Positions 1-64,000 of a stretch of 64,000 nucleotides of DNA are shown here, piece by piece. The DNA is from Phycisphaerae bacterium (GTDB taxonomy: Bacteria > Planctomycetota > Phycisphaerae > Tepidisphaerales > Tepidisphaeraceae), in contig JAICIO010000017.1 in the NCBI GenBank assembly GCA_025924315.1, forward strand, positions 1 to 64,000, in the 5' to 3' direction. Each line of letters begins with the position of its first letter. Positions within the stretch are counted from its first letter, which is position 1. A program made the position numbers and the translations under genes. The notes beneath the pieces are model-generated. The model did no database searches and was not told the origin of the DNA. It saw only the letters and a list, made by a program, of their open reading frames with translations.

Positions 1-822
1 ACGTCCACCGGCGCGCCGGACAAGAAGTGGAACTTCCGCCCTGAGCGATTGCTGACGGCGAGCGTTTTGCGGCTCGATCCGAAATTGGTTGGAAATACTG
101 CAATCGATGTGAAGACCGATGAAGGCGGAACATACGACCCGAATAAGGCCGGCGCGGCGCTCACGCTCTATGCGACCGGTGTGCGCAGCGGATTCGACGT
201 CCTCTGGCACAGCAACGGGAATCTTTATGTCGCGCTGAACGGCGCCGCCGCGGGGGGAAATGTTCCGGGCACGCCAAATGGCGCGAAGGATTTCGCCCCG
301 CAGATCAACAACATCACCGAAACGACCGACGATCTGATGCTCCGCATCGTCAAAGGCGGGTATTACGGCCATCCCAATCCGCGTCGCGGGCAGTTTGTGC
401 TGATGGGCGGGAATCCGACCGACGGCGTTGATCCGCAGGAGATCACGGAATATCCCGTTGGCACCAAGCCCGAGGCGAACTGGGTCCCGCCGGTGTATGA
501 CTTCGGGAAAAACATCTCGCCCGACGGGATGATCGAATACAAAGGCGGATTCTTCGGCGGGGCGCTCGACGGGTTCATCATCCTCACACGCTTCAGCGGA
601 TACAAAGACCTCTTCGCGCTCAAACCCGCGAAAGACGGCTCGATCACCGAAACCCTCGGCGGGATCGACGGCTTCAAACAGTTCGTCGATCCACTCGACC
701 TCGTCGAAGACACGCACACCGGTTGCATCTACGTCGCCGAGTACGGCGGCCAGAAACTCAGCCTCCTCCGCCCCATTCCGAATGGCGTGAGCAAGAAGGT
801 CTATCGTCAGATCCTTAAGTGA
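1..822 (+). CDS. Sorbosone/glucose dehydrogenase-like beta-propeller, 3' part
   Basis: The frame is open from the first base of the window, so the true start lies upstream and only the C-terminal 273 or so residues are present. The segments GVRSGFDVLWHSNGNLY, YYGHPNPRRGQF and DPLDLVEDTHTGCIYVAEYGG match the closing blades of the PQQ-dependent glucose/sorbosone dehydrogenase propeller family. In planctomycetes such domains usually sit in large exported proteins that oxidise sugars or bind carbohydrate. The substrate and the cofactor residues cannot be judged from this fragment. The TTG at 49 is only an internal leucine codon. The next gene on the same strand begins about 107 bases downstream. 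Confidence 0.7.
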   Translation, partial: TSTGAPDKKWNFRPERLLTASVLRLDPKLVGNTAIDVKTDEGGTYDPNKAGAALTLYATGVRSGFDVLWHSNGNLYVALNGAAAGGNVPGTPNGAKDFAPQINNITETTDDLMLRIVKGGYYGHPNPRRGQFVLMGGNPTDGVDPQEITEYPVGTKPEANWVPPVYDFGKNISPDGMIEYKGGFFGGALDGFIILTRFSGYKDLFALKPAKDGSITETLGGIDGFKQFVDPLDLVEDTHTGCIYVAEYGGQKLSLLRPIPNGVSKKVYRQILK

Positions 823-928
823 TACGCGAAACTGGTCATGAAACCCGATTCGAGTGCCGATAACTCGCGCTCACCGCGTCGCCGCGGTTCTTGTGGACAA
901 TTCACGCGATGAATTGGATATCCTTCGC

Positions 929-1282
929 ATGAACCTGCTCGGCGCATTGAACACGGGGCTCAGCGGGATGCTGGCCGCTGGAACCCGGCTTGGCGTGGGG
1001 GCCAATAACGTTGCGAATATGGAGACGTCTGGTTTCCAATCGCAGCAAGCCAACCTGGAGGAGATGCCGGAGGGCGGAGTCGCTGTCGGATCCATCACCA
1101 CTGACACGACGCCCGCAGGCGCGGACTCAGATGGCGAACCGTTGTCGAACGTCGATCCGGTCAATGAAATGGTTCAGATGAAGCTGGACAGCTTGCTATA
1201 CAACGCGAACGCCTCGGTCGTCGGCATGGCGGATTCGATGATGGGGAACCTGCTCGACGTCATGTCGAACCGCGATTCGTAA
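929..1282 (+). CDS. FlgC-like flagellar rod protein, compact (117 aa)
   Basis: I start this gene at the ATG at 929 because the protein then opens with MNLLGALNTGLSGMLA, the position where rod proteins begin. The N-terminal half contains GANNVANMETSGFQSQQ, which matches the flagellar rod N-terminal motif (NVANxxTxGFxxQ). The C-terminal half, DPVNEMVQMKLDSLLYNANA, matches the rod/hook C-terminal domain (DPVxEMVxMxxxxxxYxAN). A true FlgC is about 135-150 aa, so this is a shortened form with a small middle. No other flagellar gene is in the window, so it may be an orphan or belong to a dispersed flagellar regulon. Rod proteins of this kind polymerise in the periplasmic axial structure. A role outside the flagellum is possible. 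Confidence 0.65.
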   Translation: MNLLGALNTGLSGMLAAGTRLGVGANNVANMETSGFQSQQANLEEMPEGGVAVGSITTDTTPAGADSDGEPLSNVDPVNEMVQMKLDSLLYNANASVVGMADSMMGNLLDVMSNRDS

Positions 1283-1329
1283 TCGATCCACTGTCGATCG
1301 CACCAATTCGGGGGGGGGTCCGTTCCAGA

Positions 1330-3597
1330 TCAAAGCAATCCTGCGTCTTCAAGGAGGGATGACGACGTGCTCGTTTCATCCTTCGTCGAGGTCGTTGGCT
1401 GCGCGATTACGGTTGTTGTGCCGGCCGACTTGGAAAGCGATTGCGTTCCCGCCGGCGCGGAGATCGATCGGCCGAAGTTGGACGCGAGAAGGTTGAAATC
1501 CGTGATGCCGACCGCGCCATCGGCGCTGTAGTCGTAATTTCCCTGACTGAAGGTTTGACCGCTCTTGCCGAAGTTGGCGGCGAGGATGTTGAAGTCCTGG
1601 ATCTCGACGCTGTGGTTGTGATTTCCATCGGCGGCGAGCTGGACGAAATCGACGGTCATGTCGGAGGCCATCGCGTTGTTCGCGCCGTCGCGCACATTTC
1701 CCGCGGCGATCGTCGCGCGGTAGTACGAATCGATCAACTGCGCACCGAAGGTGAACGTCGCGGTGTTGGTGGCGGAGTCGTAGCTCCACGCCGTGGGTGA
1801 GAAGGCAGGCTTCGCGAGATCGTTCTGATCCTGCACCGAAACATCGGCGGATGCGAGGCTGGGCATCACGTTCTCGCTGAACTTAATGACGATCTTCTGC
1901 GGAAGCGCATCGTTGTTGTAGAGCGCGCTCGAAGTACTTGGGGCGATCGTGTCGCGATAGCCGGAATCGCTGCTGCTGAATCCACTCGGCTGTGATGCCG
2001 AGTTCAGCGCTTTCACCCAGTAATACGCGACGGTATCGCCGGCGACCGCGCTGTCGTCGTAGAAGAGATTGGTCGTCGTGCCGATCTGCGTGGCGGTCGC
2101 GGAGTTGTTGGTCGAATTGCGGAAGACCGCGTAGCTGCTGGCGCCCGTGGAGGCGCTCCACGTCACGTGCACGGCGCTGTTCGTCGTTCCGTCGCTTGCC
2201 GCGACTCCGGTCGGCACGTTCGCGAGCGTCGTGGTGCTGACTTCTGTGGCATACGCGGAGTTCACCGTGCTCGAGACCGTGTCGCGCACGCGGTAGAAAT
2301 ACGTCGTTCCCGGCGATGCGTTTGAATCGGTGTATGTCGTTGCATTCGCTGCAGTGGTGCCAATTTGCGCATAAGTTCCGCCCGCGCCCGTCTTGCGCTC
2401 AATCAGGAAACTCGTCTCGTCAGAGTTGTCAGTCCACTGCATCGAGACCGACGTGTTCGTGGTGCTGGTGATCGAGAAATTCGTTGGCGCTTTCGGATTG
2501 ACGGTTCCGCTGATCGTGAAGTTGAACGGGTTTTCGTTCGGATCGTCGGTGGTGAAGCTGAGCTGTCCGCTCTTCACACCGGAGACGCTGTTGTCGAGCC
2601 GGACGGTGATGTCGTCGGTGGCGCCGGGGAGCAGCGTGCTGACGAGGCCGTTCGTGACCGTGAATCCCGTCGGCACGGTCAGACCGCTCAAGTGCATGAT
2701 CGTATCGCCGTCGTTTCTTACGGTGAACGTCGCCGAAGCGGTGGTCCCGCCGTTGGTGATCGTCCCGACGTTGATCGAGGAGCTGCCATCGGTAATCCCG
2801 CTGGTGCCTTGTGTGACGGTGGCTTCAGGCTCGAGAACCAGCGCCGCAAGCTGCGCCGCGGTCGTGCCGTTGAACACATCCAGATCGATTCTCGCGCTGC
2901 TGGCGCCGTACGTCGAGCCGACGCCGTCGTCGGCATACTGCCAGAACCTCCACGTGGACCAAGGCGAGGTCGGCGGGCTCCCGCTGCCCGTAACTGGATC
3001 GCCGTAGGTCGTCGTCGTCCAGTTCGCAACCCAGAGCGTCGGTGCGGCCGCGATGACGTTGCTCGTTGAGGACGTGGTGGCGGACAGATGGCTGCTGCTT
3101 CCGTAAATGAGCGGCGTAACGCCCGTCACGGCTTTCACTCGATTCACGAATGTGAGCACCCATTTGCTGAGGTCGTAGCCGTTGACCGGCGTGGTGTTCA
3201 GGCCGAAGCCGTTTTCGACGTCGACCACGGGCTGGAGATAACCCGCGGTCATGTATGCGCCGCCGGAGGAGATGAAGTTGTTGGCGTCCGTCACCGGATC
3301 CACGAATGCGCCGCTGTCAGTCGTGGTGCTGAATGGAAGGACGCGGTGGTAGACGCCGACCTGCAGCCCCGCCGCTTTGGCCGCGGGGACGTTCACGGAA
3401 ACTTTCGTATCGGGAACGGTATCCGTTCGCGAAGCGCGAATGAGAGCGAAGCTGATGCCTTGGTTCTTTGCGGTGGTCCAGTTCATTGTGCCTTGGAACT
3501 GGGAAACATCGATGCCGGTCAGGCGCGCGCACAAAAGGCGAAGCTCGAGGGGCTCAAAAAGCGGCTGCCGATATCCAGCCCGACGACGACAGCTCAT
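1330..3597 (-). CDS. Secreted GH25 lysozyme-like protein with FN3 and dockerin domains
   Basis: This 755-aa protein starts with MSCRRR and the box FEPLELRLL (about residues 14-22), the planctomycete N-terminal motif of exported proteins. A GH25 (muramidase) domain covers about 27-250; GIDVSQFQG and VVDVENG carry the expected catalytic Asp and the DxE pair. Next come a choice-of-anchor-D-like beta domain (about 262-372), two fibronectin type III domains (about 372-550), a Big_5-like Ig domain (about 552-650) and a dockerin-like double calcium-loop repeat (HNHSVEIQDFNILAANFG and ADGAVGITDFNLLASNFG, about 655-712). The tail is Ser/Thr-rich. GGGAG-type spacing before the ATG supports this start. 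It is a tandem paralogue of the gene at 3724. Likely role: a cell-surface or extracellular enzyme that cleaves peptidoglycan or a related polymer. The substrate is unproven. Confidence 0.85.
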   Translation of the reverse strand: MSCRRRAGYRQPLFEPLELRLLCARLTGIDVSQFQGTMNWTTAKNQGISFALIRASRTDTVPDTKVSVNVPAAKAAGLQVGVYHRVLPFSTTTDSGAFVDPVTDANNFISSGGAYMTAGYLQPVVDVENGFGLNTTPVNGYDLSKWVLTFVNRVKAVTGVTPLIYGSSSHLSATTSSTSNVIAAAPTLWVANWTTTTYGDPVTGSGSPPTSPWSTWRFWQYADDGVGSTYGASSARIDLDVFNGTTAAQLAALVLEPEATVTQGTSGITDGSSSINVGTITNGGTTASATFTVRNDGDTIMHLSGLTVPTGFTVTNGLVSTLLPGATDDITVRLDNSVSGVKSGQLSFTTDDPNENPFNFTISGTVNPKAPTNFSITSTTNTSVSMQWTDNSDETSFLIERKTGAGGTYAQIGTTAANATTYTDSNASPGTTYFYRVRDTVSSTVNSAYATEVSTTTLANVPTGVAASDGTTNSAVHVTWSASTGASSYAVFRNSTNNSATATQIGTTTNLFYDDSAVAGDTVAYYWVKALNSASQPSGFSSSDSGYRDTIAPSTSSALYNNDALPQKIVIKFSENVMPSLASADVSVQDQNDLAKPAFSPTAWSYDSATNTATFTFGAQLIDSYYRATIAAGNVRDGANNAMASDMTVDFVQLAADGNHNHSVEIQDFNILAANFGKSGQTFSQGNYDYSADGAVGITDFNLLASNFGRSISAPAGTQSLSKSAGTTTVIAQPTTSTKDETSTSSSLLEDAGLL

Positions 3598-3723
3598 AGA
3601 TGCGAACTCCCGGGGTGTGAGACGCGATGTTATAGGTGAAGCACTGAGTTACGTAATTGCGGCGGGTCGATTATGCCCTCAAACACCCGGAAGTCCACAA
3701 TTATTTCATAATATCAGGATGAA

Positions 3724-5997
3724 TTACAGAAGTCCTGAATCCGTGAGGAGCTGATCGTCCGTGGTCGCAGAGCTCGTCTTCGTCGAGGTTACCGCGGTTG
3801 AGGTAATCGCCGAAGTTCCGCTGGAGGCTTGGTTTGTAAGGGATTGACCGGTCGCTGGCGGGGGCGGCAGCGAATGCCCGAAATGCGACGCGAGGATGTT
3901 GAAGTCGGTGAGGCCCACTGAACCATCGGCGCTGTAGTCGTAGTTGCCTTGGCTGAAGCTTTGGCCAGTCTTGCCGAAGTTGGCCGCGAGGAGATTGAAG
4001 TCCTGAATGTCCACGCTTCCGTTGTGGTTCCCGTCGCCGGCGAGGAAGGAGAAATCGAGCGTCATGTCGCTGGGCAAGGTCTTGGCCAGCGCATCCTGGA
4101 CGTTTCCCGCGGTGATCGTCGCGCGGTAATTCGCGTCCGGCAGTTGCGTGTCGAAGTTGAACGTCGCGATGTGCGAATCGGCGTCGTACGAAACCGAATC
4201 CGGCGCGAAGGCAGGATTCGACAGGTTGTCCTCATCCTGCACCGAAAGATCGCCGGCGACGATGCCGACCACGTCCTTGCTGAATTGAACGACGACCTTT
4301 TGCGGAAGCACGTCGTCGTTGAAGGAGGACGACAGGACCGTCGGCGCAACGTCGATGAAACCCGAATCGCTGTTGCTGAAGCCGCTCTGCTGCGAAGCAG
4401 AGTTCACCGCCTGCACCCAGTAATAATTCACGGCGTCGTCGGGCGTCGTGGTGTCATCGTACGATGTGCCGCTTGCCGTTCCGATCTGCGTCGCTGTCGT
4501 GGAGTCGTTGGTGGAGTTGCGATAGATCGCATAGCTGCTCGCGCCGGTGGAAGCGGTCCACGTGACATGCACGGCGGTATCGCTCGTGCCGTCGGAGGCA
4601 GCGACGTTCGTCGGAATCGTCGCGAGCGTGGTCAGCGAAACGGTATTACTCGGCGACGAACTCCCGATGCCGTCGTTGGCGAGGACTTCGTACGTGTAAT
4701 TCGTTCCCGGCAGCGCGGTCGAGTCCGTGTAGCTGTTGCTGTTGGCGCCGAGAGAGGCGATCTGGCTGAACGAGCCCGCGCCGATCTTTCGCATCACCAG
4801 ATAACTTGATTCGGTCGTCGCATTGTCGGTCCACGAAAGCGAGACGCTGCTGCTGGTGGACGAAGTAATCTGCAGGTTCGTCGGTGTTGCCGGCGTGGTT
4901 CGGGTCAGCGTGCCGGTGATTGGGATTTTAAAAGTCGCGGCGTCGGGGTCGTTGGTGGTGAACGTGATGTTGCCGCTCTTCGTGGTGATCGTCGTAGAGT
5001 TCGTGTCCATCTGGACCTTGAACGTGTCCGACGAACCGGGAGCGATCGATGCGACCAGACCGTTGGTGATGACATAGCCGGTCGGCACCGTGAGGCTCGC
5101 GAGATTGAGCGTCGTCGCGCCCACATTCTTCACCGTAAAGGTGAGCGTCGTGCCGGTGGTGTGATAGGTGTTGGTTCCGAAGCTGGTCGCGCTGCTCAGG
5201 CCTGACGCGATGTAGTTGCCCGCCTCTGTGACGGTGAGCTGCGCGCCGCTGATTTCCAGGCCCTCCACAAAGCTGAGATCCCCGTTGGCGACGTCGGCGT
5301 CGACATTTCCAGTGATGCCGGGAATGCTCGAGACGCTGTTGTATTGCCAGAACTGCCAGGTAGACCAGTGGCCCGTGCCGCTGCCACCAGTGGGAAGCGT
5401 CGCTGTTTGAACATTGGTCGAATTCCATGCCCCGTCGGACGAGCCGTAGTTCGCGATCCACAGCGGCCACTTCGATGCATTGGAACTCGTAAGAAAATTC
5501 TGCGCGTAGTTCGAGTTGGCATAGATCATCGGCTTGACGCCGGTGTGCGAATATACGTACTCGCACCATTCATCCACCCAATCGCCGAGGCTGATGCCTT
5601 CCGAGGTCGTTGATCCGCCGGTGTTTTCCACGTCGAGCACGGGGTGCAGGTTGCCGTTATCCATATCGCCGCCGGCAATGGCGAGGAAATGGGCTGCTTC
5701 CGTCGAGCCGGTATGACCCGCGATGTACGGATCGGCGAAGTGATACATCCCCATGATCACGCCGGCCGCCTTGCCGCGCGACATGTTGTTCGTGTAAGTC
5801 GACTGGGTTGTGTTGTTGCCTTCGCTTGCCTTGGTGATCGCGAAGACGCGGCCTGAGTTCTTGATGCTCGTCCAGTTGGCTGCGGTGATCGTTCCTTGGT
5901 AGTCGGAAATATCGATGCCCAGCGCGCGGGAGAAAAGCACCCGATCTTCCAGCGATTCAAATTGTGGACGATGGCGAGAAACTCGGCGCTGACTCAT
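3724..5997 (-). CDS. Secreted GH25 lysozyme-like protein with FN3 and dockerin domains, paralogue
   Basis: I start at the ATG at 5997, not the one at 6021, because AGGAG lies 10 bases upstream and the protein then begins MSQRRVSRHRPQFESLEDR, which lines up with the N terminus of the neighbouring paralogue. The order is LExR box, GH25 domain (GIDISDYQG and VLDVEN), beta-sandwich spacer, two FN3 domains, Big_5-like Ig domain, a dockerin-like repeat (HNGSVDIQDFNLLAANFG and DGSVGLTDFNILASHFG) and a Thr/Ser-rich tail ending LLTDSGLL. The last residues resemble LLEDAGLL of the paralogue, so the extreme C terminus may also be functional. The spacing of 126 bp and the same orientation show a tandem duplication. 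The GH25 part keeps both acidic residues, so activity is plausible. Confidence 0.85.
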   Translation of the reverse strand: MSQRRVSRHRPQFESLEDRVLFSRALGIDISDYQGTITAANWTSIKNSGRVFAITKASEGNNTTQSTYTNNMSRGKAAGVIMGMYHFADPYIAGHTGSTEAAHFLAIAGGDMDNGNLHPVLDVENTGGSTTSEGISLGDWVDEWCEYVYSHTGVKPMIYANSNYAQNFLTSSNASKWPLWIANYGSSDGAWNSTNVQTATLPTGGSGTGHWSTWQFWQYNSVSSIPGITGNVDADVANGDLSFVEGLEISGAQLTVTEAGNYIASGLSSATSFGTNTYHTTGTTLTFTVKNVGATTLNLASLTVPTGYVITNGLVASIAPGSSDTFKVQMDTNSTTITTKSGNITFTTNDPDAATFKIPITGTLTRTTPATPTNLQITSSTSSSVSLSWTDNATTESSYLVMRKIGAGSFSQIASLGANSNSYTDSTALPGTNYTYEVLANDGIGSSSPSNTVSLTTLATIPTNVAASDGTSDTAVHVTWTASTGASSYAIYRNSTNDSTTATQIGTASGTSYDDTTTPDDAVNYYWVQAVNSASQQSGFSNSDSGFIDVAPTVLSSSFNDDVLPQKVVVQFSKDVVGIVAGDLSVQDEDNLSNPAFAPDSVSYDADSHIATFNFDTQLPDANYRATITAGNVQDALAKTLPSDMTLDFSFLAGDGNHNGSVDIQDFNLLAANFGKTGQSFSQGNYDYSADGSVGLTDFNILASHFGHSLPPPPATGQSLTNQASSGTSAITSTAVTSTKTSSATTDDQLLTDSGLL

Positions 5998-6281
5998 CTG
6001 AAGTCCACTCCTGGCGTCCATCTAAGGAAGAAGATCCGACTCGCGGCCTGGCCGCAGGTTTGCTTAAAGCATTATGATAGAAGACGCTGCAGACGCTAGC
6101 GCCATTCCGCAACCACAAAAAACGGACAGCGCCAAATGGTACGAAACTGGGCAAGCTGTAGTTCTTGGGGCAGGTAAAGTGCGATAGAACCTCAAATTAC
6201 CGATCGCGCGGAAACGTCGTGTTGAGAATAGCAGCGGGCGCGCGCATCGCCCCTGGACTGTGCAAATCTTGCGATCGCACT

Positions 6282-6443
6282 TCACGCCAGCTTGCTGGCC
6301 TTCACCTTCTGCTGCTGCGCGTCCCAGCTCCTGCGGAGATCTTTTGCATCGACCGCTTTGAAGCTCTTCCCGCTGGTCGGAACCGTCCGGTGCATCCGCT
6401 TAGATGCTGTTTTGCGAATAGATTTGCTCGCCGCGCGAATCAT
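6282..6443 (-). CDS. Small ORF (53 aa) homologous to the tail of the GH4 enzyme
   Basis: The minus strand here encodes MIRAASKSIRKTASKRMHRT, then VPTSGKSFKAVDAKDLRRSW and DAQQQKVKASKLA before a TGA. The last 33 residues match the C terminus of the GH4 protein encoded at 9996 (VPTSGKKFAAVDARDLRKSW, DAQQNKVRASKLT) at 26 of 33 positions. The upstream 20 residues are basic and have no match in that gene. The frame is intact from ATG to stop, and most differences are conservative (K/R, A/T). It may be a real small basic protein built from a mobile tail domain, or a gene-end fossil from a lost GH4 copy. It sits 40 bp from, and divergent to, the gene at 6484. Confidence 0.45.
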   Translation of the reverse strand: MIRAASKSIRKTASKRMHRTVPTSGKSFKAVDAKDLRRSWDAQQQKVKASKLA

Positions 6444-6483
6444 CGATTAGCGTACCCAGAATCCTTCCGGGAAAGGGGCACTC

Positions 6484-9400
6484 ATGACCGGCGCTTCTCG
6501 AATGGTTTCGGTTGCTGTCACGCTTCTCTGCTGCGCGGTTGCCAGCACTTGCTGGGCGGCCAACAAACCCGATCCGCAACACGCAATCGACACGCTCCGC
6601 GACTTCTCCGGTTTTATGGACTCGGGGCCGTGGGGAGAGGCGATCTTCGAGCTGATCGATTCCGGCCGCGCGGGCGTGCCAACGATGCTCGCCGAACTGC
6701 GCGATACCGACGCGACGCGCCTGCAGCGCACCATTCCCATCGCACTTGCGCAGATTGGCGATCGACGTGCGGTTCCATTTCTGATCCACGCCCTGGCGCG
6801 CTGCCGGGTGGATGCGGGCAACAACGGCCTCAGCGTTCCCGACGCGGAAATCTATTGGCGCTTGCGCGAACTGCTCAATCCGCCGGTGCCGGATCGATAC
6901 GGCTCGATCGACGATGAGCGTCCGGATCAGGTGATCACCAAAGCGCTCGAGAAACTGACGGGCCATCACGAGGTGAAATGGCACCTCGATATCTATGCCG
7001 ATGACGGTCAATGGCCCAAGACATGGGGCGAGCCAACGCACGAGCGCGAGCGACAAACGAAACGACAGATGGCCGAGCTCTGGTGGACCTGGTGGGCGCG
7101 GAATAAGTCGAATCTTCTTTCGCCGGACGAACTGAAATGGGATGCAGCGAACGCGCCCAAGGGGCTCCAACAACCGCCGGCGAGTTCATCGCGCACGATC
7201 GTGCTTCATGTGAAGGACTTCGCGGGAAAGCCGCTTGCACATTGTGCAGTGGATGCCTGGGCGGATCGCGAGCACTACGTATCCGAGACCGATGCAAACG
7301 GAAACCTCTCCCAACGTCTGCCCAACGAAGCGAAGCAAGTCTCATTCACGACTGAGGCCCCCAGCCTCGTGCCGACGACGGTGTTGTGGAGCCCCGAACA
7401 GAAGATGCCGGACTCGTACGATCTCACCCTTCAACACGCCGTCAAAACCGAAGGCATCGTGAAAGATCCTGACGGAAAACCGATCGCAGGCGCGAGCGTT
7501 TGTCTCATCGCGCCGAAGACTCTCGACAGCCAGACGTGGGCAGATGTGAGCTGCCGGATCGTTGTGACCGATGCGAATGGAAAATGGTCAGCCAGCATCC
7601 TGCCGGAATCGGCGAAGAACGTGCGCGTGAAGAGCTGGCATGACGATTACGCGGCCAGCGATCAAAAAGCCAGGCTCGCGGATCTCGAGGCGGGGAAATT
7701 CGAAACGATTCTTGAGCCGCTCGTGACGCTGCAGGGCGTCGTGTCGGATGATTCATCGAAGCCGATGGCCGGCGCGAAAGTGACGGCGCTGAGCCAAGAA
7801 TTCTGGGCGCACGATTATCCGAGCGTGACAACCGACGCCGCGGGGCATTTTGCAATCCCGCACGTGAAAGCCGAAGCGCTGCATCTGGCAGTGCAGGCGT
7901 CCGACTTCGCGCCCGTTGTTCAATCGATCAAGCTCGCGCCGCGAGCGACACCGGCGCCGATGCAAATTCATCTCAACGCCGGACGACATCTCTCCGGTCG
8001 TCTCGTCGATTCGAAAGATCGCCCCCTCGCCAACGCGATCGTACAGTGTGGCCCGATCGCCGAAACACTGCTGGTCGATTGGCACGCCCGCACCGACGCC
8101 GACGGGCATTTCGATTGGCCGCACGCACCTTCGGATGCGACAGCGCTGGAGCTGTTCAAGAGCGGATTCGACACCGCCATCACGACAGCAAAGGCGGGCG
8201 AATCGTCGCTTACCATCAAGCTGCATCCGATCTTCACCGCGAGCGGCCGCGTCGTTGACGCGCAGACGGGAGGAACAATCCGGAAGTTCACGCTCATCCC
8301 CGGCGTCCTGACCAACACCAATACGAAGATGCTCTGGCGGAACATGCAGAAGAATTTCGATGGCGGAACCTATTCGCATTCGTTTCCGCAGTCACACGTG
8401 CAGGACTTCCGCGAGCGCGCACAGCGCCAGTATTTCCTTCGCATTGAAGCGGACGGACATCTGCCGGTCGATACGCCGATCTTCGGCACCGATGGCGACA
8501 GCCCGACGTTTGATCTGGCGCTTCCGCGTGGCGAGGAGGTCACGGGAAAGGTCATCGGAGCCGATGGGGCGCCGGTGAAGGACGCTGAAGTGCTGCTTGC
8601 GACACCATTTCAAACGGCCGAAGTATACGACGGCAAACGCTCCACTGGCGGCGGCCCCGAACGCAATCTCTACGCGCCCACCGATGCACAAGGCCGGTTC
8701 AAATTCCGACCGCAAGCGGAAGCATACGAGATCCTCGTGCTGCATCCGTCCGGATACGCGCGCATCACGCGCGAACAGTTCCTCGCCGGCGATAAGACGC
8801 TCAAGCTTCAGCCGTGGGGTCGGATCGAAGGGACTGTTTCAAAAAATGGGAAACTGGTTCGCGCAGAGATGTCGCTGACCAATGATTATTTCAGCCTTCC
8901 GTCCAGTGCGATCAAGGTGCAGCCGTTCACATCGCTTCGCGCTGACAAGGACGGACATTTTGTTTTCGCGCGCGTGATGGCGGGTAATTATCGCCTCAGT
9001 GCCGAAAGTCATTCGCAAGGCGCGATGAGCTACAGCGGCCCGGGAATCCCACTTGAAGTAAAGTCCGGCGCAAGCGCGCATGTCGACTTCGGCGCGAACG
9101 TTCAGCGGACCGTGATCGGAAACGTCACGCTCGCCGATGAGACGACGCAGATCGACTGGAGCAAGCAGAAGCTTAAGTTCGGTCCGCCGCCGGATGAGAA
9201 CCCGAAGGCGGCGACGAAGCCGACCTCACAGCCGACGGTTGAGGTGCCGATCGCGCCGGACGGATCTTTCAAGATCGAGAACGTCCACAGCGGCAATTGG
9301 CAGATCATGCTCGAGGGAATGCTTCCGCCCGAAAAAAGCGATCCGAGCGGCCGCGAACGAAAGATCAACGGTGGGGTCGCATTCGAAATGGCCGGCGGAG

Positions 9401-9876
9401 ACAACACGCCGCTCGACTTAGGCGACATTTCACTTCACGTCATGCGCGCGCCGCTGAAGGCCGGCATGACCGCGCCGCAGATCGAAGCGCCGTCGCTGGA
9501 TGGAAAGACATTCAAGCTTTCGGATCACGCTGGAAAATACGTGCTGCTCGACTTCTGGGCGACGTGGTGCGGCCCCTGTCGCGGAGAGACGCCGAATCTG
9601 AAGGCGGTTCGCGAAGCGTTTCGCAATGACAATCGCCTTGTAATGGTCGGCATCAGCAGCGATTTCGACAAAGGTGAAGCAATCGCTTACACGCGCGAGA
9701 ACCAGATGGATTGGACCCAGGCGTACGTTGGTTTCAGCCAGGAGAATCCCGCCGCGGGCGAATACGGCGTGACTGGTATTCCGACGATTTTCCTCGTCGC
9801 CCCCGACGGCAAGGTCCTGGCCGATAATTTGCGGGGGGACAAGATGGTGGAAACGATTCGTGGTTTGATGAAATGA
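6484..9876 (+). CDS. Exported multi-domain protein with C-terminal TlpA-like thioredoxin
   Basis: This 1130-aa protein has a signal peptide (about residues 1-25, ending TCWA), a HEAT-like helical stretch (about 40-115, with AELRDTDATRLQ and ALAQIGDRRAVPFLIHAL), at least six carboxypeptidase-regulatory-like beta domains (about 235-980, each with a GxVxDxxGxPIxGAxV-type opening) and a TlpA/ResA-like thioredoxin fold (about 985-1130). The redox motif is W1028-C1029-G-P-C1032 in DFWATWCGPCRGE, and the cis-Pro region is VTGIPTIF. An AAAGGGG site precedes the ATG. The likely role is thiol-disulfide exchange outside the cytoplasmic membrane, with the beta domains as stalk or binding surface. Such fusions are frequent in planctomycetes. 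The partner is unknown, since no cytochrome c maturation gene is nearby. Confidence 0.8.
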   Translation: MTGASRMVSVAVTLLCCAVASTCWAANKPDPQHAIDTLRDFSGFMDSGPWGEAIFELIDSGRAGVPTMLAELRDTDATRLQRTIPIALAQIGDRRAVPFLIHALARCRVDAGNNGLSVPDAEIYWRLRELLNPPVPDRYGSIDDERPDQVITKALEKLTGHHEVKWHLDIYADDGQWPKTWGEPTHERERQTKRQMAELWWTWWARNKSNLLSPDELKWDAANAPKGLQQPPASSSRTIVLHVKDFAGKPLAHCAVDAWADREHYVSETDANGNLSQRLPNEAKQVSFTTEAPSLVPTTVLWSPEQKMPDSYDLTLQHAVKTEGIVKDPDGKPIAGASVCLIAPKTLDSQTWADVSCRIVVTDANGKWSASILPESAKNVRVKSWHDDYAASDQKARLADLEAGKFETILEPLVTLQGVVSDDSSKPMAGAKVTALSQEFWAHDYPSVTTDAAGHFAIPHVKAEALHLAVQASDFAPVVQSIKLAPRATPAPMQIHLNAGRHLSGRLVDSKDRPLANAIVQCGPIAETLLVDWHARTDADGHFDWPHAPSDATALELFKSGFDTAITTAKAGESSLTIKLHPIFTASGRVVDAQTGGTIRKFTLIPGVLTNTNTKMLWRNMQKNFDGGTYSHSFPQSHVQDFRERAQRQYFLRIEADGHLPVDTPIFGTDGDSPTFDLALPRGEEVTGKVIGADGAPVKDAEVLLATPFQTAEVYDGKRSTGGGPERNLYAPTDAQGRFKFRPQAEAYEILVLHPSGYARITREQFLAGDKTLKLQPWGRIEGTVSKNGKLVRAEMSLTNDYFSLPSSAIKVQPFTSLRADKDGHFVFARVMAGNYRLSAESHSQGAMSYSGPGIPLEVKSGASAHVDFGANVQRTVIGNVTLADETTQIDWSKQKLKFGPPPDENPKAATKPTSQPTVEVPIAPDGSFKIENVHSGNWQIMLEGMLPPEKSDPSGRERKINGGVAFEMAGGDNTPLDLGDISLHVMRAPLKAGMTAPQIEAPSLDGKTFKLSDHAGKYVLLDFWATWCGPCRGETPNLKAVREAFRNDNRLVMVGISSDFDKGEAIAYTRENQMDWTQAYVGFSQENPAAGEYGVTGIPTIFLVAPDGKVLADNLRGDKMVETIRGLMK

Positions 9877-9890
9877 AATTGTTCGCCAAC

Positions 9891-9970
9891 CGTCGTCCTC
9901 AGCGAAGCGAAGGATCTCGAACGGGGAACGCACAACCGAACTCGGGATTCTTCGCTGCGCTCAGAATGAG
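9891..9970. repeat. REP-like inverted repeat, GAAGGATCT family (copy 1)
   Basis: Two outward-facing arms, TCAGCGAAGCGAAGGATCTC and its imperfect complement ATTCTTCGCTGCGCTCAGA, surround about 35 bases. The second copy in the window is at 21824. This kind of repeat is common between genes in several environmental phyla. It lies between two convergent genes and could fold into a transcript-ending hairpin. Confidence 0.7.
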
Positions 9971-9995
9971 AAGTCTCCAGATTTGACGGCTTCCG

Positions 9996-11399
9996 TTAAG
10001 TTAGCTTGCTCGCGCGGACTTTGTTTTGCTGCGCGTCCCAGCTCTTTCGAAGATCGCGCGCGTCAACAGCGGCGAACTTCTTCCCGCTGGTCGGAACCAG
10101 CGTTTTCTTCGAATCCATCGGCGGGAGCAGATCACCATGCGCCGCGAGCAGCTCGTCGCACATTTCGACGATCTGGTCCAGCGTGAGCATCGCGGCGGTC
10201 ATCGGGTCGAACATGACCGCCTGGTAAATGTGATCGCGACGGCCTCCCATCGCGGCGCGGATGAACAGCTCGTGCTGGCTCACGTGCGGCTGCATGTACG
10301 CAATCAGCTGCGGCGGAAGCTCGCCTATCGTTGTGAATTGCAACCCCGCGCGATCGACGAGCGTCGGCACTTCGGCGATCGCGCTGTCGGGCAGATTGCT
10401 GATCGCGCCGTTGTTCGGCATGTTGCCGTACACGACCGACGGCTTGCCCGTCGTGATCGAGTGAACGATCGTGCTGCCGTACTCCGGGCTCTTGTTCACT
10501 TCGATCGGCTCGTCGTTCTTGCTGAACGTCTTCATCTTCTCAAAGTGATCGACGATGCCATCGCAGCGGCGCAGGTATTCGTCGATCGGCACGTTGAACT
10601 TCTCGATCACTTCTTTGCCACGTGGAATGAAGTACGGGTTGTACTCGGCGTTGTGCTCGGAGCTTTCGGTGACGAAATAACCGAGCCGCTTCATCAGCTC
10701 AAAGCGCACGCGGTTGGTGTTGTAAACCTCCGGCTTGTTCATCGCCTCAAACAGCCGCGGATAAAGATCGACGCCGTTTTTCTCGAGGCGCAGGTAAAAC
10801 GCCATGTGGTTGATGCCGGCGCAGATGAACGCGATGTCGCTCGTCTTCTCGCCGATGTACTTCATCAACTGCTCGAGCGTTCCCTGCACGCTGTGACACA
10901 GCCCGACCGCGCGCACATCGCTCGTGCGGTAGATCGTCTGCATGTTCATGCTCATTGGGTTGGAATAGTTGAGCAGGTATGCCTTCGGGCACACCTTCAT
11001 CATGTCCTGCGTGAGGCCGGTGAGCATCGGGTAGGTGCGCAGCGCGCGGAACAATCCGCCGGGGCCGGTGGTGTCGGCGATCGTGAAATTCACGCCATAT
11101 TTCCGCGGGATTTCGAAATCGACGAGCGTCGAATCAAACCCACCGATCTGCACCATGTTGATGACGAAATCCGCGCCGCTCAAAGCTTCGCGGCGGTCCA
11201 TCGTCGCTTCGATTTTTGGATTTGCGCCGATCGCTTTGGCGACTTTGCGACACAGGTTCGCGCCGACTTCGAGGCGCTCCTGGTCGATGTCCATGTAGCT
11301 GAACGTGGCATTCTTGAATTCGGGATAGGAGAGAATGTCGCCGGTGAGGTTCTTGGAAAAGACCACACTTCCGGCGCCGATCATCGCAACTTTAATCAC
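9996..11399 (-). CDS. GH4 family glycosidase, alpha-galactosidase-like
   Basis: Family GH4 enzymes hydrolyse glycosides by an NAD+- and Mn2+-dependent redox mechanism in the cytoplasm. The protein shows the Rossmann motif GAGSVVFSKN near the start, the family segments ADTTGPGG and NYSNPMSMN, the metal/nucleotide motif GLCHSVQGT, where CHS is typical of the MelA-type alpha-galactosidase branch, and GINHMAFYLRL. I choose the GTG at 11399 (467 aa) because AGGAG sits 9 bases upstream and the protein then starts directly at the Rossmann strand. An ATG at 11450 would add a non-conserved leader. The last 35 or so residues form a basic tail beyond the usual end, and this tail reappears as a separate ORF at 6282. 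No transporter is adjacent. Confidence 0.88.
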   Translation of the reverse strand: MIKVAMIGAGSVVFSKNLTGDILSYPEFKNATFSYMDIDQERLEVGANLCRKVAKAIGANPKIEATMDRREALSGADFVINMVQIGGFDSTLVDFEIPRKYGVNFTIADTTGPGGLFRALRTYPMLTGLTQDMMKVCPKAYLLNYSNPMSMNMQTIYRTSDVRAVGLCHSVQGTLEQLMKYIGEKTSDIAFICAGINHMAFYLRLEKNGVDLYPRLFEAMNKPEVYNTNRVRFELMKRLGYFVTESSEHNAEYNPYFIPRGKEVIEKFNVPIDEYLRRCDGIVDHFEKMKTFSKNDEPIEVNKSPEYGSTIVHSITTGKPSVVYGNMPNNGAISNLPDSAIAEVPTLVDRAGLQFTTIGELPPQLIAYMQPHVSQHELFIRAAMGGRRDHIYQAVMFDPMTAAMLTLDQIVEMCDELLAAHGDLLPPMDSKKTLVPTSGKKFAAVDARDLRKSWDAQQNKVRASKLT

Positions 11400-11497
11400 G
11401 GCTGGTTGCTCCTGCTGGATCCGCGTCGCAAGAAGATCGCGCGCGGACAACCGAGCTTAGCCGAACGGTCGCCGGCACGTCTACGCCTCGCAATTTG

Positions 11498-11526
11498 TTG
11501 ACACGCACTGTTGCGAGAGATACTGT
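11498..11526 (+). promoter_or_regulatory. Sigma70-type promoter of the PEP-CTERM GH25 gene
   Basis: TTGACA (11498-11503), a 17-base spacer and TACTGT (11521-11526) form a near-consensus housekeeping promoter. The expected transcript start is near 11533, and GGGGA follows just before the ATG at 11548. Confidence 0.65.
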
Positions 11527-11547
11527 GCAATTCCTCCTGGGGAATCC

Positions 11548-12357
11548 ATGAACGCGATGCTGAAAGCACCTCCTTCTCTACTCGGCTTTATTGTTCTTCT
11601 CTGGAGCGCCGTCGCTCCTGGGGCGTCGGCGCGCGACATCGGCGTGGACGTCTCGCACTTCCAAGGCGACCCAAGCATGCCGCAGTCGAACTGGGATCAA
11701 TTGGCGATGGAAGGACGGACCTTCGCCTATATCAAAGCAACCGAGGGGCTGAACCCACCCGGGAACATCGACACCTCCTGGCCAGGAAACGTTGCAAGTG
11801 CGACCAGCGCCGGGATTCTCAATGGTGTGTATCACTTTGCCCGCCCGGACAACCGCCCGACGACAACGGGCGCGGTCCAGGAAGCGGATTTCTTCGTCGC
11901 GACGGCTGGCGCCGCCATGACGTCCGGCCATCTGCGGCCCGTGATCGATCTGGAGAGGGGCAATGCACTGACGACGTCCGCTCTGACGGACTGGGTCCTC
12001 GCGTTCGTCAATGAGGTCGTCACGCTCAAGGGTCCGAGCGCCGAACCGATCGTCTATACGACTTCATCGTATGCCGTGAATGAGCTCGACAGTCGCGTCG
12101 CGGGACTGGACTTGTGGATTCGCGCGGACAACTTCGGAGACCCGCAGACTGGCAGCCCGTCCACCACGGGCATGTTCAATAATTGGACGATCTGGCAATA
12201 CAATGTCGGCTCGGCGGGCGGGATCGATCCGATCGATGAAGATGTGATCCACTCAGAGTTGACGCCGCTGTCGTCGCTTGTCATTCCTGAACCCGCGTGC
12301 ACGGCACTCATGCTTCTCGCGGCCGCTGGATTCGCGCACCGTCGCTTCCGCGGGTGA
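11548..12357 (+). CDS. Exported GH25 lysozyme-like protein with PEP-CTERM tail
   Basis: The 269-aa product has a signal peptide (about 1-30, ending GASA), a single GH25 domain (about 32-240) with GVDVSHFQGDP, VYHFARPDN and VIDLERGN holding the catalytic acidic residues, and a PEP-CTERM sorting end. The end reads IPEPACTALMLLAAAGFAHR followed by RFRG: a PEP motif, a hydrophobic helix and a terminal Arg cluster. Such tails are removed by an exosortase, which anchors or releases the protein at the envelope, often with exopolysaccharide. It is the third GH25 protein in 12 kb, but it lacks FN3 and dockerin modules and has a different anchor. A strong promoter lies just upstream. Confidence 0.87.
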   Translation: MNAMLKAPPSLLGFIVLLWSAVAPGASARDIGVDVSHFQGDPSMPQSNWDQLAMEGRTFAYIKATEGLNPPGNIDTSWPGNVASATSAGILNGVYHFARPDNRPTTTGAVQEADFFVATAGAAMTSGHLRPVIDLERGNALTTSALTDWVLAFVNEVVTLKGPSAEPIVYTTSSYAVNELDSRVAGLDLWIRADNFGDPQTGSPSTTGMFNNWTIWQYNVGSAGGIDPIDEDVIHSELTPLSSLVIPEPACTALMLLAAAGFAHRRFRG

Positions 12358-12358
12358 G

Positions 12359-12862
12359 TTATTTTCCCGAGGTACCGGTGGGCGTTTTAACCGTCGGCAC
12401 CGTGATCACATTCTTCTGTGGAGCGGTCTTATTCACCGTCGTTTGCGGCGTTTGTGGGACGGTGCGATGTACAACACCGAGCCGATGCAGTTGATGGGCA
12501 TGAGCGTGGCCGTGCTTGAAGATCGGCACGGTCACATTCATCGTCTGGCCTTGGTCGAGATGAAACGCGACGTGTCCCTTCCCCGCGCCGCGGCGCTTCG
12601 CCCACACGGTGTACGTCCCGGGCTTGAGGTGCATCGTGAATTGGCCACCGGAGGTAACCGACGGATGCATCGTGTGCCGCGAGCCGTGCGCGCGCACGCT
12701 GACCTTCGCCCTCAGCGCGTGCGATCCGTGCACCACCCTTCCGTTCAGATTCGGCGAAGTCGTTTGTGGCGTGCTCGTCTTGTGCGACTTTTTATGAGCC
12801 GCCATGACAACCGTGGGGCAGATCAATGCGATGACGATCGATGCGATGATCAGAGTCTTCAT
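12359..12862 (-). CDS. Secreted His/Thr-rich protein with a carboxypeptidase-regulatory-like fold
   Basis: The 167-aa product has a clear signal peptide (MKTLIIASIVIALICPTVVMA). The core around residues 38-115 (LNGRVVHGSHALRAKVSV, GGQFTMHLKPGTYTVWAKR, GHVAFHLDQGQTMNVTVPI) reads like a small beta-sandwich of the carboxypeptidase regulatory type. The C terminus is rich in His (HGHAHAHQLHR) and then Thr/Pro, so metal binding is possible but unproven. GAGGGA eight bases before the ATG is a good ribosome site. The gene ends 1 base after the convergent GH25 gene. I do not recognise a named family. Confidence 0.65.
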   Translation of the reverse strand: MKTLIIASIVIALICPTVVMAAHKKSHKTSTPQTTSPNLNGRVVHGSHALRAKVSVRAHGSRHTMHPSVTSGGQFTMHLKPGTYTVWAKRRGAGKGHVAFHLDQGQTMNVTVPIFKHGHAHAHQLHRLGVVHRTVPQTPQTTVNKTAPQKNVITVPTVKTPTGTSGK

Positions 12863-12875
12863 GGTGGTCCCTCTT

Positions 12876-13688
12876 TTATGAGCCCTTCAGGCGCGACGAG
12901 ATCGATTCCGACAGCTCGGGATTGGCCAGCAAATCCGCCAGATCCCGCTCCAGCCAATGACGCAGACAATCGATCGGATCTGGCTGCTTCACGATTTCTT
13001 TCGCGCTCGCCTCGAGCGATTTTTTCTTGTTCTTCAGTTCGTCCGCCGACATTTTGTGGTTCGATTCAATCCAGTCGGAAACCTGTTTCGCGATTGGCGC
13101 TTGCGCCTTTGGATCGAGGCCCGCGAGCAGCATCGCAACCTGATCGGCTGCTTCTGACTTCACGGATGAATAATCGTCGCCGGTCTTTTCCTGCGCTTCG
13201 TCGAGGGCGTCGAGCATGGTCTGAACCGGATCCGGCACATCATCCGAATGGTCCGACAGATAGGATGCGATCTGACTCGGATGTAAAATCGCCAGCAGCT
13301 TCGGCGCCGCTTCGCGCGCGCTTTCTGTGGCATCAATCTCCGGCTCGGTCGCGTTCTCGTCTTTATCGCGAATCTCCGAGACCTTGTCTTCCGCGTCGGC
13401 GATCTTGTCTTCGTCGCCGGTGAGGAGCGCTTTGCGATATTCCGTCAGCGCGTTTTTGTATTCGTCGCTGATCTTCACGTGATCCGGCGCCTTCGCCGTC
13501 TTCACGCTCTTCGCGAGCTTCTGCACCTCGTGGAGCTGATCAGTCGTCAGATCAAATTGCTGAAGGGTTTCGAGCGCGGCGACCTGGTATTCGAGCTTCA
13601 CCGCTGGGCCCGGCGCAGCTCGGACAGGCCAGAGAAAGAGCATCGACACCGCGAGCGCAGCCCACAACCAATTTCCCCTGAAATGCAT
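12876..13688 (-). CDS. Secreted helical protein of unknown function
   Basis: I place the start at the ATG at 13688 (270 aa), because a TATCAT box ends 7 bases before it and would give a leaderless transcript. The alternative ATG at 13697 lies inside that box. The protein has a signal peptide (about 1-24, ending PVRA) followed by an all-helical, highly charged body. DQLHEVQKLAKS and AAPKLLAILHPSQIASYLSD recall planctomycete and acidobacterial secreted proteins in which a helical repeat of the Spy/LTXXQ type is seen, but the match is weak. It lies 13 bp upstream of the His-rich gene and may be cotranscribed with it. The function is unknown. Confidence 0.6.
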   Translation of the reverse strand: MHFRGNWLWAALAVSMLFLWPVRAAPGPAVKLEYQVAALETLQQFDLTTDQLHEVQKLAKSVKTAKAPDHVKISDEYKNALTEYRKALLTGDEDKIADAEDKVSEIRDKDENATEPEIDATESAREAAPKLLAILHPSQIASYLSDHSDDVPDPVQTMLDALDEAQEKTGDDYSSVKSEAADQVAMLLAGLDPKAQAPIAKQVSDWIESNHKMSADELKNKKKSLEASAKEIVKQPDPIDCLRHWLERDLADLLANPELSESISSRLKGS

Positions 13689-13749
13689 GCCGAGCATGAT
13701 ACCGTCAAAGACGCCGATTCACAGGAATTGTTCTGCGCCCTTTCGCTCG

Positions 13750-15204
13750 CTACTTCTTCATCTCCGACTCGTAATCAGGGTTTCGCTGAGGAATCTTCGC
13801 CCCGACCTGCTGTTGCCAATCGATCAGTTTGGTCTGCATCGAATGCACGCGATCCGGCTGTTCTTTCGCGAGGTCGTGCTTCTCACTTGGATCGGATTTG
13901 ATGTTGTACAACTCCGCGTGATTGTCCTCGAAGAACTGAATGAGCTTCCAATCGCCGATGCGAATGGCCGCACCGGGCGTGCCGCCTTGATTGCCGTAGT
14001 GCGGGTAATGCCAATACATCGCGTCGCGATCGAGATGATCGGCGGCGCCCTTCAGCACCGGGACAAAGCTCACGCCGTCGAGCGTCGCATTCGTCGGCAG
14101 CTTTCCGCCGACGGCTTCGGTGAGCGTCGGCAAAAAATCGGGCGTGATCACCGGCACGTCGCTGATCGAATCCGCCTTCACCACGCCCGGCCACTTCACG
14201 ATCAGCGGCTCGCGAATCCCGCCTTCGTACATCCATCCTTTGCCGTCCGAGAGCGGCAGGTTGCTCGTCGGCGAACCCTCCGCCGTCGCAAGCCCGCCGT
14301 TGTCGGAGCTGAAGATCACGATCGTGTTGTCGGCCTGTCCCGCCTCCTCGATCGCCTTCAGCACGCGGCCGATGTTCGTGTCGAGATTCTCGATCAGCGC
14401 CGCGTACGTCGGATCCGATTGCACCGTCCGCCGGACGATGTGCTGCTTCTTCTTGTTGATCGTCGGAAAGTTTTCACCTTCAACCAGCCCCGCTTTCGGA
14501 TCGAGACCGAGCCGCTTCAACTTCTCCTTGTACTTGTTCACCAGCTCCGCCGGCGCCTGGATCGGAACGTGCGGCGCATACGACCAGTACTCCAGGAAAA
14601 ACGGCTTGTCCTTGTTCTCGTGAATCAGCTTGACCGTTTCATCCGTCAACTTATCCGTGAGAAACTCGCCGGGCTTTCCGTTCGGCAGCACCGGATTGTC
14701 CCATGGGCTGAAGTACCCATGCTTCGGCGAGCCCCACTCGCACCCGCCAACATTCACATCGAAACTATGATCCGTCGGATACGACCCCTTTCCACCGAGA
14801 TGCCACTTACCCACATGCCACGTCACGTATCCCTGATCGTGAAACATCGCCGGCAAGCGCGCATCCCCCGCGGGCAGACGATGCAGATACTCCGCCGGCA
14901 GCAACTTCCCCTTCGCCGCCCCACCGATGTAATCGGTAATCCCGACGCGCGCCGGATACTGCCCACTGAGCAAACTCGCCCGCGTCGGCGAACAAACTGG
15001 ACACGCCGCATAAGCCTGCGTAAACCGCATCCCCTCCTTCGCGAGCCGATCGAGATTCGGTGTCTCGTAGAACGAACTGCCGTAGCAACCAAGGTCCGTC
15101 CACCCTAAATCATCTGCGAGGAAGAATACGACGTTGGGTTTTTCGCTAGCAGCACGTGCCGCGAGTGCGATGGATAACAGAAAGACGATGAAGAGTTGCC
15201 GCAT
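13750..15204 (-). CDS. Secreted sulfatase (formylglycine-dependent)
   Basis: I start at the ATG at 15204 (484 aa), which gives a signal peptide MRQLFIVFLLSIALAARA. Longer frames would run into the divergent gene. The type I sulfatase motifs are present: ADDLGWTDLGCYG (metal-binding Asp pair), CSPTRASLLSG (the Cys that matures to formylglycine, CxPxR), GKWHLGG and SSDNGG. The length is usual for planctomycete sulfatases, which remove sulfate esters from algal or animal polysaccharides in the periplasm or outside. Activity needs a formylglycine-generating enzyme or anSME encoded elsewhere. The exact ester cannot be predicted. Confidence 0.9.
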   Translation of the reverse strand: MRQLFIVFLLSIALAARAASEKPNVVFFLADDLGWTDLGCYGSSFYETPNLDRLAKEGMRFTQAYAACPVCSPTRASLLSGQYPARVGITDYIGGAAKGKLLPAEYLHRLPAGDARLPAMFHDQGYVTWHVGKWHLGGKGSYPTDHSFDVNVGGCEWGSPKHGYFSPWDNPVLPNGKPGEFLTDKLTDETVKLIHENKDKPFFLEYWSYAPHVPIQAPAELVNKYKEKLKRLGLDPKAGLVEGENFPTINKKKQHIVRRTVQSDPTYAALIENLDTNIGRVLKAIEEAGQADNTIVIFSSDNGGLATAEGSPTSNLPLSDGKGWMYEGGIREPLIVKWPGVVKADSISDVPVITPDFLPTLTEAVGGKLPTNATLDGVSFVPVLKGAADHLDRDAMYWHYPHYGNQGGTPGAAIRIGDWKLIQFFEDNHAELYNIKSDPSEKHDLAKEQPDRVHSMQTKLIDWQQQVGAKIPQRNPDYESEMKK

Positions 15205-15289
15205 AGTGCCGAGCTTGATTGAAGTGGGATAGGTTTTCAACCCTTCGTGCTTCAGTTGGACCGGCCTCATGGTACAACTGCGGTGGGGT

Positions 15290-16678
15290 ATGTTTAGTTT
15301 TCTCACGATCTGGCTGCCGATCATCTTCGCGCTCATCGGGATTGGGTTTCTCGTGATCGGCTGGCGCGGTCGACGGATCGATCACCACCCGCTTTGCCCG
15401 CGCTGCGGCTTTGATCTGTTCGGCAAGCCGGAACTCACCAACATCGTCTGCCCGGAATGCGGACACACGATCGCCACAACATTCGATGTGCGCATCGGCC
15501 ATCGGCAAACGCGCCGCGGGCTGATTTATCTCTCGCTCGTCCTGCTCCCGCCGAGCCTGTTGACGCTGTCGATCGTCAGCACGCTCGCCGCCCGCGGGGT
15601 GGAGTGGATTCAGATCGAGCCGGTCAGCTGGCTCGTGAAGACCGCCGACGCATGGGACGCGAACGGCGCCGCGGACGCCGCGATCGACGAACTCGATCGC
15701 CGCATCACGAAAGGTGAGCTTTCTGCAGAACAGCAGAATGAGGTCCTCGATCACGCGCTCGCGGTGCAAGGTGACATGAGCGGGATGAACGATCCGCAGC
15801 ATTTGTCACCTCCGCCAAATCAACGTTCGTGGTGCATTCTGGTGGAGCAGGCGCGCAATCGCGGCAAAGTGAGCGACGACCGCTGGCAACGATATGCCGA
15901 ACAATCGGTCGTGTTTCTCCTCATGTCGCGCCCGCACGTGCGCCGCGGCGATGCGATTCCGTTCTCGCTGGGGCAATGGCAGCGCTGCTCAGAGTCCTGG
16001 TTCAACCCGGCGTATACGCTCGCGCTGGAGATCGACGGTCAACCGGTGCGGGTCCTCCCGCCGAATTACGATCGCCCGCCAGGCGTTTACGAGGACACAT
16101 CGCTGCAGTGGTTCATTGAACCGACGGACCCGGTATACCAGAAACTCGCCTATGGTGAGCACGTGGCCAAGGTCATCGTGGATGTGCATACGCCCGGGCC
16201 CTCCGCGCGGAACGTGTTGATGGCGCCCAGGAGTACAAAGAAACAAATCGCCTTAACGCGTCTTTTCATTCGGGCGGCTGACAAACCTTCAGTGACGGTG
16301 GATTCGGACCCGAAGTTGAAGCCGCAAATCGAGCAATCGCTGCACGTGCGGGCGCTCGAAGTCGCTAATCTCGGAAAACCGAACGCCGAGCTTCACATCC
16401 GGCTCGATAGCGACGGATCGAAACGGCTCCCCATCGATCTCGCCTTTCGTGTCACGATCCGCGCCGATGGAAAGGATTGGCCATGCACACTGCCCATCTG
16501 CTTCGTGGGAAATTTAGGCCCGCTCGGCAGTTCGTTCACGAAAGTTTCCAACTTTCATGCGAAGACGGCGGACATCATTCTCCAATCCGACCCCGCCGCC
16601 GCGGCGCGCACCCTCAACATCGATCACATCTGGGACGGCGAGATCGTGCTCAAGGATGTGCCGGTTGGTACATGGTGA
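15290..16678 (+). CDS. Zinc-ribbon membrane protein, large extracytoplasmic part
   Basis: I start at the ATG at 15290 (462 aa); the ATG at 15269 is possible. The protein opens with a membrane helix (FSFLTIWLPIIFALIGIGFL), then a two-CxxC ribbon (CPRCGFDLFGKPELTN and VCPECGH) and a second membrane helix (about 80-102, LIYLSLVLLPPSLLTLSIV). The remaining 350 or so residues are soluble and contain beta-rich stretches without a recognised motif. The ribbon-plus-helix layout is shared with the genes at 18341 and 19377. TACAAC 11 bases upstream of the ATG is a possible -10 box. I do not know the function; a structural or sensory membrane role is a guess. Confidence 0.65.
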   Translation: MFSFLTIWLPIIFALIGIGFLVIGWRGRRIDHHPLCPRCGFDLFGKPELTNIVCPECGHTIATTFDVRIGHRQTRRGLIYLSLVLLPPSLLTLSIVSTLAARGVEWIQIEPVSWLVKTADAWDANGAADAAIDELDRRITKGELSAEQQNEVLDHALAVQGDMSGMNDPQHLSPPPNQRSWCILVEQARNRGKVSDDRWQRYAEQSVVFLLMSRPHVRRGDAIPFSLGQWQRCSESWFNPAYTLALEIDGQPVRVLPPNYDRPPGVYEDTSLQWFIEPTDPVYQKLAYGEHVAKVIVDVHTPGPSARNVLMAPRSTKKQIALTRLFIRAADKPSVTVDSDPKLKPQIEQSLHVRALEVANLGKPNAELHIRLDSDGSKRLPIDLAFRVTIRADGKDWPCTLPICFVGNLGPLGSSFTKVSNFHAKTADIILQSDPAAAARTLNIDHIWDGEIVLKDVPVGTW

Positions 16679-16725
16679 TCGCTTCACTCGAACTCGGATC
16701 AAGACCAAAGGGTTCTTGATGAGGA

Positions 16726-17340
16726 TCAGGATTGTTGCGAGGAATCGGCCTTCGGCGGGGTTTGCTTTGCTCGATCCATGCGCGCAAGTCTTCGATCGAT
16801 ATCGCTCACAATATTCCGAAGCTCGTCGAACTCGGCCGGATCGACGTGCGGCCGAACGATCTCGAGCAACGGTTCGATCGATGGACGGTAGCGTTGGCAG
16901 AGCATCAGAACATCGGTCTCGTAGATCGCAATCCGCTGTCCATCGCCTGCGCGATAGAGCGCCGGAAGCGCGTAGAGCTTGAGCAGGATCAGCCCTTCCA
17001 CCGTCGCGCATCGGACATCCATCTCATTGAACTTGTGCGTCGTCGCGAAATCTTTTTCGACTCGACTGAACAGCGGGTTGCTCGTCAAAAGCAGATCGAC
17101 GCGAAGCGTATTAAATGATCCGCGGGCAAACGACGGATTTCGGTCCGTCAGTCTGATTTCAGGCAGCGACTGAAGCGACTCCAGCGAAATCAGAAGATCG
17201 ATGTCCTGTGTGTTGCGGCCGTCGATGTACTTGAGCAGCGCGACCCCGCCCACCAAAAGATACCGCACATTTCGATCGCGCAAGAGCGAAAACATCCCGA
17301 CGACGTCCGAGCCGAGGGTCGATTCGTTTTCTTCCGACAT
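16726..17340 (-). CDS. Nucleotidyltransferase-like protein
   Basis: I start at the ATG at 17340 (204 aa; MSEENESTLGSDVVGMF) because GAGGGGAA lies upstream; a longer frame up to 17487 has a weak N terminus. The segment RYLLVGGVALLKYIDGR followed by NTQDIDLLI fits the minimal nucleotidyltransferase pattern (GGxAxxxxGxxxxTxDIDxxI), with Asp-x-Asp for metal. NTase folds of this type occur in toxin-antitoxin and abortive-infection systems, but also in housekeeping proteins. The C-terminal half is helical (about 120-200). No obvious partner gene overlaps it, so a toxin role is only a possibility. Confidence 0.6.
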   Translation of the reverse strand: MSEENESTLGSDVVGMFSLLRDRNVRYLLVGGVALLKYIDGRNTQDIDLLISLESLQSLPEIRLTDRNPSFARGSFNTLRVDLLLTSNPLFSRVEKDFATTHKFNEMDVRCATVEGLILLKLYALPALYRAGDGQRIAIYETDVLMLCQRYRPSIEPLLEIVRPHVDPAEFDELRNIVSDIDRRLARMDRAKQTPPKADSSQQS

Positions 17341-17483
17341 GTTCCCATTCCCCTCGCCGTTCCACGCGCGATGTCCAAGTACGTGCGCGGCATGGAGCAC
17401 CTCGCCAATTGTGCGAATCGAAGTGTGCGACTGCAACGTTGTCATAGCTCTGGAACCGGCATTATACCGCGAATCGGCGCGCT

Positions 17484-18344
17484 TCACCCGAACCGGTAAT
17501 CATCAAAATCGCACACCGCCCGATAGCCGATCTTCTGGTAAATGCTGTTCGACGTCGGGTTCTTCAGGTCAGTAAAGAGAAACACGAACTTCCGCCCGCC
17601 GTCGAGCAGGTGCTGCGTCAGCGCCGCGACGTTGGCGCTCGCGTAGCCGCGGTTGCGGAATTCGATCGGCGTGTACACGGAGTTGATGCGAACGCCGTTC
17701 GGTGTCGGGCCGGCCCAGGCGGCGATGGAGACGACTTTTCCGCCGTCACGCCAGAGGAAGAAATGGCCGGCGTCCAGCCGCTGTTCCACTTCCTCGCGGC
17801 GGGTGTGATTCTGATCGCCAATCAATTTCGAAAACTCGATCATCCAATCGACGATGAGATCGAGATCATCTGAGGTCGCCGGCGACATCGATCCGTTGAC
17901 GTCCATCGGTCGCTTCACGGATCGCGTTTCGTAAATCCGCAGCCAGGTATGATGCGTGCAGCGCACAGAGGTCGCCTCGCCCCATTTCTCTGCAAAACGC
18001 GCAGCAGTTTCCGCCGGCCCTGACACACCTGGGATCTCCGCCGCTTGTCTTCGACCCTGAGGCTCAGACCCGACGGGCGGCTTGGCGGATAACTCTCGCA
18101 CCATCAAATCAACCGCCGCCTCGGGCCCGCGCGCCACCACCAGATTCCACTTCTTCGACTGCACGCCGGCCATCACGATCTCGCCAGAATCTTCCACCGC
18201 GCAAATCGTCGCCGCGCCCTGCGGGTCCTTCGCAAGCCGCCCCGCGACGCCTAGCAGCAGATTGTTCTCCGCCTCGCGCTGCAGCAGGAAGGCCTCGGCG
18301 CGCTCGAGCATCTCGCCGGCGTCTGTGAAAAACTGAACCCTCAT
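17484..18344 (-). CDS. GNAT family N-acetyltransferase
   Basis: The 286-aa protein has an N-terminal half of the type found in two-part GNAT proteins and a C-terminal catalytic GNAT domain (about 150-286). The coenzyme A loop is visible as YTPIEFRNRGYASANVAALT, and the last strand is NPTSNSIYQKIGYR. Acetyl-CoA is the expected donor; the acceptor is unknown. Around residues 93-108 there is a Pro/Gln/Arg-rich stretch (VGSEPQGRRQAAE) just before the conserved IPGVSGP turn. It looks like an in-frame insertion. The ATG overlaps the stop of the zinc-ribbon gene at 18341 by four bases (ATGA), so the two are translationally coupled. Confidence 0.8.
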   Translation of the reverse strand: MRVQFFTDAGEMLERAEAFLLQREAENNLLLGVAGRLAKDPQGAATICAVEDSGEIVMAGVQSKKWNLVVARGPEAAVDLMVRELSAKPPVGSEPQGRRQAAEIPGVSGPAETAARFAEKWGEATSVRCTHHTWLRIYETRSVKRPMDVNGSMSPATSDDLDLIVDWMIEFSKLIGDQNHTRREEVEQRLDAGHFFLWRDGGKVVSIAAWAGPTPNGVRINSVYTPIEFRNRGYASANVAALTQHLLDGGRKFVFLFTDLKNPTSNSIYQKIGYRAVCDFDDYRFG

Positions 18345-18967
18345 GCCTTCGCCTCCACGGCGGCGCGTCGGTACGCGTTGATCCGCTCTCGAATCGTCCG
18401 CGCCGTCTCCGCATCCGCTTCAAACGCAAACTGAACCGGATGATCGAGAATAAACCGCGTCGCGCGCCCGCGAACCTTCAGTACATACCCAGACCCCAGC
18501 CATCGGGGAACCAACTCGACCTTGTGATGCTTCGCCCAAGGCATGAGCTTCGCTTCTCCGATCCCGTCGCGCTGAACGAATCCTTGCGGTGAAAGTCGAA
18601 GCTGAGTCTCTGCCGGCATGCCCCTTCTGATTATTCGCCTGTACGCAGCGAGAGTGAATGTGAATGCGAGCAGAACGGCTGTCAAAACCCACGGACGATT
18701 CAGAACTGGGAAACCCGCGCTAATGAAGATTATGAAGAGCATCACGCCGAGATAGGCATAAGTCAGCACTTTTCCCCAGCCGGTGCGCTTGTCATATCCG
18801 CTGCCATAGAGCACGAGCAGGTCGGGTGAATATGGAAGACCGCATTCGGGACAGAACCCGCGGTCGGGCAGGCCGTCGAGGCAGTATCCACACTGCGGGC
18901 AGATTGCGCAGTGGACCAGCGCGTCCGCGTTGATCTTCCGAAGTTCGGCAGACGACATCACCGGCAT
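18341..18967 (-). CDS. Zinc-ribbon membrane protein A
   Basis: This 208-aa protein has an N-terminal ribbon, CPQCGYCLDGLP then GFCPECGLPYSPDLLVLYG (about 22-55), and two adjacent membrane helices (about 70-110: TYAYLGVMLFIIFISAGF and WVLTAVLLAFTFTLA). A C-terminal soluble beta domain follows (about 115-205), resembling a PH-like fold. The gene at 19377 encodes a close paralogue with the same order. A TAAGAT box 7 bases before the ATG suggests a leaderless message. It is the first gene of a pair with the acetyltransferase. The function is unknown; the ribbon probably binds zinc. Confidence 0.7.
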   Translation of the reverse strand: MPVMSSAELRKINADALVHCAICPQCGYCLDGLPDRGFCPECGLPYSPDLLVLYGSGYDKRTGWGKVLTYAYLGVMLFIIFISAGFPVLNRPWVLTAVLLAFTFTLAAYRRIIRRGMPAETQLRLSPQGFVQRDGIGEAKLMPWAKHHKVELVPRWLGSGYVLKVRGRATRFILDHPVQFAFEADAETARTIRERINAYRRAAVEAKA

Positions 18968-18985
18968 GCTCAGGATCTTACATCT

Positions 18986-19408
18986 TCAGCGAATGCGCGG
19001 CGGCGGCGCGAGATCGGGCTCGATGAATTGCGTCTTCGCGAGGGGATGCATGCGCCGCTGCGGCGAATAGAAGAATCGCAACACGTGCTTGCTCATGACC
19101 TGCGGATGCATGTCGCAGAATTCGTCCGCGGATTTTACTGGATGCGTCTTGTCATAAGCCCGCATCACCGCGGCGATGAGATGGGCGAACGCGACGGTTG
19201 TCGTTTCGTTGTATCCACTGGTCGGGCTTTCGGGCACGTTGTTGTGAGCGTTGTATGCTTTGATCCCCGATCGGATTCTATCGAGCGCAACGTCGAACGG
19301 TTGCGAGGAGAGATACAGATATGACATCTTCACGTGCGCGCGGTGCGTCCATTGTTTGAACGGAAGCGTCAAATCTTCAAACGATTTGAGAAACGATCGG
19401 TCGTCCAT
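18986..19408 (-). CDS. Conserved hypothetical protein (about 140 aa)
   Basis: The start at 19408 (MDDRSFLKSFEDLTLPF) is chosen over the upstream ATG at 19441 because the latter adds a basic, atypical stretch and a longer overlap with the preceding gene. The soluble product contains FKQWTHRAHVKMSYLYL and YNETTTVAFAHLIAAVM and ends in a basic, Pro-rich segment. The WTHRAHV-type histidines recall a small family annotated only as hypothetical, so I assign no function. It overlaps the 3' end of the zinc-ribbon gene at 19377 by 32 bases, and AAGGG lies near its start, so cotranscription with that gene is likely. Confidence 0.55.
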   Translation of the reverse strand: MDDRSFLKSFEDLTLPFKQWTHRAHVKMSYLYLSSQPFDVALDRIRSGIKAYNAHNNVPESPTSGYNETTTVAFAHLIAAVMRAYDKTHPVKSADEFCDMHPQVMSKHVLRFFYSPQRRMHPLAKTQFIEPDLAPPPRIR

Positions 19409-20045
19409 CCGCACCCTTTTCGCTCTGAAGCGGCGCACCATTCACCGCGGCATTACGAAAGGACTCAACGCGAGACCTCAATCGCTCGGCCGTCGCTACG
19501 CTAGCAGCGAAGGTGAACGCCAGGGCAGTGCGATCATAAACCTGTCCGGGATACGTGATCTGGATCAGGTAGACGCCTGGAAAGAGTCCGTACGTATTCA
19601 CTTGAATCCGATACTTCGATTCCCAATTTGTTAGAACCACGTCCCCGCGCCCCTCGCGGAGTCCGAAACCCGTAGATGTGAGCAACAGCTGACACTCGCC
19701 GGGCATTTCACGCCGGGCAATGTAGCGATATAGTGACACCATCAGCAGACAAAATGCAATCCATGAGAGCTGATCCCAGAATGCAAAACGAAAGCTGTTC
19801 GGCGTATACCGGATTGCAACGTCGAAGAGGATCAACCCACCGATCCAGAAGAAATAATTCCGCCACAGAACACGTTTCTTGCGGCCAGTTCCCGACCCAT
19901 ACAGCACGATGATGTCTGGCGAATAGTCGAACGCGCACTCCGGGCACTTGCCGCTCAAGGGAAGCCCGTCGAGGAGATAACCGCACCGCGGGCAATTCAC
20001 GCAGCGCTCAAGTGAGGCGGCATTCGCATTCCCGCTTTTTGACAT
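19377..20045 (-). CDS. Zinc-ribbon membrane protein B
   Basis: The 222-aa paralogue of the gene at 18341 has the ribbon CPRCGYLLDGLPLSGKCPEC with YSPDIIVLYGSG (about 18-52), two membrane helices (about 64-104, YFFWIGGLILFDVAI and LSWIAFCLLMVSLY) and a C-terminal beta domain. The shared string between the ribbon and the first helix, (D)xxVLYGSG, marks this family. A TAGAAT box 10 bases before the ATG suggests a leaderless transcript. It is followed by the hypothetical gene at 18986. The two paralogues are separated only by that gene, which suggests local duplication. Confidence 0.7.
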   Translation of the reverse strand: MSKSGNANAASLERCVNCPRCGYLLDGLPLSGKCPECAFDYSPDIIVLYGSGTGRKKRVLWRNYFFWIGGLILFDVAIRYTPNSFRFAFWDQLSWIAFCLLMVSLYRYIARREMPGECQLLLTSTGFGLREGRGDVVLTNWESKYRIQVNTYGLFPGVYLIQITYPGQVYDRTALAFTFAASVATAERLRSRVESFRNAAVNGAPLQSEKGADGRPIVSQIV

Positions 20046-20088
20046 ACCGAGCGGGATTCTAACAGCCGCGAGACGCGGTTGCCGACGA

Positions 20089-20145
20089 TTTCACCGTGCC
20101 GGAATGCAGCTCGGCGCTGCGGAAGGTGTTGCGAAAGCGCATCCG
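20089..20145 (-). pseudogene. Fossil of a folD 3' end
   Basis: Read on the minus strand, this stretch gives RMRFRNTFRSAELHSGTVK, which matches the last residues of the adjacent FolD (AMLLRNTLRSAELHFGTTK) at 13 of 19 positions. It lies about 90 bp beyond the intact folD stop and has no start of its own, so it looks like the end of a degraded second copy. Confidence 0.6.
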
Positions 20146-20147
20146 AC

Positions 20148-20178
20148 GAAAGAAACGGTACCGGGTACCATTTCTTTC
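20148..20178. repeat. Perfect-to-near-perfect inverted repeat (GGTACC centre)
   Basis: GAAAGAAACGGTACC and GGTACCATTTCTTTC are complementary with one mismatch and one unpaired base. The hairpin lies between the folD fossil and the folD stop and could end transcription or be a small mobile repeat. Confidence 0.6.
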
Positions 20179-20236
20179 AAGTCGCGGATTCCCATGGGTT
20201 TACCGATTTGTCCTCCGCGCGCGAGGGAGACGGTCG

Positions 20237-21109
20237 TCACTTCGTGGTGCCGAAGTGAAGCTCGGCGCTGCGGAGCGTGTTGCGGAGGAGCATCGCGACG
20301 GTCATTGGCCCGACGCCGCCGGGGACGGGGGTGATGTGGCTGGCCTTGTGTCGAACGGTGTCGAACTCGACGTCGCCGACGGTTTTCTTTGTGCCGTCGG
20401 GAAGCGCGATGCGGTTGATGCCGACGTCGATGATCACCGCGCCGTCGAGCACGTCTTCCGGCTGAATCAGGCCGGGCTTTCCGACCGCGACGACCAGAAT
20501 CTCTGCGCGGCGCGTGTGGAGCTTTAAATCTTTCGTCGCGATGTGACAAAGGGTGACGGTCGCCATCTGCTCCGTGAGCAAAAGCGAGATCGGTTTGCCC
20601 GCGATCTGGCTGGCGCCGACGACGACGGCTTCGGCGCCTTCGATTCTGACGCCAGTGCTTTTGATCAGCTCGACGGCGCTGAGTGCGGTACAGGGCGCGA
20701 TGAGCGTGTGGCCGTAGACGACGTAGCCAATATTGGCGGGGTTTACGCCTTCGACGTCTTTGACGACGTCGATCTCGTACTGCAGCCGCGGCGCGTCGAG
20801 GTGCGACGGGAGCGGCAGGTGCATCATGATGCCGGTGACGCTGGCGTCGGCGTTGAGCCGACGAATCTCGTGCTTCAATTCCTTCTGCGTAATCGTCGCG
20901 GGGAGTTTGTGCAAAGTGTAGTCAATGCCGATGGCGCGGCAGGCTTCGCCTTGTCGCTGGGCGTAGAGCGCCCCGGCATCGATCCCGCCCACGAGCAGCG
21001 CGACGAGGTGCACGCGATGGCCGAGGTTCGTCAGCTCGCGCACGCGCGTCTGAACTTCGGATTTGGTTCGCGCGGCTATGGCGGCGCCATCGATCAGTTG
21101 AGCGGGCAT
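20237..21109 (-). CDS. folD: FolD-type methylene-THF dehydrogenase/cyclohydrolase with altered active site
   Basis: The 290-aa protein has the FolD two-domain plan: the N-terminal folate domain and a Rossmann domain with GASQIAGKPISLLL (nucleotide loop) and PGGVGPMTVAMLL near the end. The family converts 5,10-methylene-THF to 10-formyl-THF in the cytoplasm. Three usual catalytic positions differ. The Tyr-x3-Lys pair reads YAQRQ (Lys to Gln), the QLPLP motif reads HLPLP (Gln to His), and KDVDG reads KDVEG. The Lys is needed for the cyclohydrolase step in known enzymes, so this protein may only dehydrogenate or may do another reaction. TAAAAT 9 bases before the ATG suggests a leaderless start. 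Confidence 0.85.
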   Translation of the reverse strand: MPAQLIDGAAIAARTKSEVQTRVRELTNLGHRVHLVALLVGGIDAGALYAQRQGEACRAIGIDYTLHKLPATITQKELKHEIRRLNADASVTGIMMHLPLPSHLDAPRLQYEIDVVKDVEGVNPANIGYVVYGHTLIAPCTALSAVELIKSTGVRIEGAEAVVVGASQIAGKPISLLLTEQMATVTLCHIATKDLKLHTRRAEILVVAVGKPGLIQPEDVLDGAVIIDVGINRIALPDGTKKTVGDVEFDTVRHKASHITPVPGGVGPMTVAMLLRNTLRSAELHFGTTK

Positions 21110-21210
21110 AGACCGGGCATTTTAGCCGAACCAGGATTGTGTACAAAGTTAGGCGTATTGCGAGCGCACTGGCGGTGGCTCGCGCGGACGCAACCCGTGT
21201 GTCGCGTCTC

Positions 21211-21232
21211 GCGCGGGGCAAGCCCCGCGGCT
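21211..21232. repeat. Half copy of the GC-rich taaa-ending repeat
   Basis: GCGGGG, a short turn CAAG, and CCCCGC form a hairpin that ends in GGCTAAA, as in the full elements at 42949 and 50529. It lies between folD and the adenosyltransferase gene. Confidence 0.45.
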
Positions 21233-21267
21233 AAATGTTCGGATGCACGCGATACAATCCGGCGATC

Positions 21268-21816
21268 ATGAAGATCTACACGAAAACGGGTGACGACGGC
21301 ACAACCGGATTAATCGGCGGATCGCGCGTCGCGAAATCGGATCTGCGGATCGAATGCTACGGGACGGTGGACGAGCTCAACGCGATGATCGGGCTAGCGG
21401 CGGTGGATGTTGAATCCGTCGATTTGGCGCGGGCGCTACGGGCGATTCAAAACGAGTTGTTCGTGGTCGGGTCGCAGTTGGCATTGCCCGCGGGGGAATC
21501 ATCGTCATCGCGATGGCTTCCGCCGCTCGAGCCGTTGAGCGTGACGCGCCTGGAGCGCGAGATCGACGTCGCGGATGGGGAGCTGCCGAAGCTGACGAAT
21601 TTTATTTTGCCGGGCGGGACGGAGACGGCGGCGCGCTTGCACATGGCGCGCACCATCTGCCGGCGTGCGGAGCGATTGGTGGTAGCGCTCGGAAAAGAAC
21701 AGAGCGTGAACGGCGTGATCGTGACGTATTTGAATCGGCTGAGCGACTGGCTCTTCGTGCAGGCGAGGCTTGCGAATCATCGCGCAGGAGTGAGCGACGT
21801 GGCTTGGGAGAAATGA
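21268..21816 (+). CDS. PduO-type cob(I)alamin adenosyltransferase
   Basis: The enzyme transfers the adenosyl group of ATP to reduced cobalamin to form coenzyme B12 in the cytoplasm. At 182 aa it has the usual length. KIYTKTGDDGTTGLIGG is the N-terminal ATP-binding loop, and ICRRAERLV and YLNRLSDWLFVQAR are the conserved helices with Arg and Asn ligands. I start at the ATG at 21268; the upstream leader in the same frame is repeat DNA. TACAAT ends 9 bases before this ATG, so the message may be leaderless. No B12-dependent enzyme is in the window. Confidence 0.9.
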   Translation: MKIYTKTGDDGTTGLIGGSRVAKSDLRIECYGTVDELNAMIGLAAVDVESVDLARALRAIQNELFVVGSQLALPAGESSSSRWLPPLEPLSVTRLEREIDVADGELPKLTNFILPGGTETAARLHMARTICRRAERLVVALGKEQSVNGVIVTYLNRLSDWLFVQARLANHRAGVSDVAWEK

Positions 21817-21823
21817 GCAACCT

Positions 21824-21902
21824 GTCATCCTGAGCGCAGCGAAGGATCTCGAAATCGGGGATCGCTTTCGAAATTGAGATCCTTCGCTTCGCTCAGGATG
21901 AC
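21824..21902. repeat. REP-like inverted repeat, GAAGGATCT family (copy 2)
   Basis: GTCATCCTGAGCGCAGCGAA and its mirror arm ending in CTTCGCTTCGCTCAGGATGA enclose a short inner repeat. It separates the convergent adenosyltransferase and beta-helix genes. Confidence 0.8.
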
Positions 21903-21946
21903 GCGTGTTCGCACGGTCGCGGGACCGAAGTTTCCGTGACACGCTG

Positions 21947-24640
21947 TTATGCGATTTGTTCTGTGCCGAAGTTTTTGCTGCTGACGCTCTGGTTCGTCGC
22001 CAGCGAGATCGTCCAACCGTAACCCTTGCTCGGCGTCGTTTGGCTCCAGCCGCTTTGGACGATCTGGCGGATCTTGTAGTTGCCGGCGGCGAGGCTTGCG
22101 AAGAAGTAATCACCGCTGGAATCGGTCGTCGTGCGCATCTCGGTCGACTGCATGATGTAGTCGTTGTTGGCGTCGTTGTAGACAGTGATGCCGGCGACGC
22201 CCGTCTCGCCAGCATCCAGGATGCCGTTGCCGTTGGAGTCATTGAAGACACGGCCGGCGATGCTTCCGCCGGTGGGCTGCGATGCGCCGCTGGACCCTTG
22301 GATCGTGCCGAAATTCTGGCCGGTTGATTGCTGATTGGTCGCAAGCGCGATCGTGTGGCCGTAACCATTCGACGGTGTCGTCTGCGACCAACCGGTCTGC
22401 AGGATCTGGCGGATCTTGTAGTTCCCGGCGGCGAGGCCGGTGAAGGAATAGTTTCCGCTGGAGTCCGTCGTCGTGCGGATCTCACTCGGGTCCATCACGT
22501 AATCGTTGTTCGCGTCGTTGTAGATTGTGATGTTCGCGACGCCGGCTTCGCCCGTGTCGAGAATGCCGTTGCTGTTGGTGTCGTTGAAGACTGTTCCGCT
22601 GATCGTTCCGCCGGTGGCGGGCGGAGGCGTTGGCGTTCCGCCGTTTTGCACGGTGCCGAAATCCATCGCGCTCACCTGCTGGTTCGAGGCGAGAGCGATC
22701 GTGTGGCCGTAGCCGTTGCTCGGCGTGGTCTGGCCCCAGCCGCTTTGAAGGGTCTGGCGGATCGTGTAATTGCCTGCGACGAGGTTTGAGAACTTATACG
22801 CACCGCTCGAATCGGTCGTCGTGCGCGCTTCGGTCGAATCCATAACGTTGTTGTTGTTGGCGTCGTTGTAGATGGTGATTCCGCTGATGCCGTTGTCGCC
22901 GGAATCGCGCACGCCGTTGCTGTTGAAATCGTCGAACACGGTGCCGGCGATCGATCCGCCAGTGGTCGTGCCACCACTGCTCGGCGGATTTGAACCGGCT
23001 TCGTTGGCGCCGATATCGAAGGCGCCGCCCTGCGGAAGGGAGTTGCCGTAGAAATCGTGCGTGCCCGTGCTCACGCCGAACTGCGTCTTGAGATTGAGGC
23101 CCGTGTTGATCATCGGCGAGCCGCTGGTGAGCTCGTACGCGGACAGATTCGACGCGAGCGAGTTGCCGATGCCGACCGTACCGCCGCCACCGGCATTCAC
23201 GAACTTCGGATCGGCGCTGGTTCCGACCGCTTGGCCGTTCACGCTTTCCTGTCCCGTACCGGCCCGGAAGGCCGCGATCGACGTGTACGTGTTCGCGCCG
23301 TAGATGATGTTCACCGGCGAACCGCCGGCGTAGTAGTTGTTGTCCTGCATCAGCAGGCCGCTTTGCCCGTCGGCGATTTCCGCGACGGTCAATCCGCCGG
23401 TGACGAAGAAGATGTTGTTGCGAATGTGGACGTTGGTGGTCGGCGTCTTGATGAACAGCGCGCGCGGATCACCGCTGGCGGGCTTGGTCATGTAGACCGT
23501 GTTGTTGTAAATCTCGACGTTCTTCAATCCACCGGTCTGTGGGCTCCAGAGGCGGATGCCGTTGTAGCTGTTGTGCCGCCCGTCGTTCTGCGAAATGTTG
23601 TAGCGGACGACGTTGTTGTTGAACGCCGCGGCGTCAATGTACTGGAACACGCCGAAGCCGGCGCCGTAGTTGTCATGACTATAGTTGTATTGCAGCGTAC
23701 AGCTCTGACACCCGCCGTCGATATCAAACCCGCCGCCGTCTGAGTCAAACGCCGTCCGATTGCTGTACGACTCGTTGTACTGGAAGACGACGTTGGTGCT
23801 GTTGATCGTCCACATGCCGACGCAGTGGTTTCCGTTTCCGCCGTTGTTGTAGGCGACGGACTTTTCGATCGTGCCGTTGGTGACATTGCCCACCATGATG
23901 CCGTTGCCGTTGGTGCGGGCGGTGTCGCCTTTGCCGACGTTGTTGTACGCGCGCACCGAGCCGATGTAGAGGTTGGTGTGCGCATCGTTCGCATTGCCGT
24001 TGATACGGATGCCGAACATCGTGTTGTCGTGCACGGCGCTGTTGGTAATGCGAATGTCGTTGAAGCCGTTGTGAACCGTGCTGCCGGTGGGAAGCTGGCC
24101 GGCGATGTAGATCCCGCTGTTGCCGAAGTTGCCCGCATCCACGCCGTCGATGTGAACGTATTGCAGCTTTGTGCTGGTGTTCAGATCGTTGAGAAAATAG
24201 ATCCCCGCGCCGCTGTTGTTCAACCGACCGGCGGTGTCGAAGCGCAGGTTGTTGATGTTGAAGCCGGCGGTGTTGTGCGCGTAGATGCCATCGCCTCCGC
24301 CAGCGTTGATGGTCGCTTTCCCACCGCCGTAGCTGCTGACGACGATCGGCGCCGTCGCCGTGCCTTTATCGTTGGAATCAAACGTAACGGTGCCGTTGAA
24401 GGTCGATCCGCCCTTAAAATAGATCGCGTCGCCGGCCTTGAAGTTCACCTGGTTGACTTTGGTGATCGACTTCCACGGCGCGGAAGTCGACGTACCGCTG
24501 CTGGCGTCGTTGCCGGCAGGGCTCACGTAGTAGGTGGTCAGAAGCTGCCGGCATTCCAGCGGCTCGATTTCCATCCGTGCGTGCGCCGGGGTCAACGACG
24601 CAGCGATCGCAGTGCGACCGCGGAACAAACGCTGCAACAT
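21947..24640 (-). CDS. Secreted right-handed beta-helix protein with three SdrD-like repeats
   Basis: I start at the ATG at 24640 (897 aa), which brings the exported-protein box IEPLECRQLL to about residues 22-31. A parallel beta-helix follows (about 35-540), opening with YYVSPAGNDASSGTS and rich in NNxIxxN-type rungs (NGIRLWSPQTGG, VEIYNNTVY, VHIRNNIFF). Then come three near-identical SdrD/Cna-B-like domains of about 105 aa with the calcium-binding pattern FxDxNxNGxxDxGExGI. Helix folds of this kind bind or cleave polysaccharides, for example pectate lyases, but I see no clear catalytic set. It is probably surface-attached, as in the other LExR-box proteins here. Confidence 0.85.
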   Translation of the reverse strand: MLQRLFRGRTAIAASLTPAHARMEIEPLECRQLLTTYYVSPAGNDASSGTSTSAPWKSITKVNQVNFKAGDAIYFKGGSTFNGTVTFDSNDKGTATAPIVVSSYGGGKATINAGGGDGIYAHNTAGFNINNLRFDTAGRLNNSGAGIYFLNDLNTSTKLQYVHIDGVDAGNFGNSGIYIAGQLPTGSTVHNGFNDIRITNSAVHDNTMFGIRINGNANDAHTNLYIGSVRAYNNVGKGDTARTNGNGIMVGNVTNGTIEKSVAYNNGGNGNHCVGMWTINSTNVVFQYNESYSNRTAFDSDGGGFDIDGGCQSCTLQYNYSHDNYGAGFGVFQYIDAAAFNNNVVRYNISQNDGRHNSYNGIRLWSPQTGGLKNVEIYNNTVYMTKPASGDPRALFIKTPTTNVHIRNNIFFVTGGLTVAEIADGQSGLLMQDNNYYAGGSPVNIIYGANTYTSIAAFRAGTGQESVNGQAVGTSADPKFVNAGGGGTVGIGNSLASNLSAYELTSGSPMINTGLNLKTQFGVSTGTHDFYGNSLPQGGAFDIGANEAGSNPPSSGGTTTGGSIAGTVFDDFNSNGVRDSGDNGISGITIYNDANNNNVMDSTEARTTTDSSGAYKFSNLVAGNYTIRQTLQSGWGQTTPSNGYGHTIALASNQQVSAMDFGTVQNGGTPTPPPATGGTISGTVFNDTNSNGILDTGEAGVANITIYNDANNDYVMDPSEIRTTTDSSGNYSFTGLAAGNYKIRQILQTGWSQTTPSNGYGHTIALATNQQSTGQNFGTIQGSSGASQPTGGSIAGRVFNDSNGNGILDAGETGVAGITVYNDANNDYIMQSTEMRTTTDSSGDYFFASLAAGNYKIRQIVQSGWSQTTPSKGYGWTISLATNQSVSSKNFGTEQIA
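21950..22975 (-). repeat. Three tandem SdrD-like coding repeats of about 310-330 bp
   Basis: Each unit runs from GGSIAGxVFxDxNxNG through YNDANN and TTTDSSG to GWxQTTPSxGYG and NFGT. The DNA of the units is also closely similar, so recombination between units could change the domain number. The unit edges are approximate. Confidence 0.75.
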
Positions 24641-25074
24641 CCAAAGCCTCCGTGAAACTTCATGCTGTGCATTTCCCGGCGAGAGGAATTGCACAGGCTC
24701 ATTCAGGCGTCGCTTATGCACGAACCAGTCAACGACGCCGCCAACTTCGTTGTTGTTTCTCCATCTGTGCGGTAACTGACATTTCAGATTCTTCGAACCC
24801 AAATCGGTCGGAAGATTTGTCGCCCAAATACAGGCTTGGCGTCAAAGCGTCGGCCGGATTACACGCGAGCGCAAATCCCACGTGCGGGAGAAAAGGGTTC
24901 AAACGATATACCGCTCGACCGTCAGATGCACGGTTTCGAAAAAAGAATTTTTCGCACGCTTCTTCAGTTGCGGGGAATTGGTGCGGCCCACTTCGCCATC
25001 CCAAACTCGTAACTTGCCACACTCTGCGGGCACCCTTACGATGACGGTCTTTCCACAACGAGAGGATGTTCGCC
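24641..25074. other. Divergent intergenic region, beta-helix gene / serA
   Basis: These 434 bases separate two divergent genes, and I find no convincing ORF. It holds a 7-bp inverted repeat, CGAAAAA-AGAA-TTTTTCG (24937-24954), which may be an operator. AGAGG at about 25061 serves as the ribosome site for serA. No clear -35/-10 pair was found. Confidence 0.4.
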
Positions 25075-26712
25075 ATGCGGATTCTGGTCGCCGACAAGCT
25101 CGCCGACGAAGGGTTGGAGTTTCTCAAAGGGGCGGGAATCGATTTTGACACCAAGATCGGCCTTAAAGAGGACGAGCTGGCGCAAACGGTCGGCCAGTAC
25201 GATGCGGTGATCGTGCGCTCGGGCGCGAAGGTCACCGCAAAAGTGTTGGATAATCCTGGCTCGCTCAAAGCGATTGCGCGAGCGGGCGTCGGCGTCGACA
25301 ACATTGACCTTCAAGCCGCTACCGCGAAGGGAATTCTCGTACTGAATACCGCCGAAGCTTCAACGCTTTCGACAGCAGAGCACGCCTTGGCGCTGTTGAT
25401 GTCGCTGGCGCGCAAGATCCCGCAGGCGTATACGTCTCTCAAAAGCGGCGCGCTCGAGTGGAAGAAGCGCAGTCAATTCCAGGGAACTCAACTCGCCGGC
25501 AAAACGCTTGGCGTCGTCGGACTCGGCCGAATCGGTCGCACCGTCGCGAGCCGCGCGCTCGCGCTTGAGATGAACGTCGTCGGCTTCGACCCGTATTTCT
25601 CCGCCCCCGCCGCGCTCGACGGCAAGGTCAAACTCATCCGCGATTTTGATGAGTTCCTCTCGCAGGTCGACGTGATCACGTTCCACGTCCCAGGCGGCGA
25701 AGGAACGAAGCATCTGCTCAACCGCGAGCGACTCTTCAACAAGGCCCGGCCGAACCTCCTCGTTGTCAACGACGCGCGCGGCGAAGTCATCGACGAATTC
25801 GCGCTGGCCGACGCGCTCAAGGAAAAGAAAATCGCGGGCGCAGCGCTCGACGTGTATCAAATCGAACCGCCGGCGAAGGACCATCCGCTGTTCGGGCTCG
25901 ACAATGTCGTGCTCACGCCGCACCTGGGCGCCAGCACCGACGAAGCGCAGACGGCCGTCAGCGTCGAAGCCGCGAAGGCGATTGTCGCGTATCTCCGCAG
26001 CGGCGAGATCCGCGGCGCAGTCAATGCCGGCGGAATCAAGCTCGATCTTCCCGCGGACGAAGCGCCGTTCGCCAAGCTCGCCTCGCGAATCGGCACACTC
26101 CTCGCCGGGCTGTGCGACGGTGGGTACAAAACCATCACGCTTCGCGCCAGCGGAACCAAAGCGCCGAAGCACATGAACACACTGCTTCGCCTGGCGACGG
26201 TCGAGCTGCTCAAGCCGCACCTGGGCGCGGGCTCGGTCAACGTGATCAACGTCGAACACCTCGCCCGCTCGCGCGGAATCGAGCTCGTGCAGATTCACGA
26301 ACCGAGTCCGCCCGAAGGTCTCGTCGGCGACATCGTCGGCATCCGCGTCGAGTCGCAAGATCCGAGCTGCGGCAGCCATCGCATCCTGGGCACGGTCTAC
26401 GCTGACCGCCTGCCGCGCATCCTGCGCATCAACAACTTCGAGATGGACATGATCCCCGAAGGCAACATGGTGCTGATTGAAAATCAGGACCAGCCCGGCG
26501 TGATCGGCACCGTCGGCTCGAGCTTCGGCGACGCCAAGGTCAACATCGCCGACATGGTCATCAGCCGCGAGAAGAACCCGGATGGCACTGCAACCGCGTT
26601 TATGATCCTCAAGACAGACAGCGCCCCACCGGAAGCGCTCGTCAACCGCCTTCGTGCCCGGCCGAACATCAATAAGGTGAAAACGGTCGTGCTGCCCGAA
26701 CGAAATGTGTGA
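25075..26712 (+). CDS. serA: D-3-phosphoglycerate dehydrogenase, long (ACT) form
   Basis: SerA oxidises 3-phosphoglycerate to 3-phosphohydroxypyruvate with NAD+, the first step of serine synthesis. The start at 25075 fits AGAGG 9 bases upstream; the ATG at 25066 would have no spacing. The protein (545 aa) shows the Rossmann motif GVVGLGRIGRTVA, the catalytic Arg in NDARGEVIDE, the Glu region and the His in LTPHLGAS. A middle domain and a C-terminal ACT domain (about 465-540, NMVLIENQDQPGVIGTVGS) follow, as in the type I long enzymes, where ACT senses serine. The stop is close to the start of the next ORF (8-base overlap if that ORF starts at 26705). Confidence 0.95.
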   Translation: MRILVADKLADEGLEFLKGAGIDFDTKIGLKEDELAQTVGQYDAVIVRSGAKVTAKVLDNPGSLKAIARAGVGVDNIDLQAATAKGILVLNTAEASTLSTAEHALALLMSLARKIPQAYTSLKSGALEWKKRSQFQGTQLAGKTLGVVGLGRIGRTVASRALALEMNVVGFDPYFSAPAALDGKVKLIRDFDEFLSQVDVITFHVPGGEGTKHLLNRERLFNKARPNLLVVNDARGEVIDEFALADALKEKKIAGAALDVYQIEPPAKDHPLFGLDNVVLTPHLGASTDEAQTAVSVEAAKAIVAYLRSGEIRGAVNAGGIKLDLPADEAPFAKLASRIGTLLAGLCDGGYKTITLRASGTKAPKHMNTLLRLATVELLKPHLGAGSVNVINVEHLARSRGIELVQIHEPSPPEGLVGDIVGIRVESQDPSCGSHRILGTVYADRLPRILRINNFEMDMIPEGNMVLIENQDQPGVIGTVGSSFGDAKVNIADMVISREKNPDGTATAFMILKTDSAPPEALVNRLRARPNINKVKTVVLPERNV

Positions 26713-28360
26713 CCGTCGCAAATCTCCTCGTGTAGCCGGCGAGCTTGCTCGCCGTGCCTCCGTGCGAAGAACACGGCGCGCAAGCTCGCCGGCTACACGA
26801 GCAATTCTCATCACGATTTTGATAAGCCTTGCATTCGTCGCTCACGCCGACGAACCACTGATCGCTCAGAAGCTCGCGTTGCTCTCAAACAAAAATGCGA
26901 ACGCGACCGTTTACTATGAGAAGAATGTTCCGGGCGACGCCGGCGCAGCGCTGAAGGCATACGACGCGCTGCTGACGGAGCTCGCGAATCGAACCACGGT
27001 TGGCAATCGCGCCGACGCAATGCTCGATCAAATCGATTCGCTCGTCGGGTTCACGCCGACGAAGGACGAGCGCGCGACGCAGCGCCAGGTGCTCGACGCC
27101 GTCGCCAAGATGACGAATTTCATGCCGAAGACGCTTTGCATCGTTCGCCAATCGACGATCAAAGACCTCCTTGAGCGCGGCGAAACACTGCCGAATTTCA
27201 CCTTCGATCGCGCTACGCGTTCGGTCTCAATGAACTTCCAGTTCGATTCGAAGCATCCTCAGGCGACAAACTATTTCATCATGCCGCTCGTGCCCGACAC
27301 GACGATGGAGCAGTGCGTTGAGCAGCTGCACCAGATGCTGGTTGCCGCAATCCCCTCCACCGCTATTGCACTGCACGAAGTGACGGAGATGGCGATCGTG
27401 CAGCGGCTTCATCCCAGCACGCCCTACTTCCGCTGGTTCAGCGATGGCTTCGCGAACACGATCGCGGCCAAGGTCGTGCATGATCAGATCAGTCCAGAGG
27501 CGGCGGATGACTTCCTCAAGATGTACGACACGGCGAAGCTCGGCGACATCGAGAAGCGCGTGAACCTCATGTGGTGGATGGGCAAAGACGCGGAGATCGA
27601 CACGCCCCTGCCGTTTGAAAAGGATCTCGAAAACGCCCGCTATTGCTTCGCGACGTTCGAAGCGAAACGCTTGGCAGACCAATACGGCTACGACAAGATC
27701 GCGGCGATCATCACTAAAGCTTCGCCGGCGAAGGTGAACGATCCGCGGGGGCTTTTCGATGCCGTGAAGGAAGCGACCGGCGAAGATCTGCGCGAGCGAT
27801 TCAAGCGCTACCAATCCTTCGCGACCGACAAGGAAGGGATCGAACTATACTCGAACCAGTTCAACACGCTGAAGATCAGGGGCGATCTGCAAGGCGCGCT
27901 CTCGGCCCTGCTTCGCATGCGCGAGATCCGCGGGCCGAACTCGCTCGAGGATTATCGCGCCGCCGCGTCGATGTTCATTTCGCTGAAACAACAGCCGGCG
28001 GCGGAGCAGATGTATCAAAAGCTGTTCGATTTGCTCAAGCGTCGCGGGCAGAACGACCAACGCCTCGCGGCGCTGGAGTCGTACTGCGATTACTCCCTTG
28101 AAGCGAAGACGCCCGAGAACGCCGCTGACGCCGCGATCGAGGTGCTGCAGGCGGCCCCGAAATCGCTTCCCGCGCTGAGCGTTCGCATGGTCACGTTGCA
28201 GCAGGAAACGAGAACATCCGAAGCCGTGGAGCTGGCGAACCAGATCCTGGCAATTGAGCAGCCGGACAATTCCGCATATCGTCGCCTCGCCGAGCAGGTG
28301 CGGGCGAAGAACAAATCGACCGCACCGCCGGGCGGTTCCTCCGATCGATTTCATTTATGA
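26705..28360 (+). CDS. Exported TPR protein with degenerate metallopeptidase motif
   Basis: The frame from the ATG at 26705 gives 551 aa, but residues 9-33 are encoded by an inverted repeat. A later start (for example TTG at 26819, just before ISLAFVAHA) is possible and would still leave a hydrophobic export signal ending AHADEP. The centre contains TAIALHEVTEMAIV and then FRWFSDGFANTIAAK, the layout of gluzincin-type peptidases (HExxH ... GFAN) with the second His replaced by Glu, so zinc catalysis is doubtful. The C-terminal part (about 380-545) is built of TPR-like helices (AAASMFISLKQQPAAEQMYQK). The gene is coupled by an ATGA overlap to the GT-C gene that follows. Confidence 0.65.
   Translation: MCDRRKSPRVAGELARRASVRRTRRASSPATRAILITILISLAFVAHADEPLIAQKLALLSNKNANATVYYEKNVPGDAGAALKAYDALLTELANRTTVGNRADAMLDQIDSLVGFTPTKDERATQRQVLDAVAKMTNFMPKTLCIVRQSTIKDLLERGETLPNFTFDRATRSVSMNFQFDSKHPQATNYFIMPLVPDTTMEQCVEQLHQMLVAAIPSTAIALHEVTEMAIVQRLHPSTPYFRWFSDGFANTIAAKVVHDQISPEAADDFLKMYDTAKLGDIEKRVNLMWWMGKDAEIDTPLPFEKDLENARYCFATFEAKRLADQYGYDKIAAIITKASPAKVNDPRGLFDAVKEATGEDLRERFKRYQSFATDKEGIELYSNQFNTLKIRGDLQGALSALLRMREIRGPNSLEDYRAAASMFISLKQQPAAEQMYQKLFDLLKRRGQNDQRLAALESYCDYSLEAKTPENAADAAIEVLQAAPKSLPALSVRMVTLQQETRTSEAVELANQILAIEQPDNSAYRRLAEQVRAKNKSTAPPGGSSDRFHL
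26727..26801. repeat. Inverted repeat CTCGTGTAGCCGGCGAGCTT type
   Basis: The arms CGTGTAGCCGGCGAGCTT and AAGCTCGCCGGCTACACG surround a second short inverted pair (GTGCCTCCGTGCG / AGAACACGG region). It lies at the junction of serA and the next gene and is inside the reading frame of the latter if that gene starts at 26705. Confidence 0.8.
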
Positions 28361-29946
28361 AAAAGAAGCGAGTTCGACCGCCGAAGACGCAAATCGTTCC
28401 CGCGCCGCGGTCGCAGCTCATCATCGCGTCCCTGATCTTCTGCGGCGCGATCACGCTGATGTCGCTCATCGTGCTGCGGTGGTGCAAGATTCCGCTGGGG
28501 CAGCAGTTCAACTATCGATATTCCGAATTAGCCGAGTTGAAAACCGCGACCGGGCTTTGGCCGATTGTGGTGATGCTGGCGCCGCTCGCGCTGTCGGCTT
28601 GGTGCATTGCGCGATCGAAATTCCGCGCCGTGGGATTATCGCTCGGAATGCTCTGTATCCTCCTGCTCGCCCTGTGGACGGCACTCGCAATTCCGCGGCC
28701 GATTCGTCAGCACAGCGTGAATCTCGTCTCGCCGTCGCACGACGGTGCGTTCGTGATGGAGGCGCACGACATCCCTTCGCTGCCGGATTACCTGCGAAAC
28801 TTCAGCCAGTACATCCATCGGTCGGTGAAATCGATGGGCGGAACGCGCATCCTCGCGAATCCCCCGGGAATGACGATCCTCGCCGTCTGGGAACGTCGCA
28901 TCTTTCCCGTCTCGCACAGCTGGCTAACGCCGGTCGAGCGCTACCTGATCGACAAGGAGGGTGTCGATAACGATGAAGCGACGTTCATGTTCGGCCACGG
29001 CCTGCGCTTCGGAATGATCCTGCTGCTGATGTGGGCGCTGTCGGCGCCGGTGGCGTATCTGCTCGGCCGGCAATTCATGGCGCCGCTGGGAGCCGCCCTC
29101 TTTGCGCTGCTCGTCACGTTCAACCCCTGCACCGTTCATTTCAGCCCGGGAAAAGACGCGGCACAGTTGCTCACCATCAACGCGATGCTTCTCGCCTGGT
29201 TCAACGGCGTGCGGCGCGATCGAATCTGGGCGACGACGCTCGCCGGCGCGCTGCTCCTCGTCGGCGCGATCTGTGGACTCATTCACTTCTGGATCGCAAT
29301 CGCGGCGCTCGCGGCGAGTTTGTGGCAATCGTGGAGCGAGGGACGATTCAAGCGCGATGTGCTGAAGCACGTCGTCGCCGCGACGGTCGGATTTCTCCTG
29401 CTCGCACTTGTGATCTATTTCGCGTGGGGCTGGAATTCGATCGGCACGCTCATCGCGACCGGTCGCCTGTACAACAAAGTGAAGAACACGATCGGGATCA
29501 ATGAGAAGCTTTGGTTCTTCATCGGTCTGCCGATCTTTCTGCTCTTCGTCACTCCGGCGCTGTGGACGACGCTGTTCCTCAACTTCAGGAACGGACTTCA
29601 CGACTTCGCTTCGCGGTTTCGCAGATCGAGCCGCACCGATCTGCGAAACCGACAAGCGACCGCGAACGGGGCTCGACTATTCTTGTGCACCGCTATTTCC
29701 ATGGCGCTCTCCTACACGCTCGGCGTCTCATGGGAACTCCCTCGCGTGTGGATCGCGTATCTTCCACTCCTTTTTCTCGCGACGATGATCGATGTGCCGC
29801 TCTTCCGCTCCGCAAACGCACGCGCTGTCAAACCGATCCTCGTCATCGTCACCGTGAGCATGCTCTTCACCGCCATTCACTGGACATTGCTCGACGTGCG
29901 GGAATCGGAATATCGCGCCATCCTCACCAACCGCGCGTGGTATTAA
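28357..29946 (+). CDS. Polytopic GT-C-like membrane protein
   Basis: The 529-aa product starts with a basic leader (MKKKRVRPPKTQ) and has about ten or more hydrophobic segments. The first large loop contains LPDYLRNFSQYI and GGTRILANPPGMTILAVW. A Pro-Pro-Gly after a helix is common in GT-C/PMT-like membrane glycosyltransferases, which move sugars from lipid carriers. A DE-type metal pair is not obvious. A 14-bp perfect inverted repeat occurs in frame at about residues 419-432 (RFRRSSRTDLRN), in a charged cytoplasmic-looking loop. It overlaps the upstream gene by four bases (ATGA), so the two genes probably act together. Confidence 0.7.
   Translation: MKKKRVRPPKTQIVPAPRSQLIIASLIFCGAITLMSLIVLRWCKIPLGQQFNYRYSELAELKTATGLWPIVVMLAPLALSAWCIARSKFRAVGLSLGMLCILLLALWTALAIPRPIRQHSVNLVSPSHDGAFVMEAHDIPSLPDYLRNFSQYIHRSVKSMGGTRILANPPGMTILAVWERRIFPVSHSWLTPVERYLIDKEGVDNDEATFMFGHGLRFGMILLLMWALSAPVAYLLGRQFMAPLGAALFALLVTFNPCTVHFSPGKDAAQLLTINAMLLAWFNGVRRDRIWATTLAGALLLVGAICGLIHFWIAIAALAASLWQSWSEGRFKRDVLKHVVAATVGFLLLALVIYFAWGWNSIGTLIATGRLYNKVKNTIGINEKLWFFIGLPIFLLFVTPALWTTLFLNFRNGLHDFASRFRRSSRTDLRNRQATANGARLFLCTAISMALSYTLGVSWELPRVWIAYLPLLFLATMIDVPLFRSANARAVKPILVIVTVSMLFTAIHWTLLDVRESEYRAILTNRAWY
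29614..29651. repeat. Inverted repeat inside the GT-C gene
   Basis: CGGTTTCGCAGATC and GATCTGCGAAACCG are perfect complements with a 10-base loop. A related element lies between genes at 30951. It is read as coding sequence here without breaking the frame. Confidence 0.8.
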
Positions 29947-29989
29947 GTTCAACGATGAATTATGAATGATGAAGGATGAAAGGGAGCTT

Positions 29990-30934
29990 ATGAGCACGAA
30001 TGCATTTCCCGAAATCGACGCGACCAAACAGGACTGCATCACTGACGAACAAGCCCAATTCTTCCGCGACAATGGATTGCTGAAGATCAGGCATCTTCTT
30101 CGTGGCGAAGAGCTGAAGGCGATGCAGGACGAGACGTATCCGCTGTACAAGCGTGCGGTCGACGAGAAGCCGAAAGATCCGGATTACATGTACGCGCGGC
30201 ATGAAATCACCGGCGAGCAGGTGCCCTTCCGCATCGAGTTCGTGATCGACAAGACGCGCGCGGGCAAGGCGCTGCTCGGCCATCCGTTCATCCTCAAGTC
30301 GATCGAGAAATTGCAGGGGAAGAACTTTGTCCCGACCTGGGACAGCATGGTCTTCAAGAAGGAAGGCGGCGGCAAAGCGATCCCCTGGCACCGCGACGCG
30401 GCGCCGTACACGCAAGCGGGGATCGACAATGACGTCGCCGCCATCAACGTCGATTTCTATCTCGACGGCAGCGACATGACGAACTGCCTCTGGGGCATTC
30501 TCGGCTCGAACCGCTGGTCCCCCGAGAAGATCGAAGCGACGCTGAAAGAGCTGAACAAGAACGCGGATAAAGGCGAGTTCATCACGCCACCCCACGCCGT
30601 CCCGATTCCCGTCGAACCGGGGGACGTCCTTTTCCACAGCATCCTCGTCCTGCACGGCTCGCCGCCCGCGCAAAGCAAGCTCCGCCGCGTGATCTACTAC
30701 GAGTTCCGTCCCGGGGAAGTCGAAAAGAATTTCGGTCCGCATGTGCCGGAGTACATCCCGCACAAGCAAAAGCTCCTGCTCGCGTGCCTGCGCGAGCGCG
30801 CGAAGCAATCGTACGGGAAAAACGAAAAGTCCTTCGCGTACACCGCGTCAGGCGATTTCGCGCCACCCGCGCTCGGCGCCGATGAACAACTTTCCACCTA
30901 TCGCTACCCGCACGACGAATGGTGGCGCAAATGA
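29990..30934 (+). CDS. Phytanoyl-CoA dioxygenase (PhyH) family oxygenase
   Basis: I start at the ATG at 29990 (314 aa), just after AAAGGGAG; upstream is an AT-rich repeat-like run. The fold is the Fe(II)/2-oxoglutarate double-stranded beta-helix. The facial triad can be seen as His and Asp in IPWHRDAAPYTQ and the distal His in ILVLHGSPP, with an Arg soon after in LRRVIYYEF for the 2-oxoglutarate carboxylate. The family hydroxylates varied small molecules, and the substrate cannot be read from the sequence. It stands alone between a GT-C gene and plsY. Confidence 0.85.
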   Translation: MSTNAFPEIDATKQDCITDEQAQFFRDNGLLKIRHLLRGEELKAMQDETYPLYKRAVDEKPKDPDYMYARHEITGEQVPFRIEFVIDKTRAGKALLGHPFILKSIEKLQGKNFVPTWDSMVFKKEGGGKAIPWHRDAAPYTQAGIDNDVAAINVDFYLDGSDMTNCLWGILGSNRWSPEKIEATLKELNKNADKGEFITPPHAVPIPVEPGDVLFHSILVLHGSPPAQSKLRRVIYYEFRPGEVEKNFGPHVPEYIPHKQKLLLACLRERAKQSYGKNEKSFAYTASGDFAPPALGADEQLSTYRYPHDEWWRK

Positions 30935-30950
30935 CCCAGAACGCGTAGTA

Positions 30951-30996
30951 GTCGCTTGCGGTTTCGCAAAGGACACGGTCTGATCTGCGAAACCGC
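30951..30996. repeat. Inverted repeat, GCGGTTTCGCA family, intergenic copy
   Basis: GTCGCTTGCGGTTTCGCA faces TGCGAAACCGCGACTC across 17 bases. It shares the arm core TGCGAAACCG with the copy inside the gene at 28357. Confidence 0.65.
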
Positions 30997-31066
30997 GACT
31001 CGACTGAGCTCGTCGAAGTCAAGCGAATGCGACAGGTCTTCTCACATCGGGTAAATTACGCGCCCG

Positions 31067-31738
31067 ATGACCGCCACGACTGTGCTTTTGATCCTGATCC
31101 CCATCGCATACGTGATCGGCTCGATTCCGTTTGGTTTGCTCGTTGGACTCGCGAAGGGGATTGACGTTCGCAAAGGCGGAAGCGGAAACATTGGCGCGAC
31201 AAACGTCGGCCGTCAGCTCGGGAAGAAATTTTTCTTCATTGTTTTCTTCCTCGACATGCTCAAAAGCCTGATCCCGATGGCGATCGCCTCCGCCATCGTC
31301 GCGCGGATTCCGACCGAGCAGCGCGACTTCAAACTCTATCTGCTGTGGCTCTGCGTGGGCTTCGCTGCCGTGATGGGCCACATGTTCAGCGTGTTTTTGA
31401 AGTTCAAAGGCGGCAAAGGCGTCGCCACCAGCGCCGGCGTGATGCTGGGGCTTTGGCCGTATTTCACGCTCCCCGGCTTTCTCGCGATCGTCGTCTTCAT
31501 CATCGTCTTCATGGCGACGCGCTACGTCAGCCTCGGCTCAATGCTCGGCGCATGCAGCTTCCCAATCTTCTACGTGATCGTCGGCCTGCTGAAGCACTGG
31601 AGTCCGCTGCACGACCAACTCCCGCTGCTGATCTTCGCGACCCTGATTGCACTGATGATCGTCTACAAGCACCGCACCAACATCCAGCGCCTGCTCGCGG
31701 GGACAGAGAATCGATTCGTCAAAAAGGCATCAGCCTGA
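31067..31738 (+). CDS. plsY: Glycerol-3-phosphate acyltransferase PlsY
   Basis: PlsY transfers an acyl group from acyl-phosphate to glycerol-3-phosphate in the inner membrane, the first step of phospholipid synthesis. The 223-aa product has the membrane-helix pattern and the three conserved loops GGSGNIGATNVGRQLG, GHMFSVFLKFKGGKGVATS and the RYVSLGSM segment. The length is slightly above the usual 190-215. TAAATT lies 9 bases before the ATG, and no Shine-Dalgarno site is present, which suggests a leaderless message. The next gene converges on it 17 bases away. Confidence 0.93.
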   Translation: MTATTVLLILIPIAYVIGSIPFGLLVGLAKGIDVRKGGSGNIGATNVGRQLGKKFFFIVFFLDMLKSLIPMAIASAIVARIPTEQRDFKLYLLWLCVGFAAVMGHMFSVFLKFKGGKGVATSAGVMLGLWPYFTLPGFLAIVVFIIVFMATRYVSLGSMLGACSFPIFYVIVGLLKHWSPLHDQLPLLIFATLIALMIVYKHRTNIQRLLAGTENRFVKKASA

Positions 31739-31755
31739 AGCGTCTCTACGTCGGC

Positions 31756-32679
31756 TCACTCGAACCCAAGTTTGTCTTGCACGACGTACAACGGACGCTG
31801 TTTGATCTCTTCGTAGATGCGGCCGATGTATTCGCCGAGGATGCCGATTGAGATCAGCTGCACGCCGCCGAGGAAGAGGATGCTCACAAGCAATGTGAAG
31901 AATCCGCTGCCGGCTTGGCGGTGCAGGGCGAAGAAGAGGATGACGTAGACGAGGGCGGTGAGGAACGTGACGCCGGCGACGAAGAAGCCGAGCATCGTGA
32001 CCCAGCGGAGCGGCTTGTAGCTGAAGCTGATCATCCCATCCATCGCGTACTTCAGCAGCTTGGGCAGCGTCTGCTTGGGCTTGCCGGCGGCGCGGTCCTG
32101 GCGATCGTAGAGGACGCTTGTGGTGCGAAAGCCGAGCCAGCTGCGCAGGCCGGGGATGAAGCGGTTGCGCTCGGGGAGCTTGTTGAATTCCTGAACGACG
32201 CGGCGGTCCATCAGGCCGAAAATGCCCGCATCCGGCGCGCTGGGCAGATCCGTCACGCGACGAAGGATTGGATAGAAGAGTTTGAAGCCGATGCCGCGCG
32301 CGCCGCCGTCGGCGCGGCTTCGTCGCTCGGCGAGCACCACCTGATTTCCCTCTTTCCATTTTGCGACGAGCTCGGGGATGACCTCCGGCGGGTCCTGCAG
32401 ATCACCATCGATGAGCACGACACAATCGCCGCGCGCGAAGTGAATGCCTGCCGTCACCGCAGGCTGGTGCCCGAAATTTCGCGAGAGGCTGATGACCTTG
32501 ATCCGCGGATCTTCGGCGTGCATCTGCCGCAGCATCTCGAGCGACCGATCGCGGCTGCCGTCGTTGACGAGCACGAGCTCCCAAGGCTCGTTCGTCGAAT
32601 CGAGCGCGCTCGTCATGCGCGTGCGCAACGCGGGAAGGTTTTCCTCTTCGTTATAGATCGGGATGACGACCGAGATCAT
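31756..32679 (-). CDS. Family 2 glycosyltransferase with two C-terminal membrane helices
   Basis: The 307-aa protein opens with ISVVIPIYNEEENLPAL, has the nucleotide-sugar Asp pair in VLIDGDLQDPPEV, and two helices near 230-290 (FFVAGVTFLTALVYVIL and LLVSILFLGGVQLISIGIL). This is the DPM1/GtrB-like architecture, which loads a sugar onto polyprenyl phosphate at the cytoplasmic face of the membrane. Such carriers would feed GT-C enzymes like those at 28357 and 47104. TATCAT 10 bases before the ATG suggests a leaderless start. Confidence 0.9.
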   Translation of the reverse strand: MISVVIPIYNEEENLPALRTRMTSALDSTNEPWELVLVNDGSRDRSLEMLRQMHAEDPRIKVISLSRNFGHQPAVTAGIHFARGDCVVLIDGDLQDPPEVIPELVAKWKEGNQVVLAERRSRADGGARGIGFKLFYPILRRVTDLPSAPDAGIFGLMDRRVVQEFNKLPERNRFIPGLRSWLGFRTTSVLYDRQDRAAGKPKQTLPKLLKYAMDGMISFSYKPLRWVTMLGFFVAGVTFLTALVYVILFFALHRQAGSGFFTLLVSILFLGGVQLISIGILGEYIGRIYEEIKQRPLYVVQDKLGFE

Positions 32680-32722
32680 GCGTGCGGGGATGATAACCGG
32701 TCCACCCGCTTCCTAAAAACTT

Positions 32723-32817
32723 GCCGCCGATGGGGCACCGATGAACACCGATTGAAAAAAGAGAAGCAGACTTCTTCTGTCGTCTTTATCGGTGTGCATC
32801 GGTGCCCCATCGGCGGC
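32723..32817. repeat. Inverted repeat, CGATGGGGCACCGATG family, touching the asnB stop
   Basis: The 21-bp arms at 32723-32743 and 32797-32817 (CATCGGTGCCCCATCGGCGG then C) are perfect complements. The right arm ends one base before the asnB stop codon. A degenerate relative is at 60072. Confidence 0.85.
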
Positions 32818-34740
32818 TCATCTCGTCTGCGTGCGCCACCACAGTTCGAGCATCAGCAGTGCGTACAGTCGTTGGGAATGATCGCCTTTGCGTTCGTCGT
32901 GTTCCCTTAGAAGTTGGCGGACGACCGCGAGATCGAAGTGATCTTTCGCGAAGGAGTGGTCGGCGAAGAGGTGGCTTCGCAGGAATCCGGCGAGGTCTTT
33001 GCGGAACCATTCGCCGATGGGAACGGCGAAGCCCATTTTCCCGCGACGGAAGACCTCCCTCGGCAGATCGCGCGCGAACGCTTCACGAAGCAAACGCTTT
33101 CCGCCGCCTTTAATCAACTCGTCGCTCGATAATCCGGCGGCGAAATGCACGAGCTCATGATCCATGAAGGGGCTGCGCACTTCGAGCGCGTGCAACATCG
33201 ATGCGCGGTCAAGTTTCACGAGCAAATCGTCCGGCAGATACGTGACGCGATCGAGCGCCAGCGCCGCCTGCACGGGATCGCACGAATCGTGCAGCAATCC
33301 CTCGAAAAGCGCGACGTGGGGGTCCGGAGGTTGCACGTCGCCTGCGCCCATCAACCTGGCGATCACCCTGTCGTCGAACAACCGCGTGAGACCGGCATAC
33401 TGCTCGGCGGGCGATTCGTTCATATGACGAAGCAGACGCTTGAATCGCGCAAAACTTGATTTGGGATGATGGCCCGGAAGCTTTTGCCAGATACGCGCGG
33501 TTGCGAGCGTGCGCAATGGCGCGACGGCGCGCAGTTTTTGGCCGATGGCCATGGCGCGATAGCGGTCGTATCCGCCGAAGAGTTCGTCTCCGCCGTCGCC
33601 GCTCAGGGCGACCTTCACATGTTTGCGCGTTTCGCGCGAGAGGTAATGCGTGGGCAATGCGGACGAATCCGCGAACGGCTGACCATAAACCTCCGCGAGC
33701 TTGGGCAGATCCTCGGCCGCTTCGGGCTTCACGAAAAACTGTTGGTGAATCGTGCCGAGATGCTGAGCGACTTCCGCCGCGTATTCGGTTTCGTCGTACT
33801 TGGGATCGTGAAAGCCGATCGAAAATGTGTGCACCGGTTGATCGGGCGGAACAGTCGCCTTCATCGCGGCCGCGACAATCGAGCTGTCGATCCCACCGGA
33901 GAGAAAGCATCCGATCGGCACATCTGATACGAGCTGCCGCCTGACGGCTTGGGTGACGAGCTTCCGCGTCGTTTCGACCTTCGTCTCATGCGAAATCTCT
34001 AAGCCGGCTTCGTCGGAAACTTCATTGGGACTGAACGACCAACTGACCGGCGGGCCATTGAGCCGCATCGCCGTTCCGGGGGCAAGCGTTCGCGCGTTCT
34101 CATAAATCGTCTGCGGCGCGCCGATATATCCCCAGCGCAGATAATCAATGAGAGCCGTCCAGTTAATAGACCCATCAAACCACGGCACCTGACGCAAGGC
34201 GCACAGCTCGCTGGCAAATGCGATCGATGGCGGAATGGTCCCGTTCTGCAAGAGCGCGTAATACAGCGGCTTCTGTCCCATCCGATCGCGGGCGAGGAAG
34301 AGCTCGCCCTTCGCCTGGTTCCAGATGGCCAAGGCGTACATGCCGTTGAGTTTTTGCAGACAGGCATCGCCCCACACTTCGTAGGCACGAAGCAATACTT
34401 CCGTGTCGCCGGTGGTTCGCCAGGTGTAGCCTCGATCCGCCGCCGTCAATTCCGCGCGCAGCTCGCGAAAGTTGTAGATCTCGCCATTGAATACGAGCCA
34501 TTGGTTGTTTTTTCCATCATCGAACGGTTGAAGTGATCGCTCGTCGAGATCGAGAATGGCGAGGCGGCGGTGAACCAATCCACATTGCGGGCGGTCACGA
34601 TCGATCTCGTCTTCGTGGTTGAGATAAAGGCCTTCGCCATCCGGCCCGCGATGGGCGATGCGCGCGGACATCGCCGCCAGCACCGGGCGCGTGATGCGCT
34701 GGCGAGCATCCCACGTCACAATCCCGGCGAATCCGCACAT
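32818..34740 (-). CDS. asnB: Asparagine synthetase (glutamine-hydrolysing)
   Basis: The protein (640 aa) has the N-terminal glutamine amidotransferase domain with the nucleophile Cys2 in MCGFAGIVTW, and the synthetase domain with the pyrophosphate loop SGGIDSSIV (about 270). It converts aspartate to asparagine with ATP and glutamine. In planctomycetes some members act instead on peptidoglycan or polysaccharide precursors, and sequence alone does not decide. TATAAT (34780-34785, minus strand) lies 39 bases before the ATG. Its stop abuts the inverted repeat described at 32723. Confidence 0.92.
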   Translation of the reverse strand: MCGFAGIVTWDARQRITRPVLAAMSARIAHRGPDGEGLYLNHEDEIDRDRPQCGLVHRRLAILDLDERSLQPFDDGKNNQWLVFNGEIYNFRELRAELTAADRGYTWRTTGDTEVLLRAYEVWGDACLQKLNGMYALAIWNQAKGELFLARDRMGQKPLYYALLQNGTIPPSIAFASELCALRQVPWFDGSINWTALIDYLRWGYIGAPQTIYENARTLAPGTAMRLNGPPVSWSFSPNEVSDEAGLEISHETKVETTRKLVTQAVRRQLVSDVPIGCFLSGGIDSSIVAAAMKATVPPDQPVHTFSIGFHDPKYDETEYAAEVAQHLGTIHQQFFVKPEAAEDLPKLAEVYGQPFADSSALPTHYLSRETRKHVKVALSGDGGDELFGGYDRYRAMAIGQKLRAVAPLRTLATARIWQKLPGHHPKSSFARFKRLLRHMNESPAEQYAGLTRLFDDRVIARLMGAGDVQPPDPHVALFEGLLHDSCDPVQAALALDRVTYLPDDLLVKLDRASMLHALEVRSPFMDHELVHFAAGLSSDELIKGGGKRLLREAFARDLPREVFRRGKMGFAVPIGEWFRKDLAGFLRSHLFADHSFAKDHFDLAVVRQLLREHDERKGDHSQRLYALLMLELWWRTQTR

Positions 34741-34779
34741 GGTCGAGAAGGTAAGAGAACAGTCCGCGAAACTCTACGC

Positions 34780-34785
34780 ATTATA
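34780..34785 (-). promoter_or_regulatory. -10 box of asnB
   Basis: TATAAT is read on the minus strand, 39 bases upstream of the asnB start. No good -35 box is visible. Confidence 0.35.
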
Positions 34786-34828
34786 GGGGAAGCGACAGGC
34801 CCAGATGTGACGCGGGCGATTCGTCAGC

Positions 34829-35233
34829 TTATCCAAACCGGATCTTCCGCTCCGCGCCATCGCCGTCATACCACCGGCCGGGCTTGAGGCTGATCTTGCG
34901 GAGGCCGGCGGATTTGCAGGCGAGAGTCAGTTGCTTTTCGAGGCCCGAAAGGAGCAGTTGCTTCAGCTCGTAGAGATGTGATGAGCTGTCGACGATGACT
35001 TTCAACGTCCCGGCGTGAAAGGATTCGAGCGATGAATGTTCACAGAGAATCGCCGGCACGAGTTGCTGCCAGCACTCCGCGATCGCGGACATTTTGCCTT
35101 GGCGTTTCTGGACGGAGTTCTTGAAGAATGAAAGCATCTCCGGCCCCAGGGCAGCGGTTTCCTTTGGCGCGGATTGCTTCACCTTCCAGAGGCGGGTGAG
35201 CGTACGTTCGTCCTCGCGGTCCTTCGCGTTCAT
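34829..35233 (-). CDS. dciA: DciA (DUF721) family helicase-loading factor
   Basis: I start at the ATG at 35233 (134 aa; MNAKDREDERTLTRLW); longer frames add a low-complexity leader. The DUF721 fold is recognisable in CWQQLVPAILCEHSSLESF, LKVIVDSSSHLYEL and the end LRKISLKPGRW. DciA is the ancestral loader of the replicative helicase DnaB and is usually found near the replication origin. Here it lies just past dinD and dnaN, within 2.5 kb of the probable oriC. Confidence 0.75.
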   Translation of the reverse strand: MNAKDREDERTLTRLWKVKQSAPKETAALGPEMLSFFKNSVQKRQGKMSAIAECWQQLVPAILCEHSSLESFHAGTLKVIVDSSSHLYELKQLLLSGLEKQLTLACKSAGLRKISLKPGRWYDGDGAERKIRFG

Positions 35234-35243
35234 GCTGCACCCG

Positions 35244-36134
35244 CTAGAGAAGCTTATCATCGGCAGGCTTTGTTCCGCCGAGGCCGAGCGCATCTTTTCC
35301 GTCAAGTTCAAGTTTGGGCGGTGTATCCTTGACCCGCTTTTCAACGTGCTTGATGTGCTCCGCTGGTTTGATGTTTTCCGGCATCGTGCCACCGATGCGT
35401 TGAATCGCAGCGCGTACCTCTTTGCCGACCTGCTCGTGGGCCCGAATCGCGCCCTGCTGGGTCTTGATCCTCTCTCGAGCCAGTTTCTCCCGCGCTTGAG
35501 TCATCCGAAACTGATTCGCGGCCAGCTCGGTCGTGTCCATTCGATCCATCAGGTTTTCGGATTTCGGAATTCCCTTTCGAGCTTTGATGGATTCGTTGCC
35601 TAATCCGTTATAGAGGCCCTTGTAGCCAGCGTCGTGAAAAACGCCGAACATCACGCTCTGCACGCCAGCTTCCCGCGCAGCACCAGATAACGCCTTGAAC
35701 TCTTCGGACGTTTGCTTGCGCAACTCTATTCGCTCTACGTCGCGAGCTTGAGCGTCCGATATCTCTTGTCGACGCGTCTGAATTGCAAAGTATTTTTGGG
35801 CAAGTGCGATTTCCGGCTTACGCGGATCACCGTTCTGTGCAATAAGATAGCATGCGAATCGGCTCAGATGGAAATCAGCGATCGATCTAGTGCTTCCCGA
35901 TCCCAACGTGACCATTTTGCCGGCGCCGGCAAAATGGTGGTCACATTGGTTGCCCGACCGCTCGCACGAGGTCATTGCGCGACCTAGAGCGTCTTCAAAT
36001 CGGCGCCATTGCGAATAACCGAGCAACGGCTGCAAATCGCGAGCACTCCAATACTCCGCGCCGTGCTCGTTAATCTGCTTGAGCTCTTCAAACGTCTTTC
36101 CCGATTCATGAACTGGAAGGTCTTCCGTAGCCAT
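35244..36134 (-). CDS. dinD: DinD-like DNA-damage-inducible protein
   Basis: The 296-aa protein has the BRO-N/DinD N-terminal fold (GAEYWSARDLQPLLGYSQW) with FACYLIAQNGDPRKPEI, and the DinD C-terminal part (ALSGAAREAGVQSVMFGVF and YNGLGNESIKARKGI). In E. coli DinD is SOS-induced and affects RecA filaments. An in-frame GC palindrome at 35929-35943 (HFAGAGKMV) is native to the family. AGGGAA seven bases before the ATG is the ribosome site. I see no LexA box. It is 22 bases downstream of dnaN, so it is likely cotranscribed with it. Confidence 0.85.
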   Translation of the reverse strand: MATEDLPVHESGKTFEELKQINEHGAEYWSARDLQPLLGYSQWRRFEDALGRAMTSCERSGNQCDHHFAGAGKMVTLGSGSTRSIADFHLSRFACYLIAQNGDPRKPEIALAQKYFAIQTRRQEISDAQARDVERIELRKQTSEEFKALSGAAREAGVQSVMFGVFHDAGYKGLYNGLGNESIKARKGIPKSENLMDRMDTTELAANQFRMTQAREKLARERIKTQQGAIRAHEQVGKEVRAAIQRIGGTMPENIKPAEHIKHVEKRVKDTPPKLELDGKDALGLGGTKPADDKLL

Positions 36135-36156
36135 AACGGTTCCCTGATATCAAGCA

Positions 36157-37263
36157 TCACTGCAAGTTCACCGGCATGATCACGTAGAGGAAATTCTGGC
36201 CGCCCTTGAGCAGGCCCGGACGATTCGGGGCCGTCAGTTCGAGACTGATTTCGTCGCTGTCGACCACGCGCAACGCTTCCGTGAGGAACGTTGGATTGAA
36301 GCCGATCTCGACATCGGCGCCGTCGAACTTGCATGCGAAATTGACCTCGGCTTCGCCCGATTCGGGCGAACGGCTTGTTAATTGCAGGCCTTTCTTCGTG
36401 AAGCTCATTCGCACGCCTTTGCTCTCTTCGGTCGTGAGCAAGGCCGCGCGACGAATGGCGCTCAGGAAGTCTGCCGTTGCGGCGGTCATCGTCTTGTCGG
36501 CGTCCTTCGGAATCACGTCTTCGTACGGCGGGAACTGGCCTTCCACCAGGTTACTCGTGAGCGTCGCGCTGCTGGTGTGGAAGATGATCTGATTCTCGCG
36601 CATTTGGAATTGCACCGGCTCTTCGGGATCATCGATCAGCTTGTCCACGAGGTTGAGGGCCTTGGCGGGCACGATCGCTTGCGCGCCGTCCTTGCCAAGC
36701 TTGCCGTTGGCGGCGAGATCGCTCTTGGCCATCGCGAGGCGACGGCCGTCCGTGCTCACCAGGTTCAGCTTCTTATTTTTCGCAACGATCAGCACACCGT
36801 TGAACGCGTAGCGCGTGCTTTCGCGCGCGGCGGCGAAGAGTGTTTGCCCGATCAGCTGCTTGAGCAAGCCGCCGGGCACTTCGAAATCCGGCTCGCCTTC
36901 AAAATCCGGGACCGGCGGGAAATCGCTCACCGCCTGCGTGTAAATCTTGAAATGCGAATCCTGGCCCTTGATGTGAGCTTGATCGTTCACGACTTCGATC
37001 GAGAGCGTGTCGTCGATGCTTTCGCGAACGATGTCGCGAAACTTGTCCGCGGGCAGAAGCACCTCGCCGGGCTGTTCGATCTGCACCTGCGGATCGCTGT
37101 AGCGGATCGCGACCTCGAGATCGGTCGCGGCGATCGTGAGACGATCATCCGCTGCGGTGAGCTTCACGCACTGCAGCACGGGCTTGGGTGTGCGGGCGGC
37201 GACAACATTTCCAGCGACGGTCAGCGCTTCCAGCAGCGCTCCGCGGTTGCAGATTACTTTCAT
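36157..37263 (-). CDS. dnaN: DNA polymerase III beta subunit (sliding clamp)
   Basis: DnaN is the ring-shaped processivity clamp of the replicative polymerase. At 368 aa it has the usual length and the three-domain clamp pattern, starting MKVICNRGALLEALTVAG and ending with MPVNLQ, a usual clamp C terminus (MPxxL/R). A GAGGAAAGG ribosome site lies about 9 bases before the ATG. It is transcribed away from the origin-like region at 37290-37645, with dinD and dciA downstream. Confidence 0.97.
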   Translation of the reverse strand: MKVICNRGALLEALTVAGNVVAARTPKPVLQCVKLTAADDRLTIAATDLEVAIRYSDPQVQIEQPGEVLLPADKFRDIVRESIDDTLSIEVVNDQAHIKGQDSHFKIYTQAVSDFPPVPDFEGEPDFEVPGGLLKQLIGQTLFAAARESTRYAFNGVLIVAKNKKLNLVSTDGRRLAMAKSDLAANGKLGKDGAQAIVPAKALNLVDKLIDDPEEPVQFQMRENQIIFHTSSATLTSNLVEGQFPPYEDVIPKDADKTMTAATADFLSAIRRAALLTTEESKGVRMSFTKKGLQLTSRSPESGEAEVNFACKFDGADVEIGFNPTFLTEALRVVDSDEISLELTAPNRPGLLKGGQNFLYVIMPVNLQ

Positions 37264-37289
37264 CGGCGATGCCTTTCCTCGGTCTCTCC

Positions 37290-37645
37290 GTCCACACTTT
37301 CCAAGTGGGGGAGCGATACTCTATCAGATGATCTTCTTACATAAACTTATTTGAAAAGTAGTAGTAGTGATGATGCCTGGCGCATTGTGGATAACTTCTG
37401 GGAGAAAACAGTAAACGTAAGCGATATAAAACGTTACGACGCGTATTACAGGACGTTGTCTGTGGACAAGCTGTTAGCGAACGTGTCGCACCGGACTTGC
37501 GAAAACACGGATCCCACGACACGCGCCGCTTGTCCGATGCGATCGTTGTAGCGAACGAACCGAACCCGCGACAGACGCACGTCAGAGGTCGCCAAGTTCT
37601 CCACCGGCTGTGCGATAGCCTTGCGCCAGCTTTATCCACCGGTTG
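37290..37645. other. Probable chromosome replication origin (oriC)
   Basis: The spacer of 438 bases next to dnaN contains a perfect DnaA box (TGTGGATAA, 37386-37394, minus-strand TTATCCACA), a near-perfect one (TGTGGACAA, 37461-37469), and weaker ones TTCTCCACC (37597-37605) and TTATCCACC (37632-37640). Read on the minus strand, the first box is followed by a GC-rich spacer, then ACTACTACT triplets (37357-37366), then an AT-rich run (37320-37356). This order of box, GC linker, triplets and AT-rich DUE is the DnaA-trio basal unwinding arrangement. No dnaA gene is in the window. Confidence 0.75.
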
Positions 37646-37701
37646 TTCAGCGCGATCCCTTGCGCTGCACGTCTGACGCTGCAGTTGTATCATATCGCTC
37701 G

Positions 37702-38097
37702 ATGTTCGTCTTGCGGATGCTGAGCTATCTCTGGGCTTTGCCGACGACGATGCTCGGCCTGGTCTTCGTCCCGCTGGCGATGCTCACGCGCGGCGGCGTG
37801 CGCGTGGTGTCGGGGGTAGTCGAAGTGTACGGGGGTTGGGTCGAGATCTTTCTTCGCCGTTGCACGTTGCTGCCGAACGGCGCCAGCGCGATGACGCTGG
37901 GCCACGTCGTGCTTGGCCGAGACGAAATGCAGCTCGACCTGACGCGCGCTCATGAGCGCGTGCATGTTCGACAAGTCGAGCGATGGGGACCACTCTTCAT
38001 TCCTGCCTATCTGACCGCATCGCTCGTGTTGTGGATGCGCGGCAAGCGCGCCTATGCGGACAATCCATTCGAGCTTGAAGCGTTTCGCTGCTCATAA
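37702..38097 (+). CDS. Small membrane protein with HERVH motif
   Basis: I start at the ATG at 37702 (131 aa) because TATCAT ends 8 bases earlier. The protein has hydrophobic segments at about 7-30 and 98-115 and the motif AHERVHVRQVERWGPLFIP near residue 95. HExxH is the zinc-binding pattern of metallopeptidases, and E-V-H-V-R-Q with a following helix occurs in a small group of uncharacterised planctomycete proteins. A peptidase role is possible but unproven. It borders the origin region. Confidence 0.55.
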   Translation: MFVLRMLSYLWALPTTMLGLVFVPLAMLTRGGVRVVSGVVEVYGGWVEIFLRRCTLLPNGASAMTLGHVVLGRDEMQLDLTRAHERVHVRQVERWGPLFIPAYLTASLVLWMRGKRAYADNPFELEAFRCS

Positions 38098-38109
38098 GTC
38101 AGTCATCGC

Positions 38110-40209
38110 ATGACAAAAAGTTTTCACTGTCTGCTGGTCGTTCTTGTGATGGTCATTAGTCTTCGCGCGTCGGCAGCGGACTTCGAGGCGGAGCTGAATG
38201 GTCTCAAGATCACGCTTGATGGTGAAACGGGCGGCGTTCTCAAACTTCAATACGCCGGTCCTGGGACGATGCTCGAATCATCGCCCGAGCGCGCCGGGAT
38301 GATCGATCTGGCCTATCCCGTCGAGCGCTTTGAGCCGCTGCGGCTCGCGTCGCGATTTTCGCACCGGGCGAAGATCTCGCATGCGAAGGATTCGGTGACT
38401 GTCGATTGGGAAAGACTCGGCGCGAGCCGCGATTTCGAATTGCCGGGAAATGTGTCAGCAAGTGTAACGTTCCGAGCGGCGCCCGATGGCAGATCGATCG
38501 TTCTAACCGCGAAAGTGACGAATCGTTCGCCGCGGTCGGTGCGGCAGGTGGTGTTTCCGGATTTCCCGGGATTGCGACCGTTCGCAGGTGTGGCGAATAC
38601 GCTCTTTCGCACGGCTGGAACGGTCTCGCCGCTGTTTCTCGAGCTGGCGAAGACCGAGGAGCGAGAGAGCCAGCAATACATGATCGACGGCGCGTCGTAC
38701 TCCGCGAAATACGAGGCCGGCGGGCTGTTTCATTCGATGGTCGCGCGGTGGATGGACTTCGGCGGATTGAGCGGCGGATTCAGCCTTTTTCCGCGGCGCT
38801 GGGGTTGGGAACCGCAGGTCGTCACGCGATTACAACTTTCCGAAGTCGACCAAAGTCTGCGCTTGATGTGCCTGCACGACGTCGAGATCAAACCGGATCA
38901 AACCTGGGAAAGCGGTGAGTTCTGGCTCACGCCTCACACCGGCGGATGGGCGAAGGGAATCGAACCGTTCCGCGCGTGGGTGAAGCAGAACTTCAAGCGA
39001 GAATGGCCGGTGCCGAAACATGTTCGCGAAGGACTGGGCTTTCGCACGGTTTGGATGTGCCAGAACCAGCCGGGCGATCCGAAGGACGCGGTGTTCATGT
39101 TCAAGGATCTGCCGAAGCTTGCGGCGGAGTCGAAAGAGCAAGGCCTCGACGAGATGACGCTCTGGGCATGGAACAAAGGGTTCGTTCTTCCGCTTCCCGG
39201 CCCGTACCCGCATCTCGGCACGGAACAGGAGATGATCGACGCCGTCGCGGAGTGCAAAAAGATCGGCGTGAACGTCGTGCCGTTCATCAGCGTGCTGCAA
39301 GCGAACACCGAAACCGCTTCGCGCTATGGTTTGAAAGTTATTGATAACAACGGGTGGACGTATCACACAGACCTCATCCCGCGGTGGAACCCGCCGTATG
39401 CGAGCGGGTTTGCCTGCGTTCCGATTCCGACGAACAATGCGCTCTGGCAGAAAGATGTGCTCGCGGGGGCGAAGCACCTCATCGATGTCGGCATGCCGTC
39501 GCTCGGCTGGGATCAATTCACGTCCATCAACACCCCTCCGCCGAACATCAACACGCTTACCACGCAGATCCGAAAGCTCGCGAAGGCGAAAGATCCCGAA
39601 TCGACCTTCATGGGCGAAGAGCTGTGGAACATCGACGTGGACAGCGCGCAGCTCGACTACACCTGGAACTGGGGCAGCTATCGCGATATCCGTCCGCTGA
39701 CGAGCGTCTATCCCGCGCCGCGCGTCAACTGCTGCATCAGCGAATCGCCGATGTCGGTGAAGAAAGCGTTTGCGGACAACCTTTACATGAACATCTTTCC
39801 GCGGAAGGCGGAGTCGACGAATGGTTCGGATTGGATCGCGAATCACACGGAGCTGAGTGCGGCGCTGAAACAGTGCGCACATTTGCGGAAGCAGTTTCTC
39901 GATTACTTCACCGACGGCACGCTCATCGGCGAGTGCATTCTGACGGAGCCCAACCCTGACGCGCACGTCTCCGCGTATGTGCTGTCGGATCGAATCCTGA
40001 TCGTCGTGATCAATCAAGGTCCGAGCAAAAGTTTGAATCTGAAGGCCGATCCATCGCCATGGATGAGTAAGCCCGGCGACGCGTTTACAGTGCAATCGTT
40101 CGATGGCAGCGGAAAGCTGGTGGCGACAACCTCGATCCGCCACCCCTGGAACTTTGCAACACCGATCGCCACGGGCGACGTCGCGATCTACGAGATCACG
40201 CAGCCCTAA
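38110..40209 (+). CDS. Secreted glycoside-hydrolase-like protein (DUF6259-type)
   Basis: The 699-aa protein has a signal peptide (about 1-22, ending LRASA) and a two-part plan: an N-terminal beta-sandwich (about 25-310, SVTFRAAPDGRSIVLTAKVT) and a TIM-barrel-like catalytic half with EMTLWAWNKG, LGWDQFTSINTPP and FMGEELWN, followed by a C-terminal beta domain. This resembles the alpha-galactosidase-related and DUF6259 groups, where a conserved Asp and Glu act. The sugar substrate is unknown. It starts 12 bases after the HERVH gene and may share its transcript. Confidence 0.65.
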   Translation: MTKSFHCLLVVLVMVISLRASAADFEAELNGLKITLDGETGGVLKLQYAGPGTMLESSPERAGMIDLAYPVERFEPLRLASRFSHRAKISHAKDSVTVDWERLGASRDFELPGNVSASVTFRAAPDGRSIVLTAKVTNRSPRSVRQVVFPDFPGLRPFAGVANTLFRTAGTVSPLFLELAKTEERESQQYMIDGASYSAKYEAGGLFHSMVARWMDFGGLSGGFSLFPRRWGWEPQVVTRLQLSEVDQSLRLMCLHDVEIKPDQTWESGEFWLTPHTGGWAKGIEPFRAWVKQNFKREWPVPKHVREGLGFRTVWMCQNQPGDPKDAVFMFKDLPKLAAESKEQGLDEMTLWAWNKGFVLPLPGPYPHLGTEQEMIDAVAECKKIGVNVVPFISVLQANTETASRYGLKVIDNNGWTYHTDLIPRWNPPYASGFACVPIPTNNALWQKDVLAGAKHLIDVGMPSLGWDQFTSINTPPPNINTLTTQIRKLAKAKDPESTFMGEELWNIDVDSAQLDYTWNWGSYRDIRPLTSVYPAPRVNCCISESPMSVKKAFADNLYMNIFPRKAESTNGSDWIANHTELSAALKQCAHLRKQFLDYFTDGTLIGECILTEPNPDAHVSAYVLSDRILIVVINQGPSKSLNLKADPSPWMSKPGDAFTVQSFDGSGKLVATTSIRHPWNFATPIATGDVAIYEITQP

Positions 40210-40267
40210 TGCGACAATTCTCACATGTGGTTATTTGTGAAGTATGGAACGATGTCGGGTCGCGCCT

Positions 40268-40273
40268 TATAAT
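40268..40273 (+). promoter_or_regulatory. -10 box of nuoD
   Basis: TATAAT lies 42 bases upstream of the nuoD ATG, and AAAGG serves as ribosome site. A matching -35 box is not clear. Confidence 0.4.
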
Positions 40274-40315
40274 CCCCGCCTTGCGCGAGCTTCGCGCCTC
40301 GAAAGGTTTATTCCG

Positions 40316-41587
40316 ATGCCTTACACGCTCGAAAAAGCGCCTGTTGATGTTGAAACCGACAACGATCCCGGCGATCAGGGGAATCGCTGGACGTTGAACT
40401 TTGGCCCGCAGCACCCCGCGACGCACACTACGCTGCGGCTTGTGCTCGAACTGGATGGCGAACGCGTTATCAAAGCCACGCCGCACATTGGCTATCTCCA
40501 CAGCGGATTCGAAAAGCTGATGGAGAACCTCAACTACAACCAGAACGTGACGATCGTCGATCGGATGGATTATTCGGCCCCGATCTATAACGAACTGGCG
40601 TGGCACGGCGCGACCGAAAAGTTGATGAGCATCAACCTCACGCCGCGATGCAAAGTGCTGCGGACGATAGCGGGCGAGCTGGGACGGATTCAATCGCACT
40701 TGCTCTGCGTTGGCGCGGCGGGTCTGGACCTCGGCGCGTTCACGGCTTTTCTTTACGGGTTCAACGAACGCGAGCGAATTTACGACATCGTCGAGTACAT
40801 GTCCGGCCAGCGGTTCCACACCAGCTGGACGCGCGTCGGCGGGCTGAACATGGATTTGCCGGATGAAGAAGTCTTCAAACGCATGGTGAAAGACTTCATC
40901 ATCAACGCAATGCCGCCGGCGATCGAAGACGTCGAGAAACTGCTGACGAAGAACCGCATCTACATCGATCGGACCCAAGGGATCGGCACGCTGACCCGCG
41001 AAGAGGCGATCGCATGGAGCCTGACCGGCCCGCTTGCCCGCGCATCCGGCGTGAAGCGCGACATTCGCAAGGATGAGCCGTATCTCTGCTTCGAAGACAA
41101 CTGGGACGGCCAAGGCGCGGCGGCGGTGGATTTCAAAGTCCCGATCATGACCACCGGCGACGTCTATGCGCGATACCTCGTGCGGCTCGAGGAGATGAGG
41201 CAGTCTTGTGCGATTATCCTTCAGTTGATCGACAACATTCCAAAGGGCTCGGTCAACGTCAGCCCCGAAGGCAAGGACGTTTTGCCCCCGAAGGACCAGG
41301 TCTATTCCAGCATTGAAGGCCTCATTCAGCACTTCGAGCTGATCATGACCAACCGCGGATTCCTCGCACCCAAGGGCGAAGTGTATGGCTGCATCGAAAG
41401 CGCCAACGGCGAGCTAGGCTATTACATTGTCAGTGCCGGGGAAAATGTTCCGTGGCGCGCGCGAACACGGCCGTGCAGCTACATCAACTATCAATCGTTC
41501 CCGAAGCAGATCGAAGGCCACATGATCAGCGACGTGGTCGCGGTTCTTGGCTCGATCAATGTCATCGCGGCGGAACTGGATCGATAG
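40316..41587 (+). CDS. nuoD: NADH-quinone oxidoreductase subunit D
   Basis: NuoD is a peripheral-arm subunit near the quinone site of complex I. The 423-aa protein has the family opening FGPQHPATHTTLRLVLELDG, the histidine segment THTTLR and the mid-region GLNMDLPDEEVF. I start at MPYTLEKAP, supported by AAAGG 11 bases upstream. It is not fused to NuoC, and no nuoA, B or C is adjacent. Four genes further on come nuoE and nuoF, with unrelated genes between them. Confidence 0.95.
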   Translation: MPYTLEKAPVDVETDNDPGDQGNRWTLNFGPQHPATHTTLRLVLELDGERVIKATPHIGYLHSGFEKLMENLNYNQNVTIVDRMDYSAPIYNELAWHGATEKLMSINLTPRCKVLRTIAGELGRIQSHLLCVGAAGLDLGAFTAFLYGFNERERIYDIVEYMSGQRFHTSWTRVGGLNMDLPDEEVFKRMVKDFIINAMPPAIEDVEKLLTKNRIYIDRTQGIGTLTREEAIAWSLTGPLARASGVKRDIRKDEPYLCFEDNWDGQGAAAVDFKVPIMTTGDVYARYLVRLEEMRQSCAIILQLIDNIPKGSVNVSPEGKDVLPPKDQVYSSIEGLIQHFELIMTNRGFLAPKGEVYGCIESANGELGYYIVSAGENVPWRARTRPCSYINYQSFPKQIEGHMISDVVAVLGSINVIAAELDR

Positions 41588-41602
41588 AACAAGGGGTTTT
41601 GG

Positions 41603-41836
41603 ATGACGACGGAACAACTCGAACGTTTTCACAAAGCGCGTCCATTTGTGCCGTTTTCCATCTTTGTTGGAGATGGACGGGAGATTCAGGTTGATCATCC
41701 GGAGATGATGGCTTACAAGCCGAAGGCGCGCACCTGCGCCGTCTGGTCCGACGGCGCGTACGAGGTGATCGACCTGTTGCTCGTAACGACATTAAAGCCC
41801 CGTCCGGCAAGCACCCGTCGACGTCGCGCCTCATAG
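41603..41836 (+). CDS. Small conserved protein of unknown function (77 aa)
   Basis: It begins MTTEQLERFHKARPFVPFS and continues with a beta-hairpin pattern IFVGDGREIQVDHPEMM. Similar 75-90 aa proteins are common in planctomycetes and lack a function. AAGGGG 9 bases before the ATG supports the start. It lies between nuoD and the DinB-like gene in one direction. Confidence 0.6.
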   Translation: MTTEQLERFHKARPFVPFSIFVGDGREIQVDHPEMMAYKPKARTCAVWSDGAYEVIDLLLVTTLKPRPASTRRRRAS

Positions 41837-41848
41837 AAGGAACCCTCA

Positions 41849-42340
41849 ATGACCATCAACGATCTTCTGGTTTCACAGCTGCAGGGCAATCTCGGCATGC
41901 TTCAGATAACGCTCGCGGATTTCAGCGACGCAGACATGATGGTGCGGCCCGCACCCGGCGCGAATCATGCCATGTGGCAGCTCGGTCACCTCTGTCGCGC
42001 TGAAGTAAATCTGATGAACCTCGTGAAACCCGGATCGATGCCCGAGCTGCCCGCGGGTTTCGCCGATCGCTTCGACAAGAAAACCGCGACGAGCGACGAC
42101 CCGAAGGCGTTTGTCTCGAAGCAGGAGCTGCTCGATCTCTTCGCCAAAATCCGCCAGGCGACGATCAACGTCGCGAAGTCGATCAGCGCGAGCGATCTCG
42201 ACACCGCGATGCCCGAAAAGATGCAGCGTCTCGCGAAAAACAGCGGCGAAATGCTCGCCATGCAGGCCGGCCACGTGACGATGCACATCGGCCAGTTCCA
42301 AGTGATCCGCCGAAAGCTCGGCAAACCTGTTTTGTTCTAA
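41849..42340 (+). CDS. DinB-like superfamily protein
   Basis: The 163-aa protein is a four-helix-bundle of the DinB/DUF1569 type, with the N-terminal MWQLGHLCRAEVNLMNL and the C-terminal HVTMHIGQFQVIRRKLG. The three His typical of the metal site are at the HLCRAE, AGHVTMH and HIGQ regions. The family includes metal-dependent thiol (bacillithiol, mycothiol) transferases and many proteins of unknown role. AAGGA lies 9 bases before the ATG. Its place in the nuo run has no known link to complex I. Confidence 0.75.
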   Translation: MTINDLLVSQLQGNLGMLQITLADFSDADMMVRPAPGANHAMWQLGHLCRAEVNLMNLVKPGSMPELPAGFADRFDKKTATSDDPKAFVSKQELLDLFAKIRQATINVAKSISASDLDTAMPEKMQRLAKNSGEMLAMQAGHVTMHIGQFQVIRRKLGKPVLF

Positions 42341-42362
42341 AGACTTTTGAAAGAGACCCGAA

Positions 42363-42941
42363 ATGGCTTGGATTGCTGAAGATCGTCGTCAGGAACAGGT
42401 GACAAAAGGTGAGCCGCTCCTCACGGAGGAAATGAAGTCGCACCTGCGGGAGAAGTATTTTCCGCGGTACCCGACCAAGCGCGCGGTGCTGTTGCCGGCG
42501 TTGCATCATGTACAGCACGAGTATGGCTGGATCCCGACGCAGGCGTTGCAGGAGATCGCAGAGTTCCTCGAGCTCGCGCCTGCGGAAGTGCTCGACACCG
42601 CCTCGTTTTATGAAGAGTACTGGCTTAAGCCCAAGGGCAAGTATCTCGTCCAGGTTTGCCGCTCACTCTCGTGTGAGATCTGCGATTCGCGGAAGCTCAC
42701 CGATCACGTGATGAAGAAGTACGGCATCGACGTTGGCGAGACGTCAGCCGACGGTAGATTAACCCTCGTTGAGCTCGAATGCCTCGGTGCCTGTGGCACG
42801 GCGCCGGTTGCCGGAATCAACGATACGCTTCACGAAGAGCTGACGGTGGAGAAGCTGCAGCAGATCATCGACGGTCTGCCCGAAGATCCGCACGATTACA
42901 AAGATCCAACGATCAACTTCGCGGAAGCGAACGGGCATTGA
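42363..42941 (+). CDS. nuoE: NADH-quinone oxidoreductase subunit E
   Basis: The 192-aa subunit carries the [2Fe-2S] cluster N1a of the complex I NADH module. Cluster Cys residues are in VQVCRSLSCEICDS and ECLGACGTAPV. The start MAWIAEDRRQEQ has AAAGAGA upstream. Its place before nuoF and after nuoD is usual in sense, but the DinB-like gene and several hypotheticals interrupt the group. Confidence 0.95.
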   Translation: MAWIAEDRRQEQVTKGEPLLTEEMKSHLREKYFPRYPTKRAVLLPALHHVQHEYGWIPTQALQEIAEFLELAPAEVLDTASFYEEYWLKPKGKYLVQVCRSLSCEICDSRKLTDHVMKKYGIDVGETSADGRLTLVELECLGACGTAPVAGINDTLHEELTVEKLQQIIDGLPEDPHDYKDPTINFAEANGH

Positions 42942-42948
42942 CCTCACG

Positions 42949-43015
42949 TTTAGCCGCCCCGTGTGCGGGGCGCGCTGCTGCTGAAACCCGCCTCGCACGC
43001 GAGGCGGCTAAACGC
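42949..43015. repeat. Inverted repeat, CGTTTAGCCGCCCCG family (copy 1)
   Basis: Arms start CGTTTAGCCGCCCCGTG and end GCGGCTAAACG. A second full copy is at 50529 and looser relatives are at 53284 and 61711. It starts 8 bases after the nuoE stop. Confidence 0.8.
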
Positions 43016-43038
43016 GCGCCTGAGTCAACTACGAAATC

Positions 43039-43323
43039 GTGTCCGAAAAGATCGTCATCAACCTCAAGAAGCCCCTCCCCGCGAGCAACGATTGTTTGCC
43101 ACACGCGGCGATGAATCTCGGCTCGCCGCGCGGGGTCGGCATGACGCCGCGTCCGGGCATGGTCTCGCGGCTCGTGCTTCAGGAACAGAATGATTCGTGG
43201 TGTCTCTATCGCCTCGACGAGAACGGCGGATTTGTCGGCGATTCGTGGCATGGAACGAAGGAAGATGCGCTGCATCAGCTGAAGCGTGAATTCGGTGTCG
43301 AAGTCGATCCGAAGAGCGTGTGA
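43039..43323 (+). CDS. Hypothetical protein (94 aa)
   Basis: The GTG at 43039 opens MSEKIVINLKKPLPASND. The soluble protein has a compact alpha/beta pattern (DSWCLYRLDENGGFVGD, EDALHQLKREFG). I see no family or catalytic motif. It is followed after 20 bases by another small gene on the same strand. Confidence 0.5.
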   Translation: MSEKIVINLKKPLPASNDCLPHAAMNLGSPRGVGMTPRPGMVSRLVLQEQNDSWCLYRLDENGGFVGDSWHGTKEDALHQLKREFGVEVDPKSV

Positions 43324-43343
43324 CCGATCACAGGAGTTCGCTC

Positions 43344-43562
43344 ATGCCGGCCAAACCCGGCAAAGGTTTGTTCGGATGGCTCGGCCGGCAGGTCGGTCAC
43401 GTCAAAAAAGCTGTCCAAACCGATCCCGCCGCCCCGAAGACGCTCTACCGCAACGAAAAGATCGAAGAGGTCCCGCATCCCGAAAACCCCAACATCAAGT
43501 TGCGGCGGACGACGATTGATGAAGCGGTGATTCCACCGCCGCCGCCCAAGAAAATGTCGTGA
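43344..43562 (+). CDS. Hypothetical basic protein (72 aa)
   Basis: I start at the ATG at 43344, 8 bases after AGGAG. It has Lys/Gly at the N terminus (MPAKPGKGLFGWLGRQVG) and a poly-Pro tail with PPPPPKK. A role cannot be read. It could be a nucleic-acid-associated or membrane-associated small protein. Confidence 0.45.
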   Translation: MPAKPGKGLFGWLGRQVGHVKKAVQTDPAAPKTLYRNEKIEEVPHPENPNIKLRRTTIDEAVIPPPPPKKMS

Positions 43563-43623
43563 CACCGCTCACGGGTGCCGATTTCGCTTCCCGGCGACTG
43601 ACCTCTGCGCTATGATTCGGTAA

Positions 43624-43839
43624 ATGGCTACGGTTGTATCGATCAATCCACAGATCCTCGGAGGCACACCCGTTTTTGCCGGTACACGCGTTCCGGTCGA
43701 TTCACTGTTCGAGTACATCAAGCGCGGCCGGACCATCGATTATTTCCTCGAACAGTTTCCCACCGTGCGCCGCGAACAGGTCGAACAGTTGCTGGACGAG
43801 GCGAAGGCGTGCGCAAACCCGCAGCGGGCTTCCGCGTGA
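43624..43839 (+). CDS. DUF433 antitoxin
   Basis: The 71-aa DUF433 protein (NPQILGGTPVFAGTRVPVDS, RGRTIDYFLEQFPTV) is the DNA-binding partner of a PIN-type toxin in this fold family. It overlaps the next gene by the four bases GTGA. TATGAT ends 7 bases before the ATG, so the mRNA is probably leaderless. Confidence 0.8.
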   Translation: MATVVSINPQILGGTPVFAGTRVPVDSLFEYIKRGRTIDYFLEQFPTVRREQVEQLLDEAKACANPQRASA

Positions 43840-44156
43840 AGCTTCTGATGGACGAAAACCTGCCTCACCAATTGCGCCACGAACTGCCCGGACACGAGTG
43901 CTTTACCACGGCGTTCATGGGGTGGGCGGGTCTCGAAAATGGCGCCTTGCTCGCCAAAGCTGCTGAAGCAGGCTTCGAAGCGGTACTCACGAAAGACGCG
44001 AAACTGCAATACGAGCAGAACCTCATAAATTTGCCGGTTGCGGTTGTCATCCTCCGCGCACCCTCGAATGACATTGAGGATCTTCGCCCATTGATCGGCG
44101 CACTTCTAGCTGCGTTACAATCGCTCCCTCCTAAGACGATTACGCACGTTCCTTGA
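43836..44156 (+). CDS. DUF5615 PIN-like toxin
   Basis: The GTG at 43836 gives VKLLMDENLPHQLRHELPG, the PIN-like start with two acidic residues, and TKDAKLQYEQNL further on. Such proteins are predicted RNases of VapC-like toxin pairs. The length (106 aa) and the overlap with the DUF433 gene fit a toxin-antitoxin operon. It sits just before nuoF. Confidence 0.75.
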   Translation: MKLLMDENLPHQLRHELPGHECFTTAFMGWAGLENGALLAKAAEAGFEAVLTKDAKLQYEQNLINLPVAVVILRAPSNDIEDLRPLIGALLAALQSLPPKTITHVP

Positions 44157-44160
44157 CCCT

Positions 44161-44188
44161 TTGCTGATCTCCATTTCATCCATACAAT
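44161..44188 (+). promoter_or_regulatory. Possible promoter of nuoF
   Basis: TTGCTG (44161-44166), 16 bases and TACAAT (44183-44188) lie 25 bases before the nuoF ATG. Confidence 0.35.
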
Positions 44189-44213
44189 GTTCTGCTCGCA
44201 CTGAGGTTGAATT

Positions 44214-45575
44214 ATGGCGTTTACTGAACCGGTTCTGACCAAGCGCATTCCGCTCGATCCCTCCAAGCGTCACGCCGTCTGGTACGACGAATATGAAGCG
44301 ACCGGCGGATATGCACAGCTTCGCCGCGCGCTCGAGATGACGCCCGCGGACATCATCAAGACTGTCACCGATTCCGGTTTGCGCGGCCGTGGCGGCGCGG
44401 GTTTCAGCGCCGGGCAGAAATGGTCATTCATCCCGAAGGAAAAGAAGGGCCCGCACTACATGGCGGTGAACGCCGACGAGTCGGAGCCCGGCACCTTCAA
44501 GGATCGCTACCTCATCGACTACGACCCGCACTTGATGCTCGAAGGCATCGCCATCTCCTGCATCGCGACGCAGTGCGACATTGCCTACATCTTTATTCGC
44601 GGCGAATATCACCGCGAGGCGAAGGTCCTCGAGAAGGCGCTGCAAGAAGCGTACGCCAAAGGCGTGTTCGGCCAGAACGGAACTTTCGGCAGCAAGCACA
44701 AGATCGAGTGTTACGTTCACCGCGGCGCGGGCGCGTACATCTGCGGTGAAGAAACCGGATTGCTCGAAGCGCTGGAAGGCAAGCGTGGTTGGCCGCGAAA
44801 CAAGCCGCCCTTCCCCGCGATCGCGGGCGCGTTCGCCAAGCCCACCGTCATCAACAACGTCGAAACGCTCTGCTGCGTCCCGCCGATCATGGAGAAAGGC
44901 CCGCAGTGGTTTAAGTCGATGGGCACGCCTTCATCGCCCGGGCCAAAGCTCTTCGGCATGAGCGGTCACGTGAACAAGCCCGGCGTGTACGAAGACGAGC
45001 TCGGCATCACGCTCGACTATGCAATCAACAAACTCGCCGGTGGAATGAAGGGCGGCCGATACAAAGGCTCCATCTGCGGCGGAATCTCGATGGGCGTGCT
45101 GGGCCCGAATCAACTCGACATCAAGCTCGACTTCGACGACGTCCGTTTCCGCGGCGGGTGCCTCGGCCTCGGCACCGCCGGCATGATCGTGATGAACGAG
45201 CACACCGACATGGTCCGCGCCCTCCGCAACTGCGTGCGGTTCTATTCGCACGAGAGCTGCGGCCAATGCACCCCCTGCCGCGAAGGCAGCGCGTGGATGC
45301 GCAAGATTCTCGACCGCATCGTCGATGGCCTCGGCCGTGCGCGCGACCTCGAGATGCTCATGGAACTGGAAAAGACGATGGGCATCATGCCCGGCACGAC
45401 GATCTGCGGTTTGGCCGACGGCACCGCCTGGGCGACGCGAACCTTCATCAACAAGTACTACGAAGAATTCGCCGCGCGATGTCCGGAAGATTCGCAGCGA
45501 ACCGTTCCCCTCACGGTGATCAAGCGCGGCAACGCGCTGCCGACGACTCCCATGGGCAGTAACACGCGGGTTTAA
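44214..45575 (+). CDS. nuoF: NADH-quinone oxidoreductase subunit F
   Basis: The 453-aa NADH-oxidising subunit holds FMN and a [4Fe-4S] cluster. GRGGAGFSAGQKWSF is the FMN/NADH Gly-rich loop, GAGAYICGEETGLLEALEG the NADH site and ESCGQCTPCREGSAWM the cluster Cys motif. GAGG precedes the ATG. A strong terminator follows at 45606. No nuoG is next, which differs from most nuo operons. Confidence 0.96.
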   Translation: MAFTEPVLTKRIPLDPSKRHAVWYDEYEATGGYAQLRRALEMTPADIIKTVTDSGLRGRGGAGFSAGQKWSFIPKEKKGPHYMAVNADESEPGTFKDRYLIDYDPHLMLEGIAISCIATQCDIAYIFIRGEYHREAKVLEKALQEAYAKGVFGQNGTFGSKHKIECYVHRGAGAYICGEETGLLEALEGKRGWPRNKPPFPAIAGAFAKPTVINNVETLCCVPPIMEKGPQWFKSMGTPSSPGPKLFGMSGHVNKPGVYEDELGITLDYAINKLAGGMKGGRYKGSICGGISMGVLGPNQLDIKLDFDDVRFRGGCLGLGTAGMIVMNEHTDMVRALRNCVRFYSHESCGQCTPCREGSAWMRKILDRIVDGLGRARDLEMLMELEKTMGIMPGTTICGLADGTAWATRTFINKYYEEFAARCPEDSQRTVPLTVIKRGNALPTTPMGSNTRV

Positions 45576-45605
45576 CGGTCATCCGAATTGGCAAATTAGA
45601 AGGAG

Positions 45606-45631
45606 CACGGGTTTTCAGCCCGTGTTTTTTT
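45606..45631 (+). terminator. Rho-independent terminator after nuoF
   Basis: CACGGG, a 7-base loop TTTTCAG, then CCCGTG and seven T residues. The loop contains the stop codon of the convergent sigma-factor gene. Confidence 0.85.
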
Positions 45632-47042
45632 CTTGGCCCGCGACCTGAATCTCCGTGCGATTCTCCGGCGAATGGAATGCTTCCATGTACTGATAAACCT
45701 CTCGCGACATCCCCCACTGCGGCTGAATTGACCGTGCGACGAGCTGCCTCTTCAGTGACTCCCATCCCCTTACGATGTGCTGATATCCGCCGCCGAGAAG
45801 AATACTCGCAAAGCGCGTCGGCGGAACGCTTTTCAACGTCAACTCGCCCGGCGGCAGATCGAAATCATTCGGCACCGAAAATCCATTCTCGAAGATCCAT
45901 CGCTTTGGCTCGTCGCTTACCTGGCGATAGAAGAACGTGTTCGGGGTGTTCTGAGGCAGCGGAACCTGTTTGCGCAGCTCACGGACGAGTTGAAAGAAGC
46001 GGGCCTGAAGGCCGGTGATTTCTGACGTGCCAACCGGCGTCCCGCTGCTCAAGACGAGATATGTTTCGGCCGGATATTCCTTGATCACGAGCTGCGACGT
46101 TCGCCAATCTTCGCCTTGCGCATCCGTCGCCCCATATTCCGCGACGAGCCGCTTCAGCCGCTCGTCATGTTCCCACACATGCTTGCGAAGCAGCTCAACA
46201 ATCGCCGCGTGCCGCCCCGGCTTTCCATGATGCGCCCAGTGCGCCGCCTCGATCGCATCCGCGCCGGATGCGATCAATTGCTTGATCAGCTGATCGTGCC
46301 CGTAATGCGCTGCGAGATTGATGGCGGTCGCGTTCTCGTCGCCGCGAGCGTCGAGCAGTGCGGGATCGAGCTTCAGGAGTTGCGCAACCTTGGTGGCGTC
46401 GTTCGATTTCGCCGCGTCGAGCAGCGCCACAACGCGAGCGCTGAAATCGTCCGGCAGCTTTTGCGACAGGCTTGAGTTCAGCATGGTCGAAACCTCCATA
46501 TGTCCCGCCAGCATCGGCCGGAGCATCTCGCGCCCGCGGCTGATGAGCGACTTTACGGTGCCGATCGGAACGCCCAGAAATTCGGCGACGGATTCATGAC
46601 TCTGCTGATCGATATGGAACATCGTCAGCGGGATGCGATACTTCGCGGGCAGTTGTCGCACCGCCGCGAGAACGGCCTCTTTTGCCTCGGTTTTCTCGAC
46701 TGACTCCGCGGGCGAATCGCTTTCATTGATCAGTTCGTCGAAGTCGTTCACCAGATTCGCCTGCTCCGGACGTAGCGTGCGCAGCGAGTCCATGCAGGTC
46801 CGAAACGCGATCTGCCGAAGCCACGCCGCGAACGCTTGCGGCTCGCGCAGCTCGCGAAGTTTCATAAACGCGCGGACAAAACTCTCCTGCGTAAGATCCT
46901 GCGCATCGGACCAATCTCCGATGATCGAATAGGCCAGCCCATACACACGCCCCTGATAGCGCCGCACCAGCTTGCCAAACGCCGCCGTATTTCCCGCCTG
47001 CACCGATTCGCGAACAAGTTGTGCGTCGCTTTTGTCAGCCAT
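45615..47042 (-). CDS. ECF sigma factor fused to ankyrin repeats and a GyrI-like effector domain
   Basis: From the ATG at 47042 (475 aa) the protein has sigma region 2 (about 15-85, GRVYGLAYSIIGDWSDAQDL, RAFMKLREL), a linker and region 4 (about 120-180, QLPAKYRIPLTMFHI, EFLGVPIGTVKSLISRG). Then come two or three ankyrin-like repeats (about 200-290, ATAINLAAHYGHDQLIKQL) and a C-terminal GyrI/AraC-effector-like domain (about 325-470, LRKQVPLPQNTPNTFFYRQ, GGGYQHIVRGWESLKRQL, GMSREVYQYMEAF). It is thus a transcription initiation factor with its own protein-binding and ligand-binding modules. ATG 47060 is excluded because a likely -10 box overlaps it. Confidence 0.85.
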   Translation of the reverse strand: MADKSDAQLVRESVQAGNTAAFGKLVRRYQGRVYGLAYSIIGDWSDAQDLTQESFVRAFMKLRELREPQAFAAWLRQIAFRTCMDSLRTLRPEQANLVNDFDELINESDSPAESVEKTEAKEAVLAAVRQLPAKYRIPLTMFHIDQQSHESVAEFLGVPIGTVKSLISRGREMLRPMLAGHMEVSTMLNSSLSQKLPDDFSARVVALLDAAKSNDATKVAQLLKLDPALLDARGDENATAINLAAHYGHDQLIKQLIASGADAIEAAHWAHHGKPGRHAAIVELLRKHVWEHDERLKRLVAEYGATDAQGEDWRTSQLVIKEYPAETYLVLSSGTPVGTSEITGLQARFFQLVRELRKQVPLPQNTPNTFFYRQVSDEPKRWIFENGFSVPNDFDLPPGELTLKSVPPTRFASILLGGGYQHIVRGWESLKRQLVARSIQPQWGMSREVYQYMEAFHSPENRTEIQVAGQEKNTG

Positions 47043-47060
47043 GCGTCGCCCGAAGGACAT

Positions 47061-47086
47061 GACGGATGTAAGGCTAACCGGGTTGC
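47061..47086 (-). promoter_or_regulatory. ECF-type promoter of the sigma-factor gene
   Basis: On the minus strand GCAACC (47086-47081), 16 bases and CGTC (47064-47061) match the ECF layout (-35 GGAACC-like, -10 CGTC). The expected mRNA start is near 47053, eleven bases before the chosen ATG. The gene may activate itself. Confidence 0.45.
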
Positions 47087-47103
47087 AGGAAATTTGTGAG
47101 TTT

Positions 47104-49026
47104 TTATCCCGGCTGCTTCGGCTCGATGATTAGTCTCGAAAAATGAAGCTTAATTTCCGGCTCGAATTGCGCGGATCCGCCGAAGGTCGGTTCCGTGAGT
47201 TGAATGCGCGCGACGCGACGCACCGCGTCGGCTTTTGAATAAAGCGCCGCGAAGTCCGGGGTTGATTCGACCGCTGGCGAGAGCAGGAAACCGGTGCGAA
47301 TGAGGTCAGGAATCAGGCGATGCGGCTTGACCTCGCCACTGGAAAACTCGACGTTCATCCAAAGCTCGTGCGGCCGATAAAACGCGTTCGCGAGCGCATG
47401 GCGGCCGTTCGGTTTTATGTCGATCGAAATCCACAGCAGCACGCCGGGCGCTCGCGGAAGATCGATCCAATCTTCCAGTTTCGACGTCAACGTTTGCATC
47501 GGTTCGATGCGATAGGCAGGCGGATTCGCACGCTTGCGCAGGACGATGCGATCGTTCCACGTGCCGGCCGGTTCGTAGCGCGTGAGCAAACCTGGCCACG
47601 AAAGACTGTCGTCCTGAGACGGGAAGCGATGATCGATCGGATCGATCTTGAAAAGAATCGTATCGGGTGCGGCTGCGCTGCGCAGATGGGCGGCGTTCAG
47701 CTCGAGCAGCGACGACGTCGTGGCGGCGTAGCTTTCCCAGACCGGCCGTTTGGAGAAGCTCCATTCGCCCGCGATCTCGTCGAGCCTGGCGGTCGGATAG
47801 AAGTCGACTTTGCCCGCGTTTGGCAGTGCCGGAAGCGGACGCGCGACGCTTTCGAAAATGATTTCCGTGCTCGGGCTGCCGATGAGATGAATCATCGCCG
47901 CGGCGATGTTGGCAGGAATCGCGATGACGGTGGAAAGTAGGCCGCGCTCGAGACTCGTCGCCCAGTAAACGCTTCGCACGGAATCGCCAAGCAAGCCCCC
48001 GGCAATCATGACGATCACGGCGGTGATGCGCAGCCGCTGGTTCATCTGACGCCATTGTGCGATTGAAACCAACAACACCACGAAGAGCGGAAACCCGGCC
48101 GCGACAATCAGGTGCGAATCGCGGCGGACGTAGCCGATCTTGAACAGCGCCGAAAACGCCGCCAGCAGGGCGAGGCTCGCGAAGATTGGCCCGCGCTTAC
48201 TCGTTCGCCACATCGTCAGCGCGGTCCAAAAGATCACGACGAATGACAGCAGCACGAACCATGGCAGGCTGTGATCGCCCGGCTGGCCGTAGATGCTCAT
48301 CGCGTCGCCGTACGCGCGCGTCAGTTCCATCGACCATTTCACGTAGGGCACAAAGCCGGCAATCGATTGGCCGGCCATGAGCCAGAACAACCCAATGCCG
48401 AAGCAGTAGGTAATGATGACCCACGGCACGCGCCGGCGGATGATTTCGTCTATTGAAATCAGCAACACGATCGGAACGGCGAGCCCGAAGAACGTGAACT
48501 TCGCGAGGCTCATCAGGGCGACGAGAAGCACGAGAAGAAGCTTGCGCGCGAGTGCGAATCGATCGGAAAAATCGGCGATGTGCACGAAGAGCAGCAGAAT
48601 CACCGGCGCGATCGGCCGGAGATCCGTTTGCGCGATCACGCCGAAGAGCAGCACCACGGCGAGTGCCCGCGACCAGGGTTTCCAATTTAATCCGGATGAA
48701 AGTTCCCACACGTTCCACCACAGCGCGCCCGTCGTGACGATCCAGACGAGCAGTAGTGTGTGGATGGTTTGCGGCGCGAAGCCGGCCGTAAGAAATCCCC
48801 ACGGGCCGTATGTGAATGCGATGTCGCGGCCCCACTGCCAGTGCTGCGCGAACGCGAGATGCAGCGGGTAAATCCACGAATCATCCACATCGCCGGTGAA
48901 TTGCGGCCGCCAGGGAACGATGACATTCAGCGCATAGAAAAGTGAAACGGCCGCCGCGAATCGGCGCATCGCGCGCTCGCTTCGGCCGGGTCGCGCGACT
49001 TCATGCTGCTTCGTCTCGATCGTCAC
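47104..49026 (-). CDS. Polytopic membrane protein, GT-C-like
   Basis: The 640-aa product starts with GTG and has about ten hydrophobic segments in residues 20-395, then a soluble C-terminal domain (about 400-640). The periplasmic loop after the first helix has WRPQFTGDVDDSWIYPLHLA. An Asp pair at this place is usual in GT-C glycosyltransferases that use lipid-linked sugars. I see no closer family. It ends close to the sigma-factor gene and lies 7 bases downstream of the CPBP gene, so these two are probably one transcript. Confidence 0.65.
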   Translation of the reverse strand: MTIETKQHEVARPGRSERAMRRFAAAVSLFYALNVIVPWRPQFTGDVDDSWIYPLHLAFAQHWQWGRDIAFTYGPWGFLTAGFAPQTIHTLLLVWIVTTGALWWNVWELSSGLNWKPWSRALAVVLLFGVIAQTDLRPIAPVILLLFVHIADFSDRFALARKLLLVLLVALMSLAKFTFFGLAVPIVLLISIDEIIRRRVPWVIITYCFGIGLFWLMAGQSIAGFVPYVKWSMELTRAYGDAMSIYGQPGDHSLPWFVLLSFVVIFWTALTMWRTSKRGPIFASLALLAAFSALFKIGYVRRDSHLIVAAGFPLFVVLLVSIAQWRQMNQRLRITAVIVMIAGGLLGDSVRSVYWATSLERGLLSTVIAIPANIAAAMIHLIGSPSTEIIFESVARPLPALPNAGKVDFYPTARLDEIAGEWSFSKRPVWESYAATTSSLLELNAAHLRSAAAPDTILFKIDPIDHRFPSQDDSLSWPGLLTRYEPAGTWNDRIVLRKRANPPAYRIEPMQTLTSKLEDWIDLPRAPGVLLWISIDIKPNGRHALANAFYRPHELWMNVEFSSGEVKPHRLIPDLIRTGFLLSPAVESTPDFAALYSKADAVRRVARIQLTEPTFGGSAQFEPEIKLHFSRLIIEPKQPG

Positions 49027-49033
49027 GATTCGC

Positions 49034-50473
49034 TCATGCTACTCCAAGAATGAAAATCGTCATGAGCACTCCGTTGTGCAGCGCGTGGGCGGTGATCGAG
49101 CCGATCAGCGAGCCGCGCCATTCGCGAATGCCGGCCAGCACGATCGCGATCGCGAAGAGGGCCGGCACCGTCGTCCATCCCTGCGGATGAATCAGCGCGA
49201 AGATCAGCGCCACCAGCGACGCCGACGCAAGCCATCGCCACCGCGAGCGCATGTAGCCGAAAAGCGCTCCGCGGAACATCGACTCTTCGAAAATCGGCGC
49301 CCAGACGGACGCGACGAAGTACAGCTTGATGATCTGCGCCGGGGTGCTCACCGCCTCCTGCTGGATCGGATGGCTGGGCTGCGCGTGCGAGATCATTACG
49401 AGAATAACCAAGATCATCAGGCCGACGAAGATGATCGGCAGGCCGGTGATGTACGCGAGAATTCCGCTCGCCATTTCCGTCAGCACCCCGCGGCCGGTGT
49501 GCCAGCCGAGCGTGCGGATGATCTCATCATGCTCCACCCCGCGCCAGCGCGGCCAGAAGTACGCGACCGGCAGCAGGATGATCAAGCCGATCTCCCACTG
49601 CAGCGTGTCGCCGCTGACGAGCAGGGAGATCAGCAATGCGCCCAGCGCGAAGAGGAACAGGTAAATCGCGAATGCCTCAACGAACGGCGCCGGGTTCGTT
49701 CCCGGTACCGAGAGACGTCGGACGATCTTTCCGCTGGAAATTCGGATCAGCGCAATGATGAACAGCACCACGCCCGTGAGCAGGGCAAAGCCGATGACGA
49801 CGCCGGCGACGGTGAACACGACGATGCTTCGCACCGCCGGATGCACCAGCGCTTGTCGCTCGGGGCTATCCGGCGAAGCGTCGTGCACCAGCGCAAGCTC
49901 GCCATACCAGCCCAGGTTTGTTTTGATCAGATCCTTCTCATCTTCATCGAGCGCGCTGACTCCCTTCGTATAAAGCTTTTTGAGTGGCGGCGCGACGTGT
50001 TGATCCGCGCCTTTCAGATCCGACGCGATCGCGTCGATCTGCTTGATGGCGGCGTCGGAACCCTGGATGTCGCCGATCACGACCGCGGCACACAGCTTTT
50101 CATGCGGATTTTTCGGCGTGACCGTCAGCTGGTTGACGAACATCGGCATCGCCGCTTGTGATGCTTCGGGATCCGATCGCGTCAGCTCGTGACATCCGAT
50201 TGCGAGGCGCGACGCGATCTTCAGCTCGGCTTCAGGAGTCGGCGCGGGGCCGGCGGGCGTGGTGGGAACCGACGGTTGCGTGGTCGAAGGTTTTTGCGCG
50301 AGCCGCTTGCGTCCGCCGAGGATCGGCAGGACGACTGAGATCAGAATCACGATCAACCAGATCACAAACCAGGAAATCCAGACGCTCGGCCCGCGCTTCT
50401 GCGGAAGCGGCGCCGACGTGTAATCCAGCGGCGACGGAGGCGGCTCATACGGCGATTGCGGAAAATCAGTCAT
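49034..50473 (-). CDS. CPBP family intramembrane metalloprotease
   Basis: The 479-aa protein has one N-terminal membrane anchor (about 30-50), a soluble part, then about seven helices with the CPBP motifs PIFEESMFRGALFG (EExxxR), ALIFALIHPQGW (FxxxH) and the HALHNG end. These proteins (Rce1/CAAX relatives) cut proteins inside the membrane or protect bacteriocin producers. The soluble segment (about 80-180) is extra. TAGAGT lies 9 bases before the ATG. Confidence 0.8.
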   Translation of the reverse strand: MTDFPQSPYEPPPSPLDYTSAPLPQKRGPSVWISWFVIWLIVILISVVLPILGGRKRLAQKPSTTQPSVPTTPAGPAPTPEAELKIASRLAIGCHELTRSDPEASQAAMPMFVNQLTVTPKNPHEKLCAAVVIGDIQGSDAAIKQIDAIASDLKGADQHVAPPLKKLYTKGVSALDEDEKDLIKTNLGWYGELALVHDASPDSPERQALVHPAVRSIVVFTVAGVVIGFALLTGVVLFIIALIRISSGKIVRRLSVPGTNPAPFVEAFAIYLFLFALGALLISLLVSGDTLQWEIGLIILLPVAYFWPRWRGVEHDEIIRTLGWHTGRGVLTEMASGILAYITGLPIIFVGLMILVILVMISHAQPSHPIQQEAVSTPAQIIKLYFVASVWAPIFEESMFRGALFGYMRSRWRWLASASLVALIFALIHPQGWTTVPALFAIAIVLAGIREWRGSLIGSITAHALHNGVLMTIFILGVA

Positions 50474-50528
50474 GTCCCCGCGACTCTAATCGCGATAGCG
50501 CGCGGGAGCTAGGGAAGGAATGAGAACA

Positions 50529-50600
50529 CGTTTAGCCGCCCCGCGTGCGGGGCGCGCTCGCCCGATGGTGAAAGCGCCCCGCACGCGGGGCGGCTAAACG
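50529..50600. repeat. Inverted repeat, CGTTTAGCCGCCCCG family (copy 2), touching the gyrA stop
   Basis: CGTTTAGCCGCCCCGCGTGC and the mirrored arm GCACGCGGGGCGGCTAAACG end directly at the first base of the gyrA stop codon (50601). A 20-bp perfect pair of arms is visible. Confidence 0.9.
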
Positions 50601-53243
<2,643 letters not shown>

Positions 53244-53283
53244 GTGATCTCGTGTTCAATGTAACGAAAGCGAAAGGAAACCA

Positions 53284-53346
53284 GTTTAGCCCCCGCGGCC
53301 ACGCGGGGTTTCATAGCAGAACGCCGCGTGGCCGCGGCGGCTAAAC
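53284..53346. repeat. Inverted repeat, TTTAGCCCCCGCGGCCACGC family
   Basis: GTTTAGCCCCCGCGGCCACG faces CGTGGCCGCGGCGGCTAAAC. The arms keep the taaac ends of the copies at 42949 and 50529, but the inner bases differ. Confidence 0.8.
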
Positions 53347-53507
53347 GAGATCCATCTCAAACCCTGAATCAGGGCATCCATGCACCCGATTTTGCCTCTG
53401 CGGCAAAGCGTGAAATTATAGGAAAATCCGAGTCAAAAGGCGAGTTGAACGAGGTGGGAAAACGGGTTGATTTTTAGGTAGAGAGACGGCGAACGCGGGC
53501 CGGAAAA

Positions 53508-53858
53508 TTAGCTCGCGAACGCCCCCAACCACCAAAAGATCAATAGTGTCACGCTAACCAAGAAAGCGAGGGCGACGCACACGAAAACTCTCGCGCGCAG
53601 TCTGTAGCTGTCGTCGTAGATCGAGCCGATCAAATCAACCGGTTCGACGTGCTGTACCGGCGTGTGTGACCGGTCTACCGCGCGACAGGCGGCGCATCGT
53701 TGTTCGTTATCGTTGTCGGTCGCGAATTCGGCTCCGCAGTCCACGCAGGTGTGGATCTTCAACTTCGATCGATGCAGCAGGACATCCGTCGCGACGCGGT
53801 AGGCGGTGCGTCGCGCTCGGAGAGCGATTAACGTTTCTCGACGGAACTTCTCGGCCAT
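53508..53858 (-). CDS. Zinc-ribbon membrane protein, small type (paralogue 1)
   Basis: I start at the ATG at 53858 (116 aa; MAEKFRRETLIALRARRTAY). A ribbon CVDCGAEFATDNDNEQRCAA with CRAV follows (about 35-60), then a single membrane helix (about 90-112, VCVALAFLVSVTLLIFWWLG). The neighbouring gene at 53870 encodes a paralogue with the shared opening RRET(L/M)IALxARRT. The function is unknown. Confidence 0.65.
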   Translation of the reverse strand: MAEKFRRETLIALRARRTAYRVATDVLLHRSKLKIHTCVDCGAEFATDNDNEQRCAACRAVDRSHTPVQHVEPVDLIGSIYDDSYRLRARVFVCVALAFLVSVTLLIFWWLGAFAS

Positions 53859-53869
53859 AGGGCGCGCTC

Positions 53870-54271
53870 TTAATGGGAATGGACCAGCGCAGCCTGAATC
53901 GTCCAAAGCGAAAACCCGATGAATGCTGCGATTATCGCGAATAGCAACATGACGCCGAGCGCGTCCGCGGCAGTGATCGTTCGCGACATAAGAGCATCGT
54001 GAATCTTCCAGAGAGCCGGAATGCGCGGTCGCGCGGGCGTTTGCGACTGTGCCTCTTCAGCATTACCCGAAGCGTACCGGCCCAATTTCGGCGCACATTG
54101 CGGGCAACGGTCCTGCGCCAGTTCGGTTGGCGCAAATTCATTTCCGCAGCTTTGGCATCGTTGAAGCAGCGGCCGGACGTGCTCATGGAGATAAACCGCG
54201 GTCGCAACCTGATGCGACGTGCGTCGCGCGTGAAGTGCGATCATCGTCTCTCGACGAGGCGCGGTGGCCAT
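53870..54271 (-). CDS. Zinc-ribbon membrane protein, small type (paralogue 2)
   Basis: From the ATG at 54271 (133 aa) the protein reads MATAPRRETMIALHARRTSH, then the ribbon CQSCGNEFAPTELAQDRCPQ with C, a linker rich in Pro/Ala, and a membrane helix (about 103-127, GVMLLFAIIAAFIGFSLWTI). TACAAT ends 6 bases before the ATG, a leaderless pattern. It lies 11 bases upstream of paralogue 1. Confidence 0.65.
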   Translation of the reverse strand: MATAPRRETMIALHARRTSHQVATAVYLHEHVRPLLQRCQSCGNEFAPTELAQDRCPQCAPKLGRYASGNAEEAQSQTPARPRIPALWKIHDALMSRTITAADALGVMLLFAIIAAFIGFSLWTIQAALVHSH

Positions 54272-54378
54272 GGTGGTATTGTATCGAAAAAACCGAGCGA
54301 ATTGGACGGATTTTGCGCCATTGTTCCTGTTTGTCGCACGGGGGATCAGGCCATGCGATTGCGGCCAAAGCCGCGTGC

Positions 54379-54402
54379 GGCACGGGCAAGGTTGCCCGTG
54401 CC
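54379..54402. repeat. Short hairpin GGCACGGGCAA
   Basis: GGCACGGGCAA and TTGCCCGTGCC are perfect complements with two bases between. It lies between two minus-strand genes, so it may be a terminator or a small repeat. Confidence 0.6.
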
Positions 54403-54452
54403 AAGATGCGCTGGCCGCATCACTTCGCAGAAGACTGCGTGTCGCGTCGCCA

Positions 54453-54719
54453 TCACATCTTGGACGCAAAATGCACAATCGAGGCGCCGACCAGCACGCT
54501 TGCCACGAAGATCAAAAACGAACAAAGGAACCGCGTCCGCCACTTCAACAACTCTGGGGTACTGATCGAGGGATCGTTTCCAATCAGAGGAACGGCGGAG
54601 AGGCCCTTCGGCCGTAGCCGACGTAATTGAATGGTCGCAGCGGCCAGAACAGACCAGGAGACGAGGGCGACAAGCAATAATGCTGTCATCAGGATCGCGA
54701 CTGCAGTAGTTCCGGACAT
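54453..54719 (-). CDS. Small membrane protein (88 aa)
   Basis: Two membrane helices (about 6-27, AVAILMTALLLVALVSWSVL, and 66-84, FLCSFLIFVASVLVGASIV) flank a short basic loop with RRLRPKGLSAVP. No family is recognised. TATAGG 9 bases before the ATG is a weak -10 box. Confidence 0.55.
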   Translation of the reverse strand: MSGTTAVAILMTALLLVALVSWSVLAAATIQLRRLRPKGLSAVPLIGNDPSISTPELLKWRTRFLCSFLIFVASVLVGASIVHFASKM

Positions 54720-54746
54720 CGTGATCGCCCTATACCCGTCATCTTG

Positions 54747-54821
54747 TAGGGTCCGCTTCAGCGGGCCGGGTATTGGTCTTTTCCGATCGAAGAAATAAAC
54801 GGTCCGCTGAAGCGGACCCTA
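54747..54821. repeat. Inverted repeat TAGGGTCCGCTTCAGCGG family
   Basis: The arms TAGGGTCCGCTTCAGCGG (54747-54764) and CCGCTGAAGCGGACCCTA (54804-54821) are perfect 18-bp complements. It ends 6 bases from the stop of the next gene. Confidence 0.85.
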
Positions 54822-54827
54822 CCATGT

Positions 54828-55637
54828 CTACTTCGTATTGCTTTGCGCGGGCTCGGCCGCGGGTAATTCGCCGGTGATCAGCAGCGGCGCGATGATGGCT
54901 TTGGCAAAGAGCACATTCATCGGACCGATGTGATCGCCGATGTCGTCGTAACGGAGCCAGGCCTTTTGATACGGGATCGAGACGAGCTTGGCGTATTGCG
55001 TGGCGTCGGCTTTCTTGGGCATCGTGAAACCGACCCGACCGGCAGCGTCGGTTTTGACGCGATCGATCGTGCCGAACATCCGGGTGCCAGTGCCGAGCAC
55101 GAGCGTGTCGTTGATGCTCGAGAAGACGTACAGCTTTCCGCGGACGTGTTTGAGGGCTTTGGTGAGGTCGTACTGCGGCGAGAGCGCGGATTGCAGCATG
55201 ACGAAGCTTTCGATCGTCACGTTTTCCGGCAGCTGCTCGAGCGCCCAGACGGCGAGCCCGCATCCGCCGCTGTGGCTTGTGAGGACGATCGGAATGTCCG
55301 GATGCTTCGTCGCCTGATCGACGATGATCTTGGCGATCTTGTCCGCCTCTTCGCGGTGATGCTGAATGTTCGCCAGCGCCGGCAGGCCTTCGCCTTCCTC
55401 GCCGCCGGTCCAATCGTAGATGTCAAAATCCGCATCGACGCCGCCACGCGCCAAACCGAGCACGAGCGCGCGATCGATCGATCGCTTTCCACCAATGCCT
55501 GGGAGATGAAGCAGGAAGCAGTGATCGCGCAGTCCTTCGACCGCGGAGGCTTGCGTCGTCGCGGGGGAGGCGGCGCGCGACGGCAACGCCAGACAAAGCG
55601 AACAAAGTAGAATGCCGAGACAAGCCCACTTCATCAT
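54828..55637 (-). CDS. Secreted alpha/beta-hydrolase-like protein
   Basis: The 269-aa product has a signal peptide (about 1-23, CSLCLALPSRAAS) and an alpha/beta-hydrolase pattern: HLPGIGG (oxyanion region), a beta-strand plus nucleophile elbow IVLTSHSGGCGLAVW (SxSGG) and a His near the end (DIGDHIGPM). The lipase/esterase GxSxG motif is replaced by SHSGG, so the substrate is open. TACAAT ends 8 bases before the ATG, which looks like a leaderless start. Confidence 0.7.
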   Translation of the reverse strand: MMKWACLGILLCSLCLALPSRAASPATTQASAVEGLRDHCFLLHLPGIGGKRSIDRALVLGLARGGVDADFDIYDWTGGEEGEGLPALANIQHHREEADKIAKIIVDQATKHPDIPIVLTSHSGGCGLAVWALEQLPENVTIESFVMLQSALSPQYDLTKALKHVRGKLYVFSSINDTLVLGTGTRMFGTIDRVKTDAAGRVGFTMPKKADATQYAKLVSIPYQKAWLRYDDIGDHIGPMNVLFAKAIIAPLLITGELPAAEPAQSNTK

Positions 55638-55652
55638 CTCATACCATTGTAG

Positions 55653-56342
55653 CTAAACCTGTGCGTCGCTCTCCAGCATTTCCACCGCGTTTTTGCTCAT
55701 CGCGCGATCGGCGCCGGCACGAATCAATTCGATGGCGGTCGCGGCGTCGTCGATCGAGCCATATGCGAAGATGCTCAGACCTTCGCCGTATTTCCTGAGC
55801 AATCGCACAGCCTTGTTCGTCGCTCCACCAACGGAATCAAAGCCCGTCGATGTGATCACGCCGTCGCATCCGCTTTCACGAGCCGCCCGACACGCCGTTT
55901 CGATCAGGGTTTCATCGCCATTACGCAACAAAGTTGCAGATTCAACGAAAACGCGAACGACGACGTCCCGCCGCGTCGCACGGGCGGCGCGGACGATCTC
56001 CATCAGCTCCGTACGAGCCGCATCGAGATCCGGTTTGATCAGATTCGGAAAATGCGGCACGACCGCGATTTCGCTTGCGCCATCCTTGATGCTGCTCGTG
56101 GCCTCGATCGCCTTCAGCGTCGATTTGTGGGTGCCGTGTGGAAAACCGACCGTGCTGCAAAGCGCGATCGACGGAGCCGCGCGCAGCATCATCGCGACGC
56201 GCGCGGCCCACACCGGCGTGACGCACATCGCGGGCAGCTCGTGCTCCATCGCGCCGGCGACGAGAGCATGCATCTGGGGCGCCGTGAGATGCGGATCGAG
56301 CGCCGTGAGCTCGAGCTGATGTGCAAGCTGGTCCTGGGTCAT
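55653..56342 (-). CDS. DeoC/LacD-like aldolase lacking Schiff-base lysines
   Basis: The 229-aa product is a TIM barrel of the deoxyribose-phosphate aldolase family (ALDPHLTAPQMHALVAG, CSTVGFPHGTHKSTLKA, GADRAMSKNAVEML). The usual lysine motif VKTSTG is here VITSTG, and the second KxxGGI is FAYGSID, so both lysines (catalytic and helper) are missing. DeoC cleaves 2-deoxyribose-5-phosphate to acetaldehyde and glyceraldehyde-3-phosphate. This protein may be a pseudoenzyme or use another mechanism. TATACT ends 9 bases before the ATG. Confidence 0.75.
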   Translation of the reverse strand: MTQDQLAHQLELTALDPHLTAPQMHALVAGAMEHELPAMCVTPVWAARVAMMLRAAPSIALCSTVGFPHGTHKSTLKAIEATSSIKDGASEIAVVPHFPNLIKPDLDAARTELMEIVRAARATRRDVVVRVFVESATLLRNGDETLIETACRAARESGCDGVITSTGFDSVGGATNKAVRLLRKYGEGLSIFAYGSIDDAATAIELIRAGADRAMSKNAVEMLESDAQV

Positions 56343-56385
56343 CGCACGTACAGTATATCCAATCATCCGTGTACACTTCGTCGCG
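56343..56385. promoter_or_regulatory. Divergent promoter pair DeoC-like / alcohol dehydrogenase
   Basis: Only 43 bases separate the two start codons. TATACT (56357-56352, minus) and TACACT (56372-56377, plus) lie 9 and 8 bases before the ATGs. The two polymerases would compete for one site. Confidence 0.55.
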
Positions 56386-57489
56386 ATGAAAATCCGCGCC
56401 GCGATTTTGACTGAGCCACACGCGCCCTTTCGTGTTGAGGAGGTGGAACTCGACCCGCCGCAGCATGGCGAGGTGCTGGTGAAGATGAGCGCTGTGGGCG
56501 TGTGTCACAGCGACTGGCATCTGGTGACGGGCGCGACGAAGCATCCAATGCCGGTGGTGCCGGGACATGAAGGGGCGGGCGTCGTTGAAGCAGTCGGCGC
56601 CGGCGTCACGACTATTAAAGTCGGCGATCACGTCGTGCTGAGCTGGGCGCCGTCGTGCGGGACGTGTTTCTATTGCCTGCGCGACCGAGCGAACCTATGT
56701 GAGACGTACACGGGCCCGATCTGGAACGGCACGATGCTCGACGGCACCACCCGACTGCATTGGAACGGCCAGCCGCTCTACAGCTACTGCGGGCTGGCCG
56801 CGCTCGCGGAGCGGACGGTCGTGCCGGCCGCGAGCTGTGTAGTGATCGATGCCGAGGTTTCGCTCACCTCCGCGTCGCTCATCGGCTGCGCGGTGGCGAC
56901 AGGCGTCGGCGCCGCGATGTACACCGCGAACGTTCGGCCCGGCGAATCGGTGTTGGTCTTTGGCGTTGGCGGGGTCGGGATCAACGTGATTCAGGGCGCG
57001 CGCTTGTGCGGCGCGAATCCGATTATCGCGGTCGACACACAATGGCCGAAGATCTGGGTCGCGAAGCATTTCGGCGCCAGCAGCGTCTTCATGGCGAGCG
57101 ACAAAGTCGAAGAAGCCATCCGCGACATGACCGACGGCCGCGGGGTCGATCACGCCATCGATGCCACGGGTCTGCCAGAGGTGCAAGAGCGCGCCTTCAC
57201 CTGCATCCGCCCCGGCGGAACGCTCACCCTCGCGGGTCTCGCGCCGATGGGCTCGAGCACGAACTTCCCGAGCGCCGTCATCACGCGCCAGGAAAAAATA
57301 ATCAAAGGCAGCTACTACGGCACCGTAAACCCGCCGCGGGATTTCCCGAAGTTCGTCGACTTATACAAGGCGGGGAAGCTGAACCTCGATGACCTGATCA
57401 CCAAGCGGTACTCGCTCGATCAGGTGAACGAGGCGTACAAGGCGATGATCGATGGCGATGTGGCGCGAGGCGTGATTAAGTTTGCGTGA
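56386..57489 (+). CDS. Zinc-dependent alcohol dehydrogenase
   Basis: The 367-aa medium-chain dehydrogenase has the catalytic zinc ligands GVCHSDWH and GHEGAGVV, the structural zinc Cys set CGTCFYCLRDRANLC and the NAD loop VFGVGGVGIN. The class III-like layout suggests oxidation of primary alcohols or S-(hydroxymethyl)-type adducts, but the substrate is not certain. It is divergent from the DeoC-like gene, with aldehyde dehydrogenases further on. Confidence 0.9.
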   Translation: MKIRAAILTEPHAPFRVEEVELDPPQHGEVLVKMSAVGVCHSDWHLVTGATKHPMPVVPGHEGAGVVEAVGAGVTTIKVGDHVVLSWAPSCGTCFYCLRDRANLCETYTGPIWNGTMLDGTTRLHWNGQPLYSYCGLAALAERTVVPAASCVVIDAEVSLTSASLIGCAVATGVGAAMYTANVRPGESVLVFGVGGVGINVIQGARLCGANPIIAVDTQWPKIWVAKHFGASSVFMASDKVEEAIRDMTDGRGVDHAIDATGLPEVQERAFTCIRPGGTLTLAGLAPMGSSTNFPSAVITRQEKIIKGSYYGTVNPPRDFPKFVDLYKAGKLNLDDLITKRYSLDQVNEAYKAMIDGDVARGVIKFA

Positions 57490-57569
57490 GTTGCCGGCCC
57501 AAGAAAGTTCGTGCTCGGCCGCGCAATCGCGGGTAGGATCCAAGCGAATCCGGTCAAACAGGGGCGTGG

Positions 57570-58325
57570 GTGCGGCAGATTTTTCCGGCGGGACATCCTG
57601 AAGCGGTCCGGCAGAAACGGCGCGCGATCGTGCGGCGAATTATCTTGCTGGTCGTTGCGCTTGCGATCGTTCCGTTCATCGTTCTGGCCTGGCCGGCGGT
57701 GGTTCGAAACATTCGACAGAACCTGGCGATGGAAGCCGCCCGTCGCGAATGTCTGCGGGATCATCAACCCGCCGCACGCGTGATGTACGACGATGACTCG
57801 AGCCGGATTCCGCGGCTCCTGCAGACGAGCTCGGCATATCACTACGGCACGTTCGTTCTCTCGCGCAGCGGGCATGGGAATGCAACGTACTTGATCGACT
57901 CGTGGCAGCGATTGCTTCGCTTTGCCGATCCAACCTATCCACGGCCGGTTTGTGTTTTCTTGAACGGTCGAGCGTCCGGCGCGTCCGCCGAGCGGTTGGT
58001 CGCCGTCAACCTCGTGAATCGTCGCACGACCGCCGCGGATGGTTTCGCGATCGACATTTGCGTCGCCATCGTGCGGCCGATCTACGCGATGTACCGCCCC
58101 GACCTCATCACGCAGAACTACTCGCTGGAATTCTATCGCGACCCGTCGAAACCGGTGCGATTCTTCTCGGGCCAACCGAGCACGAGTGATCCGTCGCGGT
58201 TTACATTACCGTTTCAAGTTGGTGATGAGACCTGCGAGCTCGAAGGATTTCTGAACGATGACGACACGGCGAAACTAGAGATCGTCCGCGCGCCGGCGAA
58301 GCTGACGCGACCCCCGGACAATTGA
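57570..58325 (+). CDS. Membrane-anchored hypothetical protein
   Basis: GTG at 57570 gives 251 aa; AGGGG lies 5 bases upstream. GTG at 57630 would be another start. One membrane helix (about 25-47, RRIILLVVALAIVPFIVLAW) is followed by a soluble domain with DSWQRLLRFADPTYPRPVCV and EFYRDPSKPVRFF. No family is recognised. Confidence 0.5.
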   Translation: MRQIFPAGHPEAVRQKRRAIVRRIILLVVALAIVPFIVLAWPAVVRNIRQNLAMEAARRECLRDHQPAARVMYDDDSSRIPRLLQTSSAYHYGTFVLSRSGHGNATYLIDSWQRLLRFADPTYPRPVCVFLNGRASGASAERLVAVNLVNRRTTAADGFAIDICVAIVRPIYAMYRPDLITQNYSLEFYRDPSKPVRFFSGQPSTSDPSRFTLPFQVGDETCELEGFLNDDDTAKLEIVRAPAKLTRPPDN

Positions 58326-58393
58326 CAACGCAGGTACAAAAGCGACTCGAATTGATTCAAATTGATTGCGGGGCGCATTCGAAGAACAGGTGA

Positions 58394-58399
58394 TATAAT
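58394..58399 (+). promoter_or_regulatory. -10 box of the small gene pair at 58407
   Basis: TATAAT lies 7 bases before the ATG. Upstream at 58350-58368 is the direct repeat AATTGATTCAAATTGATTG, a possible operator. Confidence 0.5.
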
Positions 58400-58406
58400 C
58401 GCGTGG

Positions 58407-58646
58407 ATGGCCGAGACACTCACACCTGAAGAATGGACGGAGTTCCACGCTCGGATGGACGATCTCTCGTCGTATCAGGATGAGAACGGAATCGATCTTC
58501 CACAAATTGATGACAACCTGCGACTCACTCCAGCCGAACGTCTTGTGAAACACGACGCAGCGCTGGCGGATATGAAGGTTTTGCGCGAGGCGGGACGACG
58601 ATTCCATGAAAACCAACAACGTCGAGCTGCTCAGTCGTCTACATGA
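58407..58646 (+). CDS. Small acidic protein (79 aa) before a nucleotidyltransferase
   Basis: The protein starts MAETLTPEEWTEFHARMDDL and is charged and helical. It overlaps the nucleotidyltransferase gene by 41 bases. In this position it could be an antitoxin-like partner, but I find no DNA-binding fold. A TATAAT box ends 7 bases before the ATG. Confidence 0.5.
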   Translation: MAETLTPEEWTEFHARMDDLSSYQDENGIDLPQIDDNLRLTPAERLVKHDAALADMKVLREAGRRFHENQQRRAAQSST

Positions 58647-59091
58647 CGCCGGCGTTGAACTGGTGATCATCGGTGGCGTTGCGGCGGTGCTTCAGGGTTC
58701 TTCGCTGCTGACGGAAGATCTCGATGTCTGCTGCCCGATGACGGAGAAGAACACGTCAAGGCTGCTCGCCGCGCTAGTGCAACTGCATCCTCGATTTCGA
58801 TTTCACCCGAAGAGGCCGTACCTCAATCAATCGCCGAAGGAATTGTCGAAGTTTCGCACGTTGAACCTCGTAACAGACTTGGGAGATTTTGACGTCCTGT
58901 CCGACGTGACGGGGCTTGGGGATTTCGAGGCTTTAATTGGTCGAACCGACACCATAGACGTGAACGGCAGGCCGATGCGCGTGCTCGACCTCGATTCGCT
59001 CATCCAGGCGAAAACGGCGGCTGGGCGGGTCAAAGACAAGCTCGGCGTGATACATCTCGAGGCTGTGAAGAAGCGGCGCTCGCAGCCCTAA
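58606..59091 (+). CDS. Nucleotidyltransferase-like protein (second type)
   Basis: The 161-aa product has VIIGGVAAVLQGSSLLTEDL followed by DVCCPM. The GGxAAxxxG...TxDLD pattern marks the minimal nucleotidyltransferase fold with an Asp-x-Asp. A second acidic block (DFDVLSDVTGLGDFE) and a basic end follow. It overlaps the small gene before it, the layout of a two-gene toxin-antitoxin-like pair. Confidence 0.6.
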   Translation: MKTNNVELLSRLHDAGVELVIIGGVAAVLQGSSLLTEDLDVCCPMTEKNTSRLLAALVQLHPRFRFHPKRPYLNQSPKELSKFRTLNLVTDLGDFDVLSDVTGLGDFEALIGRTDTIDVNGRPMRVLDLDSLIQAKTAAGRVKDKLGVIHLEAVKKRRSQP

Positions 59092-60066
59092 TCAAATCCC
59101 CACCGGATGCCACGTCGTTTTCACTTCCTGCGTGTCGAGGATGAAGTACGGGCTTTGAGCCGACGTGTCGGTCCAGTTCTTACGGTCGATTACAATGGCG
59201 CGCTTCACGTTCAGCGACGCTTTTGTGCGGACGGTTTCGATTTCTTTTGCGTCGTTGCCGCAGTAAACGCAAGCGTTGACGTCCATGTGGTTCGCAAAGT
59301 GTTCGACGAGCTCTTTGCGCGTGCCGGTGAGGAGGTTGACCACGCCGCCGGGGAGATCGCTGGTGGCGAGGACTTCCGCGAGCGTTACCGCGCTCAGTGG
59401 CTTTGATTCCGATGCGAGCGCGATGCAGGTGTTTCTGCCGACGATCGTGGGGGCGATCGTGCTGATCAGGCCGAGTAAACCCGTGTCTTCCGGGGCGATG
59501 ATCGAAACCACGCCCGTTGGTTCGAGGATCGAGAAGTTGAAGTGGGAACTGGCGACGGGGTTCACGCTGCTGAAGACCTGCTGATACTTGTCGCTCCAGC
59601 CGGCGTAGTAGAGGACGCGGTCGATTGAGAGCGTGACTTCGTTCTGCGCCTGGCTCGGATCGGCGCCTTGTTCGATCAATTCGCTGACGAACTGCTGGCT
59701 GCGGCCTTCGAGCATCTCGGCGATGCGGTACAGGACCTGCCCGCGGTTGTAGGCGCTCGCGCCGGCCCATTTCGATTGCGCGGATCGCGCCGCGACGACG
59801 GCTTCGCGGAAGTCTTTGCGACTGGAGAGGCAGACATTGGCGAGGCCTTCGCCAGAGGAGTTCTTCAAGAGGTAATACCTTCCCGATTCGGTGCGTGGGA
59901 ACTTTCCGCCGATGTAGATCTTGTAGGTCTTCAGGACGCGGAGACGCTGGGGCTGGTCGACGTGCTCGGATTCCGCCTGCGACGTCATGCGCGTGCGACG
60001 CTCCATCGTCTGAGTATGTCCGTTGCCTTTTCCATTGCGTTTACGTTGCGCCATGACCGACCTCAA
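59092..60066 (-). CDS. Aldehyde-dehydrogenase-like protein without catalytic Cys (pseudo-ALDH)
   Basis: The 324-aa protein follows the aldehyde dehydrogenase N-terminal and NAD-domain plan (IYIGGKFPRTESGRYYLL, EPTGVVSIIAPEDTG, PGGVVNLLTGTRKEL) but ends before the usual catalytic Cys region, and I see no such Cys. Together with the full ALDH upstream it adds to about 816 aa, the size of two-domain ALDH16 proteins, in which the second domain is likewise inactive. An inverted repeat lies between the two genes. Confidence 0.75.
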   Translation of the reverse strand: MRSVMAQRKRNGKGNGHTQTMERRTRMTSQAESEHVDQPQRLRVLKTYKIYIGGKFPRTESGRYYLLKNSSGEGLANVCLSSRKDFREAVVAARSAQSKWAGASAYNRGQVLYRIAEMLEGRSQQFVSELIEQGADPSQAQNEVTLSIDRVLYYAGWSDKYQQVFSSVNPVASSHFNFSILEPTGVVSIIAPEDTGLLGLISTIAPTIVGRNTCIALASESKPLSAVTLAEVLATSDLPGGVVNLLTGTRKELVEHFANHMDVNACVYCGNDAKEIETVRTKASLNVKRAIVIDRKNWTDTSAQSPYFILDTQEVKTTWHPVGI

Positions 60067-60071
60067 TCATT

Positions 60072-60149
60072 TTTGCCACCGATTTACACCGATGAAATCG
60101 AATCAAATTCTTTCTTATCGGTGTGCATCGGTGCCCCATCGGTGGCAAA
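60072..60149. repeat. Inverted repeat, CACCGATttaCACCGAT type
   Basis: TTTGCCACCGAT (60072-60083) and ATCGGTGGCAAA (60138-60149) are complementary, and the right half carries CATCGGTGCCCCATCGG like the element at 32723. It lies exactly between the two ALDH genes. Confidence 0.75.
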
Positions 60150-60155
60150 TTCTTC

Positions 60156-61634
60156 TTAGTTCAAATTCAAATATGGCAGCAGGCCGTGCAGTCCGCCTTC
60201 GCGTCCGACGCCGCTTTCTTTGTATCCGCCGAACGGGCTCGTGGGGTCGAACTTGTTGTAGGTGTTCGCCCAGATCACGCCGGCTCGCAGCTTGCTCGTG
60301 ACTTTAAAAATCTTCGAGCCTTTGTCCGTCCACACGCCGCCCGACAATCCGTACGGCGTGTTGTTGGCCTTCTCGATCGCTTCTTCCACCGTGCGGAAGG
60401 TCTGCACCGCCAGCACCGGACCGAAAATTTCCTCCTGCACGATGCGGTGCGACTGGCTGCAGTTGAGGAACAGTGTCGGGCGGCAGAAGTAACCTTTTTC
60501 GGGGACGTTGCAGCTCGTGCACCACTGCTCGGCGCCGTCGTCGGCGCCAATCTTCAAATATTCGTGGATCTTCTCTAATTGCATTTTTGAGTTGATCGCG
60601 CCGATGTCCGTGTTCTTGTCGAGCGGATCGCCGACGATCAGCGTCTCCATGCGATCTTTCAGCTTGCGGACCACTTCGTCGTAACACGATTCCTGCACGA
60701 AGAGCCGCGAGCCGGCGCAGCAGACGTGGCCCTGATTGAAGAAGATGCCGTTGATGATTCCTTCGACCGCCTGATCGATCGGCGCGTCGTCGAAGATGAT
60801 GTTGGCGGCCTTGCCACCGAGCTCGAGCGTGAATTTCTTTCGCGAAGACGCGAGCGACTTCTGGATGATCTTTCCAACTTCGGTGCTGCCGGTGAAGGCA
60901 ATCTTGTCGATGTCCGGGTGATTGACGATTGCGGCGCCGGTTTCGCCGGCACCGGTAAGAATGTTCACGACGCCGGGCGGAAGCTCGGCTTCCTGGATCA
61001 GCTCGGCCAGCTTCAGCGCTGTGAGTGGCGTCGTCTCGGCGGGCTTCAGCACGACGGTGTTTCCCGTCGCCAGCGCTGGCGCGAGCTTCCACGCGGCCAT
61101 CAGGAGTGGAAAATTCCACGGTATAATCTGCCCCGCCACGCCGAGCGCCGTGGGTTGCTTGCCGGGAAACGCGTACTCGAGCTTGTCGGCCCAACCCGCA
61201 TAGTAAAAGAAATGCGCGGCCGCGAGCGGAACATCCACATCGCGCGATTCGCGGATCGCCTTTCCGCCGTCCATGGATTCGATCACCGCAAACTCACGCG
61301 CCCGTTCCTGCAGCATCCGCGCGATGCGGTAGATGTATTTCCCCCGCTCTTTCGCGGGCATCTTTGACCAGACTTTGTCGTACGCCGACCGTGCCGCCCG
61401 CACGGCTTTATCCACATCCTCGCCGGTTCCCTGCCCCACCTCGGCGAGCTTCTTCTCATTCGACGGATTGATCGTGTCGAAGTATTCGCCCTTTGCCGGC
61501 GCGACGAACTTGCCGTTGATGAACAAGTCATATCGCGGTTTGATCTGGGCATGGCTCGCGCTTTCGGGGGCGGGGGCGTAGGTCCAGTCGGTGGAGAAAT
61601 TCAAACGCGCGCGGGCTTCCGCTTTCACAGTCAT
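60156..61634 (-). CDS. Aldehyde dehydrogenase
   Basis: From the ATG at 61634 (492 aa; GAGGT 8 bases upstream) the protein has the full family set: NFPLLMAAWKLAPALATGN, the general-base Glu in LELGGKAAN and the nucleophile Cys in GHVCCAGSR, and EEIFGPVLAVQTF near the end. It oxidises aldehydes to acids with NAD(P)+ in the cytoplasm. Acetaldehyde or glycolaldehyde is possible given the aldolase and alcohol dehydrogenase nearby, but unproven. Upstream of the pseudo-ALDH gene, it may form a complex with that protein. Confidence 0.93.
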   Translation of the reverse strand: MTVKAEARARLNFSTDWTYAPAPESASHAQIKPRYDLFINGKFVAPAKGEYFDTINPSNEKKLAEVGQGTGEDVDKAVRAARSAYDKVWSKMPAKERGKYIYRIARMLQERAREFAVIESMDGGKAIRESRDVDVPLAAAHFFYYAGWADKLEYAFPGKQPTALGVAGQIIPWNFPLLMAAWKLAPALATGNTVVLKPAETTPLTALKLAELIQEAELPPGVVNILTGAGETGAAIVNHPDIDKIAFTGSTEVGKIIQKSLASSRKKFTLELGGKAANIIFDDAPIDQAVEGIINGIFFNQGHVCCAGSRLFVQESCYDEVVRKLKDRMETLIVGDPLDKNTDIGAINSKMQLEKIHEYLKIGADDGAEQWCTSCNVPEKGYFCRPTLFLNCSQSHRIVQEEIFGPVLAVQTFRTVEEAIEKANNTPYGLSGGVWTDKGSKIFKVTSKLRAGVIWANTYNKFDPTSPFGGYKESGVGREGGLHGLLPYLNLN

Positions 61635-61710
61635 AGGCGCAACCTCAAAGTCTGAATGCAAACCGCACGATTGTACCAGCTAATGCCTGCGATTGCATGA
61701 CGTGGATCCC

Positions 61711-61760
61711 GTTAGCCCGGCCGCTCGCGGCCGGCTCCCGCCGCAAGCCGCGGGGCTAAC
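61711..61760. repeat. Inverted repeat GTTAGCCCGGCCGCTCGC type
   Basis: GTTAGCCC...GGGGCTAAC ends with two short inner GC repeats. It resembles the taaac family. It lies before the P-loop gene and is open in its frame, but upstream of the start I choose. Confidence 0.65.
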
Positions 61761-61815
61761 CAAAGCGAACGAAACGGATCACGATTTCAATGGTTTTCGT
61801 GAAGTCGCGATTGGT

Positions 61816-63708
61816 ATGATCGCTCACATGCCGGGGGATTCGACTGATTGTCCATGGCCGAGCGAGAGCGACCGTCCGCAACGCGCGCCGGTCCCGCCGC
61901 GCGTCTGCGCGGGCGGCAAGGCGGCGCTGCTGCTCGAAGAGGTGATCAAGCCGTATCTCGGGCGGGTGGGAATTGTCCAGATCATCGGGCCGGCGGGATC
62001 GGGCAAGTCGGTTGCGATCGATCATCTCGTCGCTGCATTTCCCGCCCGTCCGTTCCTCGCAATCGACAACATCGTGACCCAGCCTGGCGAGCTGCCGCAC
62101 GGGCGACTGGTGATCGTTGCCTGTCCGCGACCGCTTTCGGGTGAGTGTCTTGCAACCTTTCAGATGGCGGGTTGGACGTTCGACGACTGCGTGCTGTATC
62201 TCGCGCGCGTGCATCGCGAGCAGTGCAAATCGGTCATCGATCGATTGCTAATGGACGAAACCACCCAGCTGCTTGAGGGGTCGCCGCGGTTGCTTCGCGT
62301 TGCGCTGGACGAGATGGCCGAAGACGCTTCGATCGCGAATTGTTTGATGGCGCTGCGCAAGCATTTGGCGAACCGGCTGAGCCCCGAACACCGCAGCGGA
62401 CTGGCCGGATTGTGCCTGCGCGCGGCGATGAAGCAGAAGTCTGCGGTGCTTCACGAGCACGATGGGCTCTGCGACCCGTGCGCCGCGGATCTGCTGCGGC
62501 ATCACATCATCCGAGTGCTCCTCGCTGCCGATCGCGTCGCGGAGAAGCTCGACGCCGGCGCGCCCACCGAAGAACTCAGCGAGGAAATGCCGCTCGAGCT
62601 GGTTAAAGAAATCGCCTTTTCCATACGCAGATTGCCAAAGGCGATGGCGCGATTAAATGAACTAATCGCAGAACCCGACCGGCGATTCGATGCGATGGCC
62701 GCGAGCATACTCCTCGCGGCCGATCACAACTGGCGGCCAAGATCCGGTCAGAATCTGCAGCTTACGAAAGGTCATTTCGCAGACGCGAAGTGGCAGGGTA
62801 TCGATCTGACGGGCGCAAATCTCTCCGGCGCGGATCTGTCCCATGCGGACCTGCGCGACGCCGATCTTACAGATGTCCGCGCGATGGAAAGCAAGTTCAT
62901 CTCCGCCAATCTGGAGAATTCCATTCTCACCCGCGCCAATCTCATACGCGCCGACCTGACGCTGGCGAACTTTCTGTATTGCAGTGCACAATACAGCCGC
63001 TTCGATCATGCGACGCTCGAAGCAGCGAATCTTCAGTACGGCGATTTCTCGCACGCGACGTTTTACTCGACGTCGCTGAGACTCGTCAGCTTCGCCAAGT
63101 CGGCGCTCAATTTCGCCAACTTTAGTGACAACGATGTTCATGACGCCGATTTTGGTGAAGCGCAATTGATGCGGGCGCGACTCAGCCGCATCCGCCTGCG
63201 CGACGCGACTTGCGTCGGCGCGTCCTTCCAAGGCGCCGTGCTGCTGGATTGCGACCTGGAAGGGATGGACCTCCCACGGACGAATTTTTTCGAGGCTGAT
63301 CTCAGCGGCTGCGATCTGACGACTACACATATCCCCGACGGGATCTGCCAAGGCGCGAAGCTCATCAAGGCCGGCCTGGCCGATATCGATTGGCCCGGCG
63401 CGGATCTTCGCGATGCGGACTTTACCGGCGCGAGCTTTCACATGGGCTCGTCGCGGAGCGGGCTCGTTGGCAGCACGATCCCGACCGAGGGTTCGCGGAC
63501 CGGTTTCTACACGGATGACTACAACGATCAGGATTTCAAAGACCCCGAGGAGATCCGCAAGGCAAATCTGTGCAACGCGGATCTGCGCGGCGCGAATGTT
63601 GAGAAGACGGACTTTTACCTGGTCGATCTCCGCGGAGCGAAGCTATCGCCGGACGACGTGGAGCACTTTCTGCGGAGTGGCGCGATCTTGCGGTCGCGGG
63701 TGACGTGA
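61816..63708 (+). CDS. P-loop NTPase-like plus pentapeptide-repeat protein
   Basis: I start at the ATG at 61816 (630 aa); the ATG at 61828 is possible, and the open frame further up is repeat DNA. An N-terminal Walker A motif is IIGPAGSGKSVAID (about residues 54-67). The following 200 or so residues form a helical region without a clear Walker B. From about 310 to 620 come pentapeptide repeats (A(D/N)LxX: LTGANLSGADLSHADLRDAD). This combination suggests an ATP-dependent regulator with a beta-helix that may bind protein or mimic DNA. The target is unknown. No other gene of a conflict system is beside it. Confidence 0.75.
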   Translation: MIAHMPGDSTDCPWPSESDRPQRAPVPPRVCAGGKAALLLEEVIKPYLGRVGIVQIIGPAGSGKSVAIDHLVAAFPARPFLAIDNIVTQPGELPHGRLVIVACPRPLSGECLATFQMAGWTFDDCVLYLARVHREQCKSVIDRLLMDETTQLLEGSPRLLRVALDEMAEDASIANCLMALRKHLANRLSPEHRSGLAGLCLRAAMKQKSAVLHEHDGLCDPCAADLLRHHIIRVLLAADRVAEKLDAGAPTEELSEEMPLELVKEIAFSIRRLPKAMARLNELIAEPDRRFDAMAASILLAADHNWRPRSGQNLQLTKGHFADAKWQGIDLTGANLSGADLSHADLRDADLTDVRAMESKFISANLENSILTRANLIRADLTLANFLYCSAQYSRFDHATLEAANLQYGDFSHATFYSTSLRLVSFAKSALNFANFSDNDVHDADFGEAQLMRARLSRIRLRDATCVGASFQGAVLLDCDLEGMDLPRTNFFEADLSGCDLTTTHIPDGICQGAKLIKAGLADIDWPGADLRDADFTGASFHMGSSRSGLVGSTIPTEGSRTGFYTDDYNDQDFKDPEEIRKANLCNADLRGANVEKTDFYLVDLRGAKLSPDDVEHFLRSGAILRSRVT

Positions 63709-63712
63709 TTCG

Positions 63713-63741
63713 TTGACGCTTACGGTGACACGTCTTACACT
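63713..63741 (+). promoter_or_regulatory. Sigma70-type promoter of the DUF4190 gene
   Basis: TTGACG (63713-63718), a 17-base spacer and TACACT (63736-63741). AGGAG lies before the ATG at 63796. Confidence 0.65.
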
Positions 63742-63795
63742 CGTTTCCATAAAGTTGTTCGGTTCGAATGGGCCTGAAGGGAAGGAGCAATTCAG

Positions 63796-64000
63796 ATGAC
63801 GCAGCAGCCTCCGCCGCCGGGATATCCGCCGGGCGCGTATCCGGGTTATCAACCGCCTCCCGCGCAGGGTGGCAGCGTCGGCATGGCCGTCGCGAGCATG
63901 GTCTGCGGCATCATTTCGCTTATTTGCTTCTGTGCGTGGTACATTTCGGTCCCCCTTGCGATCATCGCGATCATCCTCGGTGTGATCGCCAAGAACGCGG
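63796..64000 (+). CDS. DUF4190-like membrane protein, 5' part
   Basis: The frame runs off the window end. The protein begins with a Pro/Gly/Tyr-rich leader (PPPPGYPPGAYPGYQPP), then GMAVASMVCGIISLICFC and further hydrophobic residues, the two-helix DUF4190 pattern. Such small proteins sit in the membrane; the function is not known. Confidence 0.75.
   Translation, partial: MTQQPPPPGYPPGAYPGYQPPPAQGGSVGMAVASMVCGIISLICFCAWYISVPLAIIAIILGVIAKNA

Follow-up and report, generated by a model that had tools for sequence, protein, structure and literature searches.

The window analyzed here, 64,000 bases of a 73,033-bp contig (C17), comes from a draft MAG of a Phycisphaerae planctomycete that totals 6.57 Mb in 262 contigs. 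It contains a cluster of replication genes on the minus strand. dnaN (36157–37263), encoding the DNA polymerase III beta clamp, is identified with certainty by its Pfam domains (PF00712, PF02767, and PF02768). dciA, which encodes a probable helicase-loading factor (34829–35392; PF05258), is likewise confirmed; the start of its reading frame is uncertain and overlaps the gene that separates it from dnaN. This intervening gene (35244–36134, minus strand) had been called dinD in an earlier note on the sequence; the protein it encodes carries a Bro-N domain (PF02498, 35 bits). It occupies the position between dnaN and dciA in only one checked relative (L048), and is apparently a local insertion. 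The proximity of dciA to dnaN is itself a feature of 22 family loci, including that of the window. In Planctomycetes, dciA has been reported in a replication operon (PMC5109545), and the window resembles that context in that dciA falls within a replication-gene cluster. It differs in the arrangement: here dciA is located just downstream of dnaN, with the Bro-N gene in between, and dnaA is elsewhere. On the other side of the intergenic region, upstream of the origin candidate, is a divergent reading frame for 158 aa (37621–38097); it yielded no match in a Pfam search and is conserved beside the origin in several family genomes.

The region upstream of dnaN displays an ordered set of elements, which are read on the minus strand. 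A perfect DnaA box, TTATCCACA (box B; 37386–37394), is positioned 122 bp upstream of dnaN and is the box closest to the triplets. It is followed by a GC-rich spacer of 12 nt (ATGCGCCAGGCA, 67% GC; 37374–37385), and then by a DnaA-trio zone of six in-register triplets, TCA TCA CTA CTA CTA CTT (37356–37373), whose CTA register is conserved in the family. Beyond the triplets is a predicted unwinding segment of 30 nt, TTCAAATAAGTTTATGTAAGAAGATCATCT, with 23% GC (37326–37355). Box A, TTGTCCACA (37461–37469), precedes box B by exactly 75 bp and is followed by a family-conserved element with the consensus GTCCGATAAT, present in the window in the degenerate form GTCCTGTAAT (37445–37454). Box A is preceded at 136 bp by a third box, R (TTCTCCACC; 37597–37605), on the opposite (plus) strand and in its conserved place; an extra plus-strand box, TTATCCACC (37632–37640), falls outside the conserved position. 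Together, these 4 boxes form an intergenic cluster close to replication genes. The earlier note had correctly located the box, linker, triplets, and AT-rich run, on the minus strand and ahead of dnaN. It had also listed three further boxes; all three are present, and the outermost is off the conserved place. In correction of the note, the box closest to the triplets is single.

This arrangement stands out from its genomic background. The window harbors 13 one-mismatch boxes vs 4.6 expected, a number reached by 0 of 100 shuffles. Across the 6.57-Mb genome, TTATCCACA occurs 18 times vs 11 for its reversed control, and the pattern of a box, 6–30 nt, and ACTACTACT has a single match, the origin candidate (reversed control, 0). 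An anchor-free scan of 298 genomes of the class recovered the strict box-triplet pattern in 5 genomes, each a member of the same family with the pattern immediately upstream of dnaN; it was absent from the other families in this set, and its reversed control had no match in the family. The lone additional match in the phylum (G510) is away from dnaN and looks like chance. Elsewhere in the source genome, two perfect DnaA boxes are spaced 248 bp apart (G000:C2:58295–58551, equivalent to L003 6296–6552), flanked by genes that read as ABC-transporter-like and cold-shock-like. We set this pair (C2:58295/58543) aside as a rival origin: triplets were not seen on inspection, and the pair is barely conserved. 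It is possibly a DnaA-regulated or titration site.

The elements are shared across the family. dnaN was present in 58 of 61 related genomes, and 30 loci were taken for comparison; the named dnaN relatives belong to uncultured Phycisphaerales or Phycisphaerae genomes, one of which carries the label Tepidisphaeraceae. Family loci were compared after strand correction, each anchored on box B, by a score that rewarded CTA in the trio register and left the 75-bp and 211-bp spacings outside. The majority of anchors match the box perfectly or with one mismatch, and box B with at most two mismatches is found in 22 of 23 family loci. Box A is exactly 75 bp from box B in 18 of 21 loci. An opposite-strand box is located 210–212 bp upstream of box B, again in 18 of 21 (average per offset, about 0.1 matches). 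Across 22 loci the spacer positions C, G, and CCA are conserved. CTA counts by phase relative to box B are 50/8/3, a bias that is somewhat inflated because the anchoring score favored CTA in that register. Within the six triplets, T is overrepresented at the middle position (T counts by phase, 36/85/14), and the first run of at least three NTN triplets is in register in 14 of 17 cases. The AT-rich segment averages 30% GC in the family vs 56% immediately beyond it. Conservation is not uniform: relatives L011, L019, and L025 have few perfect CTA triplets, the boxes of the complete relative G013 are degenerate, with one mismatch each, and the box-triplet architecture was not found at dnaN in L028 (G012).

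The closest known counterpart is the basal unwinding system (BUS) of the B. subtilis oriC, described as DnaA boxes 6/7, a GC-rich spacer, and DnaA-trios (PMC6669920, PMC8287927, and PMC10721633). Compared element by element, the planctomycete locus shares a strong box, a GC-rich spacer, 3'-GAT-5' triplets opposite the box strand, AT-rich DNA beyond, and dnaN beside it. It differs in three respects: its triplets are preceded by a single recognizable box and not by a tandem pair, its dnaA is unlinked, and its extra boxes sit at fixed long spacings, 75 bp on the same strand and about 211 bp on the opposite strand. According to Pelliciari et al. 2021 (PMC8287927), BUS modules were predicted in 1755 of 2070 predicted origins; planctomycetes go unmentioned in the main text. 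The planctomycete elements are those of the predicted modules, and the 12-nt spacer of many relatives, in the same register as the window, falls inside the 10–13 bp peak reported there. In the window, strict DnaA-trios (CTA CTA CTA CTT TTC) number five consecutive, above the BUS minimum of three trios (NAN, ideally 3'-GAT-5') on one strand, but the first strict run begins 18 nt from box B, beyond the 16-nt cut-off given for the published search. This gap lowers the case for BUS membership without excluding it: the limit belongs to a search program and is no requirement of the mechanism, the window preserves the 12 + 3n register, and its first two triplets read TCA TCA. The published combination of spacer and run is present in 12 of 22 family loci.

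The earlier note was right that the locus lacks dnaA. The source genome encodes two full-length DnaA proteins, both on contigs other than that of the origin candidate: DnaA1 (452 aa; L004, G000:C142:12789–14147), with the canonical helix-turn-helix GGRDHTTVLHA, and the divergent DnaA2 (526 aa; L005, G000:C33:5513–7093). In DnaA2, the helix-turn-helix is nearly invariant and of a different sequence, GKRNHSTVISACR, and the arginine-finger region is altered. A search of 20 family and class genomes recovered both paralogs in nearly every one, and two DnaA C-terminal domains occur in most of 59 sampled genomes of the phylum. Throughout the family, dnaA is on contigs apart from dnaN, and the two are also unlinked in the complete genome of G013, where 3.3 Mb separate dnaA1 from dnaN. 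A dnaA-unlinked origin is thus a family trait; in two genomes of other families (G027 and G059), dnaA1 adjoins dnaN.

A sign change in GC skew at the locus, expected by the earlier note, is borne out in some relatives and not in the window itself, where the skew is flat with no switch and the chromosome is split over 262 contigs. In G018:C3, skew is negative on the left side of the element and mostly positive on its right; the element is at 186.6 kb, and the detrended minimum (187,150) falls 0.5 kb from it. In G011:C4, mostly negative skew gives way to strongly positive skew, and the detrended minimum (232,238) is about 6 kb from the element (225.9 kb). G009:C11 has a similar pattern near a contig end; in G005 and G021 the switch is weak or absent. 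In the complete 7.19-Mb genome of G013, sampled at 60 positions of 20 kb (approximately 17% of the genome), agreement is approximate: the cumulative curve has minima on both sides of dnaN (3.67 Mb), at 3.48 and 3.84 Mb. The signal at dnaN is weak, of small amplitude, and short of significance when taken alone (t-test p = 0.067, with about 8% of axes equally good), free two-breakpoint fits are not clearly above permutations (reached by 14 of 60 and 10 of 60), and 6-mer skew fails to distinguish the dnaN axis (37% of axes do as well). dnaA1 of this genome (0.389 Mb) is close to the cumulative skew maximum.

Taken together, the grounds for an origin are the anatomy, the family conservation with fixed spacing and register, the uniqueness in the genome, and the sign change in the skew of some relatives. 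The conserved proximity of dnaN and dciA and the presence of a canonical DnaA1 point the same way. We regard it as very likely that the region is the chromosomal oriC of this Phycisphaerae planctomycete and that it is of the BUS type, in line with the oriC and DnaA-trio reading of the earlier note, which gains support from the family-wide architecture, the fixed spacings, and the conserved triplet register. A plausible sequence of events can be modeled on the B. subtilis system, as set out in PMC8287927 and PMC6669920. The DnaA that would bind boxes R, A, and B is most likely DnaA1, the canonical paralog, whose gene is elsewhere; boxes A and R would presumably help its assembly. From box B, a DnaA-ATP filament would then cross the GC-rich spacer and reach the triplet strand, whose trios are 3'-GAT-5' (CTA in the box-strand sequence). 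On the trios, the filament would melt the adjacent AT-rich segment, and DnaB helicase would be loaded there, probably with DciA; the adjoining positions of dciA and dnaN suggest such DciA-assisted loading.

Two other explanations deserve consideration. The region might be merely a DnaA-regulated dnaN promoter, with replication starting elsewhere, for instance beside dnaA. A promoter must exist directly upstream of dnaN, the GTCCGATAAT element is promoter-like, and linkage of dnaA1 to dnaN does occur in the class (G027 and G059). Nevertheless, skew switches at the locus in G018:C3 and G011:C4, dnaA1 of G013 is near the cumulative skew maximum and not the minimum, and inspection of up to 350 bp ahead of the dnaA1 reading frames tested revealed no DnaA box. 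Moreover, promoters do not require a box-phased CTA array and an AT-rich stretch. We judge this explanation very improbable.

It is also very unlikely, in our estimation, that the origin is real but makes no use of DnaA-trios, the triplets being a chance simple repeat beside a genuine DnaA box. Slippage does generate CTA/ACT repeats, three relatives (L011, L019, and L025) have few perfect CTA triplets, and the published spacer and run are found together in little more than half of the loci (12/22). What speaks against chance is that the register to the box is kept across genera despite sequence differences, both in the CTA phases (50/8/3) and in the NTN runs (14/17), and that the family is free of the reversed control pattern. 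The preferred reading, an oriC with DnaA-trios, extends the known unwinding system to this planctomycete group through a family-wide origin, and implies that the origin remains with dnaN-dciA when dnaA relocates. Our literature search, whose coverage stopped short of subscription journals, returned no origin described for the Phycisphaerae class. The element gives a precise locus for metagenome growth-rate estimates and for DnaA tests.

The conserved element that follows box A, GTCCGATAAT, is overrepresented in the genome (26 places vs 1 for the reversed control), and its copies are mostly intergenic, often pointing towards a reading frame. It is a candidate promoter -10-like element or regulator site; its intergenic, gene-facing placement is no less compatible with a promoter element than with a DnaA2 site. 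A more speculative proposal, to which we give little credence, is an origin with two initiators: DnaA1 would act on the TTATCCACA boxes and triplets, and DnaA2 on another origin site such as GTCCGATAAT next to box A (opposite-strand sequence, TTATCGGAC). If true, this would amount to two-initiator control of replication in a planctomycete family.
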